Under the pieces are notes generated by a model that saw only the letters and a list, made by a program, of their open reading frames with translations, searched no databases and was not told the DNA's origin. Position numbers and translations under genes: made by a program. Shown here in pieces: positions 1 through 64,000 of a stretch of 64,000 nt of DNA. This DNA comes from Phycisphaerales bacterium (lineage in GTDB: Bacteria; Planctomycetota; Phycisphaerae; Phycisphaerales; UBA1924): NCBI GenBank assembly GCA_029213305.1, contig JARGPA010000006.1, positions 1-64,000 on the forward strand. The letters are read 5' to 3'. Position 1 is the stretch's first letter. Each line of letters begins with the position of its first letter.

Positions 1-40
1 CCATTCTACGAGAACACTCGCATAAGAAATGGACTAGATT

Positions 41-3000
41 TTGGGGGGCAGGTCAAGTGTGCTTTCGATCCTTGTGGTTATCGCAGGGATGACTTCGCTC
101 GTTGGGTTGCCCATTGCAGAGTATCCCAACCTTGCTCCGCCGACAATCGCTGTATCTGCGGTGTATCCGGGTGCCGACGCTCAAGTGATCGCTGACACCG
201 TTGCTGCTCCTATCGAGCAGCAGATCAACGGCGTTGCGGGCATGATGTATATGAAGAGCACCTGCTCAAGTGATGGGCAGTATCAGTTGAGTGTCACCTT
301 CGAGACCGGGACCGATCTTGATATGGCATCGGTGCAAGTTCAAAATCTTGTTTCTGGCGCGTTGTCCAAACTCCCCGAAGATGTCCAACGGCAAGGCGTC
401 TCGGTGACCAAGAAAATGCCCGACTTTGCGCTGGCTATTTCGGTGACATCTCCAGATGGCCAGTTTGATGATGTGTACTTGAGCAACTATGCGACACTCA
501 ATATCCGAGATCAAATCAAGCGGATCGATGGGGTAGGTGATGTCGGAATCTTTGGGGCTGCCGAGTATTCAATGAGAATCTGGCTTGATCACGACAAACT
601 CTTAGTTCGCAACGCCACGGCGGGCGATGTCCTCAGTGCGATCCGCCAACAGAATGTCCAGGTCGCAGCGGGAAAGATCGGCGAGCCGCCTGCCGAGTTG
701 GATACTGCTTTCCAATACACCGTGACGACCAAGGGTCGATTGAGTGATCCTGAGGAGTTCGCCAACATTGCTATCCGCACAGACGAGGATGGCCGAGTGC
801 TGAGGGTTGGGGATATTGCTCGTGTTGAACTCGGCGCGCAGATGTACGCCATCTCTTCGAAAACGAACGGCAAGCCCGCTGCTGTTCTGATCCTGTACCA
901 GCTTCCGGGCGCAAACCTGATTGATATCTCTGACGGGGTTCAAGAAACAATCAGCAATATGCGTGCGAACATCCCCCAAGGGATGGATGTGCAGATCGTG
1001 TACGACGCATCAAATGTTGTGCGTGCGTCAATCAGTGAAATCGTCGTCACGCTCGTGATCGCTTCGATATTGGTCATTTTGACCGTCCTGATTTTCTTGC
1101 AAGATTTCAGGGCAACCCTCATTCCAGCGATAGCCATTCCGGTTTCACTGATCGGTGCCTTTGCGGCGATGAACATGCTCGGGTTCACGCTCAACACACT
1201 GACACTTTTTGGACTTGTCCTGGCCATCGGTATCGTGGTTGATGATGCGATTGTTGTCGTGGAGAATGTTGCACGGAATTTAGATGAGTCCGACATGTCG
1301 CCTCGGGATGCGGCGACGAAGGCAATGAAAGAAGTCACGGGCCCGGTGGTTGCGACGACACTGGTCCTGCTGGCGGTGTTTGTGCCGACTTCATTCATGT
1401 CGGGAATCACCGGGGTGATGTATCGTCAGTTCGGGCTCACGATTGCTGCTGCAACTATTTTTAGTTCGATCAATGCACTCACGCTCAGTCCTGCTCTCTG
1501 CGCACTGATCATACGGAAATCGAAGAAGCGGAAGAACTTCATTTTCAGGATCTTTGACGGCGCAATATCAAAGAGCACTCCGTTATATACCTCGCTCGTC
1601 CGCTGGTCACTACGATTGGCGGTGCTCACGATCCTTGTGTTTGTCGGGATCGTTGGTCTTGGCGTACAAGGGTTTTCGTCGCTTCCAACAGGATTCGTTC
1701 CGCCTGAGGACAAAGGGATCCTCATGGTTGTAGCACAGCTTCCAAGCGCGGCCTCACGCCAACGAACACATGAGGTGTCCGCCAAGATTGAAAAAATACT
1801 CTCCGAAGTACCGGGGATCGAATACTACATCACCATCGAGGGCAACTCGCTGATCACCGGCGCAGCGAGCCCCGATGCAGTCTCGTTTATCGTGGCGCTT
1901 GAGCCATGGGACAAACGGACATCGCCTGGCTTGAAACAGGACGCAATTGTTGGTCAACTTTGGGGCCGCTTTGCCGAGATCCAAGAAGCATTCACCATCG
2001 CATTCGGAACTCCCCCAATCCCCGGCGTGGGAACCACCGGTGGCTTTGACATGCAGATCCAAGATCAAGCAGGGCTTGGGACGCAGACTCTCGCTCAGAT
2101 GGCATCGGAACTCGCTGGCAAGGCTAATTCGCAATCGGGGCTCTCCAATGTGAGTTCAAGCTTTCGTGCTACGGTGCCGCAGTTGTTTGTAGATATTGAT
2201 CGGAGCAAAGTACAGCAACTCGGTGTTTCCATGCAGGCCGTGTTCGACACGTTGCAGGCTAACCTCGGCGGGAGCTATGCCAACGACTTCAATACTCTCA
2301 ATAGAACATTCCAAGTACGTGTGCAAGCAGATTCACAGTATCGAGCACATCCTGAGGATATTCTCAAACTCAAGCTCCGAGATTCACAAGGCAGATCCAT
2401 ACCGCTTGCCGCACTGGCAACTGTTCAGGAGAGCTTTGGGCCATCAACAATCAGCCGGTACAACCTGTACCCTGCGGCATCTATTACAGGATCACCAGCA
2501 GCAGGGTTCTCTTCTGGCCAAGCAATGGAGATGATGGAGGCGGCTGCATCTGAGAATCTTCCCCAAGGCATGAGCTATGAGTGGACCGGGTTGGCGTTTC
2601 AAGAGAAACAAGCCAGTGGCGGAGTCGTTATGGTGTTTGGCCTCGCGGTGCTTCTCGTGTACTTGGTCTTGGCAGCACAGTATGAGTCATACATCCTGCC
2701 ACTCTCCATTATCCTCGTCGTTCCCCTTGGCTTCATCGGTGTTGTCGCCGGGGCGCAGATCCGTGGATTCGACAACAATGTCTATACCCAGATCGGTGTG
2801 GTTCTCTTGGTGGCGATGATCTGCAAAAACGCAATTCTGATTGTCGAATTTGCCAAAGAGAAACATGAAGGAGGGATGAAACCAAGAGATGCTGCACTCG
2901 AAGCTGCCCGTCTTCGGTTCCGACCGATCCTGATGACCGCATTCTCGTTCGTTCTAGGCACCGCCCCGCTTGTCATTGCGACAGGCGCAGGAGCAGGTGC

Positions 3001-3130
3001 AAGGACTGCATTGGGTACCGCAGTATTCTTTGGAATGGTTCTTGCAACACTGTTTGGTGTTGTCATCACTCCAGTGATCTACCGGGTTGTCCAAGGGTCA
3101 GCCGATCGTTTCAAGAGGAATGCTCGATGA
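41..3130 (+). CDS. RND efflux pump inner-membrane subunit (HAE1/AcrB type), N-terminus missing
   Basis: Proton-driven trimeric exporter subunit that would work with a periplasmic adaptor and an outer-membrane channel. Length (1029 aa) and layout fit AcrB/MexB: two six-helix membrane halves, each with a large periplasmic loop. The proton-relay residues are present: the Asp pair in GIVVDDAIVVVENV (about 401-402) and the Lys in CKNAILIVEF (about 929). The family normally opens with about 12 residues of the type FFIDRPxFA before the SVLSILVVIAG helix. Here an in-frame stop at 35 and a weak TTG at 41 stand in their place, and no other frame restores the motif. The gene therefore looks 5'-truncated, rearranged, or cut by an assembly edge. 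Composition is more GC-rich than later genes. No adaptor gene is visible upstream. Substrate is unknown. Confidence 0.9.
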   Translation: MGGRSSVLSILVVIAGMTSLVGLPIAEYPNLAPPTIAVSAVYPGADAQVIADTVAAPIEQQINGVAGMMYMKSTCSSDGQYQLSVTFETGTDLDMASVQVQNLVSGALSKLPEDVQRQGVSVTKKMPDFALAISVTSPDGQFDDVYLSNYATLNIRDQIKRIDGVGDVGIFGAAEYSMRIWLDHDKLLVRNATAGDVLSAIRQQNVQVAAGKIGEPPAELDTAFQYTVTTKGRLSDPEEFANIAIRTDEDGRVLRVGDIARVELGAQMYAISSKTNGKPAAVLILYQLPGANLIDISDGVQETISNMRANIPQGMDVQIVYDASNVVRASISEIVVTLVIASILVILTVLIFLQDFRATLIPAIAIPVSLIGAFAAMNMLGFTLNTLTLFGLVLAIGIVVDDAIVVVENVARNLDESDMSPRDAATKAMKEVTGPVVATTLVLLAVFVPTSFMSGITGVMYRQFGLTIAAATIFSSINALTLSPALCALIIRKSKKRKNFIFRIFDGAISKSTPLYTSLVRWSLRLAVLTILVFVGIVGLGVQGFSSLPTGFVPPEDKGILMVVAQLPSAASRQRTHEVSAKIEKILSEVPGIEYYITIEGNSLITGAASPDAVSFIVALEPWDKRTSPGLKQDAIVGQLWGRFAEIQEAFTIAFGTPPIPGVGTTGGFDMQIQDQAGLGTQTLAQMASELAGKANSQSGLSNVSSSFRATVPQLFVDIDRSKVQQLGVSMQAVFDTLQANLGGSYANDFNTLNRTFQVRVQADSQYRAHPEDILKLKLRDSQGRSIPLAALATVQESFGPSTISRYNLYPAASITGSPAAGFSSGQAMEMMEAAASENLPQGMSYEWTGLAFQEKQASGGVVMVFGLAVLLVYLVLAAQYESYILPLSIILVVPLGFIGVVAGAQIRGFDNNVYTQIGVVLLVAMICKNAILIVEFAKEKHEGGMKPRDAALEAARLRFRPILMTAFSFVLGTAPLVIATGAGAGARTALGTAVFFGMVLATLFGVVITPVIYRVVQGSADRFKRNAR

Positions 3131-3783
3131 AACAGTATCGCTTTGTGTATTTACTCATCTCGCTGATGCTCGTCCTGTTCGTGCGCCCGTTTATCTCTGG
3201 CCAAAGTCTCAGCACTGCGATTTTGGATATCTTGCTCTTGGCTACTTTAGTTGCCGGTACGTACACATCGATTGAGCAACGAAGACAGTTCTGGACAACA
3301 GCAGTAATCATCTCTATTGCCGTGGCTGCAAGAGTCGGCTGGCATTTTTCCGATTCTCATCACCTACTCGTTTCATTTCTCGGCTTGGCCATTGTCAGCA
3401 ACGGGTGTATTACTTGGTTCTTGCTCAAATCTCTTTTCTCATCAAGCAAGAACACCGCCGTCACACAAGACACGCTATTCAAGGCTATCTCGATCTATCT
3501 GCTCCTTGGCCTCTTCTGGACCTTTGCATACTCACTGCTTGAAGTGCTAACGCCAGGATTATTTTCATTTGGAGACCAAGTTCTCGACGGCTCACAATTT
3601 GATCGGTTCATCGGATTTAGCCTGACCACGCTCACGACTCTTGGATATGGCAACATCTCTCCCGCCACTCCACAGGCTGATTCGCTGGCAACCCTTCAGG
3701 CTATCACTGGTCAAGTCTATCTTGCCATCGTGATCGCCCGCCTTGTAGCAATCCAGATACTCCAAGGAGACTCAAAGTCCTGA
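3127..3783 (+). CDS. Small K+-channel-like membrane protein (Ion_trans_2)
   Basis: A 218-residue integral membrane protein with about six hydrophobic segments. Near the C-terminus is a pore loop with a potassium-type selectivity filter, TTLGYGN (filter residues about 171-175), followed by a last helix, as in two-helix Ion_trans_2 channels. It would conduct K+ or another monovalent cation across the inner membrane. Its ATG overlaps the stop of the RND gene by 4 bp (ATGA), so the two are probably translationally coupled; the reason for pairing a pump with a channel is not obvious. The first four helices match no family I can name. No cytoplasmic RCK or cNMP regulatory domain is present. Confidence 0.8.
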   Translation: MKQYRFVYLLISLMLVLFVRPFISGQSLSTAILDILLLATLVAGTYTSIEQRRQFWTTAVIISIAVAARVGWHFSDSHHLLVSFLGLAIVSNGCITWFLLKSLFSSSKNTAVTQDTLFKAISIYLLLGLFWTFAYSLLEVLTPGLFSFGDQVLDGSQFDRFIGFSLTTLTTLGYGNISPATPQADSLATLQAITGQVYLAIVIARLVAIQILQGDSKS

Positions 3784-3802
3784 GGATTCCCATGATGAGT
3801 TC

Positions 3803-4028
3803 TGACCCGCTTTGAGTCCAAACGAGTCCACCACAGTCCCTTCGAATCTTAAATACCAGCCTTCAAACGTTGATAAGAAGGCATGTGCGTTGTATGGCAT
3901 GCAAGAGGTCGTGAGTTCGACTCTCATCGTCTCCACTTGAAGAAAACGCCGCTGGCATTGAACCAGTGGCATTTTTTATGGAGTGTGTGAGTCGGGGATT
4001 ATGTGATTGACTCACTATGCCCCGACTG
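3803..4028 (+). repeat. tRNA-Ala(GGC)-derived repeat, copy A
   Basis: Best preserved of four direct copies (others start at 5941, 8011 and 12135). It opens with TGACCCGC, then AGTCC three times at exact 10-bp spacing (3815, 3825, 3835). The 3' part of a tRNA-Ala follows: anticodon arm with loop ATGGCAT and anticodon GGC (3889-3905), variable loop AGGTC, intact T arm GTGAG-TTCGACT-CTCAT (3911-3927), acceptor strand CGTCTCC and discriminator A (to 3935). CCA is not encoded. No matching 5' half (GGAGACG plus D arm) is present, so it is not a working tRNA. A terminator follows, then two overlapping inverted repeats (3987-4027). It looks like an integration scar at a tRNA-Ala gene. Confidence 0.85.
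3948..3977 (+). terminator. Rho-independent terminator inside repeat copy A
   Basis: GCCGCTGG (3948-3955) pairs with CCAGTGGC (3963-3970), followed by six T. It sits 13 nt after the tRNA-like acceptor end, where a genuine tRNA gene would have its terminator. It could also end transcripts from the RND/channel operon. Confidence 0.75.
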
Positions 4029-4120
4029 TTGACCCGCTAGGTTGGTATCGATGCCTTAATATAGGAAGTGGTATAGAAGATTGGGGCATGTCAATCAATC
4101 CGCTATCGTTTTATGTTGAG

Positions 4121-5737
4121 TCAGTTCTGTGATTGGGCTTGATGGATCGCGGCATCGTCTCCGAACCCGTACGCTTTGGGGTTCAGGTACTTTCCCTTGT
4201 GCTGTTCAGGCTTTTCTTGCTCAACAATGATCGGGTGATGGAGTGCGGCGGGGTCTTGGCGGACTCCGGTGATCTCCCAACTGACGCGTGCGTTGGGCAC
4301 GCCGCCAGCGATCGCGAATGAGTTCGTCGAAACCTCTGATGAGATGTACAACCCCGGCATAGAGGCTCCGATAGCAGTAAGCTGGTAACGGAAGTCACGA
4401 TTGAGGGTTTCGAAATAATCTGGGAGTTCAACCACTCCGGTTCCACTTTGGTCGAGCATGATGATGCCGTTGTAGATATTCATCATGTCGGGGGATTCGA
4501 CGAATGAGTGGGAGAGGTACTTGTTCTCCGGGTCGAGCGGGTGGTCGATTTTGAATGAGCCGGATGATTTGCTGAGTGTTCCTGCAACATGGACATCGCC
4601 GTCGAAGTAGCCTGCGAAAGAGTTCGCACTCAGAATACCACCATCCCCAGATGTTGCTCCATAGATGCCGTATCCAAAGTCTGAGAGAAATGAAGTGTGC
4701 GCCACACCGTAAACACCGTAAACGGTCCTAATTATTGTTCTGTCATTTACTGAGGCTCTCCCCGCTCCGAACACACCGTAAATCCGATCTGCGCCATTCG
4801 TATCTGAGCCAGCATGCCCATGTACACCAATGAGCGCATCATTTTCCACAAAGGTGTCTGCGAAACCTTGGACACCGATGCGTCCGCCCTCTCCACGAAC
4901 CCCAATGCCGCCGGTAAAAAAAGCTGGGTCAAGATTCAGCCCGTGGACGCCAAAGTTATTGGTTGCCAGAAATGCTTCTGAGTCTGCATCGCTATTGAGT
5001 GCTTGAAGAGCTTGAGGCCCTGAGTTTGTGCGTGCATAGACACCCGTATTCGCATCCGATTGCCCCCAGAGCCCGAAGCCAATGTCTGTATTTCCAAAGA
5101 CCCCAACGCCGCCTGGCGATGTGCCATAGGCGCCGTATCCGAATCCACCATGTGAGCCATAGAGACCCATGCCACCAAAGCCGGTGCCATTGTTTTCGCC
5201 TCGGACTCCCGCTGAGACCCCTCCTGGGGAAGTGCTTGTAATTCGACCGAGCAAACCACTCGCGTTTTGGCCTGTTGATGTGTTCCCTGAGGTGATGATC
5301 GCGGCGGATGAAGAGTCGGTCACGAACAGTGGGGTTTCTAATGTTCCCGCAGTGTTTGCTCGTACTGCATTCTGAGCACGTGGGGTATCCCTAAGACGTA
5401 CTCGAGGCGATAGACTCGTGCCTTCAACACTGATCGACATCCATCGGTTACTCGCATTCAACAGTGTGCTCGGGAAGTCAACTTCTACTGTGAACAAGCC
5501 ATCAATAACTTCTACATTGTTGACCGAATCAATTGCGAGCGCAAGTCCGCCTACCTCGGTGTCGGTAAGCCGAAAGATCATGTCATAGAGCCCGTTAGCG
5601 GGTACATTGTTGTCTGTGAGTTGGCCTTGATAGGTGAAGGGTTCGGCATATGCGATAGTTGTTAATAAAAAACTAACAACAACGGCTGTTACAGAACGAA
5701 GATTGGAGTTCTTCAAAGTGCGATTATGAATGATCAT
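4121..5737 (-). CDS. Exported FTYQG-type protein with glycine-rich middle, unknown function
   Basis: About 538 residues. The ATG at 5737 is chosen because AAGGA lies just upstream and a clean signal peptide follows, ending about ...TTIAYA; a longer reading from 5836 would bury the signal. Mature protein: an N-terminal domain starting EPFTYQGQLTDNN, a middle rich in short Gly/aromatic repeats (GVRGENNG, YGAYGTSPGG, VGVFGN), and a C-terminal domain ending near EQHKGKYLNPKAYGFGDD. This layout recurs in secreted planctomycete proteins; I know no assigned role. It is the only gene between repeat copies A and B and reads against them. A decayed paralogue lies at 36750-37769. Confidence 0.8.
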   Translation of the reverse strand: MIIHNRTLKNSNLRSVTAVVVSFLLTTIAYAEPFTYQGQLTDNNVPANGLYDMIFRLTDTEVGGLALAIDSVNNVEVIDGLFTVEVDFPSTLLNASNRWMSISVEGTSLSPRVRLRDTPRAQNAVRANTAGTLETPLFVTDSSSAAIITSGNTSTGQNASGLLGRITSTSPGGVSAGVRGENNGTGFGGMGLYGSHGGFGYGAYGTSPGGVGVFGNTDIGFGLWGQSDANTGVYARTNSGPQALQALNSDADSEAFLATNNFGVHGLNLDPAFFTGGIGVRGEGGRIGVQGFADTFVENDALIGVHGHAGSDTNGADRIYGVFGAGRASVNDRTIIRTVYGVYGVAHTSFLSDFGYGIYGATSGDGGILSANSFAGYFDGDVHVAGTLSKSSGSFKIDHPLDPENKYLSHSFVESPDMMNIYNGIIMLDQSGTGVVELPDYFETLNRDFRYQLTAIGASMPGLYISSEVSTNSFAIAGGVPNARVSWEITGVRQDPAALHHPIIVEQEKPEQHKGKYLNPKAYGFGDDAAIHQAQSQN

Positions 5738-5940
5738 TTTATTCCTTGGGATTAGCGATTTTTTTGAACTAGGGTGTTTTGAACATGCGGCACTCACATT
5801 CCAAAAAACAACACATATTGTAATGCAAAATCGCATTTATGAAGCAAGATTATGCAAGTTTTGACAAATTACACTGGTGTGGATTCAATCCTAAATGCTT
5901 TTAATAAATGATGTTCAAGGCAAGAGTATGATCTGCTCAC

Positions 5941-6095
5941 TGACCCGCTTTGAGTCCAAACGAGGCCAACACAGTCCCTTAGTACCTCTATAACAGCCTT
6001 TAGACGTTGATAGAAAGGCATGTAGATTGCATGGCATGCAATAGGTCGAGAATTCGATTCTCTTCGTCTCCGCTTACAGAACACGCTGCCAGTGT
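5941..6095 (+). repeat. tRNA-Ala(GGC)-derived repeat, copy B
   Basis: Same order as copy A: TGACCCGC; AGTCC at 5953, AGGCC at 5963 and AGTCC at 5973 (again 10-bp phased); a GCCTTT...AAAGGC dyad; anticodon arm ATTGC-ATGGCAT-GCAAT (6026-6042); T arm with one mismatch at the loop; acceptor strand CGTCTCC ending at 6071. The following terminator has decayed to a weak AACAC...GTGTT stem without a T run. No tRNA 5' half is present. Confidence 0.8.
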
Positions 6096-6213
6096 TGTAA
6101 TACAGAATATTGGTTATTTCCTGTTCGTGACTTACCGATGGTTTTTTCTCTTGAGCAAATCCGAGAAATGTGCCCGGTGCAATACGCTTCAACTCCGAAT
6201 TGTCTGATTGTTG

Positions 6214-6241
6214 TTGTGCAAGTGATCTTTCACTTGATAAT
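6214..6241 (+). promoter_or_regulatory. Putative promoter with a palindromic operator in its spacer
   Basis: TTGTGC (6214-6219) and GATAAT (6236-6241) are 16 nt apart, upstream of the phosphodiesterase gene. The spacer is nearly filled by the inverted repeat CAAGTGA-TCTT-TCACTTG (6219-6236), placed as a repressor operator would be. Seen by eye only. Confidence 0.35.
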
Positions 6242-6324
6242 GTTTGATCAAGCAGATACTTTCCAGAGAGCTTGATGGGATTTCAAACAGACAAGACTGA
6301 TTTTGTCGCATCAGTTAGGGTGAG

Positions 6325-7122
6325 ATGAGTATAAGAGTGTTGAACATCACCGATCTGCATGTCATTCCCGAAATCGGCGGTGAAATTTATGATGTTGATT
6401 CGTATTTATCTCTTGTACGTGTAGTTGAGAGTGGGCTTACTCACGATCCTGATCTGGTTATTGTAACTGGAGACATGGTTGAGCATGGAGATACCGAGTC
6501 ATATAAACGGGTTCGGCAACTTTTAAACTCCATTGATCTGCCGGTATTTGTACTGCCAGGTAATCACGATTCGCCAAATCACATGACGAACGATCTGTGT
6601 GGAGAGAATATTCATTATGTAGACTTTTATGATCTAGATGGATGGCGGTTGATCTTTCTTGATTCGCATGTAGAGGGTAAGGGTTATGGTGAGTTATCTG
6701 CAGATCAGCAATTGATGTTCCAGAAAGCACTCGAACAGTCGTCTTCTCGTCATGTGCTTGTTGCACTCCACCACACACCGATTATCCTTTGCCCGTCTTT
6801 CAACTGTCAACTCAATGGCGCCCGAGAGTTTCTCGAAGACCTTTCGTCGTGGCCCAATGTGCGTGCTGTAATTGCGGGTCATGCACATGTTGAGTGCGAC
6901 GCAAGATACAAAGGTATATATGTGATGACGACACCTGCTACCAGCGCGCAGTGCATACATGAGCCTGCAACTACTTGCAAGGATCTTGTGGATTTCCAAG
7001 CTTCCCATCATCTCGATCCTTCGAAACACGGCTTCCGAATTCTAGATCTTGAATCAGATGGGACATTCCGCTCAGAGGTTCACTGGGTATTGAATCCAGA
7101 TACTAAAGTGGTGCCAAGTTGA
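6325..7122 (+). CDS. Calcineurin-like metallophosphoesterase (CpdA/Icc-like)
   Basis: A 265-residue cytoplasmic two-metal phosphoesterase. The five family motifs are visible in order: DLH (D10, H12), GDMVEHG (D50), GNHD (N80-D82), ALHHTP, and GHAHVECD. The set and spacing fit class III cyclic-nucleotide phosphodiesterases such as CpdA, so cAMP hydrolysis is plausible, but related enzymes act on other phosphodiesters. It is the first gene of the cassette between repeat copies B and C and is followed after 46 nt by an EamA permease in the same direction. A promoter with a palindromic spacer lies about 85 nt upstream. Confidence 0.85.
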   Translation: MSIRVLNITDLHVIPEIGGEIYDVDSYLSLVRVVESGLTHDPDLVIVTGDMVEHGDTESYKRVRQLLNSIDLPVFVLPGNHDSPNHMTNDLCGENIHYVDFYDLDGWRLIFLDSHVEGKGYGELSADQQLMFQKALEQSSSRHVLVALHHTPIILCPSFNCQLNGAREFLEDLSSWPNVRAVIAGHAHVECDARYKGIYVMTTPATSAQCIHEPATTCKDLVDFQASHHLDPSKHGFRILDLESDGTFRSEVHWVLNPDTKVVPS

Positions 7123-7168
7123 AACAGGAAATGCTGGGATTCCAGAATGCGTGGGTACAGGGGATGCG

Positions 7169-7999
7169 ATGCCAGTAAGCGTTATCGTTCTGGTTCTTAT
7201 GGCCGCTCTTTTTCATGCGATATGGAATGGGTTGATCAAGAGCGGGAATGATCCTCTGATGGAGAGCATGCTTTTATGCATAGCCTGGATTGTGATCTGC
7301 ATGATTCTAATACCAGTCTTGCCTATTCCGAATAGGCAAAGCTGGCCGTATATTTTTATGGCGGTCATCATTCATGTGTGCTATTTTCTGTTACTTTCAA
7401 AGAGTTACAGCATGGGTGACTTCAGCGCTGTATACCCAGTCGTGCGTGGTTTGCCTCCTCTGATTGTGTTGTTGGTGAGTGTGCTTTTTATCGAAGAGCC
7501 ACTGAGTTTAGCGGGGGCAACTGGAGCATCTTTGATAGCAGGAGGAGTTTTGGTACTTGAGTTCGGTAACAAATGCAGATCCGTAAGAATGCTGTTCTTC
7601 GCATTTTTAACAGCTTTGATGATTGCTTTTTATACAGTAGTTGACGGGTTAGGTGCTCGCAAGAGCGGGCATAGCACCAGTTTCTTTGCTTGGTTTACAC
7701 TGCTTCAATCGATAATTTATGTGGCGATTGTTTTTCGTGTTCGAGGTAGAACGAAATGCGTCAAGCACATTCGTAGTAAGTGGAAACTCGGGTTCCTTGG
7801 TGGTTTGATGTCATTTTCAGCATATTCAATTGTATTATGGGCAATGACAAAGGCACCCATTCCATTTGTTTCTGCATTAAGAGAAACTTCTGTACTCTTT
7901 GCAAGTGTCATTGCAATTGTGTTCTTAGGCGAGCCTGTTCGGAAGAACCGGATTTTCTCTGCGGCGCTCATATTCGCTGGGATTCTGATATTGAAATAG
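7169..7999 (+). CDS. EamA/DMT-family permease
   Basis: About 276 residues with roughly ten hydrophobic helices in two EamA halves, as in the drug/metabolite transporter superfamily. The ATG at 7169 is preferred over an in-frame GTG at 7151 because AGGGG precedes it at normal distance and the protein then opens directly with a membrane helix (MPVSVIVLVLMAALFHA). The second half carries a typical conserved end (FLGEPVRKNRIFSAALIFAG). Substrate cannot be predicted. It closes the second cassette; its stop is only 11 bp before repeat copy C. Confidence 0.85.
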   Translation: MPVSVIVLVLMAALFHAIWNGLIKSGNDPLMESMLLCIAWIVICMILIPVLPIPNRQSWPYIFMAVIIHVCYFLLLSKSYSMGDFSAVYPVVRGLPPLIVLLVSVLFIEEPLSLAGATGASLIAGGVLVLEFGNKCRSVRMLFFAFLTALMIAFYTVVDGLGARKSGHSTSFFAWFTLLQSIIYVAIVFRVRGRTKCVKHIRSKWKLGFLGGLMSFSAYSIVLWAMTKAPIPFVSALRETSVLFASVIAIVFLGEPVRKNRIFSAALIFAGILILK

Positions 8000-8010
8000 G
8001 TCATTGAATC

Positions 8011-8252
8011 TGACCCGCTGCCTGACCCCGGATTGAGTCTAAATGTGTTCACACCAGCCCCTACGAATTTTGAATACCATTCATTCAAGCCTGATTGCGG
8101 GGTAAGTGCGTTGCATGGCATGCAAGAGGTTGACAGTTCGATTCTCTTTGTCTCAACTTCAAGAAATCGCTGCTGGCTATGAGCCAGTGGCGGTTTTTGT
8201 AGGATTGAGTGAGTTGTTGATTTCAGCTTGGACTAGTGACATGCCCCCAATA
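8011..8252 (+). repeat. tRNA-Ala(GGC)-derived repeat, copy C
   Basis: TGACCCGC is followed by a short insertion, then degenerate 10-bp-phased sites (AGTCT at 8036, TGTTC at 8046, AGCCC at 8056). The tRNA part runs 8110-8156: perfect anticodon loop ATGGCAT with stem GTTGC/GCAAG, T arm with one mismatch, acceptor TGTCTCA. A strong terminator follows. Similarity to copy A continues to a GACTAGT...ACTAGTC dyad with CATGCCCCC in its loop. Confidence 0.8.
8168..8198 (+). terminator. Rho-independent terminator inside repeat copy C
   Basis: An 11-bp stem, CGCTGCTGGCT against AGCCAGTGGCG with two G-T pairs and a 3-nt loop, followed by GTTTTT. It is in the same position as the copy A terminator and probably also ends the EamA transcript. 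Confidence 0.75.
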
Positions 8253-8369
8253 ACTAGTCAATTTTCTATGCGAGTGATTACTTAGAATGGGCGTATTTGA
8301 AGGCAGGAAATCACCGCTTGGGAACGGTGTTCAGCGAGGTTGATTATCAACAAAATCAGAGAGGCGGAG

Positions 8370-8610
8370 GTGCACCTTGGTCAATGGATAAGGTCCCCGA
8401 AGTCTCACGCAAACTGGTTGTCTCCAGCAGACTTACTACTACTGGCGAAAGGAATATGGTGGGCTCAGGACCAAAGGGGAAAGTAACTCAAAGATCTGGA
8501 GAAGGAAAACACCCGGCTTAAGAAGCTCGTCGCTGATCTGAGTATTGACAAGTTAGAGATTGCAAATCAAGAAGTTCAAAGAATACTGAGTTGGCGATTC
8601 TATCAGGCGT
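8370..8610 (+). pseudogene. IS3-family OrfA transposase remnant (frameshifted)
   Basis: Pieces of an IS3-type OrfA appear in successive frames: DKVPEVSRKL, then QQTYYYWRKEYGGL from 8425, then LKDLEKENTRLKKLVADL from 8487. These are the helix-turn-helix and leucine-zipper parts of OrfA. At least two frame changes and a stop break the reading, no OrfB follows, and no terminal inverted repeats were recognised. A 74-codon open frame over 8297-8521 is an accident of this decay. The remnant lies just after repeat copy C, so the array has taken transposon hits. Confidence 0.75.
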
Positions 8611-8652
8611 AAACTAAAGAGGTCTTGAACAAGCTTATAAAAAAGGATACTC

Positions 8653-9831
8653 GTGATGCCCGAATTACTACCGACTCTTTATGGCGCAAACTGGTGCCCG
8701 GATTGCCGCAACACAAAGATTTTCCTTGGCGAAATGGATGTCGAATACAAGTGGGTTGATATTGACGGCGATGCTGATGCCAATGAATACATTGCCTCAG
8801 TGAATAACGGGAAGCGGGTGATTCCGACTGTTGTGCTGGGGTCTGGAGATGTACTTGTCAACCCATCAAATGCAGAGTTGGCTGAAGCGCTCGGAATTAA
8901 GCGCGAAGCAAGTCAGAGTTTTTATGATGTAATTGTCATCGGCGCTGGTCCTGCCGGATTGACAACTGCATTGTACCTTGCTCGTGAAGGACAACGGGTG
9001 CTTGTGCTCGATAAAGGGCCGATTGGTGGACAGGTCGCGCTGACAGATCGGCTCGATAACTTCCCAGGATTCCCCGATGGAATTGAAGGGCGTGAGTTCT
9101 CTGAACGTCTTGGGCGTCAAGCCATGCGGTTTGGTGTTGAGATTCTTACTGCTACTGAGGTTGTCAAAATTGAATCATCAGATTCTCAGTGCTCTGTTTC
9201 TACTGCGACAGGACAGCATTATGGTGCTACGGCCTTGTTAATTGCAACTGGATCAACCTACCGTCGGCTCAATGCGCCAGGTGAAGAACAGTTTATTGGA
9301 GCAGGCGTTCATTTTTGTGCGACTTGCGATGGACCGTTCTATAAGGGCAAGAGTGTTGCGGTCATCGGGGGGGGGAATAGTGCTGCAGAAGAGAGTTTGT
9401 TCTTAACTCGATTTGTTGATCATGTAGATGTACTCGTGCGAGATGAGGCGTTCATCGCCAGCAAGTTAGTATCTGAGAAAGTCTTGGGGCATGATCAGAT
9501 CGATGTACACTTTCAGAGTTCGGTAAAACGGTTCGAAGGTGAGGAATCACTGGAACGGATCGTGGTCGAGAGTCCTGGTGGCGAACGGAGTATTGATGTC
9601 GCAGCCGTATTCCTTTTCATTGGACTGTTGCCAAACACAAAATGGCTTCCCGATGAGATAGATTTAGAACAAGGCGGATTCATTAAAACGGCCATCAATC
9701 TTGAAACATCGATGCGTGGGATATTTGCTGCAGGTGATGTTCGAAGCGGAAGCACAAAGCAGGCCGCAAGTTCTGCAGGTGAAGGCGCTGCAGCTGCGTT
9801 GATGATCCGAGATTATTTGAATCAAAGATAG
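8653..9831 (+). CDS. Glutaredoxin-thioredoxin reductase fusion
   Basis: A 392-residue cytoplasmic flavoprotein. Residues 1-85 are a glutaredoxin-like domain with active site WCPDC (Cys about 15 and 18) and the cis-Pro segment RVIPTVV. From about 92 comes a complete low-molecular-weight thioredoxin reductase: FAD site GAGPAG (about 97), redox pair CATC (about 222-225), NADPH site GGGNSAAEE, and the second FAD motif GDVR near the end. The enzyme should pass electrons from NAD(P)H through FAD and CATC, with the fused glutaredoxin as built-in acceptor. The start is GTG 8653 or the next codon, ATG, after an AAGGA. It heads the cassette between copies C and D. Confidence 0.9.
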   Translation: MMPELLPTLYGANWCPDCRNTKIFLGEMDVEYKWVDIDGDADANEYIASVNNGKRVIPTVVLGSGDVLVNPSNAELAEALGIKREASQSFYDVIVIGAGPAGLTTALYLAREGQRVLVLDKGPIGGQVALTDRLDNFPGFPDGIEGREFSERLGRQAMRFGVEILTATEVVKIESSDSQCSVSTATGQHYGATALLIATGSTYRRLNAPGEEQFIGAGVHFCATCDGPFYKGKSVAVIGGGNSAAEESLFLTRFVDHVDVLVRDEAFIASKLVSEKVLGHDQIDVHFQSSVKRFEGEESLERIVVESPGGERSIDVAAVFLFIGLLPNTKWLPDEIDLEQGGFIKTAINLETSMRGIFAAGDVRSGSTKQAASSAGEGAAAALMIRDYLNQR

Positions 9832-9921
9832 GTTGATCGTCCAGGTTGTAAGCATGATTCAAATTGATTTACTCAATTGGGATGTTGTATCGTTCTGAAA
9901 ATTCATTCTGGAAAATTGCTA

Positions 9922-9951
9922 AAAACGGCATCTCAAGTGAGATGCCGTTTT
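9922..9951. terminator. Bidirectional terminator between convergent genes
   Basis: AAAACGGCATCTC and GAGATGCCGTTTT form a 13-bp perfect stem around a 4-nt loop, with A and T runs on either side. It separates the convergent reductase and cytochrome P460 genes. Confidence 0.8.
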
Positions 9952-9979
9952 AAGATATAGAGGTATGGGAGTAGAAGAG

Positions 9980-11170
9980 TTAGTTGAGTGGCCAAGTGGT
10001 TTTTACAAAATCAGTTCCGCCTGCAGAATGGCATTCGTAGCAACCTTGAACACCGTTACCAATAGCTACTGGCGAATTCCCATCTGTGACTGAAGTTACT
10101 TCATACCAGAACCAGCCATTGCCTGAATCTGATGATTCATGTGTTTTAATTTCAACCGCCCATCCCTCAAGGTCGTAATTTGAAGTGTACATTTCTTTGA
10201 TCGCAGTAGATCCTATCGGATGCTCTTTGTTTCCTGCGATCATTGATTCTGAAAGTGTATCGTTCATGAATGCTTTTACAGGTTTACCATAATTCGTATG
10301 CGGCCCTCTTGATGGGTGCATTTCAGATTCTTGATTCTTCCAGCTTTGGTAAGCTTTGCTTTTGAGATATGCAAAGAGATCATCTTGACCAGTCGGAACA
10401 TCTGTACCTGCGACGGATGATGGTGTTGGCTGGGTCGCTTGCCATGCGGCATCTCTAGCTGATTGATCGAAAGTGATATCGTCATTCATTGGTATTGCCA
10501 AAGCGCCCAATGTCTTAGGCCGTGACGATTGATTTTCCGGCGTTCTTTTCGCATTCTTTGCTGAGCGTAGGACTGGGTAGTGCTGTGTAAAAACAAAGTC
10601 GTCATCTGCGCTCGCTGCGTGACATGCGTTACAACTAGCAGTGGGAAAAGCTGAAGCAGTGAGTGCTAAGTCTCCGCCAAGTTTGGTCGTGTTTGTGAAA
10701 CTGAAGTACGCCCAGTTTCCTGGTTCATCTGGAAAATCTTTACGGCTTTTAATTGTTGCTTCTAAACCAATAAACTCGCCTTGAAAGTAGCCATTTCCGG
10801 ATACTGCTTGCTTCGATCCCACGCTTACAAGTTCCTTGACAAGAATTGTTCCTTCGGACCATTCGCCAGTGCTGAGATAATGCTGATAGTTGTCTGGGTG
10901 TATATATACATTATGATGTTCGGGGAATGCAGCCTTGCCGTTGTTCATGTCGTTGGGTGTGACCGGTGTACCTACATAGACCCATGTTCGATAGTCAACC
11001 GGTCTAATCAGATCCCCCGATTCGTCGAGTGTATACGGAGCCGGCGCGATGTTGACTTTGGAAGTTGAATCTTCAGAGTCCGAGCTAAATGCAGAAACAC
11101 AACCAACTGCTAGGATAAGACCCAACGAGCAACTAATAGTTGTGCCGCGTGAAAAGAGTTTTTTTGACAT
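9980..11170 (-). CDS. Exported diheme cytochrome P460-family protein
   Basis: About 396 residues. The ATG at 11170 has GGAG 8 nt upstream and is followed by a signal sequence with a possible lipoprotein cysteine (LAVGC, C24). Two cytochrome P460-like domains follow, each ending in a c-type heme site: CNACH (about 180-184) and CYECH (about 377-381). P460 proteins are periplasmic hemoproteins known from hydroxylamine or NO oxidation, but many homologues have no tested role. Two domains with two CxxCH sites is longer than the single-domain form. A regulator is transcribed divergently 200 bp away. The heme-lysine crosslink residue cannot be identified by eye. Confidence 0.8.
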   Translation of the reverse strand: MSKKLFSRGTTISCSLGLILAVGCVSAFSSDSEDSTSKVNIAPAPYTLDESGDLIRPVDYRTWVYVGTPVTPNDMNNGKAAFPEHHNVYIHPDNYQHYLSTGEWSEGTILVKELVSVGSKQAVSGNGYFQGEFIGLEATIKSRKDFPDEPGNWAYFSFTNTTKLGGDLALTASAFPTASCNACHAASADDDFVFTQHYPVLRSAKNAKRTPENQSSRPKTLGALAIPMNDDITFDQSARDAAWQATQPTPSSVAGTDVPTGQDDLFAYLKSKAYQSWKNQESEMHPSRGPHTNYGKPVKAFMNDTLSESMIAGNKEHPIGSTAIKEMYTSNYDLEGWAVEIKTHESSDSGNGWFWYEVTSVTDGNSPVAIGNGVQGCYECHSAGGTDFVKTTWPLN

Positions 11171-11370
11171 TTTGATCTCCAATTTGCTTCCGTTCTCAAT
11201 ATTGACGAGTTCAATATATCTAAAAATATGCGGCGGAAATGATTCGAGAACTGGGTGGTAGAAAAAAAGCGATACAGCCACCGCAATCAATGGAATACAG
11301 TCGTATCCGACGGAGTTTGGGATGTAAGCCATTAGTCACTGCCTGTATGGCGTCATTTAACGGGGGTTAC

Positions 11371-12081
11371 ATGGAATCTTTTGCTACATCAATCAAGTCT
11401 GTTGAGGCTCATTTTAATCCACAACATTTGCTTCAAAAGCTGTGTCCTGGGGTATGCGGTTTGCTAAGGGCTGATCGAATAGGAATAGCCTATTCGATCA
11501 ATGGGCCTGATTCTTTCCAGAATGTTGCGCTATGGGATCGGTTAGATCAATCGATGGTTCAAGGCTCTCATTTCACGTCGAAGAATACTGCTGCGGCATG
11601 GGTACGTGATTTTAGTTATCCCGTCTTTGGATCTAACCTTGACCAGATGAAAAGGTATCCATCTACGCTTGCGTATCTGCATCGTGAAAAATTTATTTCG
11701 AACCTACTGCTGCCGTTAGTCCTTGGGAATGGTTCCACCGCTGTTTTGTATGCTTTATCTCGCACTTCAGGAACTTACAACGAAACGATTATCCCATTTG
11801 GAATTCGTATTCAAAAAATTGTCGAACCAGCAATGACTGCTTTTTATGCAACGCGCGAGTTGATCGAAGGTTGTGAGTACAAAGAAGATTGTCTTCCAGA
11901 TATGAAAACTGAATCGGAAGAAAATTTTCAACAACCTACACTTGAACAAATCCAGAAATTGCACATTGTAGATACTCTTGCAATGACGAATGGCGTGATC
12001 GATGGCCCTAAAGGAGCGGCGAAAATACTCGATATTCATCCAAGCACATTACGAAATCGGATGAGAAAACTTGGGATCTAG
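11371..12081 (+). CDS. Regulator with GAF-like N-terminus and Fis-type HTH, no AAA+ domain
   Basis: About 236 residues from ATG 11371 (GGGGG just upstream); further in-frame ATGs lie upstream, so the start is uncertain. Residues 1-180 resemble a GAF-type sensor, by layout rather than a firm motif. The C-terminus, GAAKILDIHPSTLRNRMRKL, is the Fis-type helix-turn-helix found at the end of FhlA/NorR-like sigma-54 activators. The AAA+ ATPase domain such activators carry between these parts is absent, so it cannot drive sigma-54 open-complex formation itself. It is divergent from the P460 gene and probably controls it. The shared spacer contains a perfect palindrome TCAATATTGA (11196-11205). Confidence 0.7.
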   Translation: MESFATSIKSVEAHFNPQHLLQKLCPGVCGLLRADRIGIAYSINGPDSFQNVALWDRLDQSMVQGSHFTSKNTAAAWVRDFSYPVFGSNLDQMKRYPSTLAYLHREKFISNLLLPLVLGNGSTAVLYALSRTSGTYNETIIPFGIRIQKIVEPAMTAFYATRELIEGCEYKEDCLPDMKTESEENFQQPTLEQIQKLHIVDTLAMTNGVIDGPKGAAKILDIHPSTLRNRMRKLGI

Positions 12082-12134
12082 AATTGGTTTAAATACACAA
12101 CCATCAAATTCTGAGCTGAGTTGTGTGATCCGTT

Positions 12135-12300
12135 TGACCCGCTCTGGGTACAAACGAGTCCGCCGCAGTCCCTTCGAATTTTGAAATTGCAGTCTTCAAA
12201 GACTATTACTAAGGTTCGCCCTTTGCATGGCATGCAAGAGGTCGAAATTTCGATTCTATTCGTCTCTACTAATAGAAAATGCCTTCGGCAGATTGCTAAG
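12135..12300 (+). repeat. tRNA-Ala(GGC)-derived repeat, copy D (most decayed)
   Basis: TGACCCGC, a degenerate first site, then AGTCC at 12157 and 12167, still 10 bp apart. The tRNA part is 12222-12268: stem TTTGC/GCAAG around loop ATGGCAT, T arm with two mismatches, acceptor CGTCTCT. The downstream terminator is reduced to TGCC-TTC-GGCA without a T run. The next 200 bases to the pxpB start hold nothing I can support. Confidence 0.75.
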
Positions 12301-12507
12301 CTAAGTGGTGGAAGTTTTGATCACAGTTGGGGAGTTGATTAGAACGGTTTTGGTTCTCGATAGGCATTGTTGTGGTATCTCGTTTGCTATCTAGAAAGCT
12401 CTTCATTCCAGAAAATCGAGTGCTCTCTGCGGCCAATCTAGAGAACTCTGGGCCCAATCAATTATCTGAGACCAGATTTCGATCTGCAATATCGGATATC
12501 CTTTCCT

Positions 12508-13224
12508 ATGGATGAATGGCAGTTATGTTGGACCAGTGAGCGATCTATTCTCGTGAAGGCGCCTGAATTCGCCGCGCATTACGCCGCTTCAAGTTTGTTT
12601 GCGGCTTGGGTTCATTCACATTGTTCAGACATGATTCGATCAGTGATACCCTCAGCAACTGGTGTGTTGATCGAGTTCAATATCCAACAATGCACAATCA
12701 ATGATTCGTGGTCGACGGTTGTGCGATTGGTTGAGTCATACGATCGTGAGTACAACACTACGCAATCGTCTGATGCGTTAGGTGCTCGAGAGATACTGAT
12801 TCCGGTTTGTTATGATGAATACTTTGCCCCTGATCTGAATCTGATTGCTCATCATCTCAACTGCCATCCTGAAAGAATAATTGAGCTACATACATCCGTT
12901 CAGTACCATGTCGAAACGATGGGGTTTATGCCAGGGTTTGGGTATCTGAGTTCGCTTCATGATTCGTTACGGCTCCCACGAAAAGGAACACCGCGAACAC
13001 AAGTCCCCGCAGGCAGTGTTGGGATCGCAGAGAATATGACTGCTGTCTATCCCCACCAGAGTGCAGGCGGCTGGCATCTCATCGGGCGTACCCCGATACA
13101 ACTATTTGACCCAAACCAGAATCAGCCCGCGCTGCTGAGAGTAGGTGATTCAGTACGGTTCGAACAAATCACACATGATGAGTTCAATAGTATTACTCAG
13201 TCTCATCAGTGGTGGGAGGACTGA
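12508..13224 (+). CDS. pxpB: 5-oxoprolinase subunit PxpB
   Basis: A 238-residue protein of the KipI/allophanate-hydrolase-subunit-1 family. The conserved C-terminal block is clear: FMPGFGYLSSLH, LPRKGTPRTQVPAGSVGIA, then GGWHLIGRTPIQLFDP and the closing VRFEQI. With PxpC and PxpA it forms the ATP-dependent enzyme that opens 5-oxoproline (pyroglutamate) to glutamate, a metabolite-repair reaction. Its stop overlaps the next start (TGATG at 13222), so the two genes are translationally coupled. The old KipI name (kinase inhibition in Bacillus) is less likely to reflect its role given the PxpC and PxpA partner. Confidence 0.9.
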   Translation: MDEWQLCWTSERSILVKAPEFAAHYAASSLFAAWVHSHCSDMIRSVIPSATGVLIEFNIQQCTINDSWSTVVRLVESYDREYNTTQSSDALGAREILIPVCYDEYFAPDLNLIAHHLNCHPERIIELHTSVQYHVETMGFMPGFGYLSSLHDSLRLPRKGTPRTQVPAGSVGIAENMTAVYPHQSAGGWHLIGRTPIQLFDPNQNQPALLRVGDSVRFEQITHDEFNSITQSHQWWED

Positions 13225-14918
13225 TGGGGAATATCGTGGTTATTCATCCTGGGGTCCTGAGCAGTGTGCAGGATACTGGTCGTAACGGTTATCGACATGT
13301 AGGTGTTCCGAAGAGTGGCGCGTTTGATTCTGTCTCGCTTCGTATTGGGAATCGGTTGCTTGATAATTCTGATTCTGATGCCGCGATCGAAATGACCATG
13401 TCGGGTGGTGAGTTCAGGTTTACGGCATCAACGGTTGTTTGCTTGACTGGAGCTAATGCAGATGATGCTGTAATCAAAATTGGAATCCATCAAGAAAAAT
13501 TACACCATCGGCAACCGACTGTGATTCCAACTGGCAGCATGCTGAAGATAGGGCGGTTGACAAACGGCTTGCGAGGGTACCTATGTATTGCAGGTGGGAT
13601 CCAATCTCCACAGGTATTGGATAGTAGATCTTCACTAGTTTCACTACCTGATGCCGGACTTGGCAGCGCCATAAAGTCAGGTGACAGGCTGCCATTTGAT
13701 GAGTATCAAACAACAGAAACTGACCTGTTGGTTAGTTCTAAATTCGAAGATGAGAATTTGATTCATGATGGATCTACTGTATTAAGGATTGTTCCCGGTG
13801 CGCATTACGAGTTGTTTAGTAAATTGCAATGCGCAGCGTTGGGGGATCAGAGATTCCAGGTGTCAGATCAAAGTAACAGAGCAGGTGTTCGTCTGTCGAA
13901 GAGTAAAATTCCTGGGGTGATTCCAATCAGTCTTTCAAGCGAAGGAACGCTGCAAGGGTATGTTCAAGTCCCTCCATCAGGTGAGCCCATCATACTCGGT
14001 GTTGATGGTCCAACGACAGGAGGGTACCCTGTTATCGCGTGCGTCATCGAGGCAGATCAGCATGTGCTGGCCCAGTGCGAAATCCGCGAGCAGTTCCGAT
14101 TTCGTTGGGTCAACCTCGAAGATGCTCAGGAGGCGTTGCGGGACCAGCATGCAGTGATTCAGTCGGTCAAGCCACGGAGTCCTAAAAAGATGTCGTGGGA
14201 TTACAAAAGATCTGTTCGGCCAAGTGTTCTCTTCGGCTGCGATACCGGTGAAGCTCTTTCGGGTCCAGGCCGCGATAGAGAGTTGGCATTGCTTCCTTAT
14301 GTGTCTGCGGTGAGCATCGCCTGTGGAGGACACGCTGGAGATCAAGATTCGATGCGTGAAGCTTTATCAGCTGCTTGTGAACACGGCTGTATCATCGGAG
14401 CGCATCCTTCGTACCCAGATCGAGATGGATTCGGGCGGCGTGAGATCGAGATTCGCCGAGAAGTGTTAGGATCATCACTTAAAGAACAGCTCAATACATT
14501 TTCAGATATTGCAAAGGAATGCAACGCAAAGGTCTCATACATCAAAGCGCACGGAGCGCTCTATCATGCGGTTTCTCGTGATACTTCGTTTGCAGAATGG
14601 TACTGGGGTATTTGCACATCGATTTTCCCACACGCACGATTCGTCGGACCGCTGGGTTCAGTTACTCTTGATCATTTTACATCCTCTGGTATTCCTGTGT
14701 TCGTAGAGGGATTCTGTGATCGGGTGTATGAATCAAACGGGACACTGCGAGTAAGGAGTGTTGCGGGAGCATGCATTACAGATCCGGAGATTGCAGCTTC
14801 TCAAGCAGAGCGTCTTATCCAAGATTCCAGCTGCCAGTTTCTATGCGTGCACAGTGATACTGAGAATGCGATCAATATTGCACGATCAGTCCATGAGCGG
14901 CTCTCCTTCGCTCTTTAG
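13224..14918 (+). CDS. Fused 5-oxoprolinase subunits PxpC-PxpA
   Basis: About 564 residues. ATG 13224 is preferred over GTG 13209 because GGGAGGA stands 5 nt upstream and the ATG overlaps the pxpB stop. Residues 1 to about 315 are PxpC (KipA/allophanate hydrolase subunit 2): VLSSVQDTGRNGYRHVGVP near the start, later PGVIPISLSSEGTLQGYVQVP and GPTTGGYPVIA. After a short linker, residues from about 333 are PxpA (LamB/YcsF): GCDTGEA, SIACGGHAGD, IGAHPSYPDRDGFGRR, IKAHGALYHA. PxpA is normally a separate protein of about 245 aa; here it is slightly short, with HSD where many homologues have HGD. The fusion supports PxpC and PxpA acting as one complex. Confidence 0.9.
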   Translation: MGNIVVIHPGVLSSVQDTGRNGYRHVGVPKSGAFDSVSLRIGNRLLDNSDSDAAIEMTMSGGEFRFTASTVVCLTGANADDAVIKIGIHQEKLHHRQPTVIPTGSMLKIGRLTNGLRGYLCIAGGIQSPQVLDSRSSLVSLPDAGLGSAIKSGDRLPFDEYQTTETDLLVSSKFEDENLIHDGSTVLRIVPGAHYELFSKLQCAALGDQRFQVSDQSNRAGVRLSKSKIPGVIPISLSSEGTLQGYVQVPPSGEPIILGVDGPTTGGYPVIACVIEADQHVLAQCEIREQFRFRWVNLEDAQEALRDQHAVIQSVKPRSPKKMSWDYKRSVRPSVLFGCDTGEALSGPGRDRELALLPYVSAVSIACGGHAGDQDSMREALSAACEHGCIIGAHPSYPDRDGFGRREIEIRREVLGSSLKEQLNTFSDIAKECNAKVSYIKAHGALYHAVSRDTSFAEWYWGICTSIFPHARFVGPLGSVTLDHFTSSGIPVFVEGFCDRVYESNGTLRVRSVAGACITDPEIAASQAERLIQDSSCQFLCVHSDTENAINIARSVHERLSFAL

Positions 14919-14987
14919 CTTTGATTTCAAGCAAATAGAGTTTTGGATCATCGTCTATGGATTGTTTTGATAGGTTTCAAATTTATA

Positions 14988-15302
14988 TATAATACGTTAA
15001 CAGTTCGCAAGAGAACATGGTTTGTTAGTTGTATAAGAAGAGTGTCTCTGTTTCTATTTCGTAGAAGGTTGCGCGACTTCTATTAGAGTTATATTTCTTG
15101 CAGGATATTTCAGACTTCTAATATTCTACTTTCTGACAAGCAGTGACTTGCCTATTGAAAAAGTTGAATGCGTGATTAAAAATCAATCATTGATATGGGC
15201 AACAATGTCCTAGCTGTGCTTGTAAGAACAAGCAAAATGGCGATATTGCAATGAGAAGCGTTGTAATTCAGTAGGAAAACGGCCTCAAGCGGCATCGTTT
15301 TT
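14988..15302 (+). ncRNA. Candidate structured RNA in a gene-free stretch
   Basis: The 570 bases between pxpCA and the next gene have no convincing coding frame but show ordered signals: TTGATA (14967) and TATAAT (14988) 15 nt apart; hairpins GTTC/GAAC (15003-15016), TAGAAG/CTTCTA (15062-15082) and TGCTTGT-AAGA-ACAAGCA (15217-15234); then a terminator-like stem AAAACGGCC against GGC-AT-CGTTTT (15276-15301) with a T run. Together they suggest a transcript of about 300 nt. No known RNA family was recognised. It may simply be the trailer of the pxp operon. Confidence 0.35.
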
Positions 15303-15493
15303 ATGTGGCATAATGCTTTGTGAATAATATGTTTATGAATTTATAGATATGCTTCGCGTGTAGAATTGGAAGTACACATGTGTTCATAGGTTGTGTAAAT
15401 ATTATCACAAAACATGACAATTTGCGATGCAGTATATGATTGCACTTGATAAAGTAATTAATACTTGGCCTTATAGGCAGAAAGAAGGGCTTG

Positions 15494-16771
15494 ATGTATT
15501 TAAAATTATTGACATCGATGATTTGCATATCGTCTGCTGTAACTACTTCATTTGCAGACTCTCAAAATCTTGATTTGGTTCTAGCTCTAGAAGTAAATGG
15601 ATCTAGTTTGGTTGAATCAGATTTGAACGGCGATTGCGAGATTGACATGGCAGATGTTGCAATAGCCATTGCAGCAAGAATGGATACAGATCCTGCTGTT
15701 ATGGAAGATTTGGATGGTGACGGTTTAATCACCGGGGCCGACACGCTATTGTTAATTCAAAGTATTATATCGGGAAGTATGAAGGATACTGACGGTGATG
15801 GTGTCGTCACGGTAGGTGATGCTGTAGTTGTCGCTGGAGCCTTGTATCAAAACGGAATCAACAACGCCTCCGATACAGATGGAAATCAGATTGTCGATGT
15901 TAATGATGTCTCTTCTGTGTTGATAAAAGTTGGAGATACTGTCGATTTGGATACTGCTTCGGTGGCATCAACAGTCTTCAATCTAGTTGTCCAAACAGTT
16001 CTTGCTATGGCCAATGGCTTAGTGGCGATTGAAATTTGCGATTCAGGAAACCCTAGAAATTGGCCTCCAGAGGACCATCAAGAATCAGTTAGCCGATTTT
16101 ATCCTTCTGATCATAATCGTGTACGAAGTAGGCAATGGCCGGCAAATCATATGTTTTCGATATCAGAAGAATGGGAAGAGGGGGGGCACTCTCTACAATT
16201 AAGTAAAGATGAATCTTGGCCTTCTAATCATACATATGAAGTGTCGTCATATTGGGGCGGGACAGAACCTGATTGGCCTAATGATCCTGTGACTCATGAT
16301 GGAGAAACGAGCAGTAACTGGCCGCCAAATCATGCAAACTACATCAGTTCAGAGCGTCCTGGAGATCATGCAGCGGAAATTTCATCGGTTTGGCCAGCAA
16401 ATCACAATGAAGATCTTTCTGCGGATCAAATTTGGCCAGATGCATCAGATCATGAATTTAATATTTCTCATTCATGGGATCATTCGACAGCCTCAAGTGC
16501 ATCGTGGCCTCCAAGTCATGTTAATCAAGTTTCGGGAACTTGGGTTCCGGGGCATACTTCAAGAACAAGTACTGGTTGGCCACCGTCGCATTCCTCTCAC
16601 GCATCATCAAATTGGCCGCCTGACACTTATCCAGGCACTTGGCCACCTAACCATAATGGCACCATCTCTTCAGGTTGGGGAGACCCGCCAGATGCTCCTC
16701 CAGGTTGGTTCCCTCCAGGGCATGCGTACATTCCGAGTGGGACAATGTTCTTGCCTATATTGGACGATTGA
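15494..16771 (+). CDS. Exported protein: dockerin-like Ca loops plus long WPxxH repeat region
   Basis: About 425 residues from ATG 15494 (AAGGG upstream), with a signal peptide ending about TTSFA. Residues about 38-150 hold four EF-hand/dockerin-type calcium loops (DLNGDCEIDMADV, DLDGDGLITGAD, DTDGDGVVTVGD, DTDGNQIVDVND). From residue about 190 (nt 16061) to near the end it is made of some 15 imperfect repeats of 12-14 residues with the pattern W-P-x-[NSD]-H-x4-S (QWPANHMFSIS, NWPPNHANYIS, SWPPSHVNQVS, TWPPNHNGTIS). I know no named family for this repeat. The next protein carries two more copies at its C-terminus. AT-rich gene; role unknown, likely surface or periplasmic. Confidence 0.8.
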   Translation: MYLKLLTSMICISSAVTTSFADSQNLDLVLALEVNGSSLVESDLNGDCEIDMADVAIAIAARMDTDPAVMEDLDGDGLITGADTLLLIQSIISGSMKDTDGDGVVTVGDAVVVAGALYQNGINNASDTDGNQIVDVNDVSSVLIKVGDTVDLDTASVASTVFNLVVQTVLAMANGLVAIEICDSGNPRNWPPEDHQESVSRFYPSDHNRVRSRQWPANHMFSISEEWEEGGHSLQLSKDESWPSNHTYEVSSYWGGTEPDWPNDPVTHDGETSSNWPPNHANYISSERPGDHAAEISSVWPANHNEDLSADQIWPDASDHEFNISHSWDHSTASSASWPPSHVNQVSGTWVPGHTSRTSTGWPPSHSSHASSNWPPDTYPGTWPPNHNGTISSGWGDPPDAPPGWFPPGHAYIPSGTMFLPILDD

Positions 16772-16814
16772 TAAAGTCCATGTAAAGTTGAAAGCATTAA
16801 TTTAGGATTTCAAA

Positions 16815-18053
16815 ATGCCCTATCTGTTGCTCTTTTATATGTGCATCTCTTCAAATTTGTACGGACAGTCCGATAGCAAAATATTTCTCAACGAGAAGGC
16901 TATAAAATATTGGTGTTCCGACAGTGGAAAATTTGGGATGGGTTCCTTTCCAGACCAAGCCTTTGTAAAGGCGTCAGCCAAAGACATAGATCTCGAAAAT
17001 CCAGATACAGTTCTTCTATACATCCTTGAGTCTCTTCAGGAAATTAACAAGGTATATCCGACAGAGCGATATTATTACTATGCGTTTGTCTACAAAGATA
17101 AACAGATTGCAGGGAATATCCGTTTTGCGGATATCGAACAAGGTTTGGTTCATATCGCGTATTATGATATTCACGACCAGGAATATATTGTCTCAAAAAC
17201 ATTTTCAGGAAACGAGCAAATTGACATAGCTTATACTAAGGAAAACGGTGTTGTTAAGTTAGAGTATAAAGGCGTAGAAAAAACTTTTGTTTTGAATACT
17301 GAAGATTTGGATCGCTCGTCAATGGCTAAATTATTGTCGTCAGAGAAATATATCTCTGGAATTATGGATGAATCAGGTTACAAGTTTCATTTGATATACG
17401 ATGAGTCTTCAACGTATTTTTTCTATGTGCTTAATGAAGAAAATATGCCCGAAATTATTTCAAAAATTACTACAGAAAATGGGCACGAACTTTATATAGG
17501 GTCACGTTCGAGATTCGTTTTTTATCATGATGATGATTTATCGCGAAAAATTCTTATTGGGGTACTTCAAAGTAGCGTTCAATCTAATAACTACTTTGAT
17601 GGTCCGTTTGATCAAGTCCCTCCAAATCTCTCTGTAAGAGATCAGTTGCAGCAAGCGTATCCGTACGTGAGATTGCGAGGCGGGATTGATGAGCATGGCA
17701 ACTTCAAGCAGCAAGATGGGCAAAGGGTTGCTGTTTCGCCGTATATGCAATACGGTACAGTTAGGGAATTGGCTAAAAATGTGGATTTGCTTTATCGTCC
17801 GATGGAGCCTGGAAACTTGAAGTGGATTATGATGTGTCATGAATGGAAGCGTGACTTTCACCGTACATTGAATGAATACCTAGATAGCGATGATTTAACA
17901 CCCGTTACACACTCCAAAGATATCAGTAGAAAATGGCCATCGAATCATTGGTCAAAAAATAGTCAAACTTGGAAATTAGACCATTCTTATCAAACGAGTA
18001 AACAATGGGGTGCAAATGTCGCGGCTCCTTCCGATGAGGATGGGCTCGATTAG
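16815..18053 (+). CDS. Exported protein with two C-terminal WPxxH-type repeats
   Basis: A 412-residue protein with an N-terminal signal peptide (MPYLLLFYMCISSNLYG). The body, to about residue 365, is a charged, mostly beta-like region that I do not recognise. The tail contains two units of the repeat that fills the preceding protein: KWPSNHWSKNS and TWKLDHSYQTS, then KQWG and an acidic end. It starts 43 nt after the previous gene and overlaps the next, so all three are probably one operon. The shared tail suggests that the two proteins bind the same partner, assemble together, or are sorted alike. AT-rich codon use matches its neighbours in the operon. Confidence 0.75.
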   Translation: MPYLLLFYMCISSNLYGQSDSKIFLNEKAIKYWCSDSGKFGMGSFPDQAFVKASAKDIDLENPDTVLLYILESLQEINKVYPTERYYYYAFVYKDKQIAGNIRFADIEQGLVHIAYYDIHDQEYIVSKTFSGNEQIDIAYTKENGVVKLEYKGVEKTFVLNTEDLDRSSMAKLLSSEKYISGIMDESGYKFHLIYDESSTYFFYVLNEENMPEIISKITTENGHELYIGSRSRFVFYHDDDLSRKILIGVLQSSVQSNNYFDGPFDQVPPNLSVRDQLQQAYPYVRLRGGIDEHGNFKQQDGQRVAVSPYMQYGTVRELAKNVDLLYRPMEPGNLKWIMMCHEWKRDFHRTLNEYLDSDDLTPVTHSKDISRKWPSNHWSKNSQTWKLDHSYQTSKQWGANVAAPSDEDGLD

Positions 18054-18714
18054 CAGAGCTCTGATCCTTTGGTGTTTATTGATTTCAGTAGTACTACACC
18101 TTGGTGTGGTGTGTATATCCACAGCTTTTATAAAACATCCTTCAAATAGAAGAGCTTCAAAGCTCGTGTGGCCAAGAGTCTTCCCTGAACGTTGGTCAGA
18201 GATTCTAAATCTAGATGAAATAGTTGACGAACACAGTTCAAGTAATGGCATTCAGTTATCAGCATACGAACGAGAAAATCGTGTTGTTAAATTCACAAAG
18301 GTGGTAATTTACCAACAGAATAGCACAGGAACCAATATTTTCGTGGTTGAAAGAATGCAAGCAGGTTTTCCACTTAAAATGTTGTATTCATGGCGATACA
18401 AATCAAACACTTCCAATGAGTTGACGATCTATAAGCCGGCAGGCTTCTATCTTAGCGGGCTTGAAATTGGGTCCACGAGTGCCACAAGTAATTCGATGTA
18501 CGCTAAGGACTTGCCAATTGCAATACTTTATAAAGGCTTTGTAATTAATGTGGCGATGACGATGATGCTATTGGTTTTTTTATCCAGTGTTTTTAAAAAA
18601 GTAATAAAACATAATCGGTTAAAGAAAAATAATTGCCTCATCTGTTCTTATTCAAGAGAGGGCTTGTCTGGTGAGGTTTGCCCAGAATGCGGATCAGCTC
18701 TATATTCTGAGTAG
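18034..18714 (+). CDS. Two-helix membrane protein with C-terminal zinc ribbon
   Basis: About 226 residues. In-frame starts at 18010 (GTG), 18016, 18034 and 18040 are all possible; all overlap the end of the upstream gene, so translation is coupled. It has a membrane helix near the N-terminus (ALILWCLLISVVLHLG), an external domain of about 120 residues, a second helix (NVAMTMMLLVFLSSVF), then a cytoplasmic tail ending in CLICSYSREGLSGEVCPECG. That four-Cys ribbon resembles the CxxCGYDLRG...CPECG tail common in planctomycete membrane proteins. The middle domain is unrecognised. Probably the membrane component of the WPxxH operon. Confidence 0.75.
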   Translation: MRMGSISRALILWCLLISVVLHLGVVCISTAFIKHPSNRRASKLVWPRVFPERWSEILNLDEIVDEHSSSNGIQLSAYERENRVVKFTKVVIYQQNSTGTNIFVVERMQAGFPLKMLYSWRYKSNTSNELTIYKPAGFYLSGLEIGSTSATSNSMYAKDLPIAILYKGFVINVAMTMMLLVFLSSVFKKVIKHNRLKKNNCLICSYSREGLSGEVCPECGSALYSE

Positions 18715-18958
18715 TAGCGGCTAGCGACTTTGTGTTCTTCTATTTTTGGCATTTGAGTAGTTGTTTAAGCCGCTCGTTTTGTCTCTATGGCATGGCACTC
18801 AAGTCGAAGAACTTTGGATCGTCGAGTGCTGATAATTCATTCATTGAATGTGAATCTGTTACGATTTAAAGTGGGTTGCGTGGTCTCTATTGATAAAAAT
18901 GTGGCTTAAATTGGCATAAACAAGAACGAAACAGTGAATTGATAAGTATACTTGTATT

Positions 18959-19339
18959 GTGCGTAACTTCCTCGTCATCCTGATCATTAATGCTTTGATG
19001 GCTATGCCGATCATCGCAATGGGATCATCCGGCTCATGCTGTTGTACGATGGAAGAATCGAGCATGGCCAATTCGGATGAAGTTCAAGCTTCCATTAGTT
19101 GTTGTTTTGGAAACGAAGATCAATCCGAAAATGAGGAGCCCGAGTCCCCATTCCCTTGTGATGAGAGAAAATGCCCAACAACCTGCTGCACATCTGCTAT
19201 GCAGATTGCGTTGGCAACACCATGCGCCAATGGGCTCTTAGAGTCCCAGTGGTCAAATGATCTTGCAATTCCAAACGTTGAGCTTGATTTATCCCAACCT
19301 CATTTGTTGCGTTTAAAGCGACCTCCAAGAGCAGTGTGA
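18959..19339 (+). CDS. Small exported Cys-rich protein
   Basis: 126 residues from GTG 18959 (no strong ribosome site seen). A hydrophobic signal segment (NFLVILIINALMAMPIIAMG) is followed by a mature part with ten cysteines in clusters: SCCC, SCCFG, FPCDERKCP, TTCC and a single C. Such spacing suits metal binding or disulfides. No family recognised. It lies 61 bp upstream of the adaptor-ABC genes and probably belongs to their operon, perhaps as a periplasmic partner or sensor. A CDS call rests on the signal peptide and position rather than on homology. Confidence 0.6.
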   Translation: MRNFLVILIINALMAMPIIAMGSSGSCCCTMEESSMANSDEVQASISCCFGNEDQSENEEPESPFPCDERKCPTTCCTSAMQIALATPCANGLLESQWSNDLAIPNVELDLSQPHLLRLKRPPRAV

Positions 19340-19400
19340 TTTTTCGGCGCGTTCTTATGCGCGTATGTAAAAATTGACACACTGACATCTTGGAGTAGTG

Positions 19401-20966
19401 ATGATTATGAAATTGAATTCGGGTGATCCGTCCGCTTTGCCAAAGCGCGGCCTCGCACCCCTCTTGATTCCCGCCTTGGTTGTAGTATGTACACTCGGAA
19501 CGATTTTTTACAGCATTCTACCTGTGCTTCGTTCAAGTCGAACAATACAAATCGTGCAAGCGATTCATGTTCGAAATACGAATATGAATCTCGATTTAGC
19601 TGCGACTAAGGATGACGAGACCTTATTGAAGAAAACCCGAACTGTGCAAGCCGCAGGCTGGCTCGAAGCAGAACCGTTTTATGTCGCAGCGACTGCACTT
19701 ACTGATGGTGTAGTCGATGAGATGCTTGTAATCGAAGGTGATTATGTTGAGAAAGGGCAAGTTCTTGCTCGAATGGTCGATGATGACGCGAAGTTGAGAT
19801 TGGCGAGAGCGGAAGCAGAGCTCTTAAAAGCGAAAGCCTCTCGATCTAAAGCACAAGTGGCGCTCAATGCTGCGAACGAAAACTGGGCTTCACCATTCGA
19901 GTTAGAGCGAGATGTCGCGAGCAGTAGAGCTTCACTCACAGCGTTGCAAGCAGAGCTGGATCAACTATCCTCATTGATTCGTATCGAAGAGTCATTGGTT
20001 GTGAAAACTCAAGAAGAGCTCAAAAGTATGCAAATTGCATATGAACGGAATGCGGCTTCGACAATAGAGTTTGTTTCAGCTCGTGAGATTGCAAATGCGC
20101 AAAGTGCAAGATTGGAATCACTCAAAGCGAAAGGTCCAATTCTTAATGCTTCGGTTGATCGTATGAACTCGGATTTATTCGCGGCTGAAAAAGCACTGCA
20201 GTTGAGAATTGATGATCGAGCTCGGGTTGATTCAAATCAAGCGCTTCTTGATGAGGCTCATGCTCTTGTCATCCTGAGTGAAGTTCAACGAGATGAATCT
20301 CAACTTGAACTCGATCGCATGAAAATCAAAGCTCCTATTACTGGATTTGTTCAGCGCCGACTCAAAATACCAGGCGATAAAGTCGTCCGAATGATGGATT
20401 CACCGCACTCTGCCCATATTGCTCATTTGTATGACCCCTCGAAACTGCAGGTTCGTGTGGATGTACCACTTGCGGATGCATCTGAAGTCTTTGTAGGACA
20501 GAAATGCGAAGTAGTCGTTGAAGTATTTGCTGATCGAATTTTTCAAGGCGAAGTGCTCCGAGTAACAAACGAAGCAGATTTACAGAAAAACACGCTGCAA
20601 GTGAAAGTTCGTGTTGTTGATCCTGATCCATTACTTCGCCCTGAGATGCTCACAAGAGTAAAGTTTTTACCAAACTCCAAGAGTGGGGGATCGGTTCTCA
20701 ACGACAAGAACGTGAATGGTGAGATGGTGCGTGTGCCACAGAGTTCAATACAGAATCTGAGTGATGGACCTCAAGTATGGGTAGTCGCAGATCGAGCGAA
20801 TGGTAAAGGAGTACTTGTTCCAGTTCGTGTTTCCCCTATCGAGACAGTTGATAACTGGGTAACAGTTCAAGGCTTATTGCAACCAGGCGCATTGATTGCT
20901 GTGGATCCTGAAGGTTGTGTTCTCGGCGAGCGTATCCGGTTTAATTTCACACAAGGAGGTGTGTGA
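19401..20966 (+). CDS. HlyD/MacA-like periplasmic adaptor of an ABC exporter
   Basis: About 521 residues from ATG 19401 (GGAG 5 nt upstream). An N-terminal membrane anchor (LLIPALVVVCTLGTIFYSI) is followed by a lipoyl/barrel-sandwich half (VDEMLVIEGDYVEKGQVLARM), a long alpha-helical coiled-coil hairpin (about residues 135-305), the returning lipoyl half (KIKAPITGFVQRRLKIPGDKV) and beta-barrel domains. It bridges the inner-membrane ABC permeases to the outer membrane or periplasm. Its stop overlaps the ATPase start (TGATG). The hairpin is long for a MacA-type adaptor. Substrate unknown. Confidence 0.85.
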   Translation: MIMKLNSGDPSALPKRGLAPLLIPALVVVCTLGTIFYSILPVLRSSRTIQIVQAIHVRNTNMNLDLAATKDDETLLKKTRTVQAAGWLEAEPFYVAATALTDGVVDEMLVIEGDYVEKGQVLARMVDDDAKLRLARAEAELLKAKASRSKAQVALNAANENWASPFELERDVASSRASLTALQAELDQLSSLIRIEESLVVKTQEELKSMQIAYERNAASTIEFVSAREIANAQSARLESLKAKGPILNASVDRMNSDLFAAEKALQLRIDDRARVDSNQALLDEAHALVILSEVQRDESQLELDRMKIKAPITGFVQRRLKIPGDKVVRMMDSPHSAHIAHLYDPSKLQVRVDVPLADASEVFVGQKCEVVVEVFADRIFQGEVLRVTNEADLQKNTLQVKVRVVDPDPLLRPEMLTRVKFLPNSKSGGSVLNDKNVNGEMVRVPQSSIQNLSDGPQVWVVADRANGKGVLVPVRVSPIETVDNWVTVQGLLQPGALIAVDPEGCVLGERIRFNFTQGGV

Positions 20967-21670
20967 TGCCCCTTATATCATGTAACGAATTATGCAAAGA
21001 ATATGTAAAAGGTGAAACAAGAATTCGTCCCCTTGATCGTCTGAGTTTAGAGATCCCTCGGGGTGATTTTCTAGCGCTGATGGGGCCAAGTGGTAGTGGA
21101 AAAACAACACTCCTGAATCTCATAGCAGCGATTGATTCACAAACTGAAGGCTCATTGACAATTGATGGAACTGACATAAGCTCATTGTCACGAAACAAAC
21201 TCGCAGCGTGGCGTTCATCCAATATTGGATATGTATTCCAGCTCTATAACCTCGTTCCGGTTCTTACTGCGTATGAAAATGTTGAGTTGCCTTTACTGTT
21301 GCACAAACTTAATCGTGTGGAAAAGCATAATCGAATTATGCTGGCGTTAGAGCGAGTAGGAATTAGTGATCGAAAAAATCATTTTCCACGCCAATTATCA
21401 GGTGGTCAGGAACAACGCGTTGCTATCGCTCGTGCGATTGTGACAGATCCAGATATCATTGTTGCAGATGAACCAACTGGTGACCTAGATAAGAAATCAG
21501 CTCATGCCGTTATGGAACTTTTGCAGAGCTTAAATCAAGATCTAGGCAAGACAATCATCATGGTTACACATGACCCCAAGACAACACTGTATGCAAAACG
21601 AACTCTTCATCTAGACAAAGGGAGACTCGTCAAGGATGTAGAGGCTCATCAAGAGGAGGTAGAAGTATGA
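20966..21670 (+). CDS. ABC transporter ATPase (LolD/MacB type)
   Basis: About 234 residues from ATG 20966, with AGGAGGT 5 nt upstream; the start overlaps the previous stop. Complete ATPase: Walker [10 protein letters not shown] (about 40-48), Q-loop in [21 protein letters not shown], signature [14 protein letters not shown], Walker [13 protein letters not shown], and H-loop MVTHDPKT. The sequence around the Q-loop is typical of the LolD/MacB/FtsE group that drives mechanotransmission rather than classical transport. It overlaps the first permease gene by 4 bp (ATGA). Confidence 0.93.
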
Positions 21671-22818
21671 TAATGCTCAATTGCATTCCATATGTCATCA
21701 AGCAGATTACTCGAAATCGTGTCCGATCGATATTGACAGTGTCAGGGATCGCAATTGCGATGTTCTTATTTACTTCTGTCCAAGCAATGAATCGAGGTGT
21801 AACAATCGCAACGACTGCTACTGCGAATGACACAACTCTTGTTGTGTATCGCGAGGATCGATATTGCCCATCAACGAGTCAGTTGCCTCAGGATTATCAA
21901 GGCCGAATTGAACAGATTGAGGGGGTTGAGAGCGCAACACCGATGAAGATTGTTGTTTCGAACTGTAGAACCAGCCTCGATGTAGTTACATTTCGAGGAG
22001 TTCAGAAAAAAGAGTTTATGGATGGCCCAGGGGCAAAGTTTACTGTCGTGGAAGGATCAATTGAAGATTGGTATTCGCGCACAGATGCTGCGATCCTAGG
22101 AGAGACTCTTGCGCACAGAAGAGGATTAAAACCAGGAATGATGTTCGACGCAGCAGGGATTACTGCGTATGTCGCCGGCGTCGTTAAATCATCAAATCCA
22201 CAAGATCAAAATGTGGCTTATACGGCGCTTGAGTTCGTCCAACTAGCTGGACGAGATCAGTTGGGAATCGTAACTCAGTTTAACGTAAAAGTGACGGACT
22301 CTTCATTGCTTGATAGTGTGGCAAAGAACATCGACGAACTGTTTGAGACCGCTCAAGAGCCAACTGCTACATTTAGTGAAAAAGCATTTATTGGTCGCGT
22401 CGCTGATGATATTATCGAGCTCGTTGGGTTTGCTCGATGGTTAGGTCTTGGTTGTCTAGCTGCGGTGCTCGCATTGGTTGCGAACTCAATCATACTTGGT
22501 GTACAAAGCAGAGTGTCTGAACACGCAGTGTTACAAACTCTAGGATATTCAGCAAGACTCGTAGCAATTCTCATCATAGTTGAAGGCGTAATTTTATCCG
22601 TCATTGGAGGCGGGATCGGCGCGATCGCCTCGATCTTTGTCGCTCAGTACAGTAGCTTTGCTTTGTCAGTTGAAGGATCCACAATACCAATTGTTGCAAG
22701 CATTTCACTCCTTGTTTGGGGTTTATGTGTCTGTGGAATGATCGGAGTCGTTGCTGGACTTGTTCCTGCTATACAAGCATCAAGGCGAGAAATCGCAACC
22801 TGCTTTAGAGCTGCATAA
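21667..22818 (+). CDS. ABC permease, FtsX/MacB type (first of two)
   Basis: 383 residues: an N-terminal helix (RSILTVSGIAIAMFLFTSV), a periplasmic domain of about 220 residues, then three C-terminal helices, the FtsX/MacB fold. It should dimerise with the second permease at 22829 and be driven by the preceding ATPase. The periplasmic domain (MacB-PCD-like) would receive substrate or adaptor. The closely packed operon (4-bp overlap before, about 10 nt after) supports equal expression. No substrate can be inferred. Confidence 0.88.
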   Translation: MIMLNCIPYVIKQITRNRVRSILTVSGIAIAMFLFTSVQAMNRGVTIATTATANDTTLVVYREDRYCPSTSQLPQDYQGRIEQIEGVESATPMKIVVSNCRTSLDVVTFRGVQKKEFMDGPGAKFTVVEGSIEDWYSRTDAAILGETLAHRRGLKPGMMFDAAGITAYVAGVVKSSNPQDQNVAYTALEFVQLAGRDQLGIVTQFNVKVTDSSLLDSVAKNIDELFETAQEPTATFSEKAFIGRVADDIIELVGFARWLGLGCLAAVLALVANSIILGVQSRVSEHAVLQTLGYSARLVAILIIVEGVILSVIGGGIGAIASIFVAQYSSFALSVEGSTIPIVASISLLVWGLCVCGMIGVVAGLVPAIQASRREIATCFRAA

Positions 22819-22828
22819 GGTGAACTTC

Positions 22829-24001
22829 ATGAGACAGCTTCCTTTTTATTACGCATTTAGAAACCTTGGACGCAGCCGAGTTCGTTTGTTTGCATCCGTA
22901 ATAGGGTCTACTCTAGTTGTATTGTTAATTCTCGCATCAGGTGGATTCGTTCGTGGCATGCAACGAACGCTCACACAAGAGCAACCAATGAGTGAGAATA
23001 TAATGATCCTTGGCACTGGAAGTGAAGAAGGGGTCGAACGATCCCAGATCGAAGCTTCCGTTGCAGGTATTGCCGGTGCAAGCATATCAGGGATCAAAGA
23101 ACGAGCTGGAGTGCTTTACGTTTCACCTGAAATTCATGCAGCACTCCCAGTGCGTGAATCTGCAGACGATCAGGATGATCATCCCGCAGTGATGCGAGGC
23201 GTTCGAGCTGAAGCATTACTTGTGCATCCAGAGGTTGAGATTGTTGATGGACGTATGCCTAGACAAGGGATGGATGAATTGATGGTTGGGCAACTCGCAG
23301 CGACTCGATTGGGATTACCCAACGAGCGTTTAGGGATTGGACAGTCAATTTATTTTGATGATCGAGATTGGACAATCGTGGGGAAATTCTCTGCTCCAAA
23401 CACGGTCATGAATGCAGAAGTATGGATATCACTTACTGACCTACAGATCGCGACCAATCGAGAATCTTCCCTCTCGTGTGTAATTCTAACACTTGAAGAT
23501 GCAAGTTTTTCAGATGCTGATCTGTTTGCTAAAAGCAGGCTCGATCTAGAAATCTCTGCATTACGCGAGCGAGACTACTATGCATCAATCGCAGCATTTT
23601 ACGGCCCGATCCGCATTATGATTGTTGTAACTGCGACGCTTATCGCAAGTGGAGGAATCCTTGGAGGACTCAATACAATGTATGCAGCATTCGCGAATCG
23701 AGTTCGCGAAGTTGGGATGCTTCAAAGTCTTGGTTACACACGCAGAGCAATTATATTGAACTTGACAGAGGAGTCAGTTTTTGCTTCTGCATGCGGTGCT
23801 CTTCTTGGAGCTGCAATAGGACTTTTATTGCTCAACGGGCTAGCAGTGCGATTCTCTATGGGTGCATTCGCGATTATAATTGACGCTCCAGTTTTGTTGA
23901 TAGGTTTAGTAGGTGGATTACTTGTTGGCTTCATCGGAGCAATTCCACCTTCGATCCGATGTCTTCGATTGCCAATCACCGAGGCGCTTAAATCACATTA
24001 A
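22829..24001 (+). CDS. ABC permease, FtsX/MacB type (second of two)
   Basis: About 390 residues from ATG 22829, with AAGG upstream; the open frame extends back to 22751 but that part lies inside the previous gene. Topology matches the first permease: one N-terminal helix (FASVIGSTLVVLLILASGG), a periplasmic domain, and three helices at the end (from about VTATLIASGGILGGLNTMY, with the conserved REVGMLQSLGYTRRAI loop). Two different permeases with one ATPase imply a heterodimeric LolCE-like complex rather than a MacB homodimer. Confidence 0.88.
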   Translation: MRQLPFYYAFRNLGRSRVRLFASVIGSTLVVLLILASGGFVRGMQRTLTQEQPMSENIMILGTGSEEGVERSQIEASVAGIAGASISGIKERAGVLYVSPEIHAALPVRESADDQDDHPAVMRGVRAEALLVHPEVEIVDGRMPRQGMDELMVGQLAATRLGLPNERLGIGQSIYFDDRDWTIVGKFSAPNTVMNAEVWISLTDLQIATNRESSLSCVILTLEDASFSDADLFAKSRLDLEISALRERDYYASIAAFYGPIRIMIVVTATLIASGGILGGLNTMYAAFANRVREVGMLQSLGYTRRAIILNLTEESVFASACGALLGAAIGLLLLNGLAVRFSMGAFAIIIDAPVLLIGLVGGLLVGFIGAIPPSIRCLRLPITEALKSH

Positions 24002-24040
24002 CTATTACTCAGATTTACAGTTTAACACAAAGGAAATACA

Positions 24041-24568
24041 ATGAAACGAACTTTACTGATTACCGTTGCAGCTAGTCTGCTTTTAACAGTTACAGGATGC
24101 GAAAAAACTAGCTCAGATCAATCTAGCAGCGTTGACATAACAACACAAGAAACAGAAATGAATGCTTGGTTGTTAACCATCGCGCCGGAAGAAGCAGTAT
24201 CGATTACAACTGCAAAAGCCAATCATAAAGAAGGTGATTCTGTAGTTATCCGGGGCCGAATTGGTGGCCGATATTCACCGATTAGTTCAGAGAGCTCTGT
24301 ATTCACTATTGTTGATCTTGGTCTCCCGTACTGTGGAGAGCATGAAGAAAAAGGATGCAGTACCCCATGGGATTATTGCTGTGAGACTTCAGGAACAATC
24401 ACAAACAACTCTGCGACTGTTCAAATTGTCAGTCAAGGTAGTGTTGATCCTATTGCTGCAGGCCTGAAACCGCTCGACGAGGTTATTTTAGTTGGCACTG
24501 TAGGCCCGCGCCCAAATGAAGAAACCTTCACGATTCAAGCAACTGGTGTTTACCGTACTGATGGATAA
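24041..24568 (+). CDS. Predicted lipoprotein at the end of the ABC exporter operon
   Basis: 175 residues with a clear lipoprotein signal (LLLTVTGC, Cys20). After a Ser-rich linker, the body contains DSVVIRGRIGGRYSP, four Cys in a cluster (YCGEHEEKGC...DYCC) and a segment ending VGPRPNEETFTIQATGVY, which looks like an OB-type beta barrel. No named family. It starts 39 nt after the second permease and is followed by a terminator at 24617, so it closes the operon. It may be the substrate-binding or sensing partner of the exporter; the Cys cluster echoes the Cys-rich protein at the operon's start. Confidence 0.75.
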   Translation: MKRTLLITVAASLLLTVTGCEKTSSDQSSSVDITTQETEMNAWLLTIAPEEAVSITTAKANHKEGDSVVIRGRIGGRYSPISSESSVFTIVDLGLPYCGEHEEKGCSTPWDYCCETSGTITNNSATVQIVSQGSVDPIAAGLKPLDEVILVGTVGPRPNEETFTIQATGVYRTDG

Positions 24569-24616
24569 GCGATCCTGACACTGACTGGTTGTACAAACAT
24601 TTAAGAGTAGCAATCC

Positions 24617-24643
24617 AGCGAGTTTGCTCGCTTCTGATTTTTG
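24617..24643 (+). terminator. Terminator of the ABC exporter operon
   Basis: AGCGAG-TTTG-CTCGCT (24617-24632) followed by TCTGATTTTT. The remaining 260 bases to the next gene show no gene and no clear promoter. Confidence 0.65.
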
Positions 24644-24906
24644 TCTATGAAAGACATTTCAACAGATTGTTTCCGTCCTTCGATTCGTATCTCATGCGAG
24701 AGGAGTTTGGGACCAATGCGTGTAGGGTGCACAACCCTTGAAAGTGCCTCTTTCTTATTTGGAATAGAGATGCGCGGTCGTATTAGCTAAGTATAAAAAC
24801 ATTTCGGGCGAATAAATTTGAAATTACATTTTTTAAGTCGTTCCAAATCGGTTAACTTCTGTTCTGGGCTATTCGCTTTCTGTTGCGATTCTGAGGAGAG
24901 ACTCTG

Positions 24907-26313
24907 ATGAAATCATGTTTGTTTTTTAACGCTTTTTGCACCTATGTTGCTGTCTCCTGCTCTACTGCTTTCGCAGAGCCCTTGCCTGGATGGGCGCTAT
25001 ATTCGAATATGTTCACAACAACTGCCAAGTTGGTGGATCTCGAAGGACAGACTGTGCATACTTGGGAGAGTGACTACAACCCAGGGCTCTCCTTCTTTCT
25101 CTTAGAAAACGGATCACTGCTTAGAGCTGCGCGTGATGATTCGTTGCCCGGCCCCTCGGGTGCAGGTATCGGCGGGCGGATTCAAATCCTCAACTGGGAT
25201 AGCTCACTCGCATGGGACTACGCCGCGGCTGGACCAGATTACCGCCAGCACCATGATGTGCTCATGCTTCCATCCGGAAATATCCTCGCGATAGTATGGG
25301 AACGACACACCGCAGCCGAGGCAATTGCGATGGGGCGAGACCCACTCAATGTCGGCGCCTTTGTGCATTCAGAAACAATCATCGAGATTGAACCGACTGG
25401 TCCAACCACCGGCGATATCGTTTGGCAATGGCGCGCTTGGGAACACATGGTCCAGAATCATGACCCGATGCTTCCCAATTTTGCAAACCCGGCGGACCAT
25501 CCAGAACGAATCGATATCAACTTCACACCTCGCGGGGGTATGGATCCGGATTGGCTTCATTTCAATGCGATTAACTACAATGAGGAACTTGATCAACTCA
25601 TCATGAGCGCCAATGCATTCGATGAGTTCTGGATCATTTCTCGAGCCGATGATTCTACAGGCGATCTGATATATCGGTGGGGAAATCCAGCAGCCTATTC
25701 GATGGGAACCATCGATGACCAAACACTCTTTAATCAACACTATCCGCACTGGATCGAGGAAGGTCTACCAGGTGCAGGAAACATCCTGATCTATAACAAC
25801 GGCGTCGGTCGACCAGAGGGGCAGTACTCCTCTGTGGATGAAATCGTACTGCCTCCAATGAACATGGACGGCACTTATTTCCGTGAGTCTGGAGAGACGT
25901 ACGGCCCCGACGCGGCGGTATGGACATGCGATAATGTCGACGGCATTCAATTCTACTCTCCGATTATTTCGAGCGCTCAACGACTATCCAACGGCAATAC
26001 ATTTGTCTGCGTAGGGCAACCAGGTGATATGTTCGAGGTCAATGAAGACTGCGAACAGCAATGGGAACACTTTGATGGCGCAATGCAGTTCAGAGCAGCA
26101 AGGATCGATGAGCGTGATGTACGGCTGCGAGATCTCTTGTGGTGCGCTCCTGACCTCGCTGAGCCTTACAACGAGTTGAACTTCTTCGATGTGTCCGCGT
26201 TCTTAGCTGGTTACAGCTCAAGCGACCCGATCGCAGATCTAGATGGAAATGGGATCTTCAACTTCTTCGATGTGAGCGCTTTCTTGAACGCATTTAGTTC
26301 TGGTTGCCCATGA
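24907..26313 (+). CDS. Arylsulfotransferase-like exported protein with GC-type dockerin
   Basis: 468 residues. A signal peptide (ending about STAFA) is followed by an arylsulfotransferase-like beta-propeller: GWALYSNMF, LVDLEGQTVHTWESDYNPG, HHDVLMLPSGNILAIVWERH, DPDWLHFNAINYNEELDQLI, SNGNTFVCVGQPGDMFEV. Catalytic activity is not proven. Residues about 425-468 are two dockerin-like units, NFFDVSAFLAGYSS and DLDGNGIFNFFDVSAFLNAF, ending SGCP, the GC-type dockerin anchor of Phycisphaerae. GGAGAG precedes the ATG. Single-gene unit, probably displayed on the cell surface or in the periplasm. Confidence 0.85.
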   Translation: MKSCLFFNAFCTYVAVSCSTAFAEPLPGWALYSNMFTTTAKLVDLEGQTVHTWESDYNPGLSFFLLENGSLLRAARDDSLPGPSGAGIGGRIQILNWDSSLAWDYAAAGPDYRQHHDVLMLPSGNILAIVWERHTAAEAIAMGRDPLNVGAFVHSETIIEIEPTGPTTGDIVWQWRAWEHMVQNHDPMLPNFANPADHPERIDINFTPRGGMDPDWLHFNAINYNEELDQLIMSANAFDEFWIISRADDSTGDLIYRWGNPAAYSMGTIDDQTLFNQHYPHWIEEGLPGAGNILIYNNGVGRPEGQYSSVDEIVLPPMNMDGTYFRESGETYGPDAAVWTCDNVDGIQFYSPIISSAQRLSNGNTFVCVGQPGDMFEVNEDCEQQWEHFDGAMQFRAARIDERDVRLRDLLWCAPDLAEPYNELNFFDVSAFLAGYSSSDPIADLDGNGIFNFFDVSAFLNAFSSGCP

Positions 26314-26532
26314 TATCGTTGAGCACAAAAGCGAGTATATGAGTTCTATATTTGGATTTCGGATCATCAATAGTGATCAACCGATTTGAGAACACGCTGG
26401 CTTTGTAAGATCGTTTTTTGCTCAAATCTCTGAAAATTTGCTGGTACAGCAATCTGTCATTGTTTGAATTTCGAAGAGGGTTGAGCGAATTTTACAAATA
26501 CAAAATGCTTGATTACATTTAGCGATTTGTAA

Positions 26533-27042
26533 TCACGAAAATTCACTGAATCCTTTACAGTCCAATCGTTGAACGCCGTCATTGCTATAGACGATCCACT
26601 CGATGTCAATTGCTCTCGCCATCTTCTGGCATGCATCCATCTCTCGTTCATCAAGGCAAGCAGATTGGCGATCGCCATTTACGATGCGTCGAACTCCAAC
26701 CTGGAGCAATCGTCGAAAGCAGGCCACGCAAGGAGTGCCAGTTACATATGCAGTGGCGCCTCGAAGATCACATCGAGCAAAGGCAACTGCGTTGTCTTCT
26801 GCATGAATAAACCAATCGTATTTGTTAGGACGGTCAAGCTGAACCAAATCATGAGGAAGACCAGACACCGGGCCGTTGTATCCTGTGCTCAACACACGAC
26901 GCCCGGAATCGACGAGGACACATCCGTGCTTTGTATTCGGATCGGGTGATCTTCTACTTATTTGTTCTGCGAGATCAAGAAAATATTGATCCCAATCAGG
27001 GCGTTGCTCAGAGCTCAGTTGGTCGTTAGCAGAGATAGTCAT
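26533..27042 (-). CDS. dCMP deaminase-family protein
   Basis: About 169 residues from ATG 27042; an in-frame GTG at 27063 is the alternative and neither has a strong ribosome site. It has the zinc-dependent deaminase signature: HAED (H80, E82) and TPCVAC (C105, C108), with the substrate-loop segment STGYNGPVSGLPH that marks deoxycytidylate deaminases and ComEB-like proteins. dCMP to dUMP conversion would feed dTMP synthesis. Convergent with the upstream gene; a TGATTACA...TGTAATCA dyad at its 3' end may help termination. The flanking 27043-27371 stretch carries only a terminator. Confidence 0.85.
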   Translation of the reverse strand: MTISANDQLSSEQRPDWDQYFLDLAEQISRRSPDPNTKHGCVLVDSGRRVLSTGYNGPVSGLPHDLVQLDRPNKYDWFIHAEDNAVAFARCDLRGATAYVTGTPCVACFRRLLQVGVRRIVNGDRQSACLDEREMDACQKMARAIDIEWIVYSNDGVQRLDCKGFSEFS

Positions 27043-27316
27043 GATCTTGCAATCTACTTTCACAGAGAGTTATTGTCACAATAGTAGGGTGCAAAGATTG
27101 AGTGTGCTTGAATCATTGATGGTAGTAACACTGTTTGAGATTTGATCATGTTGAGATGAGTATCTCAATGTGACTCAAGTTCAAGATGATCGAGTGAGGA
27201 GATGATAATAAACCTGTATCCTACTTGGATTCGATAGGTTTTTGAGTTCGATCTGGAGCTACGAATCAGACTCAAGAGTTGTGTTATCTGGAACTATTGA
27301 AAACCCAGGTATAAAA

Positions 27317-27343
27317 AACGCTCTCAAAAAATTTGAGAGCGTT
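27317..27343 (-). terminator. Terminator of the three-gene secreted operon
   Basis: AACGCTCTCAAA and TTTGAGAGCGTT form a perfect 12-bp stem with a 3-nt loop. On the minus strand a T run follows, 29 nt after the dockerin-protein stop. Confidence 0.85.
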
Positions 27344-27371
27344 TATGTTTGTTCGATTTATCGAGCAAAGA

Positions 27372-27791
27372 CTACGGGCACCCCTGACTGAAAGCCGCGA
27401 GAAATGCGGACACATCGAAGAAGTTGAATACGCCGTCGCCTGTAAAATCAGATCCTGGATCCATCTCAATGAATCCAGTGAGATAAGCGCTGACATCGAA
27501 GAAGTTCAACACTCCATCATTGTTGAGATCTGCAAGACAATTCGATGTTGATTCAGTCCCGGGTAAGAAACCACCTGAGATTGAGTAACCTGTCGAATTG
27601 CCCATCTGTCCTGGGGCAAACAGTCCAATGGTTCCCTTGATTGTGTATTCTCCATCTGATGGATGAACCGCACCTCCGTTGCTGATTTTTGACCATGGAA
27701 TCTCATAGTCTCCGCTCATTGCTGTTGAACTCAGGGTTAAGAATATTGAAACAGCCAGAATGTTTGAGATTTTATATTTGGTAGAATTCAT
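27372..27791 (-). CDS. Small exported GC-type dockerin protein
   Basis: 139 residues: a signal peptide (ending about STAMSG), a 50-residue beta-like domain (IPWSKISNGGAVHPSDGEYT, IKGTIGLFAPGQ), then two dockerin-like units, DLNNDGVLNFFDVSAYL and DFTGDGVFNFFDVSAFL, ending SQGCP. The domain before the dockerin resembles a short segment often found with this anchor in Phycisphaerae. It starts 3 nt after the previous stop, so it is translationally coupled as the last gene of a three-gene operon. Confidence 0.85.
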   Translation of the reverse strand: MNSTKYKISNILAVSIFLTLSSTAMSGDYEIPWSKISNGGAVHPSDGEYTIKGTIGLFAPGQMGNSTGYSISGGFLPGTESTSNCLADLNNDGVLNFFDVSAYLTGFIEMDPGSDFTGDGVFNFFDVSAFLAAFSQGCP

Positions 27792-27794
27792 TTC

Positions 27795-29516
27795 TTATTT
27801 CCCCACAATCAATGTTTGTTCATTTGGTCTTGAATGGATCAGGATCTCATTTCCAGGTCCAGGGTTTCCCCATCCGATCGCAGTATTAGCAAACGGATCA
27901 AGCCATATGCCTGGGACTGTAACAAGCTCGAGGCGCCCTTGATACGCCAAAGCGTTGGAGACTGAAGATAGAACTGTTACTGAACTGAATACGGCAGAAC
28001 CGAATTGGACTTCTAGAACACCTGCAAAGATTGAATGGATAGAGTCGCCAAATCCAATGTCGTCGAGTTTGGAAATAGATTCGACTTGTCCAGTGCCTAC
28101 AAGCCTGAAGGCTTGGCCGTTGAGGTTCTGGTCCTTGAATAGCCAGATGTCATGCCCAAGTGGAGCTCGGTATCGAATTGAATCTGCTTCATCTCCCCAG
28201 CCATCTTCTTTATCGAGATCAAGCCAGTTCTCTAAACCATAATCAAACTTGTCGAGCATGAAACTCTTATCAGGGCTCGAATCGTTCCACCCTGATTCGT
28301 CGTTATACAACTCGATCCATGTATCGCTTGATGGATCTCGTCCATCCACGGAAGAGACATTCACTGATCTGAGTTCGCCTGCACGAACAGAACCGTTGGG
28401 CCCATTGTTTTGATGTTCTGTTGTATAAAGAATGAGTTGCCCGCTCGGTGAGACATAGTACCCACCTGATGCTGCGGCATTTCCAGTTCTCGGATCGTCA
28501 AGCTTGAGTTTCCGTTCAGTCCAATAGAAGAGATTGAAACTATCACCTGAACGATTCACTTCAAACAATCCTGCTAAATGTGCGCCGTCATTATCATCTT
28601 CAGGGTCGGTGTTGTCTGTAGTTCCCATGAACAAACGACCATCGGTTTGACGGATAAAATTGAGTGTTTGCCATTTCTCCCAGTTATCTTTAACGGTTGA
28701 GGGAACATCTGCATCATCGACATGCCATATATCTTTCAATATGAGATCGAGCGCCGGATCAAAAAGATCTGAAGAGTTCGTCTCATACCATCGGATGGTT
28801 TTCGTATCTCCGCCTGAGACAGCGATAATGTATAAATCAGAAATCGGATCTTTAGTAATTCCAAACACGCCTGCTTGGTAAGGCAAAAAGAACTCGTTGA
28901 TCACTTGCGGGTTTGATGGATCAATCACATCGATCAATACGAGTGAACCTGTTTCTGAGTCATTCGGATATGATCGTTCCATTGGTACGATAAGTATATC
29001 ATCGACGAGTTGCATCCCACCCGCATGCATCCAAGCAGTCTGATTACCTGTGCCATTGAAGACCATACTCGTCTCAATAAAATCGAGAGATGAAGGTGTT
29101 GTGTCTTTGAATGACAAGTCAGGGTTAAGGATGTTTGATCGCATCCGTTCGCCATGCTTTGGTCTTGTTCCCAATCGTGCAAATACCAACTCTGCAGGAT
29201 CGTCCGAACAATCAAATCCACAAAAAACACATGATGCGCGCTGGCCGCTTCGTGAAATGATGAGATAAGGTGTGCCATCAAGTCCATAGTGTCTTACGAC
29301 ACCCTGATAATGCTTACAAAGAGTTGAGTCTTGTCCCACTCCAAGATTGATCGAAATCGGATCGGGATGATGTGCAAGAGATACAAACTCGTTGATCACA
29401 TTGTCTACGGTATATCCACCAGCGGGTGGGAGTTCAGGTTGAGCCCAACTCGCATTGCTTAACAACAAAGTTGCTGTAACGCTGAGAACTAATTGTGTGC
29501 GTAACTCTCGTTTCAT
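27795..29516 (-). CDS. Large exported protein, propeller-like, unknown function
   Basis: About 573 residues from ATG 29516, chosen for the AAGGAG upstream and the signal peptide (MKRELRTQLVLSVTATLLL...ASWA). The mature protein has LVIP-type repeats with Asp/Gly turns (VLIDVIDPSNPQVINEF, FGITKDPISDLYIIAVSGG, GRLFMGTTDNTDPEDDNDG), suggestive of an LVIVD or propeller domain, and an HxCxxC-free Cys pair (CVFCGFDCS) near residue 97. The C-terminal part holds LFKDQNLNGQAFRLV. No enzyme motif recognised. It sits 25 nt after the GIGT-motif protein and 3 nt before the dockerin protein. Confidence 0.75.
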   Translation of the reverse strand: MKRELRTQLVLSVTATLLLSNASWAQPELPPAGGYTVDNVINEFVSLAHHPDPISINLGVGQDSTLCKHYQGVVRHYGLDGTPYLIISRSGQRASCVFCGFDCSDDPAELVFARLGTRPKHGERMRSNILNPDLSFKDTTPSSLDFIETSMVFNGTGNQTAWMHAGGMQLVDDILIVPMERSYPNDSETGSLVLIDVIDPSNPQVINEFFLPYQAGVFGITKDPISDLYIIAVSGGDTKTIRWYETNSSDLFDPALDLILKDIWHVDDADVPSTVKDNWEKWQTLNFIRQTDGRLFMGTTDNTDPEDDNDGAHLAGLFEVNRSGDSFNLFYWTERKLKLDDPRTGNAAASGGYYVSPSGQLILYTTEHQNNGPNGSVRAGELRSVNVSSVDGRDPSSDTWIELYNDESGWNDSSPDKSFMLDKFDYGLENWLDLDKEDGWGDEADSIRYRAPLGHDIWLFKDQNLNGQAFRLVGTGQVESISKLDDIGFGDSIHSIFAGVLEVQFGSAVFSSVTVLSSVSNALAYQGRLELVTVPGIWLDPFANTAIGWGNPGPGNEILIHSRPNEQTLIVGK

Positions 29517-29541
29517 AACACACTCCTTTCGTGAGTCAGGT

Positions 29542-30531
29542 TTATTGAAGATTGACAAGCACGAGAACCAAGCCTTGCCCCTCATCGAGCGAGGTCATTG
29601 CTTTTCCGATTGTTGCGCCAAAGGCTCTATTCCTGTCGTCGGCCTTCATTGCGTGCCCTTGGACATCACTTGTTGTGAGCATGTCCCCGGGGATAACTGG
29701 GCCGTTTGCATCAGCATCAACAAAGCACCAAACTCGTCCCGTTAGTGCAACAGGGTACTCACCATCTGCGATGGTTCCTTTTTGTGAAAGTGTAAGTGCA
29801 GGATTGATACCATTTGCACCACTGATGATTCCTGCTACCCGATGGTTGTATGCAGTTGTGCTAAGCTCAAGTTGCCCAGGATTATCAGGGTCAATCGCGA
29901 CGACCATCCCCGGAACAACTAATGAATCGGAAACGACATCGAATGGTTCAGCAATGTCTGCTCCACCAATGAGTCGAACTCCTTCAGAGCGGATAATCCC
30001 TCTGACATCGAGCTGGTCTTGGGGGTTGTTTGTTCCGATACCAACTCTTCCATTGGGTACCCGTAGATCTTTCGGATCGGATGAGTTCCCAATTTGAACA
30101 TAGTTACTGCTGTTTTTGACACCGACAATTGTGACCGCATATGGAGCCGCTGTGATCTTTTGACGATTTCCAACAATGACTAGCTCATCATCATCGCCAT
30201 CAACTGGACGAATCTCAATTTGGAGCCAGGTTTGAGTCCCTTCCCAAGTATTGCGATTGAACTGGAGTTCAGCTTGGAACAATCCATCAATAATCTCAAC
30301 AACCTGTTCAGACTTATCAAGCTCCTGACCCTCTCCTATATCTTGGGATGTCCATACTGTGAACTTAAAGAATAAAGATTCGGAAACACGTGTTCCTTCA
30401 TTTTCCAACACTCCTTGATAAGTAAGGCTGGTACTTTGAGAACCATCTCCGCCGATTACTGCAACTGCATTCGAACTCATCGTTACCGCCGCGATAAGCA
30501 AAGAACAAGCACTTTTCTTGAATAGATTCAT
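29542..30531 (-). CDS. Exported protein with LTYQG and GIGT-NP-LDVRG modules
   Basis: 329 residues with signal peptide (ending about SNAVA). The N-terminal part (SLTYQGVLENEGTRV ... VVEIIDGLFQAELQF) matches the FTYQG domain of the protein at 4121-5737. A short GRVGIGTNNPQDQLDVRG motif follows, as found at the base of tail-spike-like and other trimeric beta proteins. The C-terminal 150 residues (AEPFDVV, PGMVVAIDP, AGIISGANGINP, GRVWCFVDAD) form a beta domain common after that motif. First gene of a three-gene operon; its start faces an ECF sigma gene 174 bp away. Confidence 0.8.
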   Translation of the reverse strand: MNLFKKSACSLLIAAVTMSSNAVAVIGGDGSQSTSLTYQGVLENEGTRVSESLFFKFTVWTSQDIGEGQELDKSEQVVEIIDGLFQAELQFNRNTWEGTQTWLQIEIRPVDGDDDELVIVGNRQKITAAPYAVTIVGVKNSSNYVQIGNSSDPKDLRVPNGRVGIGTNNPQDQLDVRGIIRSEGVRLIGGADIAEPFDVVSDSLVVPGMVVAIDPDNPGQLELSTTAYNHRVAGIISGANGINPALTLSQKGTIADGEYPVALTGRVWCFVDADANGPVIPGDMLTTSDVQGHAMKADDRNRAFGATIGKAMTSLDEGQGLVLVLVNLQ

Positions 30532-30705
30532 TTGTCGACCTTTCTAAACAGTATTTAGGTACCATCCCCCTCTCGGGACATCAATGGCACAAAAGACAGT
30601 CGAGAAACAAGTGGACAACCGGAAAGAAAAACCGAGAAGATATAAAAATATGATGTAATTCCATCTTGTCACTAGAATCTGAGTTTGATAAAATGACGCC
30701 TCTCA

Positions 30706-31281
30706 ATGTGCAATAATGAACCCAAATCAACGAAACCAGGTCCTAAATTGGATTCGACTCAGATGGGAGATAACCAAGAAATTGGCAGAGTTGTATATGA
30801 GGAACTCAGACGATTAGCATCAAGCTATTTAGGAGCAGACCAATCTCGACATACGCTCCAACCCACTGCAATCGTTCATGAGGCGTTCCTACGTCTCTCT
30901 AAAAATCACAATCTCCAAGCGGAGTCAAAGTCACATTACTTTCGGATCGCTGCAAGAACCATGCGTCATGTGCTCTGTGATTATGCTCGCGCAAAGAAAA
31001 GCGAGAAGCGAGGCGGAGATTGGAACCGAGTGACACTCTCGGGAATTGGAAAGAGCGAAAGTTCGCATGATTATGATGCTGCGGATATCAGTAGCGCGCT
31101 CGAAAAGCTTGAATCTCAATCTGCTCGTCAAGCTGAGATTGTTGAGCTTCGATTCTTCGGGGGACTAAAAGTCGAAGAGATTGCAAAGATGCTCAATGTA
31201 AGTGATAGGACCATCCGAAATGAGTGGAGAACCGCGAAAGCTTGGCTCCGTTCCGAGCTTCAAAGATTGGATTCTCTATGA
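30706..31281 (+). CDS. ECF sigma factor (planctomycete kinase-linked type)
   Basis: 191 residues: sigma region 2 (HTLQPTAIVHEAFLRL...YFRIAARTMRHVLCDYAR) and region 4 with a helix-turn-helix (AEIVELRFFGGLKVEEIAKM, SDRTIRNEWRTAKAWLRSEL). The TLQPTAIVHEA and DYARAKKSEKRGG blocks mark the family widespread in planctomycetes (TIGR02999-like). No anti-sigma factor is adjacent; instead the stop overlaps a Ser/Thr kinase gene (ATGA), so phosphorylation may control it. It is divergent from the secreted operon ending at 27372, a candidate target. Confidence 0.9.
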   Translation: MCNNEPKSTKPGPKLDSTQMGDNQEIGRVVYEELRRLASSYLGADQSRHTLQPTAIVHEAFLRLSKNHNLQAESKSHYFRIAARTMRHVLCDYARAKKSEKRGGDWNRVTLSGIGKSESSHDYDAADISSALEKLESQSARQAEIVELRFFGGLKVEEIAKMLNVSDRTIRNEWRTAKAWLRSELQRLDSL

Positions 31282-33797
31282 GCGAATCTCGCCATGAATT
31301 GATCACTCGGATATTCATTGATGCATGCGAGCTTTCTCAAGAACATCGTGAACAGTTTGTAACTGAACAATCCAAAGGAGATCAAGAAGTAATCTCGCGT
31401 GTATTGGAGATGCTTGTTGCAGACGATGATGAACATGAGAATGAGTTCTTGTCAACAGATCAATCTCACCTTTTTTCTTTACCCACAATTGCAGGTTATA
31501 AAATAATCAATGTCATCGGCGAAGGCGGCATGGGTACTGTATACGCCGCGGAACAGATTCATCCTCCGAGAAAAGTTTCTATCAAACTGATCAAACTTGG
31601 GTATCAGAGTGCCGCGATGAAAGCACGGTTCAAAAGAGAAGCTGTAATACTTGCTCGCTTGAAACATCCAGGTATTGCACAGATTTACTCAACAGGTTTC
31701 TGCGATGAGCAACTCCAACAATATCCATATATCTCAATGGAGCTCGTTGAGGGTGTGCCCTTGCTTGAGTACGCAAACTCACAAGCATTGAGCACTCAAG
31801 AGCGGATCCAGTTAGCATGTAAAGTATGCGACGCTGTAGATCATGCACACAAGCAAGGAGTCATTCATAGAGATATAAAACCATCGAATATCCTTGTTGA
31901 AGAAAGCGGACAACCAAAGGTTCTCGACTTTGGAATTGCAAGAGTTACAGATCTAGATATTCAAGCAATAACTCAACAGACAGAAGTGGGGGAGATCCTT
32001 GGGACCGCATCTTACATGAGCCCTGAGCAGGCGAGTGGTGATCCAGCAATCATCGACGCGAGAAGCGATGTCTATTCTTTGGGAGTGTTGCTCTTTGAGT
32101 TATTATCAAACAAGCTTCCCCACAATATCGAATCGCTACCAATGGTAGATGCGATACGAGTTATTCGAGATGAGGAACCGACTCGAATTGGAAAAGTAAA
32201 CACTCAATTTCGTGGGGATATAGAAACCATTATCTCGAAAGCGCTAGATCGAGATCCTTCGCGCAGATATCAAAGTGCAAAGTTACTTGGTGATGATATT
32301 TCTCGGTATCTCAACAACGAGCCAATCTTTGCTCGCAAACCGACAGTTTCTTATAGATTTAAGAAAATGGCATCAAGAAACAAGGCTCTTGTCACAGGGA
32401 TAGCCCTGATCTTCTTGATACTCTCCCTTGGTTTAATCGGTGTGAGTATCGCATTTGCACGAGAGTCAAACGCTCGTCAGAAAAGTGTTGAAGCTCTCGC
32501 TCAATCAGAGGGTGCAACTGAGTTTCTCGAAAACTTACTGGTAGGTTTAAACACAGGACAGACACAAGGGAAGGATACAGAGCTTCTCAATGAGATGTTG
32601 CTGAATGCTTCACAGACTGTTGATGAGATTGAGTTCCCAAATGTCCGCGCTGAGATGCTCAAAGTGATTGGCCGTACATTTTACATGATGTATGACTATG
32701 AACAAGCAGAGCATGCATTAACGAAAGCGCAAAGTATCTATTCAGGGCTTGGAACTGAATTCACATCTGAAATCGTCGTAGTGAATCAACTCCTTGCAAG
32801 TTCTATTAACTATCAAGGAGGCCGTGAGAAAGCACTAGAGATTTTAGAAGAATCGATGCGCCGACTTCAAGTGTATGACATTCCACATCTACGAGTAGAT
32901 ACATTGACATCTATTGCAGAGCTCAAGATGGACGTTGGAGATTGGGATGAAGCGCTCGAAGCTGTTGAGTTCGCTCGATCAGTATGCCGAGCTCATAACA
33001 TCGACATAAATCCAGGATTAGACACACTCAACGGCATGATCCTCCGGAGACTTGCTCGATTCGATGAAGCAGAGACTCTCTACAATCTTGCACTCAAAAA
33101 ACATATCGAAAACAAAGATGAACTGCAAATAGCAAGAATATACAACGCTTTGGCGGTTGTCGCATATTCAAGCAATCGTTTCGAAGTCGCAGAAGATCGT
33201 TATAGAAAAGCAATCGCAATGCGGATGCAAATTGACTCAAGACCTAATCCTGATTATGCGATATCATCATACAATTTGGGGAAGTTGCTTGTAGAACAAG
33301 AGAAGTACAGTGAAGCAGTTCAATATCTTGCCAGTTCAATAGATGTGCACATTGAGTTGTTTGGCGAAGATTATTTTGGGACCGCGTATCCGACCGCGAG
33401 TTTAGCTCGTGTCGAAGCAGAACTTGGGAACAGTGAGTCTGCGATAAATCTTATCAATTCCTCTATAAACAAGTTCAAATCACACTTCGGTGAAACGCAT
33501 CAGATCGTCGCTCGCTCACTATCTGACAAAGCAATTATCTTATCAAAGGCAGATTTGCACGACGAGGCGCAACAGTGTTTAGAGGACGCACTCGCAATGA
33601 CTCATTTACTAAAACTCGATCCAGTCACATACGATGCACCGATACGAGAACAGCTATCAAATGTGCTGATCAAACAAGGATTAGTTCAAGATGCGATCAA
33701 TTGTTTGGAAGTGGGTGTAGAGCTATATATGAACTCGGATACAGAGATGATTCAAAAGTTCGAGCAGAAAATGACAGAACTTAAGAGTCAGCTTTAA
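31278..33797 (+). CDS. Transmembrane Ser/Thr protein kinase with TPR sensor region
   Basis: About 839 residues from ATG 31278, overlapping the sigma-factor stop. A 75-residue lead-in is followed by a complete Hanks-type kinase: GEGGMGTVY (81-89), Lys103, HRDIKPSN (catalytic D199), DFGIA (D217), activation segment GTASYMSPEQ. One membrane helix (about 370-393, ALVTGIALIFLILSLGLIG) is followed by about 440 residues of TPR-like helical repeats (LEILEESMRRL, DEAETLYNLALKKH, AVQYLASSIDVH). By topology the kinase is cytoplasmic and the repeats periplasmic. It probably phosphorylates the partner sigma factor. Confidence 0.9.
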   Translation: MSESRHELITRIFIDACELSQEHREQFVTEQSKGDQEVISRVLEMLVADDDEHENEFLSTDQSHLFSLPTIAGYKIINVIGEGGMGTVYAAEQIHPPRKVSIKLIKLGYQSAAMKARFKREAVILARLKHPGIAQIYSTGFCDEQLQQYPYISMELVEGVPLLEYANSQALSTQERIQLACKVCDAVDHAHKQGVIHRDIKPSNILVEESGQPKVLDFGIARVTDLDIQAITQQTEVGEILGTASYMSPEQASGDPAIIDARSDVYSLGVLLFELLSNKLPHNIESLPMVDAIRVIRDEEPTRIGKVNTQFRGDIETIISKALDRDPSRRYQSAKLLGDDISRYLNNEPIFARKPTVSYRFKKMASRNKALVTGIALIFLILSLGLIGVSIAFARESNARQKSVEALAQSEGATEFLENLLVGLNTGQTQGKDTELLNEMLLNASQTVDEIEFPNVRAEMLKVIGRTFYMMYDYEQAEHALTKAQSIYSGLGTEFTSEIVVVNQLLASSINYQGGREKALEILEESMRRLQVYDIPHLRVDTLTSIAELKMDVGDWDEALEAVEFARSVCRAHNIDINPGLDTLNGMILRRLARFDEAETLYNLALKKHIENKDELQIARIYNALAVVAYSSNRFEVAEDRYRKAIAMRMQIDSRPNPDYAISSYNLGKLLVEQEKYSEAVQYLASSIDVHIELFGEDYFGTAYPTASLARVEAELGNSESAINLINSSINKFKSHFGETHQIVARSLSDKAIILSKADLHDEAQQCLEDALAMTHLLKLDPVTYDAPIREQLSNVLIKQGLVQDAINCLEVGVELYMNSDTEMIQKFEQKMTELKSQL

Positions 33798-33945
33798 AAA
33801 TATGTTTTAAGTGTCTTTCGGATAAAGCTTGTACTTAATGAACCAAATCTAACTCTCGCCGTATAACAATACAACACGCGTGATCTCTCGTCCTATCTCG
33901 TGCTGATTCAGGTCGCGAGGCGCGCCCAACGCATCGGAGACTCGC

Positions 33946-34563
33946 ATGTCGAAAGCTATCACTATCGCCAAGTTCACCCTCGTTTTCGTCGTAATCGCAG
34001 GCGGGTTTGCATTGATCTTTGGGACACTCATGGGAGGCGGGCTTTCTCGGAGTTACGACGAGTTAAAAGGCATTAACAATGATCCTCGATCAATCTTTGT
34101 CCAGTCAATTCTCATCGAGACCGACACAAACGACGAGCAACTTGTCGCATTGCCTGCGTTATCCACGCAAATGAGCGGGACAGAGTTCTCCAAATTGTTT
34201 GATGAGGTGTCTCGTGCTCGTTCTGGAAATGGAGCACATATAAGAACACCTGCTTTGCTTGTTCAACATTCTGAGACAGGTAGTATCTCGGTCAAACTCG
34301 GTGATCATACATTCAACACAGCAGTATCTCCCAGTGTCATTGATACCAAGCATGGACCAGTTCTTCGAGTTGCGATTCAGGTTCAACGATCAGACTTAGA
34401 CTCGGCAACTACAACACAAGAGTTGGCCTTTGAGACAGCGTATACCGCTGCACCTGGTAGTGCGATATTACTCGATCTTGCAGACTTAGGACTTGCAGGG
34501 ACACACGCAGTGCTCGCGTTACGAACAACACTTGTCGATCCTACTCCCACATCATCGAACTAA
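33946..34563 (+). CDS. Membrane-anchored hypothetical protein
   Basis: 205 residues: an N-terminal membrane helix (TLVFVVIAGGFALIFGTLMGGG) and a soluble domain of about 170 residues with alternating beta-like segments (VSPSVIDTKHGPVLRVAIQVQ) and a Gly-poor C-terminal part (AILLDLADLGLAGTHAVLALRTTL). I recognise no family. It follows the kinase by about 150 bp on the same strand and converges on the beta-helix protein gene. It may be an envelope protein under the ECF/kinase pair, by position only. Confidence 0.6.
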   Translation: MSKAITIAKFTLVFVVIAGGFALIFGTLMGGGLSRSYDELKGINNDPRSIFVQSILIETDTNDEQLVALPALSTQMSGTEFSKLFDEVSRARSGNGAHIRTPALLVQHSETGSISVKLGDHTFNTAVSPSVIDTKHGPVLRVAIQVQRSDLDSATTTQELAFETAYTAAPGSAILLDLADLGLAGTHAVLALRTTLVDPTPTSSN

Positions 34564-34740
34564 TTGCATCAATTAAAGTTGTCACAATCAACGAAGCGTT
34601 CTGCAAGGATACAGATTCATTGTGCTTTGCTTTGAGACACTCATCTAAAAAGTGGTACAACGCTCAGAATAAAAATTGCTCTGAAAGTTGTGCCATATAG
34701 ATTAAGTCGTGTTGGATATACGACTTCAAGATTACTCGAA

Positions 34741-36462
34741 TTATCCAGGGCTGTTGCAACCACTCTGGAACGAAGCAAGGAATGCAGAGATGTCAAGGAA
34801 ATTAATACTTTCATCGCCGTTAATGTCTGCATCGGAATCGTTTGAACCGAATGAAGAAAGGAACTTAGAGATATCTAAGAAGTTCAAATCCCCATCTCGA
34901 TTAAAGTCGCCTGAGCAGAGTTCGTACGCACCCATATCAGTGATTGAGTTTGTTCCAACCCCAGTATCAGGAACTCCTGCGTCAATCATGCGTGATTGAA
35001 ATCGAAGATCAACAGGGAGAAGCTCAGAAAAATCGAGATCAGAGTCAAGATCGAGTACATCTTGAGGGAGCATGACATTCCATCCACTGTCAGCTGCGGG
35101 TGAGCCGTTCGTCAGACTGTAATCGCCCATCTTTGGATTATAAAACAAGGGATCTGAAATGATATTCCCAACTGAAGGCCATCCTCCATCCTGAATGCAG
35201 CTTGAAATAATTCCAATTTCGATGTTTGCTTGATCGTCTTCACTTGCTGAATTCCCCCAGAGAATCGAGTTTGCAACGGAGAGATCTGCGGTAATTGAGT
35301 TATTCGAACCGACACCTGCGTATAGGCCGCCTCCAAATCCAGTTGCGACATTGTCTCCGAATGTAGAAGAACGAACATCGCCAATCGATCCGTGAATAAT
35401 GCCTGGATTTAAGTCAAATCCTTCCCATAGGTAGAGCCCGCCGCCATTGGTTCCTGCAGTGTTTGAAGTAAACTCGCTGTTTGCGACCGCAAGTGGGAAG
35501 GTGATACTTCCACTGATATTTGAACGATACGAGAGTCCGCCGCCTCGAGCACTCGCTATGTTCTTCGTAAATGTACAGTTCAGAATATAGAGCGGATACG
35601 CGCCTGCGAATGGAGGAGTCGGACCATCGCCAGTTCTGCATAGTCCACCTCCGTTGTTCGCAGAAACATTCTCCGCGAACACGGTGTTAATGATCGATCG
35701 AGAACCTCCGATTTGTTGGAGAAACATTCCGCCACCATTGTTGCCGGAGTAGTTCTCACGAACTTCGCAGTTGATCATGTCACCTGCCCATCTGCCAAGG
35801 TACAAGCCTCCTCCGTTTTCAACGGATGAGTTGTTGGCTATTACACAGTTAGCAATATTCAATCTCGTATTGTAAACAGCATTCCCAATTTGACCTGTCT
35901 GGGTGTACACACCCGCTCCAGTTTCAATGTCTGCATTCGCATTAGAAATTTCAAACCCGTCAATACGAGCAGGGATGGTTTGGTCAGTATCGCTTCCACC
36001 GTATCCACCGCCATGAATTGCAGCGTAGAAAACAACACAATATGAGTTGTCTGAGTGATCTTGTTGAATCCCGATATCACCAGAAAGAACTGTATGTTCA
36101 AAAATCGTTGACCGTTGGTTGATTGAAGACTCAGTGCCTGAAAAACCACCAAAGAGCTGTACTCCTCGAGGGATCCAGAATGTTGCATCGCGTGGGTCAC
36201 TGGTTGTTGCTATAGGGTTAGATCGATCAATCAGACGGGTAGGACGATACACACTACTTGTCACCCAGATCTCATCACCGAATGATGCAGAGTCCAATGC
36301 GTTCTGTAATGAGTTGAATGCATCCGACCAAGTTGTGCCGGTATTTGCGCCGATCGCTTCATCGTCGACAAAGATCACATCGGCGTTTGCATTCCCTGAG
36401 AGCAAGAAAAACATACAACCAAGAATATATGAGCTTCTAAGTTTTATAACTTTATAATTCAT
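34741..36462 (-). CDS. Exported parallel beta-helix protein with GC-type dockerin
   Basis: 573 residues. After a signal peptide (ending about GNANA) comes VIFVDDEAIGANTGTTWSDA, the usual opening of polymorphic beta-helix proteins, then many rungs such as NNSSVENGGGLYLG, NNGGGMFLQ, TNGGGLYLWEG and GFGGGLYAG, and a choice-of-anchor-Q-like end (DMGAYELCSGDFNRDG). The C-terminus has two dockerin-like units (FNRDGDLNFLDISKFL, INGDESINFLDISAFL) ending SGCNSPG. Such helices often bind or cleave polysaccharide, but no lyase motif is seen. Start codon lacks a strong ribosome site. Confidence 0.85.
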   Translation of the reverse strand: MNYKVIKLRSSYILGCMFFLLSGNANADVIFVDDEAIGANTGTTWSDAFNSLQNALDSASFGDEIWVTSSVYRPTRLIDRSNPIATTSDPRDATFWIPRGVQLFGGFSGTESSINQRSTIFEHTVLSGDIGIQQDHSDNSYCVVFYAAIHGGGYGGSDTDQTIPARIDGFEISNANADIETGAGVYTQTGQIGNAVYNTRLNIANCVIANNSSVENGGGLYLGRWAGDMINCEVRENYSGNNGGGMFLQQIGGSRSIINTVFAENVSANNGGGLCRTGDGPTPPFAGAYPLYILNCTFTKNIASARGGGLSYRSNISGSITFPLAVANSEFTSNTAGTNGGGLYLWEGFDLNPGIIHGSIGDVRSSTFGDNVATGFGGGLYAGVGSNNSITADLSVANSILWGNSASEDDQANIEIGIISSCIQDGGWPSVGNIISDPLFYNPKMGDYSLTNGSPAADSGWNVMLPQDVLDLDSDLDFSELLPVDLRFQSRMIDAGVPDTGVGTNSITDMGAYELCSGDFNRDGDLNFLDISKFLSSFGSNDSDADINGDESINFLDISAFLASFQSGCNSPG

Positions 36463-36749
36463 TATTCTCAGGATATATCAACATGATGAATAATCAAACT
36501 ATTTTGGACAACACCGGTGATTTGTAGGCTCAATATGAAAAAATCTTGATTTGATTTGTCATCCGGGTTCAAACAATCTACATGCACGGGAAATCGAGAT
36601 TGTAAAACAGAGTTTGTTACGGATTGAACAATTTCTGAAACTGCGCTATCTGGATGAAATTCAGGTTACTGGTTAACCATTCGGTAGAGAGTTTAGAATT
36701 GTATATATAGGTCATTCGATACGAACCAAGAATTTTCCAAGGAGTTGTA

Positions 36750-37769
36750 ATGAGTGTTGTTAGAAGTTTCCTTGATGTGCGTCAGTTTAGAGTTGTCAAA
36801 TATTTTCTACTAGTGTGCTTATTTGCTTCTGCTGCGAATGCTGAACCGTTTACATACCAAGGCCGATTAACTGAGGACAATCAGCCCGCGAGTGGTATGT
36901 ACGACATGACATTTACGCTCACGGATTCAGCAGTCGGCGGCTTTGCCCTAGCGGTAGATTCGGTAAACAACGTAGAGGTTGTCAATGGAGGGTTCACAGT
37001 TGAGGTAGATTTCTCAAGCACTTTACTCAACTCAGACACCTGTTGGTTGTCGATTAATGTCGAAGGTGCAACTCTGTCTCCTCGAGTGCGATTGCGAGAT
37101 ACTCCTCGCGCACAGAGTTCTGTCCGTGCCAATAGGGCCGCAACTATCGAAATGCCATTTGATGTACTTAATAGTTCATCCACTGTTTTTAGTGTAAGAT
37201 CGATTTCAACAAGCTCGAATGCGAGCAGTTTGTTTTGATAAATCTATAGCACCTCTCCTGGTGGTTTCTCCGCAGGTGTGAGAGGTGAGAATTTAGGGGC
37301 CGGATTCTCTGGGGGCAATCGGATGTAAACACCGGGTTGTACGCCAGAACCAATACAGGTCCACAAGCGGTGCAAGCAGTGCACAGGGATGCAGATACTG
37401 ATGCTTTTCTTGCAACTGATGAATACGCGATCGAAGCGAATAACCACGAAACTGATGGGCAAGGAACAGCGACCTATGCTCGAGGTGGAGAAACTGGGAT
37501 TTACTCAATCGTAGAAAGTGAAGATTCTTCTAACGAGCTAACAGGCGTCTATGGTTTAGTAGGGAATGCAACTTCAGATGCATTCCGATCGTACGGAGTA
37601 TATGGATTCGGTAGAGCATCCGCGAGTATCGGAGGTCGAACTGCTTATGACTCACCCGATCATTGTCAAAGAGAATAAGTTGGAACAACACAAGTGTAAA
37701 TATTTGGATCCCAAAGCGTTTGGGCTGGGTAACGTTCACGCTATGCATTCCAAGCCAACACTAAACTGA
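36750..37769 (+). pseudogene. Decayed paralogue of the 4121-5737 FTYQG protein
   Basis: An intact start (GGAG upstream, signal peptide ending AANA, EPFTYQGRLTEDN) runs to a stop at 37238 within ...SSNASSLF. Homology continues in other frames: STSPGG-SAGVRGEN near 37250, NTGLYARTNTGPQA from about 37330, and a last piece HPIIVKENKLEQHK with KYLDPKAFGLG near 37650-37769. Compared with the intact gene, two internal blocks are deleted and at least two frames are broken; total length is about 1.0 kb against 1.6 kb. The first 489 bp could still give a truncated secreted protein. No tRNA-Ala repeat flanks it. Confidence 0.85.
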
Positions 37770-38025
37770 GTAGATTTAAACAGAAATTGACAGTTTGTTT
37801 CAAATAAGATCAAATCTACAGAAAATGACATCTGTCTGGGGATTACCTTTCAAACAAAACAGACTCCTTTCAGATCAATAGTTTCTCGATTTATCCTAGT
37901 GAACTCTTCGATGAGTGGGGTGATTTTGAAACTGATTTGAGTAGGTTGATTCGCATGAGCTTGTATATAATCATTGAGTGTCGATAGTGGTGTTCATCTA
38001 ATCGCAAACGAGGAGTTAAACGATC

Positions 38026-39462
38026 ATGTTTATGAGAATGGTCTACGATGAAAAGCTCGCTCAAGCAGCTTATCTAATCGGCTGCCAACGCACCGGGGAA
38101 GCAATTGTGATTGACCCCCAGCGCGATGTTGATCGATACATCTCACTCGCACTGGAAAATGAGTTGCGGATTGTTGCAGTTACTGAGACTCATATCCACG
38201 CAGACTTCGTTTCGGGGACTAGAGAACTCGCTGAGAAGAATGGCGCAAAGGTTTACCTTTCCGATGAAGGAGACGCTGATTGGAAGTATCAATGGTTAGA
38301 TAAGAGTTTGAGTGGTTCACCGTATTCTCATCAACTACTCAAAGATGGAGATGAGTTCGCAATCGGAAACATTCAGTTCAAAGCAGTTCACACTCCAGGT
38401 CATACCCCTGAACACATATCATTCTTGATTACGGACCTTGGTGCAGGCGCCAACGAACCAATCGGGATGGCAACCGGAGACTTCGTATTCGTCGGTGATC
38501 TGGGTCGTCCTGACTTGCTTGAATCAGCAGCAGGTCAAAGTGGTTCAATGAAACCCTCAGCGATAAGACTATTCAAATCAATATCAACTCTTGATTCAAT
38601 CCCAGACTTTGTTCAAGTATGGCCCGCTCATGGAGCAGGAAGCGCCTGCGGCAAAGCTCTCGGCGCTGTACCCATGAGCACGATTGGATATGAAAAACGA
38701 TTCAATCCCGCGATCAAAGCAGGAATAAGCGAAGATCAGTTCATCGATTATATTTTGAGTGGACAACCAGAACCTCCTATGTATTTCGCGACAATGAAAC
38801 GAGTGAATAAGGAAGGTCCCAAAGTTCTGGGAGAACTACCGATCCCTCACCAGATGCAAGCGTCTGATCTTATCCACATTGATGCACACAAAAACGCGAT
38901 CATTGATACTCGGCCTTGGGAAGCTTATCGAGACGCACATATTCCAAATACACTCTCGATCCCATTAGATAACACTTTTAACACAGTTGCTGGAGCATTC
39001 ATCCCAGAGAATGAAAGCATCTATCTCATCATCGAACCTACGCGAGTAGATGAAGCAGTCCGAGATTTAATTCGTGTTGGACTAGACAATGTAAAAGGCT
39101 GGATTAACGCATCTGATATCGAACAAGCTGAAGAAAAAGGCATTTCATTGATGGGAGTTGCAGAGTTAACTGCAGATGAAGCAAGATCCGCAATGGACTC
39201 ACAAGAGTTGCAAGTTCTTGATGTTCGTAGAGCAACTGAGTTCGCTGAGGGGCATCTCCCGGCTGCAATCAATATTGCGCATACCCGTCTTGCGTCTCGA
39301 CTTGATGAGTTGCCTCATAACAAACGACTCTTGATTTACTGTCTTAGTGGTGTTCGATCTGCAAGATCTTCCTCGTACCTTTTACGCAACGGATATCAAG
39401 TTGTTAATCTCGAGGGTGGAATTCTCGCGTGGGAAGAATCAAAGTCTGTAGCCGAGCGATAA
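38026..39462 (+). CDS. MBL-fold persulfide dioxygenase-like protein with two rhodanese domains
   Basis: 478 residues, cytoplasmic. The N-terminal metallo-beta-lactamase fold is of the ETHE1/persulfide dioxygenase type: THIHADF (H56, H58, D60), HTPGHTPEHISF (H122-H126) and VFVGDLGRPD. Then a rhodanese domain (about 290-360) without the active cysteine (segment IYLIIEPTRVDEA), and a second rhodanese domain with active site YCLSGVRSARS (C439). The expected role is oxidation of glutathione or protein persulfides and sulfane-sulfur transfer. It ends 6 bp from the convergent Bat operon, with no terminator between. Confidence 0.88.
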   Translation: MFMRMVYDEKLAQAAYLIGCQRTGEAIVIDPQRDVDRYISLALENELRIVAVTETHIHADFVSGTRELAEKNGAKVYLSDEGDADWKYQWLDKSLSGSPYSHQLLKDGDEFAIGNIQFKAVHTPGHTPEHISFLITDLGAGANEPIGMATGDFVFVGDLGRPDLLESAAGQSGSMKPSAIRLFKSISTLDSIPDFVQVWPAHGAGSACGKALGAVPMSTIGYEKRFNPAIKAGISEDQFIDYILSGQPEPPMYFATMKRVNKEGPKVLGELPIPHQMQASDLIHIDAHKNAIIDTRPWEAYRDAHIPNTLSIPLDNTFNTVAGAFIPENESIYLIIEPTRVDEAVRDLIRVGLDNVKGWINASDIEQAEEKGISLMGVAELTADEARSAMDSQELQVLDVRRATEFAEGHLPAAINIAHTRLASRLDELPHNKRLLIYCLSGVRSARSSSYLLRNGYQVVNLEGGILAWEESKSVAER

Positions 39463-39468
39463 CGTTTT

Positions 39469-40293
39469 TTAAAGATCAGATTGAGGATTGATAAACTCGA
39501 ATGTATCAGATGGGATCCAGCATTCAACGCCATCGAAGAGTCTGATCATGCTCCAATCTGAACGAGTTTCCACTTGCACTCCTTCTACACCAGATTGCAA
39601 GGGTTCTGCAAAGACTGCATCGTAGATGGAGTCGTCGGGACCTGATTGCGCAATCACATGGTTCTCAACTACGACGATCCCATTAGATGCTTGGTTCTGA
39701 GTCCATTCAACTCCTAATAGCGAGATCGGAACAACTGAACAACAAATTGACCAGATCCCAATTGTTCGAACTCGTTTATGTGCAAGTCCAAGTATACTCA
39801 GACTACACAAGATCCAACCCATCGAGAAGGATGCAATAAATACACTCCAAACAAAGGTTCGTGAGATTTTTCCTCTCCAACTTAGAATCCAAGAAATCAC
39901 TCTTCTTTCAGAATCTGGTTGGATGTTGAGTTCAATCAAATCTCTCGTAGATTCGAGCGAGTCTTGAAGCGCCTTGTCCGTAGGATCAAGTGACTCACCT
40001 CTTCGGTACGCAAGAATCGCATGGCCAAGATCACCTTGGAGTCGATAAGCGTTTCCGAGTGCTAAGTAGAGCCCTGGAGAACTCAAGTTATGCTCTCTCA
40101 TCACTGCTTCGATCTTAGCGGATGCGATTTTGAGTGTGCCTTGGCCTAGTTCATTGTTTGATTCGAGATATTCGATTCCCAAATCCAGAGTGTCAAATGC
40201 ATCTTGTAACTGGAAAGAAACAGAGTCTTGAGATCCGAATGCTTGATTCCAGCTCAGTACAGATAGAACAACTACAGTGAGTATGTATTTCAA
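39469..40293 (-). CDS. BatE-like protein: TPR, membrane helices, SH3-like tail
   Basis: 274 residues: signal peptide (ending about NQAFG), a TPR-like region (LYLALGNAYRLQGDLGHAILAYRRGESLDP, residues about 77-106), two membrane helices (VWSVFIASFSMGWILCSLSIL and IGIWSICCSVVPISLLG), then an SH3-like beta domain (WSMIRLFDGVECWIPSD). This is the BatE layout, last gene of the Bat operon. It overlaps the BatD stop by 4 bp. Bat proteins were linked to aerotolerance in Bacteroides, but their molecular role is unsettled. Confidence 0.8.
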   Translation of the reverse strand: MKYILTVVVLSVLSWNQAFGSQDSVSFQLQDAFDTLDLGIEYLESNNELGQGTLKIASAKIEAVMREHNLSSPGLYLALGNAYRLQGDLGHAILAYRRGESLDPTDKALQDSLESTRDLIELNIQPDSERRVISWILSWRGKISRTFVWSVFIASFSMGWILCSLSILGLAHKRVRTIGIWSICCSVVPISLLGVEWTQNQASNGIVVVENHVIAQSGPDDSIYDAVFAEPLQSGVEGVQVETRSDWSMIRLFDGVECWIPSDTFEFINPQSDL

Positions 40294-42092
40294 TGTAATC
40301 CTCCTTTTCGCCCAATGACTTGTCTGTGGACTTCTCGGAGTAAAGTTTCAACATCAGACTTTGATATATCTTGAGCTTGAGATTGTTCATCCCATTTAGT
40401 TTTTTCACTACCCATCATCATCTGTGTAAGTTGATCGCTACACTGAGAAGATATTACAAGTCGGCTTACATCTTCCCGAGTCACAGCATCTTGATTCATT
40501 CCTAACACGCCCGAGAGATAGACTCGGATCGCAGCCGAGGAGTTGCCTGCTCGTAAAAAGGATTTGCTTTTCTTCCATGCTTTTCTTGCTTCATACGCAT
40601 CTGTTTGTCGATTACCATTAACAGCAACAATAAGAATAGAGAGTAAAAAGATACTCGGACCTGTAGCGATTACAGATATCCATCGCGGATCGGTTAAATA
40701 AGTACTTAGTTGAAAATTCGTTGATCGGCCAAGAGAAATGGAAGAAGCAATTTGGTCCGCAGACTGGTGAGCCCATAGTCCAGGTGACGCTGTAGTTAAT
40801 TCGACTCGATCTTTTGATTCTATGACTTGTTGATCAGGCGTTGAGTTGCCACTAATTACTGCGTCAGAGAGAGTGATTTCTTCAACCGCATTCACTTGCA
40901 GCGGAATAGGGTTCGATGCATAGGTGCGATATTCTTGAGTAGTAGGATTAAATGAGGGTACTCCGATTGCTGGAATCTCATCAACCGAGCTATCAGTTGC
41001 TCTGATAGTTATTGAATAATCTCGCAACCCAGCTTTTCGTGGTAAAGATTCTCTCCAGCCCTCAGATGAAATCTTAAAATGTTGCGCAAACTCTTTATAC
41101 AGATTTAGGTTTGGTGCATTTTGAATCCCTGTCATTGGTTCATCACCAATAATTCGAAGAGTGAGTTCAATTGGATCTCCAACATTGACTCTTGAGTTTG
41201 ACGCTTTGGTTTGAACCCGAAAGTTTCCGATTGCACCAGAATAATCCGTTGGTTGATTTCGTTTAGGGACTTCAATTACTTTGATTTGAATCGGATCAGA
41301 TTCGGTATAAGAACGGAAGCTACTACCAGTGCCTGTGTTTCGAGTGAACACAACTCGAATCGGGCCGAACTCAAAGATCCCTAACTTTGTAGGGGTTATG
41401 CTGATCTGAAACACCAGTTTGGTACTCCCCTGACTTGCATCTTGAACGACGGTACCGACGACTCGTTGCCCGCCTAGTTCGAATCCAACTCGCTGACTCC
41501 CCACAATGTTCGAATCTACACCCAGTATTTCAAATGAGTCGTCAATATCACTTGATGATAAGTTAAAATCAGATGTGTTATCTCCGATCCACCAAGTGCA
41601 TTCAACAGTGATTGATTCATTGAGATACAAATCTGTTCGATCAATTTTAATTACGACTCGATCTGAATCCGATTTAGATGGGAGTATGGATTCAAACTGA
41701 GCTTCAGTACCCGAAACAGTTTGGCCATTAATCTCGAAAACAGGAGCTGGAATTGAGATCAAACCCGGTTCAATTGCAGAGAGGGAATATTGATAACTGA
41801 ATCTTTGCCGCGTGATGGATCGTCTTCTGCCGTCCACAAGTTCCATGGTTGTGTAGGATTGTGAAGATCGTCCTCGAAACTCAACACGGGTAGAATCTGG
41901 GAACTCAATGACAGGCATCGCCGGGTCATCCGGGCTGTACACCAAGACTTGATAAACGATTTTGTCACCAACATACACACGCTCTCGTGAGACTTCAGTC
42001 TCGACAATCACTTCTTGATTTTGCCCATAAGCAATGGGTGTACTCAAAAAGAGTACTATTGAAAGAATCAGATGTAGTTTGTTCATTTTCAT
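40290..42092 (-). CDS. BatD-like membrane protein
   Basis: About 600 residues from ATG 42092; the open frame extends 249 bp further upstream but only into the preceding gene. Signal peptide (LHLILSIVLFLSTPIAYG), then several beta-sandwich domains (VYVGDKIVYQVLVYSPDDP, NESITVECTWWIGDN, VNVGDPIELTLRIIGDE), a membrane helix near residue 500 (IATGPSIFLLSILIVAVNG) and a cytoplasmic helical tail. This fits BatD/oxygen-tolerance family proteins (BatD, PF13584). Position between the coiled-coil protein and BatE in the operon agrees. Confidence 0.85.
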   Translation of the reverse strand: MKMNKLHLILSIVLFLSTPIAYGQNQEVIVETEVSRERVYVGDKIVYQVLVYSPDDPAMPVIEFPDSTRVEFRGRSSQSYTTMELVDGRRRSITRQRFSYQYSLSAIEPGLISIPAPVFEINGQTVSGTEAQFESILPSKSDSDRVVIKIDRTDLYLNESITVECTWWIGDNTSDFNLSSSDIDDSFEILGVDSNIVGSQRVGFELGGQRVVGTVVQDASQGSTKLVFQISITPTKLGIFEFGPIRVVFTRNTGTGSSFRSYTESDPIQIKVIEVPKRNQPTDYSGAIGNFRVQTKASNSRVNVGDPIELTLRIIGDEPMTGIQNAPNLNLYKEFAQHFKISSEGWRESLPRKAGLRDYSITIRATDSSVDEIPAIGVPSFNPTTQEYRTYASNPIPLQVNAVEEITLSDAVISGNSTPDQQVIESKDRVELTTASPGLWAHQSADQIASSISLGRSTNFQLSTYLTDPRWISVIATGPSIFLLSILIVAVNGNRQTDAYEARKAWKKSKSFLRAGNSSAAIRVYLSGVLGMNQDAVTREDVSRLVISSQCSDQLTQMMMGSEKTKWDEQSQAQDISKSDVETLLREVHRQVIGRKGGLH

Positions 42093-42099
42093 ATCTAAT

Positions 42100-43299
42100 T
42101 CACCAGTCCTTTTCAACCTTTGTTGGTTGTCCCTTGGCTCGGTAAATCTGTCTCTCTTCTCGTTCTCGTCTTTCTTTCTCCAAGAGATCCTTCGCAATTT
42201 TATCAATCTGCTCCTGAGTTGGTTCACCGTCTGGGTCGCCTTCTGACTTGGATTCTTGATTGCTTTCATCTTCCGATGGTTCACCCTTACCTGACGATTC
42301 AGATTCTTGTTCAGAGTTTTCTTGCTTTGTCTGATCCGCAAGATTCTGCATCATTTCTGCTGCCTGTTTTAGCGATTCAGCAGCATTGTTCTGTTCTTCA
42401 GCAGCTTTTTGTTGATCGCCCTCTTCCATCGCTTCTTGAGCTCGCTTTTGAGCATCTCGTGCTTCTTGAATTCTTTCTTCAATACTCTCAGTTTCCGATT
42501 GAGAGTTTTTAACATCTTCTTGAGCAGATTCAGTTTCGTTGCAAAGCTCTTCTTGCTTTTCTTGTTGCTCTTTATTCTCGTCTTCGTTCTGAGGAGGAGA
42601 TTGAGAGGTTTGTTCACTTTGCTCTTGTTGTTCCTTTGCAAGCTCATCAAGCTTGTCAGCGGCATCCTGTTGTTCTTGTTGTTGTTTTTGCCGTTGTTCT
42701 TCTTCTTGTCGTTGTTGTTCTTTGATCGATTCAATCAGATCTCGTTTTTCTTGAATCTCCCTGCGAATCCGTTCAAGATTTTGAATAGCGAGATCATTCG
42801 TTCTTTGAACTTCGGTGACAGATCGAAAAGCACCCGCAGCAGGGATAAGCAGATCGATTTCAGATTGGATCGACTCAATAAGGTCATCCATCGATGTTAA
42901 TTCGGCCATCAGGTCTGGCGCAGAACTGGTGTTCGCCTTCATATAAAGAGCATGGCCAAGATTAAATCTTGCTTGAGATCGAATCGAAGAATGAGCACTC
43001 TGACGATCAGCGCTTCGAAAAGATTCAACTGCTTTATCTAACTGTTCAGACTCAGTATCGATACTCTGCAGGTACATGTTCCCAAGATTTAGATATGCAA
43101 TAGAAACGAGATCGATATCTGCACAACGATTGACTATATCTGTGAGTGTAGTAATCGCTTCTGTGGCATTAGAATGATCAGATACTACTTTGGCTATACG
43201 CTGACGAGCGATCTCGCTCGCCATTGGTACAACTTGCTCCGACTCATTCGCTGACGGCGGAGAAATAAGAAGGACTGATGAAATGACAAGATGGATCAT
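42100..43299 (-). CDS. BatC-like TPR and Q/E-rich coiled-coil protein
   Basis: 399 residues: signal peptide, a TPR-like region (residues about 40-150: AYLNLGNMYLQSID, ARFNLGHALYMKAN), then about 230 residues made almost wholly of Q, E, K, S and D (EEQRQKQQQEQQDAADK, EEQNNAAESLKQAAEMM), predicted coiled coil or disordered, ending in a basic tail. It takes the place of BatC in the operon. Overlaps the upstream VWA gene by 4 bp. Low-complexity composition makes distant homology hard to judge. Confidence 0.75.
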   Translation of the reverse strand: MIHLVISSVLLISPPSANESEQVVPMASEIARQRIAKVVSDHSNATEAITTLTDIVNRCADIDLVSIAYLNLGNMYLQSIDTESEQLDKAVESFRSADRQSAHSSIRSQARFNLGHALYMKANTSSAPDLMAELTSMDDLIESIQSEIDLLIPAAGAFRSVTEVQRTNDLAIQNLERIRREIQEKRDLIESIKEQQRQEEEQRQKQQQEQQDAADKLDELAKEQQEQSEQTSQSPPQNEDENKEQQEKQEELCNETESAQEDVKNSQSETESIEERIQEARDAQKRAQEAMEEGDQQKAAEEQNNAAESLKQAAEMMQNLADQTKQENSEQESESSGKGEPSEDESNQESKSEGDPDGEPTQEQIDKIAKDLLEKERREREERQIYRAKGQPTKVEKDW

Positions 43300-44369
43300 G
43301 CGATTCCCCTTCGTTTGTGTAGTGATACAAATAGTGAATCAAGTACAATGAATATTAAACCAATTGCTATAAAGAATTGGAATCGTTCTGTATATTGAAT
43401 TGAAGAACTGGTTTCGATCGTTCGTTGCTCTGCAGTTGCGATAAGCTCTTTATAGACTTGAGCAAGATCAATCGTCCCAGTTCCAACCTCAAGATAAACC
43501 CCTCCTGGGGATGCCGCTGCGATCGCTTTAAGTGTGCCGCTTTCGAGTTTTGAGTTGACTCGTTGTTGGTTTGAACGAGACTGATTCCGATCAATAGGGA
43601 CCATTTGCCCATTTCGTGAACCAATTCCAATAGCAATGATTCTTGCTCCAGATTGACCAGCTTGCCTTGCAGCTTCGATCGGTAGACTCTCTTGATCTTC
43701 GCCGTCAGAGATGAGCACAATGTCACGAAAGTTATTCAGTTCTAGTTCAGGGTCATCAACAAAGACAACATCCATCGTTTTTCGGATCGCGTCACCAATA
43801 TTCGTCCCGCCTACGCCAACCGTTTGAGGGGACAATTCATCGAGAGTAAGTTTAAAAAATAATCTGTCCGTAGTTAATGGGGAAACAATTGTTGTGGATC
43901 CTGCAAATGCAATTAGGGCTACTCGATCATTCCCAATCTCATCAACAAGATCATTAATCCAGAGCTTTGCTTTTTCAAGTCGAGATGGAGCAACATCTTG
44001 GACGAGCATCGACCGGGATACATCTATAACAAACGCAACATCGCGACCTCGTGCTTCGACTTCAACTTCACTCGGGTCAGATTGAGGCTGGGCGATTGCA
44101 AGTGTAATAGAGAGAAAAACCAGAGCTACTAAACCGACATGGAGAATAAAGTTGAATGACTTTGGTTTGCCTGCAATTTGTTCAAGCTGTTGAGAATCTG
44201 CAATAAGCCTTTGGTTTTTTCGTGTGTGGATTGCAACTAAAAACAAAATCAGAATCAGGACAGGCGCTGCAAATGCAAGCATTAAAAACTGAGGCTGACC
44301 AAATCTCCAATCTTGTCCAAGTTGGAATGATTCGGGAATCGTCCATAGGAGTTGTGAAAATTTATTCAT
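43296..44369 (-). CDS. VWA-domain membrane protein, BatB-like
   Basis: 357 residues: two N-terminal membrane helices (FLMLAFAAPVLILILFLVAI and LHVGLVALVFLSITLAI), a von Willebrand factor A domain with the MIDAS motif DVSRS (D116, S118, S120) and second-site TNIGDAI and ISDGEDQ, and one C-terminal helix (FFIAIGLIFIVLDSLFV). The VWA domain faces the periplasm and binds a divalent metal. Second of two VWA genes; overlaps both neighbours by 4 bp, so the operon is translationally coupled. Confidence 0.88.
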   Translation of the reverse strand: MNKFSQLLWTIPESFQLGQDWRFGQPQFLMLAFAAPVLILILFLVAIHTRKNQRLIADSQQLEQIAGKPKSFNFILHVGLVALVFLSITLAIAQPQSDPSEVEVEARGRDVAFVIDVSRSMLVQDVAPSRLEKAKLWINDLVDEIGNDRVALIAFAGSTTIVSPLTTDRLFFKLTLDELSPQTVGVGGTNIGDAIRKTMDVVFVDDPELELNNFRDIVLISDGEDQESLPIEAARQAGQSGARIIAIGIGSRNGQMVPIDRNQSRSNQQRVNSKLESGTLKAIAAASPGGVYLEVGTGTIDLAQVYKELIATAEQRTIETSSSIQYTERFQFFIAIGLIFIVLDSLFVSLHKRRGIA

Positions 44370-45409
44370 AACACACTCCTATAAAAAGTAAGCCCAAGGA
44401 ATGAATACAACGAATATCCAATGAATCCAGCAATTGCAAAGGGGATGTAGAGTTCGCGATGAGATGTCGATTCGGATGTACGAATAGTCGATTGCTCAAG
44501 CTCATCGATTTGTGCGTAGACATTTTCTAGGTCTTCAATTTGATCGACTCCCCAATAGATTCCGCCCGTGTAGCCTGCAACATTACTCATTCTCTTATCG
44601 TTATCTGCTTGTCGAGCATTTCCGAGTATGAGCCCGCCCACAGAAGTGGGGCTGCGGATCCCGATGATGTAAACCTTGATTCCCCATTCTTTTGCGAGTT
44701 GAGCTGCTTCCTGTGGGGAATATGTTCCTGCTCGGTTCTCACCATCTGTTAAGAGAACTACCGCCTTGCTTTTTAAGGTAAAATCGGGTTCTTTCATTTC
44801 AATCCGCATCGAATCTTCTGCTGCTTTGAGTCGAGCAATTGCGAGCATCAAAGCATCCCCAATAGCGGTAGATCGCTCTTGTTCAGCCTTTGGAAGTTCA
44901 ATCCGACGGATTGCATCGACAAGTGCTTCATGAGATTGAGTCAAAGGCATAAGCGTGTCTGCGTATGACCCGAATGCGATTAAACCAAGCAAATCACCTT
45001 CTCGACCTTTGAGCCCTTTTCCTTGGCCTGTTACAAACTCTTCAACTACAATTTTCACTGCTTCAAGACGGTTTGTTCTCTTATTCTCAAAGACGACAGG
45101 TTCATCCATCGAACCAGATCGATCAACAACAAGCTCGAGTGCAATTGCATCTCGTGTAGTTTGTATATTCCCGATGACTTCTTGAGGGCGAGCGAGCGCA
45201 ACTAACATTGCAAGGAATGCAATGCTGAGAAAAACATGAGGAATCCAAGCAGTCAGTGTGCGAAATGAACTCCCAGCAGCAGCAACACGTGAAGGGACAG
45301 AAGTGTTAATTCCGTGATTCTGTCGATGGTAGTAATAACGAACTATCCAAACTACAGGCAAAACTGCTGCAAATGCAAAGACCCAAGAGTTCGCAAAGTG
45401 CCAAGTCAT
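44366..45409 (-). CDS. VWA-domain membrane protein, BatA-like
   Basis: 347 residues with the same layout as its downstream neighbour: two N-terminal helices (WVFAFAAVLPVVWIVRYYY and IPHVFLSIAFLAMLVALA), VWA domain with MIDAS DRSGS (D96, S98, S100), TAIGDAL and LLTDGENRAG, and a C-terminal helix (AIAGFIGYSLYSFLGL). BatA and BatB probably form a pair. Overlaps the preceding lipoprotein gene by 4 bp. Confidence 0.88.
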   Translation of the reverse strand: MTWHFANSWVFAFAAVLPVVWIVRYYYHRQNHGINTSVPSRVAAAGSSFRTLTAWIPHVFLSIAFLAMLVALARPQEVIGNIQTTRDAIALELVVDRSGSMDEPVVFENKRTNRLEAVKIVVEEFVTGQGKGLKGREGDLLGLIAFGSYADTLMPLTQSHEALVDAIRRIELPKAEQERSTAIGDALMLAIARLKAAEDSMRIEMKEPDFTLKSKAVVLLTDGENRAGTYSPQEAAQLAKEWGIKVYIIGIRSPTSVGGLILGNARQADNDKRMSNVAGYTGGIYWGVDQIEDLENVYAQIDELEQSTIRTSESTSHRELYIPFAIAGFIGYSLYSFLGLTFYRSVL

Positions 45410-46287
45410 ACGGTCTCCTGTTCAGATGAACCAAGAAGCTCGAGTGTGTGCTTTGCCATCGCTTGAGGAGAATGTTCTGAAAATCCATCTTGTGAATAAA
45501 TCGCAACTTCGCATTGTTCAACGAGTGTCCCAAACTCGCTCGTTTGGAGTAAACGATGATCGAGTTGAATTATTGCTCGATAGAGTCTTCGATATGACTC
45601 AGCATCATTTGAGTTTGTGCTCTGAGCAATCGATTTGAGTTGTTGATAGATTGATTGAGTTGGCTTACTCGTATGCGAGCTCTTACGGAATATCCAAACA
45701 ATCGAGATCACCAAAATGATCCCGACGATTCCCGCAACAAGATATCCGATAGATTTGGTCTCACCTGGTGCAGGGATTTCGTCAGGATTAAACAAACCAA
45801 CCGGGGCAGTGAGTTCGCCTGTATCATCAACTGACAGAACACCAACGACTTTGAGTTCTATGGGATCTGTTAGAATGCGAGTTTCGCTTTGAGTCTCTAG
45901 ATCAATAATGACCGCTTCGATCTGGGGGATCGAATATTGACCTGGTAAAAAAGGCTCCAATGTATATGAAAAACTCGCAGTGAATAGACTCTCGTCGCTC
46001 TTGGTAACTGGAGAGTTGAGCACCTCGATCAGTGTCCATCCGAGTGTATCCCATTTCGTATCAGTTATTCGAGCGTCTATACCTTCAGGCCATCTGAGCT
46101 CCATGACAACCTGTACTCGATCCGCAATTGTGATTTCGCTTTGATTCGTTCGTACATCGAGAGTGACATTGGAATTTGGATCAGATACCTTAACTTCAGT
46201 TCCAGTGAGTTTAGAAACTTCCGTTTGCTTCGAGCAACCCGATACAAGCAGTATGGTTAAAATTGTCGAAAGAAGAATCCTTGTCAT
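45406..46287 (-). CDS. Bat-operon lipoprotein with BatD-like domain
   Basis: 293 residues: lipoprotein signal (LTILLVSGC, Cys18), a beta domain resembling the first domain of BatD (ITIADRVQVVMELRWPEG ... LEPFLPGQYSIP), a membrane helix (IGYLVAGIVGIILVISIVWIF) and a cytoplasmic helical tail (YRRLYRAIIQLDHRLLQT). It sits between DUF58 and BatA where other operons carry a small DUF4381-type protein. Overlaps both neighbours by 4 bp. Both a lipid anchor and a membrane span are predicted, so topology is uncertain. Confidence 0.7.
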   Translation of the reverse strand: MTRILLSTILTILLVSGCSKQTEVSKLTGTEVKVSDPNSNVTLDVRTNQSEITIADRVQVVMELRWPEGIDARITDTKWDTLGWTLIEVLNSPVTKSDESLFTASFSYTLEPFLPGQYSIPQIEAVIIDLETQSETRILTDPIELKVVGVLSVDDTGELTAPVGLFNPDEIPAPGETKSIGYLVAGIVGIILVISIVWIFRKSSHTSKPTQSIYQQLKSIAQSTNSNDAESYRRLYRAIIQLDHRLLQTSEFGTLVEQCEVAIYSQDGFSEHSPQAMAKHTLELLGSSEQETV

Positions 46288-47198
46288 CGTTTCTGCATCT
46301 CCCGTTTATGGAAGTACCGAACCAAATCTTCGACATAACTTCGAGAGGTTGATAGCTCGACACGATCAACGCGCGCCTTCTTCAATGTTTTCGTGATGAG
46401 GTTTTGCTCAAAGGTAGCTTGTTTCTTGAATCTCGCACGAACTTTTCTCGATGAGGTATCAACACTAAACCGTTTTCCACTGATCGGATCAAACATTCGG
46501 ATCATCCCAGCTTTGGGTAGTTCAAACTCAAGGGGGTCCGTGAGTTGTATTGCAACAACTTCATGTTTTTGATTGAGCATTCTCAACGGCTTAGCCCAAT
46601 CAGGTTCATCACGATTGTTTAGACCCGATAGGAAGTCAGACATCACAAAGAGAATGGCTCGACGACGATGTGTTCTCCCTAGTTCAACCAGTGCATCGCT
46701 TAAGTTAAAGTGGGACTGTCCAGGAGTCGCGTCGATCAGTTCTCGAAGAATGCGTCGTGCGTGTTTCTTTCCCTTTGAAGGACGAAGATGGAAAGATTCC
46801 ATATCCCCGAGGTGCTCAGATCCGTAAACCTGGAGTCCTACTCGATCGTTGTTTCGGCCAGCGGCGAGTGTGAGAACCGCGCCCACTTCACAAGCTAGCT
46901 GATGTTTAGATCGATTCACCGATCCGAATGCAGTAGATAAAGAGCAATCCACCGACATGATTACAGTAAGTTGTCTTTCTTCAGTAAAGCGTTTGATATG
47001 TGGGAGCCCAGTACGAGCCGTGACATTCCAATCAATAGTCCTGACTTCATCTCCCGGTTGATACTCACGTACCTCTGCAAACTCGATACCCTGACCTTTG
47101 AATGCGGAGTGATACTGTCCTCCGAAGAGGTCGTCAACCCGACGGCGGGCTCGAATTTCAAGCCGCCGAACTTCCCGCATGAGTTCTTCGGTTAACAT
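46284..47198 (-). CDS. DUF58 protein of the MoxR-Bat operon
   Basis: 304 residues, cytoplasmic. The DUF58 hallmark block is clear: GQYHSAFKGQGIEFAEVREY then QPGDEVRTIDWNVTARTG, followed by a VWA-like domain (MSVDCSLSTAFGS; LFVMSDFLSG). DUF58 proteins are constant partners of MoxR ATPases. It starts 1 bp before the MoxR stop and overlaps the lipoprotein gene by 4 bp. Biochemical role is not established in this family. Confidence 0.9.
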   Translation of the reverse strand: MLTEELMREVRRLEIRARRRVDDLFGGQYHSAFKGQGIEFAEVREYQPGDEVRTIDWNVTARTGLPHIKRFTEERQLTVIMSVDCSLSTAFGSVNRSKHQLACEVGAVLTLAAGRNNDRVGLQVYGSEHLGDMESFHLRPSKGKKHARRILRELIDATPGQSHFNLSDALVELGRTHRRRAILFVMSDFLSGLNNRDEPDWAKPLRMLNQKHEVVAIQLTDPLEFELPKAGMIRMFDPISGKRFSVDTSSRKVRARFKKQATFEQNLITKTLKKARVDRVELSTSRSYVEDLVRYFHKREMQKR

Positions 47199-48212
47199 TT
47201 AGGGTACCGCGATCCTTGCGAAAATTTCATCGATAATATGTTCGCTCGATATTCCTTCTGCTTCTGCTTCGTAACTCACAATCACTCGATGGCGCAAGAC
47301 GTCATACCCGATCGCTTTTATGTCTGATGGAGTAACATAGGATCGTCCATCGAGAAACGCATTCGCTCTCGCCGCTCTCGCCAGGGACAGTGATGCACGA
47401 GGGGAACCACCAAACTCGATGAGTTTCGGAAGATCCAATTTCCATCCGACAGAGTACGCTTCAGGTTCACGTGTCGCATGAACTAAGTTTACGATGTATT
47501 CTTTAATCTTCGGATCAACATATATCTGATTGACTATTCCTCGAGCTTCTTCAATTTCTTTGAGTGAAACGATCGGCTTAATCGGATCAGGATTCTCAGA
47601 GCTCATCATCCGATCAATAATCAGTTGCTCATCTTTCTTTGTTGGATAACCAACACTCAGTTTGAGCATGAATCGGTCAACCTGCGCTTCAGGTAGAGGA
47701 TAGGTGCCCTCTTGCTCAATTGGGTTCTGAGTCGCAAGAACCAAGAACGGGTCGCCAACAGAATAAGTTGTGTCTCCAATTGTTGCGGATCTTTCTTGCA
47801 TTGCTTCAAGCAACGCGGATTGAACCTTCGCTGGAGCTCTATTGATTTCATCAGCAAGAACAATGTTCGCAAAGATGGGACCCTTGCGAGGCGTGAAAGT
47901 CCCATCCTTTGGGCTATAGATAAGAGTCCCGATGACATCTGCAGGAAGCAAGTCAGGAGTAAACTGAATTCTTGAGAATTCTGCTTTACATCCCTGAGCA
48001 AGAGTTGTAACAGTAAGCGTTTTCGCAAGTCCGGGGACACCTTCTAGTAGAACATGCCCATTCGTAAGCATCCCAATGATAAGTGAACGAACCATATGCT
48101 CTTGGCCTACAACAACGGTCCCGACAGCTTGAATCAAATCCGCGATGGGTTTAGCTGATTGGGCAATTTGCTCGTCAGTTAAATGCTCAGTAACAGACAT
48201 CTGTACAGTCAT
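47199..48212 (-). CDS. MoxR-family AAA+ ATPase
   Basis: About 337 residues from ATG 48212, chosen because AAGGA lies 9 nt upstream; in-frame ATGs at 48230 and 48275 are alternatives. Walker A GVPGLAKT (58-65), Walker B IVLADEINRAP, sensor 1 LATQNPIEQEGTYPLPEAQ, and the C-terminal lid with GGSPRASLSLARAARANAFL. MoxR ATPases act as chaperones that load metals or assemble complexes together with VWA proteins. First gene of the 8.7-kb operon moxR, DUF58, lipoprotein, BatA, BatB, BatC-like, BatD, BatE. Confidence 0.92.
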   Translation of the reverse strand: MTVQMSVTEHLTDEQIAQSAKPIADLIQAVGTVVVGQEHMVRSLIIGMLTNGHVLLEGVPGLAKTLTVTTLAQGCKAEFSRIQFTPDLLPADVIGTLIYSPKDGTFTPRKGPIFANIVLADEINRAPAKVQSALLEAMQERSATIGDTTYSVGDPFLVLATQNPIEQEGTYPLPEAQVDRFMLKLSVGYPTKKDEQLIIDRMMSSENPDPIKPIVSLKEIEEARGIVNQIYVDPKIKEYIVNLVHATREPEAYSVGWKLDLPKLIEFGGSPRASLSLARAARANAFLDGRSYVTPSDIKAIGYDVLRHRVIVSYEAEAEGISSEHIIDEIFARIAVP

Positions 48213-48360
48213 ATTTGCATTCCTTTGCATCGGGAAATCTTGATGCAGGTCATAGTTCACAATTCGCAGTGGCATAGTGTTATACCTAGATGGTACTCAT
48301 CGGTAAGGCTGTCAAATTTAATTGAGTTTGTGGGCAATTTCAACCAACTTCTGCTCATAA

Positions 48361-48399
48361 AAAAACCTTGTTTGCTCTCAGTTAAATGGGCAAACAAGG
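48361..48399 (-). terminator. Terminator after the DUF3467 gene
   Basis: CCTTGTTTGC (48366-48375) pairs with GCAAACAAGG (48390-48399) around a 14-nt loop. On the minus strand a TTTTT run follows. It isolates the DUF3467 gene from the MoxR operon. Confidence 0.75.
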
Positions 48400-48459
48400 C
48401 TGATATTTCGTATCAATGACAAATAGGACGAGTTGGCCATTCATCCAGCGTGATCATTG

Positions 48460-48786
48460 TTAGACATTTTGTCCTGGTGCCGGTGGGGGAGTTCCACCAG
48501 GGTTGATGTCAATCTCGCCGTTGCGTTCTTCGTATTGTCTCACTGCTTGTCCAAGTGACATCGCAAGACGCTTGGCGCCTGCCCAGTTCATAATGACTCT
48601 TGAGCCGACATTGAAGACAATCGTTGGAGCTTGTCCAGGCATCTGCATCGGGATATTCATCCCGAAATCCATGACTAACTCGTCTTGGGTGTTCGATGTA
48701 CGGATGGTATTTGCGTAGGTGCTCGTCATCTTTGATTCATCGATACGGAGCTGTACCTGCTGTTGTGCTTGTTGATCGTCGGACAT
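48460..48786 (-). CDS. DUF3467 protein
   Basis: 108 residues. The family core is visible: VQLRIDESKMTSTYANTIRT near the N-terminus, ELVMDFG, then RVIMNWAGAKRLAMSLGQAV. The ends are Gln-rich and Pro-rich and probably disordered. DUF3467 proteins are small, cytoplasmic and of unknown function, often single genes. A good GGATGG region precedes the ATG. It lies 53 bp downstream of the tRNA-Leu gene on the same strand and may share its transcript. Confidence 0.85.
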   Translation of the reverse strand: MSDDQQAQQQVQLRIDESKMTSTYANTIRTSNTQDELVMDFGMNIPMQMPGQAPTIVFNVGSRVIMNWAGAKRLAMSLGQAVRQYEERNGEIDINPGGTPPPAPGQNV

Positions 48787-48839
48787 CTTGGACCATCCTT
48801 ATTCTTGTAAATACAGTGAAATATCTGTTTTGAGTGAAA

Positions 48840-48923
48840 TGCCGAGGGGGGGACTTGAACCCCCACTCTGTTTCCAGAAGTGGATTTTGAATCCACCGCG
48901 TCTACCGATTCCGCCACCCCGGC
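48840..48923 (-). tRNA. tRNA-Leu (anticodon CAA)
   Basis: Minus strand, 84 nt, class II. The 5' acceptor GCCGGGG pairs with CCTCGGC (one wobble), discriminator A; anticodon stem GTGGA/TCCAC around loop TTCAAAA gives anticodon CAA (codon UUG). A long variable arm (CTTCTGGAAACAGAG) and T loop TTCAAGT with a C/G-rich stem complete it. CCA is not encoded. All arms pair, in contrast to the tRNA-Ala fragments elsewhere in the window. Confidence 0.92.
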
Positions 48924-49074
48924 AACAGGTGATTGTTCTGGTTCAATAACCAGACGGGATCATAGCCTTGAACAGCCGAAGTTCAACCCAGACAGGACTC
49001 ATCTCCAATCTGAGCTTATTGACCAGAATCATTCAAATTCGGTCTCAAGTTGGGTCGATGCCTACACTACCTAT

Positions 49075-49145
49075 CCTACCGGCGTTCGGTAGGGTCGATC
49101 CGGGACTCAGGCGCACGATGGCGGATCGACAGCAGTCCTGTGCGC
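49075..49145 (+). promoter_or_regulatory. Structured leader upstream of trigger factor, possible pseudoknot
   Basis: CCTACCG-GCGTT-CGGTAGG (49075-49093) abuts a second stem GTCGATCC (49094-49101) with GGATCGAC (49123-49130). Loop bases GCGCAC (49111-49116) can pair with GTGCGC (49140-49145), giving an H-type pseudoknot; GGACT (49103) with AGTCC (49134) is a competing choice. The ribosome site AAGGA follows at about 49156. No known leader family was recognised. Confidence 0.45.
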
Positions 49146-49166
49146 GACATGAACCAAAGGATTATC

Positions 49167-50519
49167 ATGTCAGACACCGCAACGAATACAGTTAAAATTG
49201 AAGATGTTGGACCTTGCCGAAAGAGAATCTCGATCGATATCCCCGCAGAAACTGTGGACGGACAAATCGAGATGGCATTCTCCTCAGTTGCTCACGAAGC
49301 AAACATCCCGGGATTCCGCAAGGGACACGCACCCAGAAGACTTATCGAGAAACGATTTGGTTCTTATGTAAAGGATGAAACTAAGTCGCGATTGCTTTCA
49401 TCAGCATACCAAGATGCGGTTTCAAAGAATGAACTTAAGGTTCTTTCCCAGCCGCCATCAGATGCACTTGATGCAATTGAAATCGAATCAGGACAACCAG
49501 TCCATTTCGAAGTCGAAGTGGAAGTTATGCCTGAGTTTGATCTCCCAGATCTAAAGGGAGTAAGTGTTCTTAAACCAGATACAAATCTTCCTGAAGGAAT
49601 GGTCGACGAAGAAATTCAGAAGATCGCAATCAATGAAGGTTCACTCGATGAGCGTGAAGATTCAGCAAAGGGTGATTACCTTACTGGTAATGCAATCATG
49701 ACTGATGCTGATGGTACTGAGCATTACAACATCGAAGGTGCGGTCGTTCAGATTCCTCAAGACGGCGATGAAGGCATGATCCTCGGGGTAATCGTACCTG
49801 ACTTCTCAAAGCAAGTCGGTACTCCAAAGGAAAACGACAAACTCTCGATTAAACTCACCGGTCCTGAGAACCATGAAGTCGAAGCGCTCCGTGGAAAAGA
49901 ACTCACTATCGAGTACGAGGTTGTGAAGGTATACCGGATCGTTCCTGCTGTGATTGGTGATCTCGTTGCGAAGTACGGTTTCAATGATGAAGCACAACTT
50001 CAAGAGATGGTTTCAAACCAACTCCAACAGCGTGCAGAAGTTCAGCAGAAATCTGTAATGCGTCAGCAAATCACAAGGTACCTCGCTGACAACATCGACT
50101 TCGAGCTTCCAGAGGGTCTCACTGCACAACAGGCAGCTCGTAACCTCGAACGCAGAAGAATGGACATGATGTACCGCGGTGTAAACCCAACTGAGATCGA
50201 ACAGCACATGGCTGAACTCCGCAGTGCTTCCTCAGAAAGTGCATCAAGCGAACTAAAGCAGTTCTTCATCCTCAACAAGGTTGCTGAATCAATGGATATC
50301 AAAGTTGATGAACCTGAGATCAATGCTCAACTCGTATCCATGGCGGTACAACAGGGTAAGCGCCCAGAGCAAGTTCGTGACGAACTGATTAAATCAGGAC
50401 AAGCTCAAACTTTGCTCCAACAAATCCGTGAGCATAAAACCATCGACACGATTCTTGCAGATGCAGAGATCGAAGATGTAAGTTCAGAAGATTTCAACAA
50501 ACGGATGGAAGACAAATAA
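49167..50519 (+). CDS. tig: Trigger factor
   Basis: About 450 residues from ATG 49167 (AAGGA 6 nt upstream); the frame is open further back but without a ribosome site. Ribosome-associated folding chaperone: N-terminal ribosome-binding domain with the signature GFRKGHAPRRLIEKRFG (from about 49), a PPIase-like FKBP insert (about 160-250), and the long helical C-terminal arms (LADNIDFELPEGL, QQGKRPEQVRDELIKSGQAQ). The FKBP part is divergent, and prolyl isomerase activity is uncertain. Single-gene unit with a structured leader and a terminator. The usual clpP/clpX neighbours are absent. Confidence 0.93.
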   Translation: MSDTATNTVKIEDVGPCRKRISIDIPAETVDGQIEMAFSSVAHEANIPGFRKGHAPRRLIEKRFGSYVKDETKSRLLSSAYQDAVSKNELKVLSQPPSDALDAIEIESGQPVHFEVEVEVMPEFDLPDLKGVSVLKPDTNLPEGMVDEEIQKIAINEGSLDEREDSAKGDYLTGNAIMTDADGTEHYNIEGAVVQIPQDGDEGMILGVIVPDFSKQVGTPKENDKLSIKLTGPENHEVEALRGKELTIEYEVVKVYRIVPAVIGDLVAKYGFNDEAQLQEMVSNQLQQRAEVQQKSVMRQQITRYLADNIDFELPEGLTAQQAARNLERRRMDMMYRGVNPTEIEQHMAELRSASSESASSELKQFFILNKVAESMDIKVDEPEINAQLVSMAVQQGKRPEQVRDELIKSGQAQTLLQQIREHKTIDTILADAEIEDVSSEDFNKRMEDK

Positions 50520-50551
50520 TCCATTCGAATGAAAACTGAAAGTTCAGTAAA

Positions 50552-50577
50552 AATCCCAGGAGATCCTGGGATTTTTT
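50552..50577 (+). terminator. Terminator of the trigger factor gene
   Basis: AATCCCAGG-AGAT-CCTGGGATT followed by a T run, about 33 nt after the tig stop. Confidence 0.9.
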
Positions 50578-50618
50578 AATACACTATTTAATTGGTAGCA
50601 TGATCGCTCAATAAATGA

Positions 50619-51020
50619 TTAAGTGACATCGTTGATTTCATCGTCGTAGTCATAGTCGACATTCACAGCGAACTTCGTTTCGCCTGTATTAAACGGGTGA
50701 TTAATCGTCCCACACTCTTTGCATGCAATGCCGTGTGTGCCTGCAGGAAGCTTTTCAATACTCTTTCCGCAGCCTGCACAAGTGAGCGTGTCAAGTCGTG
50801 AGGTCATTGTATTGACCATAGTAACTGCGATAGTGAGTGCAACCCCGACTGCAGGGAGTACTGGGAAAGAGAGCATCCCAACGACGCCGAAAACAAGAAT
50901 CGCAAGAGCTGCTAGAAGAGCAAACACCCTTAATCGAAGTTTTTGCATCCACAACATGCTACCCAAGCCTCCTGCTTGTACAAATGCCACGACAGACCTC
51001 TCAGAGCGGATCCTCCGCAT
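50619..51020 (-). CDS. Small membrane protein with zinc-ribbon tail
   Basis: About 133 residues from ATG 51020; a shorter start at 50957 has a good AGGAGG 10 nt upstream and is equally possible. Two membrane helices (VFALLAALAILVFGVVGML and LPAVGVALTIAVTMVN) are followed by a four-Cys ribbon, CAGCGKSIEKL ... GIACKECG, and an acidic end (DYDYDDEINDV). No named family. It lies about 50 bp downstream of the PH-domain protein on the same strand, and the two, each with a Cys ribbon and helices, may work together. Confidence 0.6.
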   Translation of the reverse strand: MRRIRSERSVVAFVQAGGLGSMLWMQKLRLRVFALLAALAILVFGVVGMLSFPVLPAVGVALTIAVTMVNTMTSRLDTLTCAGCGKSIEKLPAGTHGIACKECGTINHPFNTGETKFAVNVDYDYDDEINDVT

Positions 51021-51072
51021 CTCTTCAAGTATATACCAAATATCGGGTTCCTCGACTAGATTTGCACACTTT

Positions 51073-51735
51073 TCAAAGCGGACGATACAAATCGATAATT
51101 TCACGGATTTTGTCCGGGTCTTGCAGGTGATTCACTTGGAGTTCAACCCCATCTTGACCTGATGAAGATATCCCAATTTTTCCAACCCGCATTACTCTTT
51201 GGAGAAAGGATTGGTCGATCTGAATGTTGCGGATATTGTCGTGGACGACTTCTGACGATGATTTAGAAAGAATCCCGTGGTGCATAATTGTCCGTTTACT
51301 TGTTATCTCAAGTGATGCACTAAACCGATCAATCCACCACCAGATTAGAAGGCCTGCGCCAATGATGGTTGAAGGGGTAAAGAGACCCATCCAAACAAGT
51401 GATCTATCACTCCACATGACCCAGATCATCCCAACAATACCAACCAGAACTGCGAGTATCGCAATTGAGAAACGAATGACTCGAGATCGGAACCAACAAC
51501 GACGAACCTTGAGTACTTGAGTTTCTGGACCAAAATCAGGTGGATAGCCCGCTTTGGCAGCACGATCGACTTTCTTCGAGTCAATAGATTCAGATTGATC
51601 CACTATACTCTCATCACTTGATACGCTAGGAACTCTGTTGATATCTCCACACGCAAGGCATTCATGCTTTGCGCCTGCGAGCGCGTCATCAACTTCAATC
51701 TCTAGATCACATTTATCACAGTTAAACTGGATCAT
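51073..51735 (-). CDS. Bacterial PH-domain (YdbS-like) membrane protein with zinc ribbon
   Basis: 220 residues. The N-terminus is a zinc ribbon (NCDKCDLEIEVDD ... HECLACGD, residues 5-32). Two helices (FSIAILAVLVGIVGMIWVMW, TIIGAGLLIWWWIDRF) lead into a bPH2/YdbS domain (SLEITSKRTIMHHGILSKSS, VVHDNIRNIQIDQSFLQRVM, VGKIGISSSG). Such proteins are membrane-associated and of unclear role. Upstream of a second ribbon protein in the same direction. Confidence 0.8.
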   Translation of the reverse strand: MIQFNCDKCDLEIEVDDALAGAKHECLACGDINRVPSVSSDESIVDQSESIDSKKVDRAAKAGYPPDFGPETQVLKVRRCWFRSRVIRFSIAILAVLVGIVGMIWVMWSDRSLVWMGLFTPSTIIGAGLLIWWWIDRFSASLEITSKRTIMHHGILSKSSSEVVHDNIRNIQIDQSFLQRVMRVGKIGISSSGQDGVELQVNHLQDPDKIREIIDLYRPL

Positions 51736-51799
51736 CCATACTCCTTGATAGTGTTGTTTACATTATACGGGATTCGGGTTCTCTGCTTTCTCTACAAAA

Positions 51800-51830
51800 C
51801 AAACAAAGCGTGCTCGATTTGAGCACGCTT
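51800..51830 (-). terminator. Terminator of the citrate synthase-family gene
   Basis: AAGCGTGCTC and GAGCACGCTT (51806-51830) form a 10-bp stem around GATTT. On the minus strand a T-rich stretch (TTTGTTTGTTTT) follows. Confidence 0.8.
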
Positions 51831-51859
51831 GATTGAGAGTGTTGAGTAAGTGAATGGGT

Positions 51860-53014
51860 TTAGTCATTCCACTTGCGAAGATCAGGACCCGTATAAGCAA
51901 CTCGCGGTCTAATCAAGCGATTGTGGGCGTGTTGTTCCATGATGTGAGCACACCAGCCTGTGATTCTTGATGCGACAAAAATCGGAGTGTACTGAGGGAC
52001 TGGGATTCCCATTGTGAAGTAAGTCATTCCGCATGGGAAGTCGACATTCGGGTAGATCTTCTTCTCAGTTTCCATGATGTGTTGGACTGTTTCGCCGAGT
52101 TCAAAGAGCTTTGTAAACTCTTCGCCTCGTGCTTGTGCTGCTTTCTTGCCGAGTTCATGAAGAATTGGAGCACGATGATCACCATTCTTATACACGCGAT
52201 GTCCGAATCCCATCAACTTGCGTTTTTCAGTGAATGCATTGTGCATCCAATCGGTAATCTTGCTTGTGTCGTTCTCACTTCCAATGTCTCTGCGAATATC
52301 AGCAAGCATGTCCATTGCTGCTTCATTTGCTCCGCCATGGAGTTTACCTTTAAGAGCTGCGATTGCGCCTGTTACCGCGCCATGCAAATCAGATAGTGTG
52401 CCTGCAATGACTCGGGAAGTGAATGTTGACGCGTTATAGTCATGCTCTGCATAAAGCACCAAAGACACATCCATCACTTTTTCAGCTTCAGGGCTCGGTT
52501 CTTCACCTGTCATCATGAACAACAGGTTTGCAGAATGTGATAATGCAGGGTTTGGTGCAACAAACTCTTTGCCTTCGATTGAGTTCTGCATATGTCCGAT
52601 GATCGTCGGGATTTTTGCAAGAAGTCTCTTTGATTTATTGAGATTCGCTTCTGGGGAGTTATCCTGACAATCTGCATCAAGATGACCCAAGATTGAGACT
52701 GCGGTTCGCAGGATATCCATTGGTACTGCAAACTGGTTATTCACCAAATCTCCAGAATCCTTTAAGAAGTTGACGACAGCAGTTGGGAGATTTCGTTCTG
52801 CGATGAGTTCAGATTTGAATCCATCAAGTTCACTGCTTGAAGGTTTGTGTCCTACCAATAGAAGAAATGCAACTTCTTCAAACGATGCGTTTGCAGCCAA
52901 GTCAGCAATTTCATAGCCGCGATAAATCAGTGCCGATTGTTCAACATTACAGATCTCTGTTTCGCCTGCGATGACGCCTTCGAGTCCCTTGGCATGAGTT
53001 GGAGCAGTAGTCAT
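51860..53014 (-). CDS. prpC: Citrate/2-methylcitrate synthase
   Basis: 384 residues, the short citrate synthase form without the N-terminal allosteric domain. Catalytic residues are visible: KLHGG (H226), GFGHRVYK (H272) and NVDFPCGM (D325); EHDYNAS (H191) is also conserved. The length and the nearby prpB and prpD genes favour 2-methylcitrate synthase (propionyl-CoA plus oxaloacetate), but a role as the main citrate synthase cannot be excluded from sequence alone. Single-gene unit with its own terminator. Confidence 0.8.
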   Translation of the reverse strand: MTTAPTHAKGLEGVIAGETEICNVEQSALIYRGYEIADLAANASFEEVAFLLLVGHKPSSSELDGFKSELIAERNLPTAVVNFLKDSGDLVNNQFAVPMDILRTAVSILGHLDADCQDNSPEANLNKSKRLLAKIPTIIGHMQNSIEGKEFVAPNPALSHSANLLFMMTGEEPSPEAEKVMDVSLVLYAEHDYNASTFTSRVIAGTLSDLHGAVTGAIAALKGKLHGGANEAAMDMLADIRRDIGSENDTSKITDWMHNAFTEKRKLMGFGHRVYKNGDHRAPILHELGKKAAQARGEEFTKLFELGETVQHIMETEKKIYPNVDFPCGMTYFTMGIPVPQYTPIFVASRITGWCAHIMEQHAHNRLIRPRVAYTGPDLRKWND

Positions 53015-53178
53015 ATGTCAATTCCCTTACAATGAACACTTGTTTCGAGGGTGTTCAGAATGCCTTCGGTAGCATCCTGGAAACAAGTCTATTCTAGGCA
53101 TTCGCGGCACAAAATATGCTATTTGTTCAATCTGTGAGATCGAGGAAATCATCCTAATTTCTCAGTTCGGATCGCAGA

Positions 53179-55068
53179 TTACTCACGAGCAGGAACTGGG
53201 TAAGAGACCGGAGATCGATACCCATCATGGTCATATGCTCGAACACCAAAGAGCCAATTGTCCTTTGATAGTGGGAGGGTGCCCTCGAGCACATTTCCAA
53301 CATCTTCCTTCTCATCCCAAGTCGAGGATGTGGATTCTCTCCAGACGATTTCATATCCCGCAACATCTGTTTCGGGAGATGCATCCCAGCGCAGAGTTGT
53401 ATCATTTGTAAGCTTAGCAATAAGCACACGAGCATTACTTGGAGAAGATGGAGCGTTCGCGAGATGTACAAGCACGGCGGCGTTGAGTCGAGTGACATCT
53501 GCGAGATACTCTGCATCAACATATTCGGGGCGATCACCGAACTGGACATCGTTTTCGATACGAACATCCTGATGTTGATGGTCGTAGTTCTCATACATTT
53601 CACAGAATCTGATTGCTGCAAATCCAAGTTCGTTAAACGGCGTGTGATCGCCGCCTCTTAAGAACCGATCCGGGCGAAATATAAGTCGAGGTTGGACTGT
53701 TGTTGCATGGAGTTTGCCAACATCTGCGATGTACCTTGCGAGCTGGCGTGAAGATGAGTCAGATTCTGTTCCATACAGACGGAGTCGTCGTGCTGCAGAT
53801 CCGATCTGATCATCATCAAGTGAGAGTAAGGTTGCGGGAAGTCCTTCAGAGAATACTCGAATCTCATTGCGTCCATCTTGGTCAGGTAAAACGCCTGTTG
53901 GATCTCCGACTGTATCGTTGTTGAGAACACCCACGATATTCTTACCGTCTTTGATTGCTTGTTGAGCATGGAGCCTTGCACCGAATAGGCCCTGCTCTTC
54001 GCCGCTAGTTGCCATCAAGATGATGGTTGATTCGAGTTGTTCGTGTGAAAGGACTCGTGCAAGTTCGATCAATGCTGCAACACCTGATCCATCGTCGTTG
54101 GCGCCAGGTGCATCTGATGTTGAGTCATTTGCTTGAGTTGCTCTCGAATCAAGGTGAGCAAGGACATAGTACAAACGGTTGCGGGACTCAGGATTGCTCC
54201 CCGGGATTTCGCAAATCACATTGACCACATCTACTGATTCAGTGATTCTTCTCCCGTCGGGTTCGACAGTGTGTTTATCAAAGTAAGCTCGAGGGGTAGC
54301 GTCTCCGGATTTGTTATGCCCATTGATATTCTCTTCGAACTGATTTCTGACCCATCTTCGTGCAGCACCGATCCCTCGAACATCCGAATCGGTTTCAGAT
54401 AATGTGTGTCGAGTTCCAAACCCTACAAGTCGATCGATTGTGTTTTGGATTTGCTCTGGATTGACCGCTTCAATCACTCGTCCGGGAACTTCCATCAGTG
54501 TCCTTTCAATCAACGAGACCATGCCTGGGCTCATCTTCATTGCAATAGATTCTTCGATTGCACTCTGTTTGCTCATATTGCCTTGATCCATGAGATACAA
54601 GGCGTAAATCCCAGCCGCACGGGAGCCTGATTTGCAATGGAACATCACCGGTCCATCAGATGAGTTGATGACATCGGTAAACTGATCACGCAAATCGTAT
54701 CCAAAGCTCAATCGTGTTGTTGGGATATGAGCATACTGCATGCCCAACGATTCAACGAGTTCTCGTTCGTCGAATTCGAGATTCTCCATCTCAGATTCAG
54801 AACGAGCATTCACTACAACTTGTCCGCCTGCATCCGCGAATGCGATCAGTTCATCTTGAGTCGGTTGACGATGAAATGTAATCCGCCCTGCTTGTCGTTC
54901 ATGATCACGGACTTCATCCCAACTTGGAGTTGGGTCCTCATGAATAACAACTTCATCTTCAATACTGATATGCTCAACACTGATCGTGCAACCACTTGCA
55001 CTAAGCAAGAGAAGAGCGAGTGAACCTGACACGATTGTGAGATTTGAGAAAATGCGTTTGGTGTTCAT
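53179..55068 (-). CDS. Lipoprotein: DUF442-like phosphatase domain fused to M28 peptidase and Fn3
   Basis: 629 residues. Lipoprotein signal (LLSASGC, Cys27). Residues about 50-190 resemble the DUF442/beta-lactamase-hydrolase-like phosphatase fold, with HCKSGSRAAG (C145, R150). Residues about 205-530 are an M28 aminopeptidase: AHLDSR (H305, D307), GANDDGSG (D325), SGEEQGLFGA (E357). The last 80 residues look like a fibronectin type III domain (TLRWDASPETDVAGYEIVWR). It would cleave peptides at the cell surface or in the periplasm. The cysteine domain on a secreted peptidase is unusual. Divergent from prpB. Confidence 0.82.
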   Translation of the reverse strand: MNTKRIFSNLTIVSGSLALLLLSASGCTISVEHISIEDEVVIHEDPTPSWDEVRDHERQAGRITFHRQPTQDELIAFADAGGQVVVNARSESEMENLEFDERELVESLGMQYAHIPTTRLSFGYDLRDQFTDVINSSDGPVMFHCKSGSRAAGIYALYLMDQGNMSKQSAIEESIAMKMSPGMVSLIERTLMEVPGRVIEAVNPEQIQNTIDRLVGFGTRHTLSETDSDVRGIGAARRWVRNQFEENINGHNKSGDATPRAYFDKHTVEPDGRRITESVDVVNVICEIPGSNPESRNRLYYVLAHLDSRATQANDSTSDAPGANDDGSGVAALIELARVLSHEQLESTIILMATSGEEQGLFGARLHAQQAIKDGKNIVGVLNNDTVGDPTGVLPDQDGRNEIRVFSEGLPATLLSLDDDQIGSAARRLRLYGTESDSSSRQLARYIADVGKLHATTVQPRLIFRPDRFLRGGDHTPFNELGFAAIRFCEMYENYDHQHQDVRIENDVQFGDRPEYVDAEYLADVTRLNAAVLVHLANAPSSPSNARVLIAKLTNDTTLRWDASPETDVAGYEIVWRESTSSTWDEKEDVGNVLEGTLPLSKDNWLFGVRAYDHDGYRSPVSYPVPARE

Positions 55069-55125
55069 GTTGGGATTGTACCTGTTCAGACAGAATCATG
55101 CACCCCGCAAGGCATATCATTCAAC

Positions 55126-56010
55126 ATGGTACCAAATATTCATCCAGGAACAGTCCTTCGTAAACAAATGGATAGTGGAGTTGTCGCAGCACCAGGCGCG
55201 TTTAACTCCTTAGTCGCGAGAGCCGTTGCTCAATGCGGGTTTTCTGCATGTTATGTCTCCGGGGGGGCAATGTCGGTCGCCGCCGGGGTTCCAGATGTTG
55301 GTATACTCACACTCGATCATTTTTCAAGAGTTATTCGTGAAGTTGCTGTCGGTTCAGGATTGCCTGTTATTGCCGATGCAGATACTGGATTCGGTGAAGA
55401 AGAAATGGTCCGAAGAACAGTGCTCGATTACAACCATGCAGGAGCTGCAGGATTGCATCTTGAAGATCAGGTGTTTCCAAAGCGATGTGGTCATCTGGAT
55501 GGCAAATCATTAATCTCAGTCGAGCAAGCTGTGTCAAAGATTCAATGGGCAGCAAAGGCTTCTAAAGATTGCTCAGATGGTGAGTTTATAGTTTGTGCAC
55601 GAACTGATGCAAAAGGGGTCGAAGGTTTCGACTCTGCAATCAAACGAGCTAAGGCATATGTTCAAGCGGGTGCAACAATGATTTTTCCAGAAGGGTTAGC
55701 AACCGCTGAAGAGTTCAAACTCTTTGCCCAAGCAATGGATGAACTGGGTGATCAACGCCCATACCTCCTTGCAAACATGACAGAGTTTGGTAAAACACCG
55801 ATGATCAAACTCAATGAATTCGCACAACTCGGATATGACTTGGTAATCTATCCAGTATCTACTCTTCGTATTGCGATGGGTGCTGTGACCCGTGCATTGC
55901 ATGAATTGAAGGAAACAGGTACCCTTGAAGGCCAACTCCCAAAGATGCAATCACGAAAAGATCTCTACGAGCTCATGGAATACACCCCAGGCACTCCTTG
56001 GGAGATGTAA
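55126..56010 (+). CDS. prpB: Methylisocitrate lyase
   Basis: 294 residues of the ICL/PEP mutase superfamily. Metal-binding DADTGFG (D84, D86), LHLEDQ, and the catalytic loop KRCGH (119-123) are in place; the lyase loop and the short length match PrpB rather than isocitrate lyase. It splits 2-methylisocitrate to pyruvate and succinate, the last step of the 2-methylcitrate cycle. Its stop overlaps the next start (TAATG). Divergent from the M28 lipoprotein. Confidence 0.88.
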   Translation: MVPNIHPGTVLRKQMDSGVVAAPGAFNSLVARAVAQCGFSACYVSGGAMSVAAGVPDVGILTLDHFSRVIREVAVGSGLPVIADADTGFGEEEMVRRTVLDYNHAGAAGLHLEDQVFPKRCGHLDGKSLISVEQAVSKIQWAAKASKDCSDGEFIVCARTDAKGVEGFDSAIKRAKAYVQAGATMIFPEGLATAEEFKLFAQAMDELGDQRPYLLANMTEFGKTPMIKLNEFAQLGYDLVIYPVSTLRIAMGAVTRALHELKETGTLEGQLPKMQSRKDLYELMEYTPGTPWEM

Positions 56011-56336
56011 TGTCAAAGTCCAGTTGGAGATATCACATAAAAGATGACTCAACCATCATCGAAGAGGTGGGGGTTGTAATCAAAACTTTGACAGATGATC
56101 TTGAGGGGGATCAGCACCAAAGATTCATCATCAATCTTAACTGTGATCAGACAATTTTGATCGTGCATAACATCGACCTTGTCGATCGAATCCCACTTCA
56201 CGAGGGAGATCTCGTTGAGGTGTGCGGCGTATATGAATACAACGATCGCGGCGGATTAATCCATTGGACTCATCGCGATCCTGTAGGCAATCACAAACCC
56301 GGATGGATTAAGCATGCCGGGAAGCTCTACCACTAA
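56010..56336 (+). CDS. DUF3465 protein
   Basis: 108 residues from ATG 56010, which overlaps the prpB stop (TAATG), so translation is coupled. The DUF3465 core is present: VVIKTLTDDLEGDQHQRFI, ILIVHNIDLVDRIPLHEGD, VEVCGVYEYNDRGGLIHWTH, ending PGWIKHAGKLY. The family is thought to have an OB-like beta fold; its function is unknown. No signal peptide here, so it is predicted to be cytoplasmic, although many relatives are exported. Its link to propionate metabolism is by position only. Confidence 0.82.
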   Translation: MSKSSWRYHIKDDSTIIEEVGVVIKTLTDDLEGDQHQRFIINLNCDQTILIVHNIDLVDRIPLHEGDLVEVCGVYEYNDRGGLIHWTHRDPVGNHKPGWIKHAGKLYH

Positions 56337-56375
56337 GTTATAAAGTTCTCAGTTGAGATTTCGATTTGCGATGGA

Positions 56376-57998
56376 TTATTCGAAACCATCACGAGTCTGA
56401 ATTTCAAAATCGTTTATAGAAGCAATCTCTTCAACCGATTTTTGGATCATATTGTCAAATCGAGCAACAATCGGTGCTGGATCTTCAAATGCGAGTTTGC
56501 CAAGAAGATTAAACTTGAAACTAAGGATGTCTCTGAGATCTGCTTCAGTATTTCGAGCATGCCCTGCTGGGTACATAACCATCCCTGAATCAAACTCGGT
56601 TCCATCAGTATCTTCAATGATCACCGAAGTAGGGATCCCGTCTGGGTATCGCTTGTCATAATCTTCGCCGCCGTGGAAGAACTGGATCTTGTCCATCAAT
56701 GAATGAGTGCGTTCATTTTGAATCGCATCGTTTGAATAGTCGTAGGGCTCAAGCATGAGCGATTTCCAACCAGCTTCTTGTTTGCTGAGTGCTTTTCTCA
56801 AGAGCGTTGCAACAATGTAAACCATTGAGTGATCTGCGCTTTGTCGTGTTGTTGGGTTTCGCTTAGCGGGATCGCCAATAATTCCGAATGCTGGTTCGTA
56901 TGCAGTAATCTTGATCGATTTAATCTTTGAGCCCGACTCGTCATCAAGAAGATGAGGAGCTTTGTTGAGAAGATCAAGCAGTGCTTGGAGAGCACCAGCG
57001 CTTTGATGCTCGTAGAGACCAAGTTTGAAGTGCATTCCCATAACTGCGAAATCGCTACCAGCTTTTCCAAGTACCAGATCGAACGGGGATGCATCAGCAT
57101 TCTTCACATTTGCTGAGTCGGTACCAACCTTTTCGAACATCTGCCCAGGACCTTCGAAGATTCTAAAGATCGCTTCTGGGTTGCGGAAAATATCACGAGG
57201 CCCCATGAATCCGTTCATTGAACGACGGACTGCCATGATCGCAACTTCAGTCGAAATCGCAGCACTTGCGCCTTTCGAATCAGAGAGTTGTTTACCAGCG
57301 CGGATCGCACGAAACGGAATGTAATGAGCAACAACCATTCCAATTGCGGATTCGATTTGTTCTGCGGATGCGCCGAGCATTGCTCCAAATACTGCAGCTG
57401 AACCAATCGCTCCGTGAACAACATGATCAATCTTGTAAGTCTTGAGTGAGAAGACTTCAGAGAGTCGTCCTCGAATTTCATCGAGACAAATCATCGCTTT
57501 GAGTGCACATGCGCCATCACGACCTGCGAGTTGAGCGCCTGCAATACAGACGCCGTAGAAATCGTTGTGTCCAAACTCACCTGCGGTGTGCCCGAGCTGT
57601 GGGTTGTAACCGAAGTTTGTGCCGTTGGAATCCCATTCGCGGACTGCAGACCCATTTGCAAGGATTGCTTTTTCAGGTTGAACCTGTACGTTAGAACCAA
57701 AGACGGTTGCGCCACGCTGTGTTGCTCTCCCCAAGCGATGTGTCGCATCAGTAACTGGGTACTGCAAAGCTTCATCTCGGAGAACGGTTGGTGCATTTGT
57801 TTTAAGCGCCAAAGCAGATAGTCCACAGAGGACTGCATCTGTAAAGAACATATTGGTTCTTTCAATCACACTCGCGTCAGGTTCACCACGCTTCGCAGGA
57901 TCGTCGGACAAAAAATCAATCGCATATTGGGCAATTCCAAGTGCCTGATTGGTGTTTGCTTCGAGTTTGACGTGCGTATCGCTGGCGGTGGTGGACAT
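56376..57998 (-). CDS. prpD: 2-methylcitrate dehydratase (MmgE/PrpD family)
   Basis: About 540 residues from ATG 57998, chosen for the AGGA 5 nt upstream; the open frame extends to 58172 but across the neighbouring promoter. Family blocks: QLGHTAGEFGHNDFYGVCIA, SLKTYKIDHVVHGAIGSAA, IRAGKQLSDSKGASAAISTE, PGDPAKR-like GDPAKRNPTTRQSADHS. It dehydrates 2-methylcitrate to methylaconitate. An aconitase partner (AcnD or AcnB) is not in the window. Convergent with prpB/DUF3465, divergent from the thiolase. Confidence 0.87.
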   Translation of the reverse strand: MSTTASDTHVKLEANTNQALGIAQYAIDFLSDDPAKRGEPDASVIERTNMFFTDAVLCGLSALALKTNAPTVLRDEALQYPVTDATHRLGRATQRGATVFGSNVQVQPEKAILANGSAVREWDSNGTNFGYNPQLGHTAGEFGHNDFYGVCIAGAQLAGRDGACALKAMICLDEIRGRLSEVFSLKTYKIDHVVHGAIGSAAVFGAMLGASAEQIESAIGMVVAHYIPFRAIRAGKQLSDSKGASAAISTEVAIMAVRRSMNGFMGPRDIFRNPEAIFRIFEGPGQMFEKVGTDSANVKNADASPFDLVLGKAGSDFAVMGMHFKLGLYEHQSAGALQALLDLLNKAPHLLDDESGSKIKSIKITAYEPAFGIIGDPAKRNPTTRQSADHSMVYIVATLLRKALSKQEAGWKSLMLEPYDYSNDAIQNERTHSLMDKIQFFHGGEDYDKRYPDGIPTSVIIEDTDGTEFDSGMVMYPAGHARNTEADLRDILSFKFNLLGKLAFEDPAPIVARFDNMIQKSVEEIASINDFEIQTRDGFE

Positions 57999-58175
57999 GA
58001 GCTTCCTCATCATTTGGGACTGGTGAATTAAGACTGGATCGTAGCCTCGAACCACTCCATATATACGAGTTGTGACGGGTATTTTCGTGAAACAAGGACT
58101 ACAATCCTTACCCAGATCAGGCATCCAAATAATTTGCCTGTTATCAATCACCATCTCACTGATTCGGAGCATCCC

Positions 58176-59372
58176 ATGTCCAACCAGCCTGTTATTGTCG
58201 CCGCTCGCAGAACACCTGTAGGCAAGTTCTTTGGATCACTCGCAAGAGTCGCATCCCCACAGATTGGTGCATTTGCGATAGAAGCAGCGATCGCAGACGC
58301 TCCTGCAATGAAAGATCATGTTGACGAATGCATTATGGGTTGTGTTCTTCAAGCAGGAGTAGGACAGAACCCTGCTCGTCAAGCTGGGCTCAAAGCGGGT
58401 TTACCTTCATCATTGTCTGCCAAGACCATCAATAAAGTTTGTGGTTCAGGACTCGAAGCTGTGATGATGGCTGCTCAGTCAATCAAAGCTGGAGACAACG
58501 ATTGTGTTATCGCAGGCGGCATGGAAAACATGACGGGCGCTCCACACTTCGCGCATGTTCGTTCAGGGATTAAATACGGCGCAGGATCAATGGAAGATCA
58601 CATGGCCTACGACGGACTTCGTTGTGCGTTTGAAGGTTGGCCTATGGGAAATGCTGCAGAGCACATCGCTGAAAAGTTTGGTGTCACTCGTGAAGAACAA
58701 GATCGTTTTTCTGCACAATCGCACCAAAGGGCTGCAAATGCGTGGGAATCGGGTTTCTTTGATGGTGAAGTTGTGAAACTAACCGGCGAACAACTCGGGA
58801 ATCGCAGAAACCCAGGTGCCGAAGGCGGAATCAACATCGATGAAGGTATCCGAGGAGATTCTACTGCTGAAGGACTTGCAAAGCTCCGTCCTGCTTTCAC
58901 CAAAGATGGAACCGTCACTGCAGGGAATGCATCGCAGATCTCAGACGGTGCAGCTGCAACAATCGTTATGAGCGAGTCCAAAGCGACTGAACTTGGGCTT
59001 TCACCACTTTGTAAGATTGTCTCATACAACACTTCAGGTGTTGACCCGAAGGATATCTTCGCGGCCCCAATCACAGGTATTAAGGGTGCACTTGATAAAG
59101 CTGGTTGGGCAATCGACGATGTCGATATGTACGAGATCAATGAAGCGTTCGCTGCTCAACTTCTTTGTAACATCAAAGAATTAGGGATTAGTGAAGACAA
59201 GCTCAATATCTGCGGCGGCGGCGTAGCAATCGGGCACCCAATCGGAGCTTCAGGCGCACGAGTTCTCGTTACATTGATCCATCAGCTCAAACGAACTGGT
59301 GGCAAAAAAGGCGTTGCTGCACTTTGCCTAGGAGGCGGAAATGCGGTTGCAGTGTGTATCGAAATGTGCTAA
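58176..59372 (+). CDS. Acetyl-CoA C-acetyltransferase (thiolase)
   Basis: 398 residues from ATG 58176 (GGAG 8 nt upstream). Active-site residues of type II thiolases: nucleophile in KVCGSGLEAV (C89), GGGVAIGHPIGASGAR (H354) and ALCLGGGNAVA (C384). It condenses or cleaves acetoacetyl-CoA; a role in fatty-acid, isoleucine or odd-chain degradation supplying propionyl-CoA would suit its position next to prpD. Divergent from prpD, sharing a 177-bp control region. Which of atoB, phaA or thl applies cannot be told from sequence. Confidence 0.9.
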   Translation: MSNQPVIVAARRTPVGKFFGSLARVASPQIGAFAIEAAIADAPAMKDHVDECIMGCVLQAGVGQNPARQAGLKAGLPSSLSAKTINKVCGSGLEAVMMAAQSIKAGDNDCVIAGGMENMTGAPHFAHVRSGIKYGAGSMEDHMAYDGLRCAFEGWPMGNAAEHIAEKFGVTREEQDRFSAQSHQRAANAWESGFFDGEVVKLTGEQLGNRRNPGAEGGINIDEGIRGDSTAEGLAKLRPAFTKDGTVTAGNASQISDGAAATIVMSESKATELGLSPLCKIVSYNTSGVDPKDIFAAPITGIKGALDKAGWAIDDVDMYEINEAFAAQLLCNIKELGISEDKLNICGGGVAIGHPIGASGARVLVTLIHQLKRTGGKKGVAALCLGGGNAVAVCIEMC

Positions 59373-59408
59373 TTGATCCGATTTTCGGTTCTTTCTCAGG
59401 CAATTAAT

Positions 59409-59468
59409 CTATCAAGCCGATACTCAAAGGCACCCGGTTGGGTTGTATTTGAGCTTCGGCTTTTTTAA
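59409..59468 (+). terminator. Possible terminator after the thiolase
   Basis: CTCAAA...TTTGAG brackets an inner region and is followed by AGC-TTCG-GCT and TTTTTT. The stem is weak; called from position and the T run. Confidence 0.4.
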
Positions 59469-59492
59469 TGTAATTTTCCGTAGAGATCTTCA

Positions 59493-60605
59493 ATGACAAA
59501 CGATCAATATGCGAATCCAATGCACGAAGCGTTCAGGAAGACCAAGTTCTTCGGCTCGCTTGATGGATTACGCTGTTTGTCGATCCTTGCAGTTATCTGG
59601 CACCATACCGCTGGGCATTCTTTTGATCTACCTCTGGCTGGTCGCGGGTACCACGGAGTGACTCTCTTCTTCGCGATTTCTGGTTTTTTGATTACAACAT
59701 TGCTGTTGCGTGAACGAGAAAAAATTGGAACAATCGATCTCAAGAAGTTTTACATTCGAAGATCACTCCGAATATTCCCACTGTACTACACAGTCCTTCT
59801 AATCTATATCGGGCTCGTCATGCTCATGGAGCGCGGGACAGATGCTGGGAAAGAGTTCGTAGGAAATCTTCCTGCATACTTAACGTATACATCAAACTGG
59901 TTTGTCGATCTCAAAGGCGATCGCGTTATCTTCTACTTCGCTTGGTCTCTCGCGACAGAAGAGCAGTTTTATCTTGTTTGGCCTTGGATAGAGAAATATA
60001 CAAAGTTCTGGATACCTGTGGTGTTTATGCTCGGGTTACTCGTTATCGCATATCTTGCTTCACAAGGTGCTCTAGGAATCGAAGATGGATTTGTGCTTAC
60101 TGTTCTCGAAAGTATCATGCCTGGGATTTGCCTTGGCGCAATCCTCGCTCATCTGTTGCACCATAAACGAACATTCCCGATCGTCGCTATGGTATTAGGT
60201 CACAAGGGAAGCGCTCCTTTGTTTCTTGGAGTTTTGCTCGCTTATTGTGCCCTCCCAACAATCGATAGCTGGATAGTTCATGCTCTAGGAGTTTTCGTAG
60301 TTGGTTCTTGTGTGATTCGAGAGGATCACTTCGTTGCCAAACCATTCAAGTTGTATCCAATCCGTTGGATGGGGACTGTGAGTTATGGAATGTACATGTT
60401 GCACATGCTCGCGAAAAATGGATATGAAATGGTGGCGGGCAAGATCGGAGCTGATTCTGTATTTTCTGGAATAGGAGTTAATCCAATCATCGGAGAGTTT
60501 GTTGGGACAACGATGATCGTTGTCATCATGGCAACAATCAGCTTTAAGTTCTATGAAGTGTATTTTCTGAATCTAAAAAAGCGATTTACGGCACGTAAAG
60601 CTTAA
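59493..60605 (+). CDS. Acyltransferase family 3 (OafA/YrhL-like) membrane protein
   Basis: 370 residues with about ten membrane helices. The family opening is clear: SLDGLRCLSILAVIWHHTAG with the catalytic His, FFAISGFLITTLLLREREK, FYIRRSLRIFPLYY, and later ATEEQFYLVWPW. Such enzymes move acyl groups onto surface sugars, lipids or peptidoglycan from the inner membrane. No SGNH domain is attached. Single gene; the neighbours give no hint of the acceptor. Confidence 0.88.
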   Translation: MTNDQYANPMHEAFRKTKFFGSLDGLRCLSILAVIWHHTAGHSFDLPLAGRGYHGVTLFFAISGFLITTLLLREREKIGTIDLKKFYIRRSLRIFPLYYTVLLIYIGLVMLMERGTDAGKEFVGNLPAYLTYTSNWFVDLKGDRVIFYFAWSLATEEQFYLVWPWIEKYTKFWIPVVFMLGLLVIAYLASQGALGIEDGFVLTVLESIMPGICLGAILAHLLHHKRTFPIVAMVLGHKGSAPLFLGVLLAYCALPTIDSWIVHALGVFVVGSCVIREDHFVAKPFKLYPIRWMGTVSYGMYMLHMLAKNGYEMVAGKIGADSVFSGIGVNPIIGEFVGTTMIVVIMATISFKFYEVYFLNLKKRFTARKA

Positions 60606-60707
60606 TTCCTTAAACAACCGAGAATGTAAAAAATAAGAAGTTGGCTTCATTGTGATGTTTCTTGTTCCGATATCTATTGGGAACACACTTATACAGGAGC
60701 CAATCAG

Positions 60708-61124
60708 ATGTCCTATTCACCCAATCAACTTGATCGCCTAAGTAAAAATTACCGCACAATCGCTCCGCGCCTTGGGTCGGTTGTCTCTCATTTTCTCGTC
60801 AATATCCACGAAGAACTAGCTCCATCATCAGTATGGGAACTCCCGACTGACGAGGATCATGAACGATTAGTGAGTTTAATTTCACAGATCGGTCAGAGTT
60901 TCGAAAATCCAACTCAGCTAGTTGATACAACAGACGCTGCTTCGTCGATGCTCGATGATCTTCGATTCGTTGCAGTAAAGGAATCATTTCTTACTGCGAT
61001 TGCGACAACATCAGATTATACATGGACATCACAGCTCCGTTCAGATTGGGAATCGGCATTCGATCTCGTCCCTAATATGCTTGTCTACGGGGTTCTGGGC
61101 AAGCAACATGCTCAAGTCGCTTAA
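60708..61124 (+). CDS. Globin-like protein lacking an obvious proximal histidine
   Basis: 138 residues, all-helical. The start (LDRLSKNYRTIAPRLGSVVSHFLVNIHEELAP) and the end (YTWTSQLRSDWESAFDLVPNMLVYG) follow the pattern of bacterial single-domain globins. However, the stretch that normally carries the F8 heme-ligand histidine reads LDDLRFVAVKESFLTAI, without a His, so heme binding is doubtful. It may be a globin-fold sensor or a degenerate member. GGAG precedes the ATG and a terminator follows, so it is a single transcription unit. The family call is tentative. Confidence 0.55.
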   Translation: MSYSPNQLDRLSKNYRTIAPRLGSVVSHFLVNIHEELAPSSVWELPTDEDHERLVSLISQIGQSFENPTQLVDTTDAASSMLDDLRFVAVKESFLTAIATTSDYTWTSQLRSDWESAFDLVPNMLVYGVLGKQHAQVA

Positions 61125-61145
61125 AAACTTTGATTTCTATGATCG

Positions 61146-61172
61146 ACGGGTTCCATTTGGAGCCCGTTTTTC
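61146..61172 (+). terminator. Terminator of the globin-like gene
   Basis: ACGGGTTCC-ATTT-GGAGCCCGT (one G-T pair) followed by TTTT and a second T-rich stretch. Confidence 0.85.
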
Positions 61173-61234
61173 GTTTTTGGGACGCATAGAATCAGCACGA
61201 GAATTATACGAAAATACGAAGGAATCAGATCGTC

Positions 61235-63025
61235 ATGCGCACGCACACTTGCAGTCAACTCAACGAATCGAGCATCGGACAAACAGTCACACTCTGCGGC
61301 TGGGTCAACGCCTATAGAGGCCACGGCGGCGGGTTGATCTTCGTCGATATGCGAGATCGAGCAGGGATCACTCAAGTGGTGTTTGATTCAGATGATGGAA
61401 ATGAAGCGGTAATGGAGGCAGGGGATCGTTTGAGAAACGAGGACTGCATTCAAATCACCGGCGTCGTACGCGCTCGTGGTAAAGCAAATCCTAAGATTGC
61501 AACTGGAGCGATCGAAGTCCTCGTGACTGAACTCGAAGTTCTCTCGAAGACAAAGAAGCTCCCATTCATTCCGAGTAACGAAAAGGATTTGCCAAACGAG
61601 GAGGTACGTCTACGGTATCGTTACATCGACATGCGTCGGCCTGTGATGCAGAATATCTTGCGTACTCGACATCGTGTCACCAAGCTCACTCGCGATTACT
61701 TCGACGAACATGAGTTTATTGAAGTTGAAACTCCTGTGCTTTGTCGATCAACTCCTGAAGGTGCTCGTGACTTTTTAGTTCCTTCACGAAATCAAGAGGG
61801 TATGTGGTATGCATTGCCGCAATCGCCTCAGTTGTTCAAGCAAATCTTGATGGTCGGCGGATGTGATCGTTATCTGCAAATCGTAAAATGTTTCCGCGAC
61901 GAAGATCCTCGCGCTGATCGTCAAGCAGAGTTTACTCAGATTGACCTTGAGATGAGCTTTGTAGATCGCGATCAGGTTCTTGAACTCATCGAGGGATTTG
62001 CAAAGCATCTTTGGAAAGAGATGCTCGAAGTTGAACTCCCTGATTTTCCACGAATGACTTATCAAGATGCGATGGATACATACGGAATCGATCGCCCAGA
62101 TACTCGATTTGATCTCAAGCTCGTCGATATCTCAGATCTAGCAGCGAAGGCTGACTTTGCGGTCTTTACAGATGCACTCGCAAAAAACAAGGGTGTAGTG
62201 AAAGCAATCCGAGTCCCAGGTGCTGCAACAAAGTTTTCGCGAAAAGTAACAGACAAGTTTAATCCATTCGTAGAGCAGTTCGGCGCAGGCGGAGCACCAA
62301 CAGCAAAGTTCGTCGATGGTGAGTTCTCAACTGGAATTTCGAAGTTCCTCGGAGACATCAAAGATGAATTGATAGAACGGCTCGGCCTCGAAGATGGAGA
62401 TGCGGTTGTCTTTGGTGCAGATTCATACAATATCTGTACCAAAGCACTCGGCGAGTTACGACTCAAAATTGCTCGAGAGCACGACTACATCCCCGAAGGG
62501 AAATGGAACTTCCTCTGGGTCTATGACTTCCCAATGTTTGAGTATGATGAAGAGTCCGAACGCTACCACTCTCTACATCATCCATTCACAGCACCAACTA
62601 AGGCAGAGCTTGAACGATTCATGGCCTGCGACGCGAAGGATGTCGACACAGTTGAATCAATAGTTTCTGATGGGTACGACATGATCTGTAATGGATCAGA
62701 AATCTGTGGTGGATCAATCCGTATCCATCAACAAGAAGTCCAATCGAAAGTGTTTGAACTCCTTGGAATGTCACATGAAGAGGCAAAGCTCAAGTTTAGC
62801 TTCCTTCTCGATGCACTCACGTATGGAGCTCCGCCGCACGGCGGTGTTGCATTCGGACTCGATCGCTTGGTGATGCACCTTATTGGAACTGAAAATATCC
62901 GTGATGTAATCGCGTTCCCGAAATCACTAACAGGCGTAGATTTAATGAGTGAAGCTCCAAACATGGTTGACGATGAACAACTTGAAGAGCTTCATGTTCG
63001 TTCTACTGCAAAGGTACACTCTTAA
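61235..63025 (+). CDS. aspS: Aspartyl-tRNA synthetase
   Basis: 596 residues, bacterial-type class IIb synthetase. N-terminal OB fold (VTLCGWVNAYRGHGGGLIFVDMRDRAGITQVVF), motif 1 region (LTRDYFDEHEFIEVETPVL), motif 2 (FRDEDPRADRQAEFTQIDLEMSF), a GAD-type insertion domain in the middle (about 290-430) and motif 3 (GVAFGLDRLVMHL). It charges tRNA-Asp, and in organisms without AsnRS also tRNA-Asn, which cannot be decided here. AAGGA lies upstream of the ATG. It is followed after 12 nt by thiG, an unusual partner. Confidence 0.95.
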   Translation: MRTHTCSQLNESSIGQTVTLCGWVNAYRGHGGGLIFVDMRDRAGITQVVFDSDDGNEAVMEAGDRLRNEDCIQITGVVRARGKANPKIATGAIEVLVTELEVLSKTKKLPFIPSNEKDLPNEEVRLRYRYIDMRRPVMQNILRTRHRVTKLTRDYFDEHEFIEVETPVLCRSTPEGARDFLVPSRNQEGMWYALPQSPQLFKQILMVGGCDRYLQIVKCFRDEDPRADRQAEFTQIDLEMSFVDRDQVLELIEGFAKHLWKEMLEVELPDFPRMTYQDAMDTYGIDRPDTRFDLKLVDISDLAAKADFAVFTDALAKNKGVVKAIRVPGAATKFSRKVTDKFNPFVEQFGAGGAPTAKFVDGEFSTGISKFLGDIKDELIERLGLEDGDAVVFGADSYNICTKALGELRLKIAREHDYIPEGKWNFLWVYDFPMFEYDEESERYHSLHHPFTAPTKAELERFMACDAKDVDTVESIVSDGYDMICNGSEICGGSIRIHQQEVQSKVFELLGMSHEEAKLKFSFLLDALTYGAPPHGGVAFGLDRLVMHLIGTENIRDVIAFPKSLTGVDLMSEAPNMVDDEQLEELHVRSTAKVHS

Positions 63026-63037
63026 GGAGATCACCTG

Positions 63038-63883
63038 ATGAGTACACTTCAGACTGAACCTGGGATATCACCACTCGAAATCGCAGGCCAGCGTTTTAAT
63101 TCGCGATTGCTTGTGGGTACTGGAAAGTATCAATCGATGGAGATTATGAAAGAGGCACTCGATGCTTCTGAATCTGAAATCATCACTGTCGCTGTCCGCC
63201 GTGAGCGTCTATTCAACGAAGAAGGAAAAAGCCTTCTTGAGTATCTCGACCTAAGTCGGTACACAATACTCCCGAATACGGCCGGTTGTTTTTCCGCAGA
63301 TGACGCGGTTCGTGTATCCCGACTTGGTCGCGAACTTCTTGATCAACTCGATAACCCTGGAGCAAGTTGGGTCAAGCTCGAAGTGCTAGGAGATAAAAAA
63401 ACTTTACTTCCAGATCCTGTGGGAACCTTGGAAGCCGTTGAAACACTTGTTAAAGACGGGTTCAATGTTTTGTGTTACACATCCGATGATCCAATCAGTG
63501 CCAAACGAATTAAAGATGCAGGAGCAGCAGCAGTAATGCCTGCAGGTTCACCAATCGGATCTGGACAAGGTATCCTCAACATTAATAATATCGTGTTGTG
63601 TCTTGAGTTGCTCAAGGAGAATGATCATGATTATCCAGTGATTGTTGATGCAGGAGTCGGGAGCGCTTCGGATGTCGCACTCGCGATGGAACTGGGTGCA
63701 GATGGCGTGTTGCTTAACACCGCAATAGCACATGCGAGTGATCCTGTAATGATGGCGCATGCGATGAGAAAAGGTTGCGAAGCAGGCCGGCAGAGTTATC
63801 TTGCTGGACGAATTCCAAAGAAGCTATACGCAACTGCGAGTTCACCAATGGAAGGTGCGATTTCGTACATCCCCGGCGAATAA
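63038..63883 (+). CDS. thiG: Thiazole synthase
   Basis: 281 residues, TIM-barrel enzyme that makes the thiazole phosphate of thiamine from DXP, dehydroglycine and ThiS thiocarboxylate. Family blocks: [45 protein letters not shown] with the Schiff-base lysine (K113), [14 protein letters not shown] and [21 protein letters not shown]. Starts 12 nt after aspS with AAGGAG between them, so the two are cotranscribed. No thiamine riboswitch is seen nearby, and thiS, thiF and thiH are not in the window. The 117 bases after the stop hold nothing I can support. Confidence 0.95.
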
Positions 63884-64000
63884 CCGTAGTAGAATTTTAT
63901 TGACTGTTGAGAATTATCGTCGATCCCGATACATTGGGACCAAGTTCTAATATGCATTTAGAGATTTCAGATGCAATTGTTTCTGTTGTGAGTGTATGTG

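Follow-up and report, generated by a model that had tools for sequence, protein, structure and literature searches.

Organization of the locus

The window, that is, the whole stretch of 64,000 nucleotides from a Phycisphaerales genome that was analyzed here, contains two neighbouring genes on the forward strand. The first (15491..16771, +) encodes a repeat protein of 426 aa and was read from a TTG at 15491, an ATG at 15494 being equally possible. Its N-terminal hydrophobic segment (15494..15556, +) is a probable signal peptide as judged from the sequence, and residues 2–16 form a helix in the model. Four DxDGDG-type calcium loops follow (aa 43–145; 15617..15925, +), for which AlphaFold gave a pLDDT of 75–95. 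Dockerin_1 (PF00404) matched the protein with 18.4 bits (E=0.0026), below the Pfam cut-off of 22.9; we consider "dockerin-like" a fair term for this region because four loops are visible even though the score stays under the cut-off. An earlier note on this DNA, made from the letters alone, had already reported the four loops, and they were found again here. The Trp/Pro/His/Ser repeat spans aa 191 to about 416, and its 17 H-x4-[S/T] units (16061..16738, +), modelled with low confidence, take the form W-P-x-N-H-x3-[hydrophobic]-S. Except for the weak dockerin match, nothing in Pfam or NCBIfam was found for the protein, in agreement with the earlier note, which could assign the repeat to no named family. 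An ORF of 169 aa in another frame overlaps the array (16296–16805, +) and is most likely spurious. Upstream of the two genes (12508–14918, +) lies a 5-oxoprolinase-type gene set with carboxyltransferase C/D and A/B domains and a LamB/YcsF domain.

The second gene (16815..18053, +; alignments A1 and A3) follows the repeat gene at a distance of 44 bp and encodes a protein of 412 aa, here referred to as the partner. Its conserved domain (aa ~60–320; 16992..17774, +) consists mostly of beta strands with pLDDT mostly of 83–97, and contains the signature D-G-P-F-D-Q at aa 262–267 (17598..17615, +), which was taken from the 60-sequence alignment A3. The C terminus carries two H-x4-S units of its own, WPSNHWSKNS and WKLDHSYQTS (17934..18005, +). 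The earlier note had seen the repeat and had missed this conserved neighbour with its two terminal units.

Conservation of the H-x4-[S/T] unit

The window protein has 18 His in its repeat region, and 17 of them are followed by Ser or Thr at position +5. When the region was shuffled 20,000 times, the mean number of +5 matches was 3.85 and the maximum 11, against 17 observed, and chance is therefore excluded. The repeat described earlier is thus real, and the figure of about 15 units given for it is correct. The spacing in its motif, W-P-x-[NSD]-H-x4-[IVLT]-S, is off by one, and the motif as written has 0 matches; the corrected form in the window is W-P-x-[NSD]-H-x3-[hydrophobic]-S. Only 7 units in the window contain WPxxH, the spacers between units are irregular, and the Ser at +5 from His is nearly invariant. 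What is conserved is H-x4-[S/T], with W-P-x-N as a local decoration. Tandem Repeats Finder detected no tandem repeat in the DNA of the region, and the +5 Ser residues of the array are encoded by both codon boxes (TCN 9, AGY 8). Since the DNA is no longer repetitive and both boxes are used, the amino acid is maintained by selection.

The same unit was found in 38 repeat proteins, and +5 was the best His-to-Ser/Thr offset in all 38, with Ser or Thr at +5 from 1161 of 1243 His. Each protein holds 15 to 74 regularly placed His. The unit period differs among proteins (6, 7, 8, 9/10, 12 or 16 residues) and the +5 distance is constant. Among 1182 residues at +5, in regions selected by H-x4-S alone, there were 1053 Ser, 50 Thr, 3 Gly, 2 Ala and 0 Cys; Thr thus substitutes 50 times against 3, 2 and 0 for the other small residues, which indicates that the hydroxyl matters. 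Both the fixed +5 spacing and the preference for a hydroxyl are established by these comparisons at the level of sequence.

The proteins carrying the motif are unrelated to each other, with dockerin-like and propeller proteins among them, and a dockerin-like part is absent from most relatives of the system. Trp and Pro are missing in most relatives outside Phycisphaerae, and the charges flanking the units are wholly unlike between clades: the repeat protein of L095 (Hyphomicrobiales) is lysine-rich, and that of L107 (SAR202) is acidic. In L094 (Legionella gresilensis) the H-x4-S units are directly joined, and L065, L066 and L073 have H-x4-T units with W-P. The most regular repeat is that of L060, labelled as an archaeon, with Ser at +5 in 18 of 18 His and a period of 12; the Phycisphaerales proteins and L060 share a period near 12 and retain W and P. 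The contig of L060 also encodes an FttA-type protein (PF17214), which we take to be archaeal.

The partner family

Sixty partner sequences were aligned (A3). The alignment has 10 invariant columns, 8 of them polar, and the invariant residues include D185, S187, R244, N258, D262, D266, Q267 and R304; an invariant His, Cys or Lys is absent, and no recognisable catalytic signature was seen. The N terminus is lipobox-like or hydrophobic in many partners. Those of the Phycisphaerae clade mostly bear 1–3 units themselves, and a WPxNH-type tail is present in 14 of the 17 partners of this clade in the tree.

The AlphaFold model of the partner, which we read as confidence values and secondary structure, has a pLDDT of 83.6 and a pTM of 0.83. 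Foldseek returned 403 matches with E<=10 in the PDB, none with E<0.001 (best E 7e-3, TM 0.1), and no match with E<0.001 among viral models. A profile of the partner had 0 matches among PDB sequences, and the window partner had none in PHROGs. Searches of the 60 members against Pfam and NCBIfam gave scattered matches of one or two members each, at chance level, and no family common to the members. Judged from these searches, the partner family is an undescribed one.

Association of the repeat with the partner

A first contig scan with the repeat itself as the query found no relative, and it was the partner gene that gave access to the family: 140 partner relatives were found by contig scan, and 80 of them were kept. 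Related genomes hold orthologous repeat-partner pairs (repeat proteins L037, L038, L039, L043 and L046–L059), and relatives occur across phyla, so that the repeat is not limited to a single strain, and the objection that the earlier note had foreseen for that case falls away. Partners together with H-x4-[S/T] carriers were found in Planctomycetota, Hyphomicrobiales, SAR202 Chloroflexota, Thermodesulfobacteriota, Legionella and the archaeal contig. One of 11 Legionella genomes tested has the partner, and a search by protein found none in phages and plasmids. The partner of L048, labelled Leptolyngbya sp. PLA1, is almost identical to that of the Phycisphaerales locus L052, and L048 is probably a mislabelled bin.

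An ORF with an H-x4-[S/T] cluster lies at 58 of 84 partner loci (in a few cases one site appears twice, from two collections, or one genome contributes several loci), within 400 bp in 53 cases and upstream on the same strand in 52, versus 0 of 741 control ORFs. From these gene neighbourhoods, the pairing of motif and partner across phyla is clear. Some of the 26 loci without a repeat ORF are on short contigs, and 13 that have adequate flank lack a nearby repeat (L068, L074, L080, L083, L084, L089, L091, L099, L100, L116, L119, L122 and L124). For such repeat-free loci, about a dozen, either the repeat gene lies away from the partner gene or the partner has a different target. In the genomes of L067 and L070, an H-x4-S propeller protein is encoded elsewhere (L129 and L130). 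In L067, L070 and L119 (around 6000–9750), the partner gene is flanked by era and a recO-like gene, both named by eye, which makes for a housekeeping neighbourhood. A variant repeat, H-x7-[S/T]-K-Y, adjoins the partner in L096 (6779–7747) and L098 (5995–7881), and the partners of L062, L096 and L098 form one clade of the partner tree.

Two tandem repeat proteins precede the partner in L050 (5042–7731), L039 (8755–11406), L048 (5776–7955), L051 (5567–7923) and L052 (5582–7817); the second one of L048 and L052 has, by eye, a lipobox-like signal. In several species, namely Rhodomicrobium G441 and related genomes (L158, L156, L159 and L160), two small secreted H-x4-S proteins (FHNRARSHWRWGS) adjoin the partner, and related small proteins of the HWRWGS type were seen in L072, L075, L077 and L106. 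We found no convincing conserved neighbour beside repeat and partner, and the ABC/HlyD genes that lie downstream in the window were not found again beside the pair at other loci.

We further compared the presence of repeat and partner in two groups. The partner is present in 35 of 199 Hyphomicrobiales genomes, and the propeller proteins bearing the repeat in many of these 35 belong to a larger family, found in 67 genomes. Sixty propeller ORFs were compared, 25 from partner-positive and 35 from partner-negative genomes; repeats were present in 22 of the former and in none of the latter, and the 3 repeat-free propellers of partner-positive genomes are paralogues away from the partner. The association has a Fisher p of 1.6e-13 with shared ancestry ignored, a value that overstates independence because the compared genomes are related by descent. 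Among 392 Planctomycetota genomes, true repeat matches occur in 2, both partner-positive; a third match (G203, L128) was rejected as a repeat protein, being an LRR gene in the wrong reading frame. In the genomes compared, the repeat is absent where the partner is absent.

Comparison with known systems

Among named systems, Hxs comes closest; it consists of the His-Xaa-Ser repeat protein HxsA and the radical SAM enzymes HxsB and HxsC (NCBIfam TIGR03979 and TIGR03978). A maturation logic has been proposed for it (Haft and Basu, as cited in PMC9062424). In both systems, the repeat protein has fixed His/Ser motifs and a dedicated partner next to it. The spacing is H-x-S in Hxs, whereas it is H-x4-S here: Ser or Thr stands at +2 from 4 of the 18 window His and at +5 from 17. 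The Hxs enzymes are radical SAM proteins, whereas the partner described here, a mainly beta protein, is unrelated to them. HxsB (TIGR03978) had no match in the window genome (G000), the Legionella genome (G457), the archaeal genome (G458) and G463; of 11 genomes tested, one had a match above the cut-off. The window repeat protein has no HxsA match in NCBIfam; L094 alone resembles HxsA4 (29 bits versus a cut-off of 55), and the HxsA match of L120 falls in another region of the protein. Membership in Hxs is ruled out by the spacing together with the absence of HxsB from several genomes.

Cohesin-dockerin pairs also combine a repeated module with a binding partner, and the calcium loops of the window protein are dockerin-like; however, the dockerin score is below the cut-off, and Pfam gave no match for the partner family, cohesin included. 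Another system with a dedicated enzyme and a Ser-rich tandem-repeat substrate is that of the CotH kinase, which has CotB and CotG as repeat substrates and acts with ATP inside the spore-forming cell. The present system differs from it: the partners are extracytoplasmic by their N termini, and no member matches a kinase family of Pfam.

Possible functions of the proposed two-gene system

We propose, with a probability of about 0.5, that the two genes form an extracytoplasmic system in which a motif-bearing secreted protein is paired with a partner that recognises its units and probably modifies them. The first gene would supply a secreted protein with many copies of H-x4-[S/T], borne in the window by a dockerin-like protein, and the second a membrane-anchored or secreted partner made mainly of beta strands. 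Each unit would be recognised singly as a linear peptide, a His and a hydroxyl at a fixed distance, rather than as part of a folded solenoid. It is quite probable, we infer, that the partner recognises the motif directly. That the partner is an enzyme acting on the Ser/Thr hydroxyl is a reading we hold with somewhat less than even confidence; the invariant D, S, R, N, D, D, Q and R residues and the many-copy layout of the substrate argue for it, and the counterpoint is that invariant polar residues would suit a groove for binding no less than an active site. More tentatively, the partner may be the first member of a new family of extracytoplasmic Ser/Thr-modifying enzymes, with the His serving recognition or reaction. 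The most extreme form of this reading would be a His-Ser/Thr crosslink in each unit (histidinoalanine-like), and if this were true, secreted bacterial and archaeal proteins would carry arrays of small rings. A role in the surface matrix, adhesion or the envelope is our guess.

The motif, the partner family and its predicted fold are all unmatched in what was searched; no description of the H-x4-S motif and system was found in the open-access literature searched. A conserved motif and its dedicated partner, unnamed in the libraries searched and without a structural match, point to extracytoplasmic chemistry or recognition that is not yet known. A string of hypothetical repeat proteins also becomes a testable substrate-partner pair.

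The pair might instead act by non-covalent docking, with a surface-receptor partner binding many H-x4-S units on a repeat protein that serves as a multivalent scaffold, a layout comparable to that of cohesin-dockerin pairs. The lipobox-like or hydrophobic N termini of many partners, the units borne by most Phycisphaerae partners themselves and the dockerin-like and propeller proteins among the carriers would all fit it, but the strict need for a hydroxyl, with Ala and Gly almost absent, exceeds what most docking motifs require, and we regard docking as possible and rather doubtful. The regular placing of 15 to 74 His per protein could also suggest a metal-binding array, in which the His, possibly aided by Ser/Thr, would coordinate zinc or copper and the partner would help to load or sense the metal. 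Such an array seems improbable, as Ser and Thr are poor metal ligands, each unit has a single His with no conserved second ligand, the partner is without an invariant His or Cys, and the flanking charges differ completely from clade to clade.

Least probable of all is a structural repeat, either the stacked-aromatic fibre that evenly spaced Trp and His had suggested in the earlier note or a solenoid. The repeats of Phycisphaerales and of the archaeal L060, which have a period near 12 and keep W and P, would agree with it, but homologous systems span periods of 6 to 16, the spacers in the window are irregular, and W and P are mostly absent outside Phycisphaerae. A solenoid would keep its period and not merely the distance within the unit, and for this reason the array is not read as one. 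The structure prediction lent no support to a fibre or a solenoid either: AlphaFold gave a pLDDT of about 28–56 over the repeat region, and this and the variable period jointly point to short linear motifs that are read singly, as the proposed two-gene system would have it. Tiny helical turns appear in the modelled repeat region and tend, at low confidence, to span H+2 to the Ser.
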